IMG/VR virus record: IMGVR_UViG_3300028025_000991
Location: 1-25,429 of that record
Source of the DNA: a virus
DNA length: 25,429 bases
Reading direction: 5' to 3' (one strand)
Position 1 is the stretch's first letter. Each line of letters opens with the position of its first letter. This document shows positions 1-25,429 of this stretch, piece after piece. The translations under genes and the position numbers were made by a program. The notes beneath the pieces are model-generated. The model was not told the origin of the DNA, ran no database searches, and saw only the letters and a list, made by a program, of their open reading frames with translations.

Positions 1-2
1 TT

Positions 3-62
3 GGTGATGCTGGTTCACTTTACTATGACACCGAGACAACAATCCTAAGAGAAGGTTTCTAA
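3..62 (+). CDS. C-terminal end of a probable T7 gp4 / DnaB-like replicative helicase (partial)
   Basis: Frame 3 is open from the window edge to TAA at 60-62 and encodes the last 19 residues of a gene that starts upstream: GDAGSLYYDTETTILREGF. This resembles the end of the RecA-like core of DnaB/T7 gp4 helicases, where a G-D/E-T/A-G...Y...Y(D/N)xxTGxL segment precedes the tail. The position fits, because T7-like phages carry the primase-helicase just before the DNA polymerase. The stop lies one base before the next ATG, and the end of this gene also carries that gene's ribosome binding site. So few residues make the family call tentative; that it is the end of a real gene is more secure. Confidence 0.5.
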   Translation, partial: GDAGSLYYDTETTILREGF

Positions 63-63
63 G

Positions 64-1179
64 ATGGCACTATATGAACTGACAAGCGGTAAAGACTTTG
101 TAAAGTTGGGCGACAAAGTTTTCAGTGAGTATGAAGAAGTCCCAAAGAATTCCTTTTCGTTCAATGATTGGTTAGAACAACATGTCCCTGAATACTCTGT
201 AAAGTGGTGGGAAGATAAGGATGAGGTTAAGCCAAGGGTGTTGAACAAAGGGCTTCACGAGAACTTTGGTTCTAAGATAAACCTACGCTTAAGAGCCGCA
301 CTGTACAACACGTTCATCAAGGCGAATTTCCCTCGTGAGACTTACTTTGCTATTAGTCGTGAAGGTAGACACTGGAATACTTTCGCTCCACACATGGTAA
401 ATCATGCGTTAGAGAATAAGCACCTGATTGACCAAGCAGTTAAGGACAGAACGATCAACCTGATCCCACTAATGCTTGAGTTTCAGGAAGACCCACAGCA
501 GCTACGTAAAAGATTTGGTAAAGGTTTGTGGAAACAACTGGCGCACACCTCAAAGACTAGGATGAAAATCCTTGCACCACTAATGAGAGAGACTCCAGAA
601 GTTATATCTCTAAGAACAGGTATTCTACCTATATTATCTGCCTACTATCTACCATATGCTACAGGAGATATACCAATAATCGCAGCTAAAGTTGCCCCAC
701 GTATCAAAGACTTTGAGTATACACTTGGTATCATAAGAGATACTATGCGAATGGCTGACAGGGCTAGGGTTGAGGTAAACCCTAACTGGTCTTGGCGTAG
801 GTGGAATGAAGAGCATGATCGTCTGTCATGGGATGTGGCACGTAAGGGTTACTCAAGTACAAAGTTTGCAGAAGATTGCGTCTTTACACACAGAGGTTAT
901 ACCTTTACACTTCTAACTTCACAGGCTGATATTGCCGCAGAGGGTGTGCAGATGAAACATTGTGTAGCATCCTATGCACACACGGCTTCACAAGGTAAGT
1001 ATGCTGTGTTCAAGATTGATGGTAAGGAGAGGGCAACCCTTGGACTTACTGTAATTAAAGGTGCAGCTTTACAGCAATGCTATGGCCCACGTAACCAACC
1101 TATATCCAGTGAACTCCGCGACACACTACCAGATCTTGTAAGGATGTATAATGATACTCTTCGCTTGAAAAAGTTCTAG
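64..1179 (+). CDS. PcfJ-like protein
   Basis: A 371-residue protein. The C-terminal third (about 265-350) has the PcfJ-family signature: a GVQMKHCVASYA block at about 294-305, a short strand-rich stretch ending in TLGLTV at about 325-330, and a QQCYGPRN block at about 337-344. The family is named after a protein of the conjugative plasmid pCF10, has no settled biochemical function, and is also found in phages. The N-terminal 260 residues are mostly helical with many Arg, Lys and Trp and match nothing I recognise; the charge would suit nucleic acid binding, but that is inference. The ATG at 64 has AGAAGGT about 7 bases upstream. The gene sits between the probable helicase and the DNA polymerase, 19 bases ahead of the latter, so it is probably expressed with the replisome. 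Confidence 0.75.
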   Translation: MALYELTSGKDFVKLGDKVFSEYEEVPKNSFSFNDWLEQHVPEYSVKWWEDKDEVKPRVLNKGLHENFGSKINLRLRAALYNTFIKANFPRETYFAISREGRHWNTFAPHMVNHALENKHLIDQAVKDRTINLIPLMLEFQEDPQQLRKRFGKGLWKQLAHTSKTRMKILAPLMRETPEVISLRTGILPILSAYYLPYATGDIPIIAAKVAPRIKDFEYTLGIIRDTMRMADRARVEVNPNWSWRRWNEEHDRLSWDVARKGYSSTKFAEDCVFTHRGYTFTLLTSQADIAAEGVQMKHCVASYAHTASQGKYAVFKIDGKERATLGLTVIKGAALQQCYGPRNQPISSELRDTLPDLVRMYNDTLRLKKF

Positions 1180-1186
1180 AGGATTT

Positions 1187-1193
1187 GAGGAGA
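1187..1193 (+). promoter_or_regulatory. Shine-Dalgarno site that fixes a TTG start
   Basis: GAGGAGA lies five bases before a TTG codon at 1199. No ATG or GTG gives a complete exonuclease motif I, because the codons just after the TTG encode it (ILFDCETDG). The strong site and this homology together make TTG the likely start of the DNA polymerase. Confidence 0.75.
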
Positions 1194-1198
1194 CTTTC

Positions 1199-3073
1199 TT
1201 GATACTATTTGATTGTGAGACTGACGGACTGCTACGCCAAGCAACGAAAGTCCATGTCCTGTCGTGGACAACGGATGGTAAGGACTATCAGTCAACCAAT
1301 AACTACAACGATATGCGTGACCTACTCACTAGTGCTGACAGCCTGATTGGGCATGATATCTGCCGCTTCGATGTACCTGTCCTAGAGAAAATCCTTGGCA
1401 TCACCATCAAGGCTAAACTCTATGACACACTGCCTATGTCTTGGGTAATCAATACTGATCGTATGATCCACGGGCTTGAGTCCTTTGGTGAAGACTTTGG
1501 TATCCCTAAGCCTGTGGTTACAGACTGGGTTGGCCTAAGCTACGAGGAGTACAAGCATCGTTGTGAAGAGGATGTTAAGATCAACTGGATGCTGTGGCAG
1601 AACTTGCTCAAGCGGTACAAGATGCTGTACGGCAAGGACACAGAGACTATGGAGAAGTTCTTCCAGTATCTTACCTTCAAGATGCGTGTGGCACACAAGG
1701 CTAGTGCTGCTGGTTGGCGCATTGACAAGAAGCTTGTGACTGAATCTCTGGCTACGCTAGAGAAGCTGCAGTTAGAGAAGGTCGAGGAACTACGCAGTGT
1801 CATGCCTGATGTGGTTAAGTATGCCACCAAGTCTAAACCTGAGAAGATGACCAAGAAGGATGGGACACACAGTAAGGCTGCACTAGATTGGTTCAAGATA
1901 CTCGAAGACAATGACCTACCCCTGTTCCATGAGGGTGATGTTACTGTAGTTAAGAGCGTGGAGAAGGCTAACCCTAACTCACCAGATCAGGTCAAGGACT
2001 GGCTGTTCTCCTTCGGGTGGGAGCCATGCACCTTTGACTACAAGACCAATGATGATGGTAGCGAGAGGCTTGTCCCGCAGGTACGTAAGGAAGGGGAGCT
2101 TGCACCATCTGTCCAACTACTCATTGAGGATCACCCAGAGGTGGGTGTTCTTGATGGCCTCACAGTCTTGCAGCACCGCAAGTCTATCTTCGAGGGTATG
2201 TTAGAGTCAGAGGTTGATGGGTACGTTAGTGCAGAGATTGCTGGCTTGACCAATACACTGCGCTTCAAGCATAAGAAACCACTGGTTAATCTTCCCGGAG
2301 TGGATAAACCTTGGGGTAAGGAAATCCGTGGTGCGCTTATTGCTGATGAGGGTACGATCATGTGTGGTGCTGACATGGTGTCCCTTGAGGCTACCACCAA
2401 GCGTCACTTCATCTTCCCTTATGACCCTGAGTATGTGGCAGAGATGTCAGTCGAAGGTTTTGATGAACACCTTGACCTTGCTGTACGTGCAGGCTACATC
2501 ACTCGTGAGGACTATGAGTTCTACACACGGGCTGATGAGGAAACTGTCAATGATATCTCTCGCTTTAAGAGTATCAAGAAGACACGCAAGAAGTTCAAGC
2601 CTGTGAACTACAGCGCAGTGTATGGCGTAGGTAAGAGCAAGCTGGCTAGAACTACAGGCATGACAGTGGCAGAAGCTGGTGTGTTGCTTGAGGCATACTG
2701 GGAGCGCAACTGGGCAGTCAAACAGTTTGCTAAGGAACAAGAAGTGAAGACCTTGAACAAGCAGATGTGGGTGAAGAACCCTGTCAATGGCTTCTGGTAT
2801 TCACTTCGTTATGAGAAGGACATCTTCTCTACGCTAAACCAATCCACTGGGGCATATTGCTTCGATCAGTGGGTGGCTCACTATCTGACCAAGCGACCTA
2901 ACATCATTGGTCAGTTTCACGACGAGTCTATCAATCGCATTCCATTAGGTGAGGAGACAGAACATGAGTCAGTTCTCCGTTGGGCTATTGAGAAGGTGAA
3001 CGAGAAACTTAAGCTAAACATCAAGCTGGACATTGATGTTCAATTTGGTATGCGCTACTCTAATATCCATTAA
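1199..3073 (+). CDS. Family A (T7 gp5-like) DNA polymerase with 3'-5' exonuclease domain
   Basis: A 624-residue replicative polymerase, shorter than T7 gp5 (704). Exonuclease domain: motif I FDCETDG (D5, E7), motif II GHDICRFDVPVL (D53/D58) and motif III ending at D125 within HRCEED. At the motif III place where family A proofreading domains usually have Tyr four residues before the Asp, this protein has Arg121, with His120 beside it. Polymerase domain: motif A D392 in GADMVSLEATTKR; motif B R463, K467, Y471, Y475, G476, with the exact spacing of E. coli Pol I R754/K758/F762/Y766/G767; motif C H574-D575-E576. All three carboxylate-bearing motifs are intact, so it should be active. Y471 is the counterpart of Pol I F762 and T7 Y526. 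Translation starts at TTG with a strong ribosome binding site. Confidence 0.95.
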   Translation: MILFDCETDGLLRQATKVHVLSWTTDGKDYQSTNNYNDMRDLLTSADSLIGHDICRFDVPVLEKILGITIKAKLYDTLPMSWVINTDRMIHGLESFGEDFGIPKPVVTDWVGLSYEEYKHRCEEDVKINWMLWQNLLKRYKMLYGKDTETMEKFFQYLTFKMRVAHKASAAGWRIDKKLVTESLATLEKLQLEKVEELRSVMPDVVKYATKSKPEKMTKKDGTHSKAALDWFKILEDNDLPLFHEGDVTVVKSVEKANPNSPDQVKDWLFSFGWEPCTFDYKTNDDGSERLVPQVRKEGELAPSVQLLIEDHPEVGVLDGLTVLQHRKSIFEGMLESEVDGYVSAEIAGLTNTLRFKHKKPLVNLPGVDKPWGKEIRGALIADEGTIMCGADMVSLEATTKRHFIFPYDPEYVAEMSVEGFDEHLDLAVRAGYITREDYEFYTRADEETVNDISRFKSIKKTRKKFKPVNYSAVYGVGKSKLARTTGMTVAEAGVLLEAYWERNWAVKQFAKEQEVKTLNKQMWVKNPVNGFWYSLRYEKDIFSTLNQSTGAYCFDQWVAHYLTKRPNIIGQFHDESINRIPLGEETEHESVLRWAIEKVNEKLKLNIKLDIDVQFGMRYSNIH

Positions 3074-3083
3074 AGGAAAGATC

Positions 3084-3230
3084 ATGGAAAAAGCTACTAA
3101 AGGACTAAAGAAGTTGACCAAACCAAATAGCATCCCCATGCGTAAGGCTGCTGGGGGTAAGGAGTTGGTTCGGGATAGCTCGAAACAAAGAAAATATCGT
3201 GTAGCAGGTGAGAAACCTCTTGCACAATAG
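3084..3230 (+). CDS. Small basic hypothetical protein
   Basis: A 48-residue ORF. The ATG at 3084 is preceded by a good Shine-Dalgarno (AAAGGAAAG at 3072-3080) and lies 10 bases after the polymerase stop. About 14 of 48 residues are Lys or Arg, with no membrane segment and no cysteine. The composition suggests a nucleic acid binding peptide or a replisome accessory, which is inference only. A longer in-frame reading from within the polymerase gene exists, but this ATG with its ribosome binding site is clearly the better start. Family not recognised. Confidence 0.6.
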   Translation: MEKATKGLKKLTKPNSIPMRKAAGGKELVRDSSKQRKYRVAGEKPLAQ

Positions 3231-3249
3231 GACTAACATCTGCTACAAT
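3220..3249 (+). promoter_or_regulatory. Putative sigma70-type promoter before the SSB gene
   Basis: TTGCAC at 3220-3225, an 18-base spacer, then TACAAT at 3244-3249 (5 of 6 matches to the -10 consensus). It fills most of the 42-base gap between the small basic gene and the SSB gene, one of the few true gaps in the rightward arm. It would allow extra transcription of SSB, which is needed in large amounts. Based on consensus matching only. Confidence 0.4.
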
Positions 3250-3272
3250 TACATATTGCAAAGGAGCTACAC

Positions 3273-3821
3273 ATGGCAACACGTAAAGTAAAACTAACTG
3301 GACTTGCATATTGGTGCAAAGTGTTTGAGGATAACCGTGACTTGACTGGTTACGAGGGTGCGCTCAAAGATTCAGGTGGTCAATGCACCATCGACGTTGA
3401 CTTGGACGAAGAGAGCATGGCCAAGCTGGCTAAGAGCAAGTCAATGCTCAAGGGTAAGCCTAGCCCTGACAATGATGGGCTAACTCGTGTACGCTTTAAG
3501 CGTAAGTGGGAAGAAGCCTATGCTGGCGGCGCACCTAAGGTGGTCAAAGAGGATGGTTCTATCTGGGACTACGACGAGGATGGTTCTATTGGTAATGGTT
3601 CTACTGTGGATGTCATCCTGAATGTCTATGATACTTCTCGTAAGAACATCATTGGTACTCGTCTTGAAAAGGTTAAGGTTACTAAGCACGTAGAATATGT
3701 CCCAGACGAAGACGAAGAGGACGAGGCTCCAACACCACCACCAAAGACAGCAGCCAAGTCACCAGCTAAGACAGCACCTAAAGTTTACACATTCGAAGAT
3801 GATGATGAGATTTCATTTTGA
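3273..3821 (+). CDS. Single-stranded DNA binding protein (T7 gp2.5-like)
   Basis: A 182-residue protein. Residues about 1-140 are a compact strand-rich domain with many charged and aromatic residues, as expected for an OB fold. After it comes a Pro/Ala/Lys linker (about 150-170) and a very acidic C-terminus ending in DDDEISF. An acidic tail with a final aromatic residue is the hallmark of T7 gp2.5, where it contacts the polymerase and helicase. A second acidic patch (DEDEEDE) lies around 145. The gene has AAGGAG upstream of ATG 3273, its own candidate promoter, and lies just downstream of the polymerase. The call rests on architecture, tail and context, since gp2.5 proteins diverge strongly in sequence. 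Confidence 0.8.
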   Translation: MATRKVKLTGLAYWCKVFEDNRDLTGYEGALKDSGGQCTIDVDLDEESMAKLAKSKSMLKGKPSPDNDGLTRVRFKRKWEEAYAGGAPKVVKEDGSIWDYDEDGSIGNGSTVDVILNVYDTSRKNIIGTRLEKVKVTKHVEYVPDEDEEDEAPTPPPKTAAKSPAKTAPKVYTFEDDDEISF

Positions 3822-4165
3822 GTTCTCAACTTGTAACTGCCTTTAGGGACAGCATAGGAGTATTACTTCCTGACAATTTTCGTTTGACTGACCTTTACAC
3901 ATCTAACTCAAAAAAGTGGGTTCTTACAGAAGTTCTAGAAGGTAAGATACTTGCGTCAACCTATCCAACAAATCTTCCTTGGTGGTGTGCCACAAGCTTT
4001 TTTAAGAAGGGTGTAGGTGAGTCAATAGGTCTTTGTATAACAAAAGGTACTATTTGCTTTGCAACGATGCTTCCAAGTGACATTACCTTAGAGGTAATAT
4101 CTAGAGTATCTTTAAGGGTCAGGGATAACGTAGTTCATTACGCAGGAGCTAAACCACCAAAATGA
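3818..4165 (+). CDS. Hypothetical protein
   Basis: A 115-residue protein that I do not recognise. The likely start is TTG at 3818, overlapping the SSB stop by four bases; it lacks a strong ribosome binding site and probably depends on translational coupling. Visible features are a Trp-rich patch (LPWWCATSFFKKG, about 53-65), two cysteines and no membrane segment. Codon use looks AT-richer by eye than in the flanking polymerase and nuclease genes, which could mean later acquisition. It ends in an ATGA overlap with the Cas4-like nuclease gene. Confidence 0.6.
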   Translation: MSSQLVTAFRDSIGVLLPDNFRLTDLYTSNSKKWVLTEVLEGKILASTYPTNLPWWCATSFFKKGVGESIGLCITKGTICFATMLPSDITLEVISRVSLRVRDNVVHYAGAKPPK

Positions 4166-5013
4166 AAACATTGGACACACTGGTAGACGATATCTACAGG
4201 GTTGTCGAAGGTAAAGGGGGATGGGATTATGTATCTACACAGTTCCTGTCTTCCTCTATTGCTGCTGTTGCAGAGGCTAGGTTTTCCCAAGAGCAAGTAC
4301 CACGGGATTACCTAAGCCTCTCTGGCATTGGCTCACCTTGTGACAGGAAACTTTGGTATAAGATCAACCAAAGCAAAGACTCCGAACCACTGCGGGCAGA
4401 AACTCTAGGTACTTTCTTCTATGGTGATCTGCTCGAAGCCTTGATCCTAGCACTCGCTGTAGCCGCAGGGCATAAAGTAGAGGGTATGCAGGATCGTGTT
4501 GACGTGTTTGGTGTGAGTGGACAACGTGATGCTGTCATTGATGGCGTTACTGTTGATGTGAAGTCTGCCTCTGAGCATGGGTTTAAGAAGTTCAAGAAAC
4601 ATAACCTACGTGAAGAAGACCCATTCGGGTATATCAGTCAGCTTAGTTCTTATGTTTATGCAGGGAAAGATGACCCACTTGTTAAGAATAAAACAGAGGG
4701 TGCGTTTCTTGTAGTTCAAAAGGATAGGTTCAAACTATGCCTAGACAAGTATGACTTTACGAAAGAACTTAAGGGTAAAGAACAGGAGATTAAACGTGTT
4801 CAAAGTCTTGTTGCTGGCCCTATACCTTCGGATAGGCTACCCCCTGTACCTCAGTCCAAAACTTCTGAGAACACTCAGCTATCCACCACCTGTGGTTATT
4901 GCGAATTTCGTAAGGTTTGTTGGCCAGAGGCAAGAACTTTTCTATACAGCACAGGGCCAGTATACCTTGTTGATGTCATCAATGAACCTCGTGTAACGGA
5001 GTGGATTGAGTGA
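4162..5013 (+). CDS. Cas4/RecB-like PD-(D/E)XK exonuclease with a probable Fe-S cluster
   Basis: A 283-residue nuclease. The RecB/Cas4 motifs are in order: C60 in SPCDRKLWY, an acidic region at about 88-92 (GDLLEA), D123 in GQRDAVIDG, D132-x-K134 in VDVKSAS, Q160xxxY164 in QLSSY, then C244, C247 and C253 in CGYCEFRKVC. One cysteine near the N-terminus and three near the C-terminus is the pattern that holds a 4Fe-4S cluster in Cas4 and AddB. No cas1, cas2 or repeat array lies nearby, so this is a stand-alone phage nuclease. It probably does the job of T7 gp6 exonuclease in host DNA breakdown or recombination. It overlaps both neighbours by four bases. Confidence 0.85.
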   Translation: MKTLDTLVDDIYRVVEGKGGWDYVSTQFLSSSIAAVAEARFSQEQVPRDYLSLSGIGSPCDRKLWYKINQSKDSEPLRAETLGTFFYGDLLEALILALAVAAGHKVEGMQDRVDVFGVSGQRDAVIDGVTVDVKSASEHGFKKFKKHNLREEDPFGYISQLSSYVYAGKDDPLVKNKTEGAFLVVQKDRFKLCLDKYDFTKELKGKEQEIKRVQSLVAGPIPSDRLPPVPQSKTSENTQLSTTCGYCEFRKVCWPEARTFLYSTGPVYLVDVINEPRVTEWIE

Positions 5014-5360
5014 CAAGAGCAGCTAAACAAAAAGGTAGGCTTGGACAGAACGAAATCAGGGACAAACTTCTTGAGGTCTTCCCTGAGTTTGAACCTGATG
5101 ATATCAAGTCAACAACAATGGGTGACGGGGGAGAGGACATTCAGCTTTCTCCCGCTGCCCGCAAGAAGATGCCAATCACCATTGAAGTCAAAAGGCGTAA
5201 GTCTGGGATGAAGATGCAGTATGACTGGCTTGAGCAAGCTAAACGACATGGTAAGGGTGAGCCAGTACTTTTCTTTAGGGCAGATCGTTCTGAATGGATT
5301 GTAATGGTGGGCTTAGAACATTACATGGAACTCCTAAAGAAGTGGAAACAAGATGTTTAA
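5010..5360 (+). CDS. Probable PD-(D/E)XK endonuclease / Holliday-junction-resolvase-like protein
   Basis: A 116-residue protein starting with GTG at 5010, inside the end of the Cas4-like gene. A compact nuclease core is visible: a basic N-terminal helix (KGRLGQNEIRDKL, 8-20), D43 in GGEDIQLS, and E59-x-K61 in ITIEVKRRK, which fits the D...(D/E)xK pattern. After that comes an amphipathic helix with QAKRHGKGEPVLFFR. Length and layout suit small resolvase-like or T7 gp3-like endonucleases, although direct similarity to T7 gp3 is not evident. Close coupling to the exonuclease suggests they act on the same DNA intermediates. The fold is inferred from a few motif residues. Confidence 0.65.
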   Translation: MTRAAKQKGRLGQNEIRDKLLEVFPEFEPDDIKSTTMGDGGEDIQLSPAARKKMPITIEVKRRKSGMKMQYDWLEQAKRHGKGEPVLFFRADRSEWIVMVGLEHYMELLKKWKQDV

Positions 5361-5673
5361 CTGGTTGAAAAAATGGGCTATGGATGTGTTTGACCTACAA
5401 ATGATTGAACCTATCCCTAGTAATGATGCACAAATCTGGAGCATTGTTGAAGGTGCTAGACGTGCAGAAGACTTGGATGATGAAGAGCTAGATGGGCTTG
5501 ATGTATCTGATACTGCGGTACGTTTGGTTCTAAAGATTTCAGTAGGTTCAGATGTGTTTGACATTGAGGCTTGGTTCGAGAATTATGGTGAAGCTAAACA
5601 TATCATTGACCACTTCAATACCTCTATCGAACCACTACCTATGAACCTAGGGGAGTTCCACGAGTATGTCTAA
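5353..5673 (+). CDS. Acidic hypothetical protein
   Basis: A 106-residue protein that I do not recognise. It opens with an amphipathic basic/aromatic helix (MFNWLKKWAMDVF) and continues with a strongly acidic stretch (AEDLDDEELDGLD, about 38-50). It starts 8 bases inside the preceding nuclease gene and ends 8 bases inside the phosphoesterase gene, so it is firmly in the operon. The acidity could indicate a partner of a basic protein or a DNA-mimic type protein, but nothing in the sequence settles this. Confidence 0.6.
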   Translation: MFNWLKKWAMDVFDLQMIEPIPSNDAQIWSIVEGARRAEDLDDEELDGLDVSDTAVRLVLKISVGSDVFDIEAWFENYGEAKHIIDHFNTSIEPLPMNLGEFHEYV

Positions 5674-6442
5674 GACAGTAGTAGTCTATTCCTGTGCGCA
5701 CTCTGACCCTGATGTCAGCAACACCCGCTTCAAAGCATTGGGTAAGTTCCTGTATGACTTGAAGCCAGACATGGTGTTTGATCTAGGTGATGGTGCAGAT
5801 ATGCGTTCGCTCAATACCTATGATGAGAGATACCCCAAAGCAATTTCATCACAGAACTACGAGCGTGACATTGAGTGCTACAACCAGTCCCAAGAATACC
5901 TGCGGGAACCCTTTAAGCATCATCGTAAGAAACGTCCATACTGGGTAGGCTTTGAGGGCAACCACGAGCATCGTATCAAGTCTTACCTAGCTAAGAACCC
6001 ACGTAGTGAGGGTGAGAAGTTTGGGATTTCTTTCAGTCACCTTGATACAGATCATTGGTTTGATGATTACCATGAGTATGAGAATGGTGGGCCAGCAGTT
6101 GCTATGTATGACGGAGTAGCCTATGCACACTACTTTACATCTGGTAATTCCCCTACTGCAACTGCTGGTATTCACCATGCACACAGCGTGATCCAAAACC
6201 TAAGCTGCTCTGCTACCTGTGGACATTCCCACAAACGTGACCTACACTTCAAAGACTCAGCATTGCCACGAGGTAACATCGGCCTAGTGGTAGGTTGCTT
6301 CAAGGGTGCAGAGGAAGACTGGGCTGGTCAAGCTAATAAGGGCTGGTGGCATGGCGTTGTAGTTAAGCGAGAGTTGGCTAATGGTATGTATGAACCAGAG
6401 TTTGTATCTCTTGCGCAGATTATGAGAGCGTATCAAGAATGA
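5666..6442 (+). CDS. Calcineurin-like metallophosphoesterase
   Basis: A 258-residue enzyme of the metallophosphoesterase superfamily, two-metal hydrolases of phosphate esters. Motifs in order: a first metal motif in VVYSCAHSDPD (H12), GDGADM (D42, D45), GFEGNHEHR (N and H of motif III), AHYFTSG, and GHSHKR near 190. In the first motif the usual D-x-H reads C-A-H, so one standard metal ligand is replaced. The rest is intact and the length is normal for a single-domain member. The substrate cannot be told from sequence; phage members could act on nucleic acid ends, cyclic nucleotides or phosphoproteins. ATG 5666 overlaps the previous gene by 8 bases. Confidence 0.85.
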   Translation: MSKTVVVYSCAHSDPDVSNTRFKALGKFLYDLKPDMVFDLGDGADMRSLNTYDERYPKAISSQNYERDIECYNQSQEYLREPFKHHRKKRPYWVGFEGNHEHRIKSYLAKNPRSEGEKFGISFSHLDTDHWFDDYHEYENGGPAVAMYDGVAYAHYFTSGNSPTATAGIHHAHSVIQNLSCSATCGHSHKRDLHFKDSALPRGNIGLVVGCFKGAEEDWAGQANKGWWHGVVVKRELANGMYEPEFVSLAQIMRAYQE

Positions 6443-6831
6443 ACTACCTAAGTCTTGCACCCAGAGAAGAGTTGTTATATAATCTCTGTGTGCTTCATGC
6501 AGAAGGTGGCCATGTCAGAGATATATTGGGAACAAGAAGTATCGGCATGGCAGAGTTTAAGTTTCTTCTTAAGTATGCTTTTAGCAATAAAGACTTTGAC
6601 CCTGTTGTAGTAACAGATCAGTATAACCTCTGGTTGGAAACCTGCCCAGTAAAAATTTGGGGTACCTTATTAGAAATCTTTAAGGTTCTCCCAGAGTCCT
6701 TTTGGGCTAGTCTACAAATGAAACCTGCAAGTTTTGGTCAAATTTTACCTAAGGTAAAAGTCGCAGAGGTTAACGTACCACCTGCACTTGTAGAAGCTTT
6801 ATGTTATTATTACTGGGGAAGATTCAAATGA
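6439..6831 (+). CDS. Hypothetical protein
   Basis: A 130-residue protein that I do not recognise. It is mostly helical, leucine and aromatic rich, without a membrane segment, signal peptide or metal motif. The start overlaps the phosphoesterase stop in ATGA and has no clear ribosome binding site of its own, so translation is probably coupled. The end overlaps the next gene in ATGA as well. Codon use looks AT-richer than in the phosphoesterase gene. Confidence 0.6.
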   Translation: MNYLSLAPREELLYNLCVLHAEGGHVRDILGTRSIGMAEFKFLLKYAFSNKDFDPVVVTDQYNLWLETCPVKIWGTLLEIFKVLPESFWASLQMKPASFGQILPKVKVAEVNVPPALVEALCYYYWGRFK

Positions 6832-6986
6832 GGTACGAGATTACGTTAGTTGTCAAGGTTGATAAAGATGCTGACTTCGCAGGTACTGACGATGAAATGG
6901 ATAACGTCTACAGCCTTGTAGAATCAGCTATCCTAGACCTTGATGATTTTAAACTACAAACACTAGAAGTATTGGAGTACGACTAA
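6828..6986 (+). CDS. Small acidic hypothetical protein
   Basis: A 52-residue ORF starting at ATG 6828, overlapping the previous stop in ATGA, with GGGGAAG upstream. A longer reading from TTA-rich sequence inside the previous gene is possible but less likely. The product alternates a beta-like start (RYEITLVVKV) with an acidic helical part (DDEMDNVYSLVESAILDLDD), reminiscent of a small ferredoxin-like alpha/beta unit. Function not recognised. It ends in a TAATG overlap with the MazG-like gene. Confidence 0.6.
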   Translation: MRYEITLVVKVDKDADFAGTDDEMDNVYSLVESAILDLDDFKLQTLEVLEYD

Positions 6987-7465
6987 TGACACAAGAAGAA
7001 GTAATGACACATGAAAACTATATGGTTGCACAGTTCATCAGAACTTTTAAGGCATCCCTAGATCTACGCCTGTGGGTTAAACTCATGCAGGAAGAGTTGA
7101 GTGAGTATAGTACTAGTGTATATGGCAGTGAGAATGCGTTGAAGGAGATTGCAGACTTACTGTATGTTCGTACTGGTTTTATCTTGGTACTTGGTGGCGG
7201 TGTTGGAGAAGGTGTTATCAGTGAGGAAGAAGAGCAAGAGTGGAAAGATTTGCTACACAATGTTAGTGAAGCTTTTGTATTAGCAGAAAAACAGTTTAGC
7301 ACTGCAACAATCTGGGAAGCCTTCAAGCGTGTACACCTCAGCAATATGTCTAAGTTGGGTGAAGATGGTAAGCCTATCCTTCGTGAGGATGGTAAGATCA
7401 TGAAGGGGCCAAACTATAAGGAACCATACTTGACAGACCTTCTAGAAGATAGTACTATTGCATGA
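6986..7465 (+). CDS. MazG-like / phosphoribosyl-ATP pyrophosphohydrolase-like nucleotide hydrolase
   Basis: A 159-residue all-alpha NTP pyrophosphatase-type protein. The metal-binding pattern is present: EExxE at E36, E37, E40 (MQEELSEY) and ExxD at E54, D57 (LKEIADLLYV). The C-terminal part has the segment common in phage members of this group: HLSNMSKLGEDGKPILR, then DGK and KGPNY. MazG-type enzymes cleave (d)NTPs to monophosphates; in phages they may adjust the nucleotide pool or the (p)ppGpp alarm state. Located upstream of the ribonucleotide reductase, it fits a nucleotide metabolism role. Start ATG 6986 overlaps TAA by one base. Confidence 0.8.
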   Translation: MTQEEVMTHENYMVAQFIRTFKASLDLRLWVKLMQEELSEYSTSVYGSENALKEIADLLYVRTGFILVLGGGVGEGVISEEEEQEWKDLLHNVSEAFVLAEKQFSTATIWEAFKRVHLSNMSKLGEDGKPILREDGKIMKGPNYKEPYLTDLLEDSTIA

Positions 7466-7626
7466 CAGTCGAAGAGCTAATCCGTAAGCTTGAGAAAATT
7501 AAAGACAAGAGTGTACCTGTAGTACTAGTCGAGTGGGAGATACAAAATCCTCTATCTAAGAAGGATGAGTTAACTCCTGACAGACTACTAATGCAGGCAC
7601 ATCGTGTTGCAATCTTAATTGACTAA
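7462..7626 (+). CDS. Small hypothetical protein (54 aa)
   Basis: A 54-residue ORF overlapping the MazG-like stop in ATGA. The product begins MTVEELIRKLEKIKDKSVPV and continues with a beta-like VVLVEW. This start, a short helix of the T-V-x-E-L-I-x-x-L type followed by a strand, recurs in small phage and bacterial proteins of unknown function. The position, coupling and coding-like composition support it as real. No function can be assigned. Confidence 0.6.
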   Translation: MTVEELIRKLEKIKDKSVPVVLVEWEIQNPLSKKDELTPDRLLMQAHRVAILID

Positions 7627-7638
7627 GGGGTGAACTTT

Positions 7639-7995
7639 ATGACTAAGAGAGTCAGATACTATTACCCTCAAGACATCTCTTTTAGTATTGTAGGAGGTAA
7701 ACGTGTTGCTTCTGTAAACTTTAACTTACCTCAAACGTGGACTGAGGAAGCTACTCAAAGGGCAAAGGATGACTTCATAGACGGTTGGTGCATAGCTAGA
7801 CGCGCTTATGAGAAAGTCCAAGAAGAAAAAATATTTGCAACTACTTACCCTTATATCTATGAGGAAAGAGTAGAACAACAGAAGCAGTATGCCGAATGGA
7901 AAGTCTGGATGTTAAACCTTATATCCTCTGGGATTTTTGTGAATACACCTGAGTTTCGACTTGCAAAGAGTAATTATAAAGGTAAACTTTTCTAA
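7639..7995 (+). CDS. Hypothetical protein
   Basis: A 118-residue protein that I do not recognise, rich in Tyr, Trp, Lys and Glu, with a central helical part (about 35-85). I chose ATG 7639 over the in-frame GTG nine bases earlier because AAGGGG at 7625-7630 is spaced eight bases from the ATG and would overlap the GTG. There is no membrane segment. The gene precedes a run of small, partly membrane-bound proteins. Confidence 0.6.
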   Translation: MTKRVRYYYPQDISFSIVGGKRVASVNFNLPQTWTEEATQRAKDDFIDGWCIARRAYEKVQEEKIFATTYPYIYEERVEQQKQYAEWKVWMLNLISSGIFVNTPEFRLAKSNYKGKLF

Positions 7996-8034
7996 ACATA
8001 ATAGAGTTCAAAATGAAAGAAAGAAGAGGTACTA

Positions 8035-8307
8035 ATGGGAGAATTACCCCGTAGAAGTTATCGGGCAGAGGAAGCAGAAAAGACAGAAATTCGACTACTC
8101 CGCTTTACTATTGTGTTTTTCGTCGTAGGTATTTCGGGTATATTTTTCTTACCTGCGGGGTCTGGTCTTATTATCCCTTTAATTATTCTAGCCCCACTTT
8201 TACTAACTGCTTTGTGGGGGATTGTCTTTCCTGTCAAATCTTCTTATGAAATTAAGTGGGCAAAAGAGTTAGAAGAAAGAAGGAAGCGGTGGGGTTTTGA
8301 TGAATAA
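8035..8307 (+). CDS. Small membrane protein with two predicted transmembrane segments
   Basis: A 90-residue protein. A charged N-terminus (1-20) is followed by two hydrophobic stretches at about 21-40 and 43-66 separated by a short PAGSG turn, and a charged C-terminal helix (KWAKELEERRKRW). GAAGAGG lies five bases upstream of ATG 8035. The hairpin topology with both ends charged is compatible with a holin, a superinfection-exclusion protein or an inner membrane takeover protein. No family motif decides this, and no endolysin is adjacent, so the holin reading is weak. It overlaps the DUF1127 gene by 8 bases. Confidence 0.65.
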   Translation: MGELPRRSYRAEEAEKTEIRLLRFTIVFFVVGISGIFFLPAGSGLIIPLIILAPLLLTALWGIVFPVKSSYEIKWAKELEERRKRWGFDE

Positions 8308-8500
8308 GTTACTTAACAATAGTTGGACAGTACGTTGGCTACGCTATCTAAATACTTGGCGGGCGCATCGTAGGATTGTCAAAGAGTTGAATGCTTTGGA
8401 CGATAAGACACTACGAGATATCGGTATCAATCGCTGTGATATCGACACACTAATCTGGTTGGAATTTGATAAAGAAAGACGAGGCACTAATGCGAAATAA
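8300..8500 (+). CDS. DUF1127 family protein
   Basis: A 66-residue protein. Residues about 20-50 match the DUF1127 consensus closely: W20-R-A...R, then EL-xx-LDDKTLRDIGINRCDI at 29-48. The family consists of short Arg-rich proteins abundant in alphaproteobacteria, especially Rhodobacterales. A few characterised members affect RNA turnover, phosphate or stress responses. ATG 8300 is preferred over TTG 8297 and has GGTGGGG upstream. The gene sits between two small membrane protein genes, overlapping both. Phage carriage suggests capture from a roseobacter-type host and a role in reshaping host regulation, which is inference. Confidence 0.85.
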   Translation: MNKLLNNSWTVRWLRYLNTWRAHRRIVKELNALDDKTLRDIGINRCDIDTLIWLEFDKERRGTNAK

Positions 8501-8702
8501 GGATGAAGAGTGGGCTAAACTTCTTGGTGCTGGTGCAGCATCTATTACTATTATCCTGCTTTCTGCAGCTATTATCTACGGGTATGTCTTGAACGTCATT
8601 ACCGTAGTAGTTGACATTGACACAATGTCTACAGGAGAAGCAGTAGTGCGCTCTCTTGGTATGCTACTTGCACCTATTGGTGGAATCATGGGGTACTTCT
8701 AA
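8490..8702 (+). CDS. Small membrane protein
   Basis: A 70-residue protein starting at ATG 8490, five bases after GAGG; a TTG-started longer form (8466) is less likely. A short charged start (RNKDEEWAK) is followed by a hydrophobic segment at about 11-33 and a second at about 52-70, with an acidic linker (VDIDTMSTGE) between. The C-terminus ends inside the second segment (GGIMGYF). Family not recognised. It could pair with the membrane protein two genes upstream. It overlaps the DUF1127 gene by 11 bases and the next gene by one base. Confidence 0.6.
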   Translation: MRNKDEEWAKLLGAGAASITIILLSAAIIYGYVLNVITVVVDIDTMSTGEAVVRSLGMLLAPIGGIMGYF

Positions 8703-8848
8703 TGGGTGAGACAGTGACAATCTCAAAGGAAGAGTATGATCAGCTAGTGGAAGACAGAATCTGGTTGGAATGTTTACAAGCTGCTGGTGTAGATAACTGG
8801 AATGGGTATGATTATGCCATTGAACTATTTAATAAGGAACAAGAATGA
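8702..8848 (+). CDS. Small hypothetical phage protein (48 aa)
   Basis: A 48-residue ORF from ATG 8702 (one-base overlap in TAATG) to TGA 8848, overlapping the reductase start in ATGA. The product has the pattern TISKEEYDQLVEDRIWLECL followed by AAGVDNWNGYDYA. Such short proteins (an S-x-E-E-Y-D-x-L helix and a G-V-D-N-W loop) recur in tailed phages but have no known function. The tight coupling on both sides supports it as a gene. Confidence 0.65.
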   Translation: MGETVTISKEEYDQLVEDRIWLECLQAAGVDNWNGYDYAIELFNKEQE

Positions 8849-10755
8849 ATAACTACCTACCTACAGACTATCAGTCTTTTATTGCAACCTCACGCTATGC
8901 CCGCTGGCTAGAGGAACAAGGTCGTCGTGAGAACTGGGGTGAAACAGTTGACCGATACATGAAGAATGTAGTGTCACCCTTGACCTTTGCATCTGATCTT
9001 AAGGTTTACGGAGATATTGAACAGGCTATCCTTAGCCTAGACATTATGCCTTCTATGCGGGCTGTTATGACTGCTGGCCCTGCGCTGGATCGTGATAACA
9101 CTGCGGGATACAACTGCTCGTATATGCCTGTAGATGACCCTAAAGCTTTTGACGAAGCTATGTTCATCCTGCTGTGTGGCACTGGTGTAGGCTTCTCTGT
9201 GGAGCGTCAGTTCATCAGCAAGCTCCCAGAAGTACCAGAGAATATGTACCAGTCCGAGACTACTGTTGTGGTTAAGGACAGCAAAGAAGGCTGGGCTAAG
9301 TCACTACGACAAGTGATTGCCTTGTTGTACTCTGGTGAAATCCCTAAGTGGGATGTGTCTCTGGTTCGTCCTGCTGGTGCTAAGTTGAAGACCTTTGGTG
9401 GTCGTGCATCAGGCCCAGCGCCTCTGGTTGACCTGTTTCAGTTTGTTATCAGTAAGTTCAAGGAAGCCAAGGGACGTAAGCTATCTTCTATCGAATGCCA
9501 TGACATCATGTGTAAGATTGGGGAAGTTGTCGTAGTTGGTGGTGTTCGTCGTAGTGCTATGATTTCTTTGTCTAACTTGTCAGATGATCGTATGCGTTAT
9601 GCTAAGTCTGGTAATTGGTGGGAGAACAACCCTCAGCGTGGTCTGGCTAATAACTCTGTTAGCTATACTGAAAAACCAGATGCTGTGAGTTTCCTTCGTG
9701 AGTGGACTGCACTTGTGGAATCAGGTTCTGGTGAGCGTGGCATCTTCAATCGTCAGGCATCCAAGAAGCAGGCAGCAAAGAATGGTCGCCGCAAGACTGA
9801 CTTTGAGTTTGGCACTAACCCATGCTCAGAGATTATCCTGCGTCCCTATCAGTTCTGCAATCTGACGGAAGTTGTTGTACGTGCTACGGATACGATCAAG
9901 ACACTGGAAGAGAAGGTTCGCCTTGCCACCATCTTGGGTACGATCCAGTCAACCTACACCAAGTTCCCCTACTTGCGTAAGATTTGGCAAACCAATACAG
10001 AAGAAGAACGTCTGCTTGGTGTGTCTCTGACGGGGATCATGGACAACCCCCTGATGACTACAAAGAATGCTGGTCTATCTCAAACCCTGGAGCATCTGAA
10101 GAATGTTGCAATTACTACTAATGCTGAGTGGGCTGAACTGCTTGGGATCCCTGTTGCTGCTGCGATTACTTGCGTTAAACCATCGGGGACAGTCAGCCAG
10201 TTGGTTGATAGTGCTAGCGGTATCCATGCACGTCACAGCGAGTATTATATTAGGACTGTTCGTGGTGACAATAAAGACCCTCTAACGCAGTTTATGAAAG
10301 ACCAAGGTATCCCATCTGAACCTGATGTGATGAAGCCTACACAGACCACCGTGTTCAGCTTCCCAATGAAGGCCCCAGAGGGTGCAGTGGTAACGGCTGA
10401 CCTTAGTGCTATTGACCAGCTAGAGATGTGGTTGGCCTATCAGCGTCATTGGTGTGAGCATAAGCCTTCTGTTACTATTAACGTGAAGGCAAGCGAGTGG
10501 TTCGAGGTAGGTGCTTTTGTTTACAAGCACTTTGATGAAATGTCTGGCGTATCCTTCTTGCCATACAATGAGCATACCTACCAGCAAGCACCTTATCAAG
10601 AGATTGGTAAGTCCGAGTATGAGAAACTACTAGCTGTTATGCCAGTAGCTATTGACTGGGCCAAGCTTGCAGACTATGAACAGGAAGACAATACCTCTGG
10701 CTCACAGACGATGGCTTGCTCTGGTGATGCTTGTGAGATTGTTGACTTGACCTAA
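8845..10755 (+). CDS. nrdJ: Adenosylcobalamin-dependent (class II) ribonucleotide reductase, monomeric RTPR type
   Basis: A 636-residue enzyme that reduces ribonucleotides (probably triphosphates) to deoxyribonucleotides with a B12 cofactor, supplying DNA precursors without oxygen. The catalytic residues align with Lactobacillus leichmannii RTPR: C91 in AGYNCSYMP (RTPR C119); N325-P-C327-S-E329 (N406, C408, E410); C338 exactly 11 residues on (C419); and a C-terminal redox pair C625/C630 in ACSGDACEI, with the same four-residue spacing as C731/C736. Other family blocks include FILLCGTGVGFSVER, VGGVRRSAMISL and CVKPSGTVSQ. Shorter than RTPR (739) but complete. AAGGAA precedes ATG 8845. SIO1-like roseophages and cobaviruses carry this enzyme class. 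Confidence 0.95.
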   Translation: MNNYLPTDYQSFIATSRYARWLEEQGRRENWGETVDRYMKNVVSPLTFASDLKVYGDIEQAILSLDIMPSMRAVMTAGPALDRDNTAGYNCSYMPVDDPKAFDEAMFILLCGTGVGFSVERQFISKLPEVPENMYQSETTVVVKDSKEGWAKSLRQVIALLYSGEIPKWDVSLVRPAGAKLKTFGGRASGPAPLVDLFQFVISKFKEAKGRKLSSIECHDIMCKIGEVVVVGGVRRSAMISLSNLSDDRMRYAKSGNWWENNPQRGLANNSVSYTEKPDAVSFLREWTALVESGSGERGIFNRQASKKQAAKNGRRKTDFEFGTNPCSEIILRPYQFCNLTEVVVRATDTIKTLEEKVRLATILGTIQSTYTKFPYLRKIWQTNTEEERLLGVSLTGIMDNPLMTTKNAGLSQTLEHLKNVAITTNAEWAELLGIPVAAAITCVKPSGTVSQLVDSASGIHARHSEYYIRTVRGDNKDPLTQFMKDQGIPSEPDVMKPTQTTVFSFPMKAPEGAVVTADLSAIDQLEMWLAYQRHWCEHKPSVTINVKASEWFEVGAFVYKHFDEMSGVSFLPYNEHTYQQAPYQEIGKSEYEKLLAVMPVAIDWAKLADYEQEDNTSGSQTMACSGDACEIVDLT

Positions 10756-10766
10756 CTGTTACAATA

Positions 10767-10795
10767 CCTAGGACAGGATTAGTTTTTGTCCTAGG
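10767..10795 (+). terminator. Hairpin after the reductase gene (possible terminator or attenuator)
   Basis: CCTAGGACA at 10767-10775 pairs with TGTCCTAGG at 10787-10795, a 9-bp perfect stem with an 11-base loop, followed by only TTTC. The weak T-run makes it a leaky terminator or an mRNA-stabilising hairpin. It occupies most of the 61-base gap between the reductase and the Acb2-like gene and would separate high reductase expression from the downstream genes. Confidence 0.5.
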
Positions 10796-10816
10796 TTTCA
10801 TATCAAAGGAAATAGA

Positions 10817-11047
10817 ATGACCAAAGGCGAATACCGAGTAGGGATCAACTTCAACCCTGCTAATGATGATATGGTTGGTAGGATCAAGCGGGCTGCTGCT
10901 GACCTGATTGATTTGATTGAAAGTGTTCTTGCTCAAACAGCAGATTCCGTACCTGAAACACAGCGACTCAAAGCTTTGGCACAAACCGAGATTGAGAGTG
11001 CTGCTATGTGGGCGGTGAAGGCAGCTACAAAACCTAGCTGGGAATAA
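10817..11047 (+). CDS. Acb2/Tad1-type small helical protein (candidate cyclic-nucleotide sponge)
   Basis: A 76-residue protein with AAAGGA before ATG 10817. A short N-terminal segment (YRVGINFNPANDD, 6-18) leads to a helix (about 19-40), a brief linker, then a second helix (about 46-69) with RLKALAQTEIESAAMWAVK and the ending AATKP. The pattern G-x-x-FNP(S/A)-N-D-x-V-x-x-IK ... A-x-T-x-x-E-x-AAMWAVKA-x-TK is one I associate with the Acb2/Tad1 hairpin domain group. Characterised members sequester the signalling nucleotides of CBASS and Thoeris defences. The family link is from memory of its pattern, and sponge activity here is inference. It lies in a lightly packed part of the early region, after a hairpin. 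Confidence 0.55.
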   Translation: MTKGEYRVGINFNPANDDMVGRIKRAAADLIDLIESVLAQTADSVPETQRLKALAQTEIESAAMWAVKAATKPSWE

Positions 11048-11218
11048 GGATAAACGTCTGACCCCACAGAAATGTGGACTCTGTGGATGTTACACAGTGA
11101 GTAGGGTTGATCGCCTACAAGGTAATTGGGATAGGTCACAGCTAGTGCTTATTGTACTTGTCTGGCCTAGGGTTATAGCGCCCCTCGTCCTACCTCTAGA
11201 ACATAACAAGGAGTTAAC
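11048..11218 (+). other. Longest gap of the window, structured and without a clear gene
   Basis: This 171-base stretch between the Acb2-like gene and glutaredoxin is the largest gap between genes. It contains two short inverted repeats, CCACAG/CTGTGG (11064-11069 and 11081-11086) and GTAGG/CCTAC (about 11101-11117), and a weak promoter-like pair, TTGTAC and TATAGC, spaced 16 bases (about 11145-11182). A Cys-rich reading (CGLCGC) is open here but lacks ATG, GTG or TTG before the cysteines. It ends with AAGGAG for the glutaredoxin start. No tRNA fits. Confidence 0.45.
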
Positions 11219-11449
11219 GTGTACACAATTATTGGAAGACCTGACTGCCACTGGTGTGACAAAGCTAAGCAACTGCTTACAGAAAAAGGGCGAGAGTTTC
11301 AGTACATCGACTGCACTGAGAATACTTGGGTAGTAGCTATCATGTTGAAAGGCGGATACCGAAAGGTTCCACTGGTTATTCAACATACCGAAGTCATTGG
11401 TGGTTATACAGAGCTAGAAGAGATGTTTAAGGAACTGGCGGATGGATGA
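11219..11449 (+). CDS. grx: Glutaredoxin
   Basis: A 76-residue thiol-disulfide oxidoreductase of normal glutaredoxin size. The redox motif C10-H-W-C13 follows the first strand (YTIIGRPDC), the cis-proline is P51 (RKVPLV), and GGYTEL at about 61-66 is the usual glutathione-site loop. The start is GTG at 11219, five bases after AAGGAG; no in-frame ATG would keep the first strand and CxxC. Its probable role is electron donor for the phage ribonucleotide reductase one gene cluster upstream, whose C-terminal cysteine pair needs re-reduction. It ends 8 bases inside phoH. Confidence 0.9.
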   Translation: MYTIIGRPDCHWCDKAKQLLTEKGREFQYIDCTENTWVVAIMLKGGYRKVPLVIQHTEVIGGYTELEEMFKELADG

Positions 11450-12146
11450 GGGTAAGCCTAAGGGCAAACGAGTGAGTCGCTACAAGAATGCACCAGAGGA
11501 AGCTGCTGTCCGTACTGTAAAGCTTGTTGCTATGAATGATACACAGCAGCGGTATATCTCTGCGCTACAATCCCACAATCAGATCATTGTGACTGGCTTT
11601 AGTGGCACAGGGAAAACTTTCATTGCCGCATCCCATGCAGCTAACCTGTATGCTAATCGAAAGATTGACCGTATCATTATCACTCGACCTAATATTGCTG
11701 TAGGTAAAGACCTTGGATATCTTCCCGGAACTCTTGAAGAGAAGTACACCCCGTGGATCATGCCCGTGCTAGACGTGCTGGAACAACAGCTAGGTAAGAA
11801 TGTTGTAGAGACGGGGATGAAGAATGGTAACATCCAGATGGTTCCCCTCTCTGTTATGCGTGGGCGTAGCTTCAATAAGTCTTTCATTATTGTGGATGAA
11901 GCACAGAACCTTACGATCCATGAGATGAAAATGCTCTTGACTCGTGTGGGTAAAGAATGTACTATTGTCATCAACGGTGATATCAAACAGAGTGACATCA
12001 ATCAACAGAGTGGTCTTAGTAAGATTCTGCATCTAGCTAAGAAATACAACATGGATATCCCAACCATTGAGTTTGGTGTTGATGATATTGTTCGTAGTGA
12101 TATCTGTAAGCAGTGGATTATTGCATTTGAAACGGAGAAGTTATAA
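11442..12146 (+). CDS. phoH: PhoH-like P-loop ATPase
   Basis: A 234-residue PhoH family protein. After a basic N-terminus (1-25) comes the ATPase core: Q35 in the DTQQRYISAL adenine-recognition-like segment, Walker A G52-FSGT-GKT59, the PhoH block RPNIAVGKDLGYLPGTLEEK (82-101), Walker B IIVDEAQN (D152, E153), and a NGDIKQSD sensor-like motif (178-185). The family is widespread in marine phages. Its function is unsettled: it was first tied to phosphate starvation and some members look like RNA helicase/nuclease partners. AAGGA precedes ATG 11442. It overlaps glutaredoxin by 8 bases and the DUF3310 gene by one. Confidence 0.93.
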   Translation: MDEGKPKGKRVSRYKNAPEEAAVRTVKLVAMNDTQQRYISALQSHNQIIVTGFSGTGKTFIAASHAANLYANRKIDRIIITRPNIAVGKDLGYLPGTLEEKYTPWIMPVLDVLEQQLGKNVVETGMKNGNIQMVPLSVMRGRSFNKSFIIVDEAQNLTIHEMKMLLTRVGKECTIVINGDIKQSDINQQSGLSKILHLAKKYNMDIPTIEFGVDDIVRSDICKQWIIAFETEKL

Positions 12147-12424
12147 TGGCTAAGTGGCATTTTGAAACTGATGAAGAAGAAGCACAGTCAGACAATGTTA
12201 ATCACCCAAAGCACTATGGTCAGGGTGAGATTGAGTGTATTGACTATATTGCGGACTTCCTGACATATGAAGAGTATATCGGGTATCTGCGAGGTAACAC
12301 TGCAAAGTATCTACATCGTTGGCGCTATAAGAATGGCCTAGAAGACTTGAAGAAAGCACAGTGGTATCTGGCAAGGCTAGTTGAAGAGGTGGACAATGAA
12401 GAAAACAACCCTGATAAAACCTAA
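12146..12424 (+). CDS. DUF3310 protein (T7 gp1.7 nucleotide-kinase-like domain)
   Basis: A 92-residue protein. The DUF3310 block is clear: NHPKHYGQGEIECIDYI (19-35), then EEYIGYLRGNTAKYLHRW (42-59) and GLEDLKKAQWYL (64-75). In T7 the same domain is in gp1.7, an unusual nucleotide kinase that phosphorylates dTMP and dGMP. Whether a bare DUF3310 domain of this length is active is not known to me. Located after PhoH with a TAATG overlap, it fits the nucleotide supply group. The C-terminal residues are acidic and overlap the next gene. Confidence 0.85.
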   Translation: MAKWHFETDEEEAQSDNVNHPKHYGQGEIECIDYIADFLTYEEYIGYLRGNTAKYLHRWRYKNGLEDLKKAQWYLARLVEEVDNEENNPDKT

Positions 12425-12650
12425 CGAGAAGTCTGTTGGGGTGGTCAAAGTGAATACAATGCTTGAAGAAGAAGCCAAGCAGTTCACCGCTAAGAAGAAG
12501 TTTGGTGGCCCACCTAAACCTATGACATCCCGAATCTACTTAATGGGGATGGCAATGAATGCCCTGCTGTCTAGGTCTACGGGCATGGTACGTAGGGATG
12601 ATATCAAGCGAGAGGCAGAGGAGTGGGCTGACTTTATGCTTGAGGACTAA
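12396..12650 (+). CDS. Hypothetical protein, last gene of the rightward arm
   Basis: An 84-residue protein not recognised by me. I chose ATG 12396 because GAGGTGG lies five bases upstream, rather than the in-frame TTG at 12381. The N-terminus is basic (MKKTTLIKPNEKS), the middle has KKKFGGPPKPMTSRIYLMG, and the C-terminus is an acidic helix (REAEEWADFMLED). It overlaps the DUF3310 gene by 29 bases. It ends seven bases before a strong terminator, closing the early operon. Confidence 0.6.
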   Translation: MKKTTLIKPNEKSVGVVKVNTMLEEEAKQFTAKKKFGGPPKPMTSRIYLMGMAMNALLSRSTGMVRRDDIKREAEEWADFMLED

Positions 12651-12656
12651 ACTTAA

Positions 12657-12676
12657 AGGGAGCCTTTCGGCTCCCT
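12657..12676. terminator. Bidirectional terminator between the converging arms
   Basis: AGGGAGCC (12657-12664), a four-base loop, and GGCTCCCT (12669-12676) form a perfect 8-bp GC-rich stem. Read rightward it is followed by CTCTTTATT; read leftward the loop is GAAA and the stem is followed by TTTAAGTTTA. It lies between stop codons of opposite strands that are only about 30 bases apart, so one hairpin serves both transcripts. Confidence 0.85.
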
Positions 12677-12680
12677 CTCT

Positions 12681-15600
12681 TTATTCATTCTTCGCGTTGA
12701 CGACTTCTTCTCGGTACTTAATGGCAGTTGCTACGGTATCCAGTTCGCTCTCAGAGAGTTCATCTATTCCCCTCGTGATCCCAAGATCATCAAGGATTCT
12801 CTGTACAGTTACTCTGGACGTATTAGAAATCTGTAACATCTTTAGTAGCGCACGATCACCACTCTTAGCTGCTACACTACCCATATACGTCTTTGTAGCC
12901 TTAGTTGCTTTCTCTACCAAATCTTTAACCTTGTTCTGCTTGTACTCAAGGTCACCATCCCTAAAGGATTTAGATGCCCATAGCTTCACAGCCCCATCAT
13001 CAACAAGTTGATTCCACAACTGATCGTATCTATTATCCGCTGCCTCAGACTGCGAAGACATACTCAACGTCCAGCTAGGGCGACCAATAGCATTCATCAC
13101 TTGCTCTGTAGCAGTAAGTCTAGACTCACGAGTCGTAGAGATAAGCTTTGAGATGTTCTGTCTTGGCTGACCCTCTGCTGCTGAGTAAGCTGGCGGCATA
13201 GTGTTACCACCTACCAACAACGCATAGCCTTGGTCAATGTATCTCAGAGCGTTGTTAAAGGCTTTTGGCCCCTGCTTGCGGTCAGGTACATAGAACTCCT
13301 CATCACGAGTAAGCCCAATCAAAGCATTGATAGGTTCCAGTGGACGAGTAGCACCAGATACAGCCTGTGAGGCAATACCCCCAAGAGCTTCTTGTAGTGC
13401 CTTAGCTAAGTCTGGCCCCTCTTCTGACAAGAGAGCGTTTGCAATATTACCTAGACCTGAACCTGCATCCCCAAGCTGACGGGTAAGCTGACCAATACCA
13501 AACTGTTCAGCAAACTGTACACCCAATTCACTTGGGATACCTTCACCACGGGAGAAGTGTGCAACAGTACGAGCTAACGCCTTATACAGACCATAAGGAA
13601 ACTCATACCTCTCATCAATTACAGCACCAGTTTCTTCATCAATCTCTTCACTCCACCCAAGCCCAAGATCAATGTAACCTTGTTCCCTTTGAGCAAGCGT
13701 ACCGATTAGTCCCCAAGTTACTACACCACGGGCAAAAGTTTCAGAGAAAGGTGTACCTTCCTTCTTACCCATAATATGACTAAGCATTGGCCCTACAGCC
13801 GTTGTCTCATAGGCTAAGGCTACTGTGTTATTAAAGAAACGACCAAAGGGTACAAGCAGACCAATACCGGGAAAAGAACGGGCATCCTCAATGACGCCAG
13901 CAATTTCACCTATAAGACCTTCACCCTTGTAAGACTTCGAGAAGACTGCCTTCATGGCACTATCAACAGCCATAGCCTCTAGTTTTACATAGCGTTCAGA
14001 TACCATATTTGCAGTATGCTTAGGATCAGACATAAACTCATTGTAAGACATACCAAAGCCACCCTCATCAAGAGGACGACGAATCAACTTATCCATCTGT
14101 GCGAAGAACTCAAGAGACTTTGTGAGTGCATCCTGTGCGCTGCCTAGGGAAGCACGTTGAACAAGGTCTACTACTTGGTTTGCTTTAAGAGTAGTGAGAG
14201 GAGTCTCAGGATCAAAACCCTTAGATACTTTCTTTAAGTCTTCTACACCACCGGGAAGCAATGCAGTTAGTTCACGCACAGCTTGAGGACGAGCTTGAGC
14301 ATAACGGACGAACTGGTCATACGTAGTGTTAATGTCTAGGACATTCTTAAGCTTAGTCTTCTGGTTTTGTAGTAGGTTAAGCGCAGTGATACCAGCCTTT
14401 TTGGCTTCTGCAGGTTTATATGCTAGGTACAACCCAGCCTTCCCACCCATAAGAACAGCACGAGCTACATCAGATGCACTGTTTAGGGTAGTCATTGCAG
14501 CATAACCAGTTACGTTCATTGCTGTCGTTGATAAGTTAGATACCATCAGACGGATGATATTGTTCTGTAGGTCTGGTAGGTTACGGTTGACTGTATCATC
14601 CACAAACTTACTGATCCTAGTTTGAACAGCAGAAGGTTGATAACCACCACCACCGACAATAGCAGATATGTAGTCGTCTACTGTACGACCCTCTAGGTTA
14701 CCACCAAGGATAGCTGCAACTTGACTTGCAGCATTCATAACCTTGGCACTATCACTCATCTTCTTCTTGAAAGTATCTGCAAGAGCTTCAATAGTAAGCT
14801 TCTTACCTTCGGCCATCTTGATGCCAGTGGCTTTTGTAAAGTCTTTTAGAAATTGCTTGGCATCCTGTGGATCAGCTTTCTTCATAATGTCGCCAATCCA
14901 GTTAGATACTTTATCCTCTGGGCTGCGTCTAATCCATGTGTACCCATCTTCGAGAAGAACTTGTGAAAGCCCTTTAAGACCTTTATCTTTATTACCAAGC
15001 ATCATCGTAATAAAAAACTCGGTATCTAGGTCTTGTAGTTCTTTTCCTTTAGCTATATCTGCTAACCAGTTTCCTTGTGCAGGAGAAGGGGCGGAGCTAA
15101 TAGGTGCTTGAGTTACAAACTGTCCTAGAGCTTTATGACCCGTAAGGTTTGTCTTCAATGCGTCAGGGGCTTTCAAACCAGATGCACCAGTACCAATATT
15201 ACTTGCAGCACCAGCAAGACCACCAGCCACAAGACCTACGACAGCAGACAACCCAGTCTGATAAACATCATACTCATCTTGTACTTTAGTACGAAGCATT
15301 ACGTCTTGATATAGGTAATCAGTACCTGCCGCAACAGCAGACTCAAAGGTACCCATGATCGCAGCCTCTTTAAGGGCCGTGCTTGTAGTCATACGCTGTA
15401 AGGTAGTCTTTGCTGCTTGCTCTACAGCTTGTCTCTTTGCAATACTTGTAGAGGTCTTTTGTGCTTCCATCTTTGCCGCACGAGCCAAAACTTTCTGACC
15501 AGTTTTCAAGGCAATTTCTTTGGTGACACCTTTCGCAAGACTTTTCTCATAAGCACGTTTAGCTGCAATCAAAGCAATTTGAGAACCCGCACGGAAACCT

Positions 15601-16184
15601 GTACCTGTAGCAACCTTACCAATAAAACCACCTAGTAGGTTAATAGGGTCGACTACAGCAGAACGGGTAAAGTCCCATACAGTTTCAGCTTTCTCCCCTA
15701 AGGTAGTATCCCCAAAGACACCTTGCATATCTTGGTAGATTTTGTAAGCCTCACCAGCAGTGGCCATACGTTCTTCATCATCGTCAATCTCATTAAGATA
15801 GACGAACTCATTAACTGTACGTACAGAGTTACCACCCTCAAAGCCACGCATATTATTCGTGTACTTCTCAACTACATCCGCACGATCCAAGCTCTTGATG
15901 TGTTCACCAAAACGGTCAATCATATACTTTTGAATAGGTAGGAAGAACTGATCCTGCACCAGATCATTCTCAGAGAATACTGGGGGAGCAGCAGCAGGTA
16001 CTTCTTCGGGAGTTGTTACTAGGGTAGTTGGTTTAGGGGGAGAGAACTTGCTATCTAAGTCTTGCAGCACAGAGCTATACTTACTCTCTACTGTAGGTGG
16101 CGGTACGGCAGAAGTTGTGGGTTCAGCAGGTGCGGTAAACTGCGTATCCAACTCAGACAAAAGGTCTGTATATTTGTCAGCCAT
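12681..16184 (-). CDS. Very large internal virion / DNA ejection protein (T7 gp16-like position)
   Basis: About 1167 residues. I chose the start at 16184, where ATG overlaps the previous TAA by one base; the in-frame ATG at 16199 would lie inside the preceding gene. The N-terminus holds two copies of a short motif, DKYTDLLSELDTQF (3-16) and SKYSSVLQDLDSKF (34-47), joined by Pro/Thr/Ala-rich linkers. The body is long, Ala-rich and helical with several hydrophobic stretches, such as AVVGLVAGGLAGAAS. There is no lysozyme motif. Size, helical content and last place in the structural operon match T7 gp16 and analogues, which form part of the channel for DNA ejection. Assignment is by architecture and position. 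Confidence 0.7.
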   Translation of the reverse strand: MADKYTDLLSELDTQFTAPAEPTTSAVPPPTVESKYSSVLQDLDSKFSPPKPTTLVTTPEEVPAAAPPVFSENDLVQDQFFLPIQKYMIDRFGEHIKSLDRADVVEKYTNNMRGFEGGNSVRTVNEFVYLNEIDDDEERMATAGEAYKIYQDMQGVFGDTTLGEKAETVWDFTRSAVVDPINLLGGFIGKVATGTGFRAGSQIALIAAKRAYEKSLAKGVTKEIALKTGQKVLARAAKMEAQKTSTSIAKRQAVEQAAKTTLQRMTTSTALKEAAIMGTFESAVAAGTDYLYQDVMLRTKVQDEYDVYQTGLSAVVGLVAGGLAGAASNIGTGASGLKAPDALKTNLTGHKALGQFVTQAPISSAPSPAQGNWLADIAKGKELQDLDTEFFITMMLGNKDKGLKGLSQVLLEDGYTWIRRSPEDKVSNWIGDIMKKADPQDAKQFLKDFTKATGIKMAEGKKLTIEALADTFKKKMSDSAKVMNAASQVAAILGGNLEGRTVDDYISAIVGGGGYQPSAVQTRISKFVDDTVNRNLPDLQNNIIRLMVSNLSTTAMNVTGYAAMTTLNSASDVARAVLMGGKAGLYLAYKPAEAKKAGITALNLLQNQKTKLKNVLDINTTYDQFVRYAQARPQAVRELTALLPGGVEDLKKVSKGFDPETPLTTLKANQVVDLVQRASLGSAQDALTKSLEFFAQMDKLIRRPLDEGGFGMSYNEFMSDPKHTANMVSERYVKLEAMAVDSAMKAVFSKSYKGEGLIGEIAGVIEDARSFPGIGLLVPFGRFFNNTVALAYETTAVGPMLSHIMGKKEGTPFSETFARGVVTWGLIGTLAQREQGYIDLGLGWSEEIDEETGAVIDERYEFPYGLYKALARTVAHFSRGEGIPSELGVQFAEQFGIGQLTRQLGDAGSGLGNIANALLSEEGPDLAKALQEALGGIASQAVSGATRPLEPINALIGLTRDEEFYVPDRKQGPKAFNNALRYIDQGYALLVGGNTMPPAYSAAEGQPRQNISKLISTTRESRLTATEQVMNAIGRPSWTLSMSSQSEAADNRYDQLWNQLVDDGAVKLWASKSFRDGDLEYKQNKVKDLVEKATKATKTYMGSVAAKSGDRALLKMLQISNTSRVTVQRILDDLGITRGIDELSESELDTVATAIKYREEVVNAKNE

Positions 16185-17131
16185 TAGTTCAGACCCCATT
16201 GCTGTAGTCTTGCAGCCGCCCCATCTCTATCAGCCTGACTTGCCTCTGGGTCTGCTAGGATATCTCGAAGTTGAGACTCTACAGAATACATTGTACTGAA
16301 TTGAGCAAACTGAGGGTCACCCTTAAAGTTTTGGATGTAGGGGTTGTCAGTATTTAGCAGAGTCTTGTACACATCGTAGCCGTATGTGTTTTGAAGTTCC
16401 ATACGTTCAACGCTATTTTCGTCTTTGTACCCAGCTATCTTAGTTTCTAGGTCAGCAACTTCAGTAGGCTTGCCCCCGCCCTCTTGAGCTTTCAAATCAA
16501 GCAGTGCTGTTTGAGCCTGTCTCAGTACAAGTTGGTCAAACATTTTCCGACCTTCTTCTAATTTCTTTGGGTCAGCAACACCATATGCACTTGGTTTAAT
16601 GGTTACATAGGCACCACCACCTTGAGTACTGGTAAGGTTTAGGGCAGCTTCTTGGTATACAGCAGGATTAGAAACATCTAGTGTCATAAGGTCATCTACA
16701 GAAAGGGTAGCTGGGGCCACTGTGTCTGTCTCACTATCATAAATTGTAAGCACATCAAACAAGTTTTGACCTTGCAAAGGTGGTGCATCTACCCCTGCTT
16801 TTGCCCTCTCTATCTCAAGAACATTGACTTGCTCTTCAAGTTGAGCAGCTAGTGCTGGGTCTTTCAGCAAAGCTTGCGCTCTTGGATCGGTCAAATCCTC
16901 TTCCCCAAACCTAGAATAAAAGGCTTGTGCTTGGCCAGTTAATGCACTGCTTGCTGCTACATCTTGTCCTCTTGCAACGATAAGTTCAAGAAGTTTATCC
17001 CTACGCCCTTCAACAAGCTGCTTTTGATACATCTCCCTCTGGAAAGCACGGTCTGCTTCCGCAGAAGTCTCTGCAGATTTCTTATCAAGTACATAAGTCA
17101 AGCCTTCGTTCATACCCTGCCAAAAACCCAT
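16184..17131 (-). CDS. Putative internal virion protein (T7 gp15-like position)
   Basis: A 315-residue protein that I do not recognise by motif. The N-terminal 90 residues are a charged helix likely to form a coiled coil (KSAETSAEADRAFQREMYQK), followed by an Ala/Gln-rich part and a C-terminal helical region with many acidic residues. It has an excellent Shine-Dalgarno (AGGAGGT) and a TAATG overlap with the gene before, and in turn couples to the giant ejection protein. Its place between the transglycosylase cluster and the gp16-like protein suggests an inner-core component. Confidence 0.55.
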   Translation of the reverse strand: MGFWQGMNEGLTYVLDKKSAETSAEADRAFQREMYQKQLVEGRRDKLLELIVARGQDVAASSALTGQAQAFYSRFGEEDLTDPRAQALLKDPALAAQLEEQVNVLEIERAKAGVDAPPLQGQNLFDVLTIYDSETDTVAPATLSVDDLMTLDVSNPAVYQEAALNLTSTQGGGAYVTIKPSAYGVADPKKLEEGRKMFDQLVLRQAQTALLDLKAQEGGGKPTEVADLETKIAGYKDENSVERMELQNTYGYDVYKTLLNTDNPYIQNFKGDPQFAQFSTMYSVESQLRDILADPEASQADRDGAAARLQQWGLN

Positions 17132-17634
17132 TATCTACCTCCTCTTGACATCAGACCCTTAGGCTTTTCTTTAACCACTTGCTTCTCTACAGGCTTTTCT
17201 TGAGTAGTCTCTACAGCTACTGCTGGTGGCATCTCTTTAAGCATCTTCTTAGCAAGGCCAGAGGTTTTAACTTTCTTGTATTCAGTTTTTTCTTCTTTGT
17301 TCTCAAAGCCATCATCAGGATTAAGACCATAAGCAATAGCACCTTGCTTAATAAACTCATGTACAACAGGTGCAACCAACAGCGCAACATCAACAGAATG
17401 CATACCTTTAGATACAGCACCACGCATGATCCCCGTGGTGATACTCTTTAGGTCTAAATCATCTACCTCAATAAGGTCGAGGATACCATCAAACATTTCT
17501 GGCTCAGAGATACGTGCCAAGTGCATCTGGATAGCTTCTTCTGGGTCAGTAATCTCTGGTGGTCGTTCCCAAGGAAAACCTTTAGGTTCTGTAGTCAGGG
17601 ATTGACCGGGGATAGGTGCATTAAACATATCCAT
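17131..17634 (-). CDS. Hypothetical virion-module protein
   Basis: A 167-residue protein. The start at 17634 follows GGAG by seven bases. The N-terminal segment (NAPIPGQSLT, then PKGFPWERPPEITDPEEA) is Pro-rich and looks conserved. The middle is a helical, partly hydrophobic domain (about 60-105), and the C-terminus is a Lys/Pro/Val-rich disordered tail ending MSRGGR. I recall similar openings in marine phage structural genes of unknown role but cannot name a function. It is coupled by TAATG overlap to the next gene. Confidence 0.6.
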   Translation of the reverse strand: MDMFNAPIPGQSLTTEPKGFPWERPPEITDPEEAIQMHLARISEPEMFDGILDLIEVDDLDLKSITTGIMRGAVSKGMHSVDVALLVAPVVHEFIKQGAIAYGLNPDDGFENKEEKTEYKKVKTSGLAKKMLKEMPPAVAVETTQEKPVEKQVVKEKPKGLMSRGGR

Positions 17635-17636
17635 AC

Positions 17637-18317
17637 TTATTCTCCAGACATTGCATTATATCTACGCAGCCAGTCAGCCTGATATCTTTCAGCCGTAAGA
17701 CCTTTATTGACAGCCAAGGCTTCTTCACTCATTGACCCTGCAGCATTACCTGTGTACCAAACAACAGGAACTTTTGTAACATCGTTATTATTTTCAGCTA
17801 GGATATCCGCAACATACTTTGCAGCTACAATATCTTGGATGTCAGAAGGCGCTTCTTTAGCAGACTTGTACTCTGTACCTACACCATACTTACTCGAAAG
17901 ACTTTTCCAAGTGCTGTCAATGAATTGGTACCCGCCAGAAGCAGAGCCTGCTTTGTTCTGTACACTATAATCTCCCCCAGACTCTTTACCTTTGATAGTC
18001 TCAAGAATACGTCTAATACCCTTATCACTAACGTCAGCAGAGATAGAACCTGCAAGCGAACCTGAAGTCTTATTAGCAGGTGATCCCGCAGAGGGGGTTG
18101 TCATTTGCTGTCTTTGTGCTGCAACAGGGGCAAATACATCTCGTGCAAAACTCATATATTGAGGCAAGAGTTCATCATAGCCCGCAAGCTTTTGTTCTGT
18201 AACAGCCATACGAGAGGCAAGACCGCCCCCAGTCTTTACCTTACCCCCAGCGGAAGCTGTATCTCTAATCCTGTTAGCGAGGGAAGAGGCTGTCATGTAG
18301 CTCTTACTATAGTCCAT
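17637..18317 (-). CDS. Virion-associated transglycosylase / lysozyme-like protein
   Basis: About 226 residues. Two ATGs are adjacent; I favour the second (18317) because AAGGGA is five bases away from it. The first 95 residues are low-complexity Ser/Ala/Gly. From about 100 there is a transglycosylase-type fold: RRILETIKGKESGGDYSVQN with the likely catalytic Glu in KESGG, then GSASGGYQFIDSTWKSL, the usual G-x-x-Q(F)-x-x-x-T-W signature. Such enzymes open peptidoglycan during DNA injection. In T7 this domain is fused to gp16, whereas here it is a separate gene in the same operon. It is unlikely to be the lysis enzyme, given its place among inner virion genes. Confidence 0.8.
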   Translation of the reverse strand: MDYSKSYMTASSLANRIRDTASAGGKVKTGGGLASRMAVTEQKLAGYDELLPQYMSFARDVFAPVAAQRQQMTTPSAGSPANKTSGSLAGSISADVSDKGIRRILETIKGKESGGDYSVQNKAGSASGGYQFIDSTWKSLSSKYGVGTEYKSAKEAPSDIQDIVAAKYVADILAENNNDVTKVPVVWYTGNAAGSMSEEALAVNKGLTAERYQADWLRRYNAMSGE

Positions 18318-18332
18318 CATTATCCCTTAGTG

Positions 18333-20111
18333 TTAGAAGCCAAATATAAGTTTAGTAAAGAATGCAGCTTTACCAGCACTTTCTGTAGCCTTCTCTTTTT
18401 TATCTGCAAGCAAAAACTCTGCTGCCCTGTCCTTCTCAGACTCTAGTGCAGTAAAAGCAAAAGCCATAACATCCCGTTCTTTCTGCCAGATTTGGTCTAG
18501 TGCCAAGGCAGTAAGGTTATTTTGAGTTTTAGCTGCTTCCATATTGGCAGTGTTCTTTGCAGCAGTATTTATTGTGGCTACGTTCTGTCTCCACTGGGCG
18601 TTAGCCTGAGCAATCACCAGAGAGTTGGTAGCATTAAACTGATCACGCTGTGTTTCCAACTGAGCATTGAACTTCTTTGTAGCATTAGTCTCACCAGCGT
18701 TAAACTGCTTAATAGCATTACTCTGTTCAGCATTAAACTGACTCACACGGCTGGTTAGGTCTGCAAAGAATTGGTTAGTCTGGTTCTCACTCGAAGCATT
18801 AAACTGACTTGCAGCATTCTTTGCCGCTTGATCTGTAAGTAGTGCTTGGATGTTAGACTGCGCACGGAACAGAGATGTTTGTTGTTCATTACTAACATTC
18901 GTCAAGTCCATCTGCAGGAACGACTGTGCATTCTGAACAGCAGCCTGTTGACGGTTACTTAGGTTAGCTACATCAAGGTTAGCAAGGGCAGCAGCTTGTG
19001 CCATAACCATTGCTTGACGATTGTTCAGATTCTCCAAGTTTACCGTGTTAACAATACGGCTATTCTCCATCGCAATGTTTTGTTCTGCGGTGAAGTTCAT
19101 GTTAGCAATGTCTGAAACCTTAGCGGCATTCATAACACGAGTCTGGAAGTTCTGATCAAACTCTTGGCCAAGGAAAGTAGCACGTTGTTGAGCAGCGAAG
19201 AGCGCAGTCTGTTGTCTATTGGATAGGTTCTGTGCTTCAAACTGTGCAAAGGTACTAGCATCAACCTGAGCAATAGGTAGCGCAGACTCCATAGCAGCCT
19301 GAATAACAGCCTGTCCAGCCAGAGATGATGCACCAAGACCACGAGCAGCTAGAGTAGCGTTAGCAGCCCGCATAGCCCCTGCAGCCCATGCTGGTGTATT
19401 ACCACCCTCGAACTGTTGCATCAAACCTTCAAGCTGACCTTGTACAGTAGCCTGCTTAGTAGGGGTAGCTTCTGCTGCCTGAATGCTCTCAGCTAGTTTA
19501 TTCACCTTGGCAGCATCTACAGCAGAGCCAGAAATTAGTTCTCCCTCTTCTACCTTACGCTGCACTGGGTTATCCATAAGGATACCTTTACCCTGTTCAG
19601 CCTGAAGACCTTCTAAAGAACTTTCAGTTTGTTGTGCAGCTTGAACTGTAGCACCCTCAGACACAGTGCCAGTAGCAGCTTCAAGGTTAGCTGTTTCTTT
19701 CTTAACCTCAGGGGCAGCAGTGACAGCTTCAACAAGGCTAGTAGGAGTAACCACAGGCTTTGCAGCTTCTTCTACATTAGTTACTGTTGTAGCCTCTACT
19801 GTTGGTGCAGCTTCAACCTGACCTGTATCAGTGCTAACCAAGGTATCAGGGGTAACGTCAATATTAGCTACCTCAGCTTCAGTGGTAAGCTTCTCTGGGT
19901 CATTGATAATTGCTTGGGAGAGTTTGTCACCAGCAGCTAAGCCACCTTTGGCCAGACCTGCACGTTTCTTAACGACACGAGAGAACTTACCCATACGTGC
20001 TGCTGCGCCGGGATTGGACGATAGGAAAGCTTCCATCATCTTAGGGTCTGTTGGCCCGTCATAACCCATTTGTTTAAGCAAGTTATGTTGCTGTTGGGGA
20101 TTGAAGTCCAC
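18333..20111 (-). CDS. Repeat-rich coiled-coil virion structural protein
   Basis: A 592-residue protein starting with GTG at 20111, seven bases after GGAG. Residues 1-60 form a basic helical head, about 75-230 is a Val/Thr/Ala/Glu-rich probably disordered region, and about 240-580 is a long helical domain with repeats. In this domain QFNA-type units occur at 436, 447, 458, 469, 480, 491 and 502, exactly 11 residues apart, and NLSNRQQ-type units at 295, 361, 383 and 405 are spaced in multiples of 11. Hendecad repeats form coiled coils with a slight right-handed twist. The protein lies where T7 gp14-like inner core proteins would be, but a tail-attached role is also possible. Confidence 0.6.
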   Translation of the reverse strand: MDFNPQQQHNLLKQMGYDGPTDPKMMEAFLSSNPGAAARMGKFSRVVKKRAGLAKGGLAAGDKLSQAIINDPEKLTTEAEVANIDVTPDTLVSTDTGQVEAAPTVEATTVTNVEEAAKPVVTPTSLVEAVTAAPEVKKETANLEAATGTVSEGATVQAAQQTESSLEGLQAEQGKGILMDNPVQRKVEEGELISGSAVDAAKVNKLAESIQAAEATPTKQATVQGQLEGLMQQFEGGNTPAWAAGAMRAANATLAARGLGASSLAGQAVIQAAMESALPIAQVDASTFAQFEAQNLSNRQQTALFAAQQRATFLGQEFDQNFQTRVMNAAKVSDIANMNFTAEQNIAMENSRIVNTVNLENLNNRQAMVMAQAAALANLDVANLSNRQQAAVQNAQSFLQMDLTNVSNEQQTSLFRAQSNIQALLTDQAAKNAASQFNASSENQTNQFFADLTSRVSQFNAEQSNAIKQFNAGETNATKKFNAQLETQRDQFNATNSLVIAQANAQWRQNVATINTAAKNTANMEAAKTQNNLTALALDQIWQKERDVMAFAFTALESEKDRAAEFLLADKKEKATESAGKAAFFTKLIFGF

Positions 20112-20135
20112 TCTATGTCTCCAGAAGTTTGTTGT

Positions 20136-20164
20136 ATCTTACACTAAAATAAGTTTAACTGCAA
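20136..20164 (-). promoter_or_regulatory. Putative promoter inside the structural operon
   Basis: On the minus strand, TTGCAG (20159-20164), a 17-base AT-rich spacer, and TAAGAT (20136-20141) make a sigma70-type pair 25 bases before the GTG start at 20111. It lies in a 61-base gap, rare in this packed arm, and would give the inner virion genes their own transcript. Consensus match only. Confidence 0.45.
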
Positions 20165-20172
20165 GTGTTTTA

Positions 20173-20403
20173 TTAATTCGGGTAGGGGTAACGAGCTTTA
20201 ATCTCTTCAATCTTAGCAAGCCATTCTTCCTTAGTTGCCTCACCCCGCAACATCTGCATAGCAATAGGATCAGCCTCTGCTGAATAAGCTGCTTGTCGGT
20301 TTGCCTCTTGCTGTTCCCGTGTAGGGAGTACGGGGTCAGGGTAGACAGTATCGTCTGGAACCTGTGTGATTTCACCTGTCTGTACGTTAACTATCGTTCT
20401 CAT
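20173..20403 (-). CDS. Small tail-fibre-adjacent hypothetical protein
   Basis: A 76-residue protein. The N-terminus is beta-like (MRTIVNVQTGEITQVPDD), followed by a Pro-rich link and a helical part (REQQEANRQAAYSAEADP). It ends with EEWLAKIEEIKARYPYP. The A-Y-x-x-E-x-D-P-x-x-x-x-x-x-R-G-E-A and final RYPYP pattern recurs in short phage proteins next to tail fibre genes, which may be fibre tips, chaperones or minor tail parts. It starts four bases after the fibre gene stop and is the last gene before a possible internal promoter. Confidence 0.6.
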   Translation of the reverse strand: MRTIVNVQTGEITQVPDDTVYPDPVLPTREQQEANRQAAYSAEADPIAMQMLRGEATKEEWLAKIEEIKARYPYPN

Positions 20404-20406
20404 CTT

Positions 20407-22674
20407 TTATTCCCAAGAAATGGTTGAGGTTCCAGCATCAAAAGAGTTTCCGCCTGCGCTTAGTCGCACTTGGGTTAGCGTTTGGGATAGAGCTTTTGTC
20501 CCACCTACGGCATGTGTAAAAGCGCCATCTGATCTCCCTAGTACCCCGTTAAATGCCCAAAGATTTGTGGAGGAATCCATCAAGTCAAACACAACACTAC
20601 CATTGTACACAGATGATGCAGCAGATGATGTAGAGAATGATACCCCAGTTGAAAAATTCGCATTAGCTGGGGAAGGTGCTATTACACCCACTGACCCAAC
20701 ATAACCGCTTGTCTCAATACCACCTGCATCCCCAAGTTGAATTAAGGGGACACCTGTACCATTGGTAGATAATCCGTTAACTGTCACAGTCACGCGACGA
20801 GCAGTAGATGGAATACCTGTAAAATCTACACTTGTGCTTGACAACGAGGTTAATGAAGAGCTGGTTGGCATTAACAAGGTTTGACTACCCACAACGATTG
20901 TCGCTGCAGTAAGGGTACCCGTAAGTGTCAAACTACTAAACGTCACACCACTAATAGAGCCACCCGTAATCGAGACATTACTTGCATCTTGGGTTGACAT
21001 TGTTCCGAGGCCAGTAATATCCGTGTTTGGGATACTTGCAGAGCCTGTAAAAGGTGAGCTACCATTACCCTTAACATAACCAGTGAGAGTAGAAACACCA
21101 GTACCACCATCAGCTACAGCAAGGTCAGTGATACCAGTGATAGAGCCACCCGTAATAGTTACACTATTAGCAGCTTGAGTTGCAATAGTACCAAGACCAA
21201 GATTAGTTCTTGCATCAGGAGCAGTAGATGCACCAGTACCACCATCAGCTACAGCAAGATCAGTGATACCCGTGATAGTACCTGCACTAATATTAACAGT
21301 GTCAGCAACCAGAGAGTCAATATTAGCTGTACCATCAACCCACAGATTACGCCATTCTTTGGTAGTAGAACCAAGGTCATAAACATCATCTGCGCCGGGG
21401 AGAACATGGCCATCACCAGTAACCTCTACACGAGTGACAACAGCACCATCAAGAGCAGTTTGAAACAACAGAGAGGTTTTATTTACGGTGGAGCTAAAAG
21501 TATCATCCGCTACAGCTTTAATAGTAGCAGCAACCAGAGTAGCATCGCCACCACCAGATACGTTAGGTGCTTGGAAGTCTACTGCACCAAGAGTCTCACC
21601 TGTAGTGATTGCCGTGTCATTTCGTTGTAGAGTAACAATACCACCAGTTGAAGTGATAACTGTAGCAGCACTTAGGGTAGCAGTACCTGCACTAATAGCA
21701 GCAGTATCAGCAACCAAAGAGTCAATATTTGCAGTACCCGTAATGTATAGGTCTTTCCACTCGCTGCCAGTTGCACCCAAGTCATAGGTATTGTCTGCAG
21801 AAGGGATTAGGTTAGAGGCAACATCTGCGGTAACAGTTACAGTATCAGTTGCAGCATTACCCAAAGTAGTATTACCGTTTACAGTAAGATCAGCCGTAAT
21901 GGTAGCTGACTCATCTACCTGCAAGGTATCTACTTGGGCAACACCATCAATATAGATATTGCGCCACTCGTCCGTACTAGACCCAAGATCATGTGTATTG
22001 TCTGCAGAGGGGAGTAGGTTAGAGGCAACATCTGCAGTAAAAGTTACAGTGTCTGTAGCTGCATTACCTAGAGTAGTGTTACCGTTTACAGTAAGGTCAG
22101 CAGCAATGGTCGCAGATTCATCTACTTGAAGAGTGTCTACTTGGGCAATACCATCAATGTATAGGTTACGCCATTCATCTGTGGAAGCACCAAGATCATA
22201 TGTGTTGTCTACAGAAGGGATCAAGTGAGAGGCTACATCAGCAGTGACAGTAACCGTATCCGTTGCAGCATTACCAATCGTAGTATTACCGTTTACAGTA
22301 AGGTTCGTGCTGATAGTGGCGTTCCCCGAAACGGTAAGGTTAGCCGCAATGGTAGCAGACTCATCTACTTGGAGGGTATCAATATTAGCAGTACCATCAA
22401 TAAACAAGTCCTTGAACTCAAGGGTGGTTGTTCCTAGGTCAACAGTATTGTCGGTTTTAGGGCGGATTGCGCCAGTAGTAATAACAACATCCTGAACAGG
22501 GCCAACACTAATGATAGGCGCTCCACCACCAACAGTACCATCATGAGTATGTCCTGTGGTTGCATCCATAGCAGATTGGATTGCGTCAAACTCTCCATCT
22601 AGGTCTGAAGCATTGATCACGTTGCCATTGGCAATGTTATTTGAGGTATCGTTACGAGTATAACCTGTTGCCAT
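20407..22674 (-). CDS. Tail fibre protein with tandem beta repeats
   Basis: A 755-residue probable receptor-binding fibre. The N-terminus (MATGYTRNDTSNNIANG, then GHTHDGT) resembles virion-attachment ends of marine phage fibres. From about residue 95 there are three long tandem repeats built from DTLQVDESATI, LTVNGNTT, GNAATDTVTVTADVAS and YDLG-xxxx-EW-xx-LYIDG-type strands. Shorter degenerate copies follow, plus two DLAVADGGTG units. The last 150 residues are a different Ser/Thr/Gly-rich domain ending SFDAGTSTISWE, a typical host-contacting tip. It is unusual in lying directly behind the nozzle gene, ahead of the inner virion proteins, whereas T7 places its fibre last. Confidence 0.85.
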   Translation of the reverse strand: MATGYTRNDTSNNIANGNVINASDLDGEFDAIQSAMDATTGHTHDGTVGGGAPIISVGPVQDVVITTGAIRPKTDNTVDLGTTTLEFKDLFIDGTANIDTLQVDESATIAANLTVSGNATISTNLTVNGNTTIGNAATDTVTVTADVASHLIPSVDNTYDLGASTDEWRNLYIDGIAQVDTLQVDESATIAADLTVNGNTTLGNAATDTVTFTADVASNLLPSADNTHDLGSSTDEWRNIYIDGVAQVDTLQVDESATITADLTVNGNTTLGNAATDTVTVTADVASNLIPSADNTYDLGATGSEWKDLYITGTANIDSLVADTAAISAGTATLSAATVITSTGGIVTLQRNDTAITTGETLGAVDFQAPNVSGGGDATLVAATIKAVADDTFSSTVNKTSLLFQTALDGAVVTRVEVTGDGHVLPGADDVYDLGSTTKEWRNLWVDGTANIDSLVADTVNISAGTITGITDLAVADGGTGASTAPDARTNLGLGTIATQAANSVTITGGSITGITDLAVADGGTGVSTLTGYVKGNGSSPFTGSASIPNTDITGLGTMSTQDASNVSITGGSISGVTFSSLTLTGTLTAATIVVGSQTLLMPTSSSLTSLSSTSVDFTGIPSTARRVTVTVNGLSTNGTGVPLIQLGDAGGIETSGYVGSVGVIAPSPANANFSTGVSFSTSSAASSVYNGSVVFDLMDSSTNLWAFNGVLGRSDGAFTHAVGGTKALSQTLTQVRLSAGGNSFDAGTSTISWE
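21724..22380 (-). repeat. Three tandem coding repeats in the tail fibre gene (207-bp unit)
   Basis: Unit boundaries at the codons for DTLQVDESAT fall at 22380, 22137 and 21930 on the minus strand. The second and third units are 207 bp (69 residues); the first is 243 bp because it holds 12 extra residues (a partial duplication of the NLTV-GN-T segment). Direct DNA repeats such as TTGTCTGCAG recur at the same spacing, so the copies are fairly recent duplications and a natural site for recombination. Confidence 0.85.
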
Positions 22675-22675
22675 T

Positions 22676-24649
22676 TTACTGCCTGTCGTTGTTAAGGTAC
22701 TCTATGGTAATAGCATCCAAAGAGAAAGGAGGTGTTATGCTAGTGAAACTGTACTGAAGACTTATAGTGAAACCAGAACCAACCATCTGTGAAGTAAAGG
22801 AGTATGTCAGTTTACCTCCGTATGTTGCAGTCCCGTATGTGGCAGCACCATAAAAGAAAGGGCTGTCAGCAGTGTTCTCCAACAGTATTTGTGGGGGTTG
22901 AATTACACCAGCTTGGCTAAAGTTTAATTCGGGAGAAACCGAACCAGAGATAGAGCCTTCTGGGTTGACGTAGGTAGTCAACTTGTACAAAGTCTTTCTT
23001 ACCCTAGGGTCACTCAGTGGAATGTGTGGGGTAAAATACTGAGCAGAGATAACCGTACCATCAAAACTATTCCCAGACTCCAAACGGTATACATAACCAT
23101 CTTTATTAGCAAACAAGATCGTTTCAGAAGCATCTGCGCTAGAATAGATACCATCAGACACATACGCAAGGATACCACTTAGCTCTGCCCAAGCCATACC
23201 CTGTACTGTTTGGTCTGCGAACTGTGTAGCTATCACACCAACAGCAGTTTCAGGCGTTCTGTTAGAAGCATAACCAAAAAGCCTATACTGGTTTTTACCA
23301 CGAATTACGCAAGAAGTAAAGCTAGTATTTGAAGATACAAGATCATCTACTTCAGATTGGATTGGACGGGATGCAACAGCAAAACCAAAGTCACCAATCT
23401 TATCCGTTGCGCTGAGAAGTCTAACACCATCAGGCCCAAGAAAAGCAATATCACCACCAACCTCTTGGATAGTGTCTGTTCTAACACAACCAATGTCAGC
23501 AGAGATAGGCTGCAACTGGAAGTCTGAGATAGTGTTGCCTACCAACCTGTGTATCTGGTTAGTACTAAAGATGATTAGCTGTTCACGAAAAACAATTAAG
23601 CCTGTAACATTATGTGTTAGGCTGATTATACCTGCTCCATTAGCAGAAGAAAAATCTGCATCCGTATAAGGTGCAGTGAAAGCTAGACTTGTACCTTTTG
23701 CAAAGAATAAATGGTTCTTAAACTGAACCACATGAGTAGCCCCAAGAACATCTGAGGGGGCGCTAGTGATTACAGAAAAGTTAGAGCCTGAATACTTAAA
23801 TGGGCGATTAGCACCATCTACACCCACAATCGTAGGTGTACCCGTGAAGTTGTATCGTTCGAACCGCATCTTTGTGCTGTCAGTCAAACCAGAGCTTAGG
23901 AATGTGATAGCAGTATTATCAGAGGGTGAAGATGCCAGTGCAGGAGAAATAGATAGGGTTGCACCACCAGAAGTTACAGTGACACCACTAACAATGGTGT
24001 ATACTTTTTGCACCCCTGCGAGAGTAAAGGTATCACCCTGCTGGGGAGTACCAGTAAGCCCATCAACTACAAGACTGGTACCAGTTTGACTTCCCCCGTT
24101 GACAAGTACAGTGCCATAGGACGGAGTATTGATTCTGATCCAGCCTGTTGCATCAGAAGACCAAAGGTTACTTCCACGAGCAGCAATAGCTCTTTGCCCG
24201 AAGTACGCAAGACCTTCGATTAAGCTTGTATTATTTCCAAAAGTTACCGCAGCTTTATCTGCAGGAGAAGACGCCATAGAAGCATTTAGTGTCAGGGTTG
24301 CATTTTTAGTGGAGCTATCAAAAGATACTGCTGACACTGTATACGTGCCAGTTACACCTGAGATAGTAAGCGTATCGCCTACAACGGGGGTATCATAGAT
24401 ATTCGCAATAATGAGTGTTGAACCTGTCTGACCACTGCCCTGTACAAGAGGCTCACCATAAGGTGGGACAAAAGCGGAATCAAATTTTGTGTAACCTAGG
24501 ATACGCTTGTAACCACCCTCAATAGAAGGTTCAAAGTTAACTAAACGTCTAGCTGATCCCGGTGCAGTAATACCTTGTTGAAGCGGGGAAATGTTTGTAA
24601 CAAGACCCCCTTTAACTTCAATAGGGAATGTTTCCCATGCTGTTGGCAT
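22676..24649 (-). CDS. Tail nozzle / tail tubular protein B (T7 gp12-like)
   Basis: A 657-residue tail tube protein. The N-terminus GGLVTNISPLQQG...PGSARRLVNFEPSIEGGYKRILGY (about 14-53) is typical of T7 gp12-type nozzle proteins, and central segments (GLIVFREQLIIFSTNQIHRL, IAFLGPDGVRLLS, YRLFGY) fit a beta-propeller-rich body. Inserted near the N-terminus are two related beta domains at about 71-137 and 185-250, each with GQTG or SQTG, then TP...GDT and ASSP-xD-xxA-xTF. The protein should form the distal tube below the gp11-like adaptor. It lies two bases after that gene and two bases before the fibre gene. Confidence 0.85.
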   Translation of the reverse strand: MPTAWETFPIEVKGGLVTNISPLQQGITAPGSARRLVNFEPSIEGGYKRILGYTKFDSAFVPPYGEPLVQGSGQTGSTLIIANIYDTPVVGDTLTISGVTGTYTVSAVSFDSSTKNATLTLNASMASSPADKAAVTFGNNTSLIEGLAYFGQRAIAARGSNLWSSDATGWIRINTPSYGTVLVNGGSQTGTSLVVDGLTGTPQQGDTFTLAGVQKVYTIVSGVTVTSGGATLSISPALASSPSDNTAITFLSSGLTDSTKMRFERYNFTGTPTIVGVDGANRPFKYSGSNFSVITSAPSDVLGATHVVQFKNHLFFAKGTSLAFTAPYTDADFSSANGAGIISLTHNVTGLIVFREQLIIFSTNQIHRLVGNTISDFQLQPISADIGCVRTDTIQEVGGDIAFLGPDGVRLLSATDKIGDFGFAVASRPIQSEVDDLVSSNTSFTSCVIRGKNQYRLFGYASNRTPETAVGVIATQFADQTVQGMAWAELSGILAYVSDGIYSSADASETILFANKDGYVYRLESGNSFDGTVISAQYFTPHIPLSDPRVRKTLYKLTTYVNPEGSISGSVSPELNFSQAGVIQPPQILLENTADSPFFYGAATYGTATYGGKLTYSFTSQMVGSGFTISLQYSFTSITPPFSLDAITIEYLNNDRQ

Positions 24650-24650
24650 A

Positions 24651-25373
24651 TTATCCTATCCGCATATTCATAGAATCACCTCTGGTGATACGGGTGTCTC
24701 TAATATACTCATAGCGATTGATATAGAGAGAACGCATATCCTTAATACCTGCATCAAATTTCTGTAGGTGTAGGGTAGCATCCTGAGTATTGCCACGGAA
24801 AGTATATGCGTAATACATAGCACCATCTACGATAACAGAACGGAATTGCTCTGGGTAGACAGGAACATCTGTAGCACTATCTAGGCTAACGGTGTTCTTG
24901 TAGTATTCATATACCAATACATAAGCATTATTTGGTACAGGGTGAACCCCGTAGTATTGATTAGGCGCTCTAAAGACTCTCTTGGGTAGACTTCTGATAG
25001 AGGTATTCGTGGTGTTGTATTCATCATCTAGATAATTCTCTAGATATTCCTCGTAAGCAACGATCTGCAATTTCTGAGTAGTGTTATTAAAAGTATCATC
25101 ACGTTTGATACGGAAAGAATCAAAGTCGATTGTCTTTGCATCACTAGGGTAAGCGTAACGTACTGTACCTGCAGTTAGAGTTTGCTCTTTTACTTCATGA
25201 TTGAAGGGCCACTCAAACTGGTTCTGCCCAAGGTACTGCAGTGCAGAGTTAACAGAGTCTTTAGCCGCAGAGTAGAAACCTATAGCAGAAGCAAAGTTAG
25301 CCGAGGTCAACTCAACTTCATTGAGCCTACGATTCACATCATTCACAAGGCCAAGAAAATTGTAAGCTGACAC
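24651..25373 (-). CDS. Tail tubular protein A / head-tail adaptor (T7 gp11-like)
   Basis: A 240-residue protein starting with GTG at 25373, eight bases after AAGGA. The helical N-terminus (FLGLVNDVNRRLNEVELTS) followed by a W-P segment (FEWPFNHE), a beta stretch (GTVRYAYPSDAK), and a C-terminal helical part with FRSVIVDGAMYYAYTFRGN is the usual layout of gp11-type gatekeeper proteins of podoviruses. It sits just before the gp12-like gene, as in T7, and just after a terminator-like hairpin. Family assignment is by pattern and synteny. Confidence 0.85.
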   Translation of the reverse strand: MSAYNFLGLVNDVNRRLNEVELTSANFASAIGFYSAAKDSVNSALQYLGQNQFEWPFNHEVKEQTLTAGTVRYAYPSDAKTIDFDSFRIKRDDTFNNTTQKLQIVAYEEYLENYLDDEYNTTNTSIRSLPKRVFRAPNQYYGVHPVPNNAYVLVYEYYKNTVSLDSATDVPVYPEQFRSVIVDGAMYYAYTFRGNTQDATLHLQKFDAGIKDMRSLYINRYEYIRDTRITRGDSMNMRIG

Positions 25374-25396
25374 GTTGTCTATCCTTAAAAGTTAAA

Positions 25397-25422
25397 AGAG
25401 TACCCCCGTGAAGAGGTACTCT
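25397..25422 (-). terminator. Terminator-like hairpin at the right edge
   Basis: AGAGTACC (25397-25404) pairs with GGTACTCT (25415-25422), an 8-bp perfect stem with a 10-base loop. On the minus strand the stem is followed by TTTAACTTTT, a usable T-run. It therefore ends, at least partly, a leftward transcript that enters from beyond the window and precedes the gp11-like gene. Confidence 0.7.
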
Positions 25423-25429
25423 CTGTTAT

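Follow-up and report, generated by a model that had tools for sequence, protein, structure and literature searches.

The DNA analysed here (the window) is an entire IMG/VR virus record of 25,429 bases, in which a small open reading frame lies between the genes of a ribonucleotide reductase and a glutaredoxin. An earlier note, made from the sequence alone, had assigned its product to the Acb2/Tad1 hairpin group of anti-CBASS and anti-Thoeris proteins. This raises the question whether the gene encodes a protein that captures the cyclic nucleotides of host immunity, and how it came to lie among genes of nucleotide metabolism. The features of the locus are as follows.

8845..10755, plus strand: nrdJ, B12-dependent (class II) ribonucleotide reductase (Pfam); upstream flank of the insertion site
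10766..10796, plus strand: 13-bp hairpin between nrdJ and the acb2-like gene (fold z-score -3.26; locus comparison)
10805..10810, plus strand: AAAGGA, probable ribosome-binding site of the acb2-like gene, 6 bases 5' of the ATG (sequence reading)
10817..11047, plus strand: acb2-like gene, 76 aa, Acb2/Tad1 hairpin domain at residues 13-71 (PF24729; hhalign with shuffle controls; AF2 model)
11056..11194, plus strand: conserved structured RNA element of ~139 nt (covariance model R1, 135.5 bits, E = 3.6e-36; covariation)
11219..11449, plus strand: glutaredoxin gene, grx (PF00462, E = 4.4e-9); downstream flank of the insertion site
11442..12146, plus strand: phoH-like gene (PF02562, E = 4.4e-65); downstream flank

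The acb2-like gene and its product

The reading frame starts with the ATG at 10817, its stop codon ends at 11047, and the 76-aa product contains FNPANDD, IKRAAADLIDLI and ESAAMWAVKAATK, all of them as the earlier note had described. The hairpin 5' of the gene (more stable than expected) and the metabolic surroundings that it had mentioned were likewise found, the neighbours being a class II ribonucleotide reductase upstream and glutaredoxin and PhoH downstream; a DUF3310 protein is also encoded downstream. Relatives of the protein are encoded on 469 IMG/VR stretches, and comparison with two homologues of moderate divergence indicates purifying selection (dN/dS 0.11 and 0.15); the frame is thus not a chance reading. 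A dN/dS of 0.76 was obtained against the relative on L004, whose N-terminal half resembles the window copy and whose linker (DDQANLGEI) is that of L026. The high ratio is explained by this combination, which we take as a sign of recombination inside the gene among the window, L004 and L026 copies.

Family membership and predicted fold

PF24729 (Acb2_Tad1_hairpin) is the sole Pfam match of the protein (52.3 bits, E = 6.6e-14; curated cut-off 27 bits), and this family and no other was matched by all 61 members of an alignment (A1) drawn from the best 80 of the 469 IMG/VR stretches. As a Pfam name may be over-extended, separate alignments were built from functionally proven Acb2 proteins, namely the PaP2/PaMx33 type (p26; A4, 42 sequences) and the T4 Vs.4 type (A5, 13 sequences). 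With hhalign, A1 was matched to the former with a score of 43.5 (probability 94, E 1.3e-7) and to the latter with 38.2 (probability 91, E 1e-6), whereas 100 column-shuffle controls each reached at most 20.6 and 19.8, and reversed alignments scored 12.8 and 8.4, respectively. In other searches, phmmer linked the protein weakly to solved Acb2 (E = 0.62), NCBIfam gave no match, and BLASTP against T4 Acb2 gave no alignment, so that the link to T4 Acb2 is made by profile methods only. Since Pfam and our own controlled profile comparisons agree, we regard membership in the Acb2/Tad1 hairpin superfamily as established and, judged from sequence, virtually certain. The earlier assignment to this group, and the profile search that had been proposed for it, were in this respect confirmed. 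We thus view the protein as a new and divergent addition to a known family of counter-defence proteins. To our knowledge, no protein of its clade, recognisable by the pattern FNPS...MWAVKAATKP, has been subjected to functional tests.

The AlphaFold2 monomer consists of helices only (residues 3-8, 18-35 and 42-70; mean pLDDT 85.6), and this predicted short N-terminal helix followed by a helical hairpin agrees with the layout that the motifs had suggested. In a Foldseek search of the PDB with this model no Acb2 was matched at E<=10; a control search with PaP2 Acb2 recovered T4 Vs.4 (E = 4e-3) besides the structures of PaP2 Acb2 itself. Among the predicted viral structures of BFVD, the top matches carry the name Acb2/Tad1 hairpin, the best being a clade-mate from an uncultured Caudovirales phage (A0A6J5LWM4; TM 0.85, 54% identity). 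Further clade-mates, with 49% identity over residues 1-69, occur in Flavobacterium phages, FCV-1 among them. Both sets of proteins already carry annotations, either the domain name or the label hypothetical, but belong to other phage groups and have other genomic locations than the window gene.

Comparison with proven sponges

With the Acb2 of PaP2 and PaMx33 (p26; PDB 8H2J, 8H2X, 8IXZ) the window protein shares the Pfam domain, a short N-terminal segment followed by a helical hairpin, and a similar length (many members have 74 aa). It differs in its low identity (~25% over 55 columns), in a loop after the aromatic residue that is ~3 residues shorter, in a lysine replacing the arginine R85 of PaMx33 and in its own KGEYRVGINFNP N-terminus. 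T4 Vs.4/Acb2 (PDB 7UQ2) has the Pfam domain and a C-terminus of the form ...MWA.(K/R)A...P in common with the window protein, but with 88 aa it has a longer linker.

In T4 Vs.4 (PMC10097602), Y8 and F82 stack on cGAMP, hydrogen bonds and salt bridges are formed by Y8, H11, K23 and R79, and the hexamer breaks up when L29, A66, A73 or A77 is mutated. The hhalign alignments equate F12 of the window protein with T4 Y8 and PaMx33 Y11, K24 with T4 K23 and PaMx33 K26, K68 with T4 R79 and PaMx33 R85, and T57 with PaMx33 T74. R50 corresponds to PaMx33 R67 (conserved in 38 of 42 PaMx33-type proteins), which we take to be a residue binding cyclic trinucleotides; the T4-type proteins lack a conserved arginine at this position. 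Among the 61 members of A1, F12, R50 and K68 are invariant and K24 is found in 60, and this set of pocket equivalents is more conserved than random position sets (p = 0.007; p = 0.017 among core positions only). A55, A62 and A66 are equivalent to the T4 interface residues A66, A73 and A77; A55 and A66 are invariant in A1 and A62 is always A or G, but taken alone the interface positions are not significantly above background conservation (p = 0.18). Unlike the pocket residues above, T4 F82, which stacks on the ligand, is replaced by an invariant threonine (T71) and H11 by A15 or, in other members of the clade, serine. Loss of the F82 equivalent is compatible with function because PaMx33-type Acb2 also lacks it, having an alanine (A88) there; the replacement suggests a different ligand preference. 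Other invariant residues are specific to the clade, namely E60, T71-K72, N13-P14 and an N-terminal KGEYRVG.

The gap between nrdJ and grx

To place the gene in its genomic context we compared 80 contigs with the nearest nrdJ, 67 of which extend at least 1 kb downstream. In the DNA retrieved around nrdJ, the acb2-like gene was found in only one of the 80 (L207), and relatives devoid of it include phages with a 91-93% identical ribonucleotide reductase and unchanged gene order. The nrdJ, grx and phoH proteins of L209, for example, are 93-98% identical to those of the window, yet the gene is missing. The gap (10756-11218 in the window; also examined in L207-L212, L293-L302, L342 and L343) holds hairpin, acb2 and RNA in the window and L295/L004, acb2 and RNA without the hairpin in L207, hairpin and RNA in L211 and L343, the RNA only in L209 and L294, the hairpin only in L208, and none of the three in L210. 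A tRNA-Arg is present on its own in L212 and together with the RNA in L293, L300, L342 and L343. Endonuclease-type reading frames occur in L293 (GIY-YIG, E = 2.3e-9) and, without a Pfam match, in L296, L299 and L302. The gap therefore appears to be a hot spot in which modules are mixed, and because it is missing from relatives whose flanks are the same, we interpret the acb2-like gene as an optional accessory insert between nrdJ and grx. The accessory placement proposed by the earlier note thus stands, the modules being combined independently of each other.

The hairpin at 10766-10796 is not part of an acb2 cassette, as it is kept in L208 and L211, which lack acb2, and missing from L207, which carries it; we assign it to the nrdJ 3' region. 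A role as intrinsic terminator was rejected, since a terminator scan was negative and no T-run follows the stem.

Several other insertions were observed in and near the gap. A 179-aa reading frame directly follows a full nrdJ in L296 (2901-3440), L299 (5316-5855) and L302 (7002-7541); it has no Pfam match, its end, GDACEIVDLT, repeats the C-terminal codons of nrdJ, and it resembles the insertion of a homing endonuclease that duplicated its target. In L343, nrdJ is interrupted between residues 326 and 328 by an insert of ~780 bp (~1712-2489) that holds a GIY-YIG-like frame (recognised by eye) and is a candidate intron or inserted endonuclease. In L004/L295, the inverted-repeat pairs TGTTCCCGAACAGGAACA and TTGTTCCCGAACGGGAA are inserted between the RNA and grx.

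Proposed function and alternatives

We consider it probable that the product is a cyclic-oligonucleotide sponge of the Acb2 type, likely serving counter-defence by sequestration of these molecules. It would be produced early, alongside the nucleotide-metabolism genes of the phage, and the analogy to T4 Vs.4 and PaP2/PaMx33 Acb2 suggests that it may assemble into a hexamer. Cyclic dinucleotides would be held between protomers by stacking on F12 and by contacts of K24 and K68 to the phosphates, and R50 may point to an additional site for cyclic trinucleotides. With CBASS-type signals sequestered, the death effector of the host would stay off, the gene itself riding as accessory cargo in the nrdJ-grx gap. 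Of 298 genomes sampled from the family of bacteria around Roseivivax, 29 have SMODS nucleotidyltransferases of the CBASS type above the cut-off and 12 have PF24729 itself, a frequency that makes CBASS targets no more than plausible. Several observations weigh against the sponge reading. The A1 clade is highly conserved (17 invariant columns), which is unusual for a gene in an arms race, and the exchanges at F82 and H11, the lack of a match to PDB Acb2 and the weak phmmer hit also count against it.

The anti-Thoeris half of the original claim received no support. A Tad1-type sponge sequestering gcADPR would be compatible with the PF24729 model, which spans the two-helix hairpin of both Acb2 and Tad1. 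In Tad1, however, the gcADPR pocket is formed by the hairpin together with an N-terminal four-stranded antiparallel beta-sheet (beta1-beta4; PMC12043709), and both sheet and pocket are missing from the window protein, for which no strand is predicted. Because 76 aa are too short for the beta-domain and the protein aligns to Acb2 over nearly its whole length, we assign it to the Acb2 type and consider a Tad1 function very improbable. The changes at T71 and A15, together with the clade's own invariant residues and the lack of a PDB fold match, could also mean that the ligand was lost or changed and that the helical oligomers now act as a protein-binding or structural factor; the positive and aromatic pocket positions are, however, kept at 98-100%, and PaMx33 Acb2 is a proven sponge despite lacking F82, which makes this unlikely.

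A role in metabolism, in which the Acb2 fold would bind a (cyclic) nucleotide and thereby buffer or control the ribonucleotide reductase and glutaredoxin module rather than block immunity, would fit the strong conservation of the family and its location: the gene directly follows nrdJ in the window, L207 and L295/L004 and is found near grx or phoH in L012 and L076/L077. Against this stands its rarity among the nearest nrdJ loci, including those with 91-93% identical reductases, and most other family members adjoin portal, terminase, primase or helicase genes, which argues that the family is not tied to nucleotide metabolism. We therefore regard a metabolic role as quite unlikely. Cyclic trinucleotides such as cA3 and cAAG are CBASS signals and are also used by type III CRISPR. 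A more speculative variant of the sponge reading, which we hold to be doubtful but conceivable, is that the FNPS...MWAVKAATKP clade, spread over hundreds of mostly uncultured phages, forms a distinct Acb2 class with a shifted ligand range; having lost the F82 stack and kept R50, it may favour cA3 or cAAG or a signal not yet described. Since the clade is large, a single binding result would help to annotate hundreds of genes in phages.

A structured RNA next to the acb2-like gene

The RNA element at 11056-11194 comprises six stems. In five of these (25 pairs), 96% of cells are paired, compared with 36-47% when the partners are slid. It includes a covarying stem, a stem of variable length and a first hairpin alternating between GNRA and UUCG loops. 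Folding of the single sequence was no better than that of shuffled controls (z = -0.54), so the case for the RNA rests on comparison between sequences. The covariance model found 15 strong copies (>119 bits) in the sources searched; besides the window, copies are present in L207, L209, L211, L290, L293-L302, L342 and L343, often adjoining a tRNA-Arg(TCT). No family was matched in Rfam 15, no copy was found by the covariance model in eight isolate genomes, and BLAST against 50,697 phage records gave no match; the element is possibly an undescribed phage non-coding RNA. Although the start codon of grx follows shortly after it, the tRNA-Arg intervenes in several phages and the L301 copy is located away from nrdJ and grx, which makes a free-standing RNA more likely than a grx riboswitch. 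The RNA is a neighbour of acb2 and is not required by it.

Identity of the phage and wider occurrence

The earlier note had labelled the phage SIO1-like. This label was abandoned: nrdJ is nearest to a cobavirus (83.5% identity to Lentibacter phage ICBM2), whereas the structural genes and the gene order match those of the HMO-2011-type phages CRP-345, CRP-207 and CRP-603. The window shows the HMO-2011-type order of DNA polymerase, nucleases, MazG, nrdJ, glutaredoxin, PhoH and a convergent large gene, and a 1172-aa minus-strand protein and a tail gene also match roseophages of this type (CRP-2, -9, -207, -345 and -603). Among named relatives of the DNA polymerase none is close (best 54%). By gene content and order we thus consider the phage a relative of the HMO-2011 type. 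In eight related isolate genomes (CRP-2, -5, -9, -207, -603, -804, ICBM2 and HMO-2011), PF24729 was not found above the cut-off. If the sponge reading is true, HMO-2011-type phages, which are among the dominant phage groups of the sea, would have an optional means to counter cyclic-oligonucleotide immunity, and this in turn would imply that their hosts use such immunity. As the nrdJ-grx gap is an easily recognised exchange site, it could be mined for further counter-defence genes.

One and the same Acb2-hairpin relative (48% identity) was also observed on seven separate contigs (L325-L331) of one Rhodobacteraceae MAG (CATOSB01), which suggests a multicopy prophage or mobile element. Furthermore, in HMO-2011-type roseophages the left arm ends with a gene for a small protein of 68 aa:

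L205, 7269-7475: CRP-207 gp38
L203, 7227-7433: CRP-603 gp43
L201, 7183-7389: CRP-2 gp43

CRP-207 gp38 and CRP-603 gp43 were rejected as alternative Acb2 genes (17.2 and 15.3 bits, under the cut-off of 27). All three proteins have the motif ...MW..R.A in common and are possibly a further, divergent Acb2-like family.
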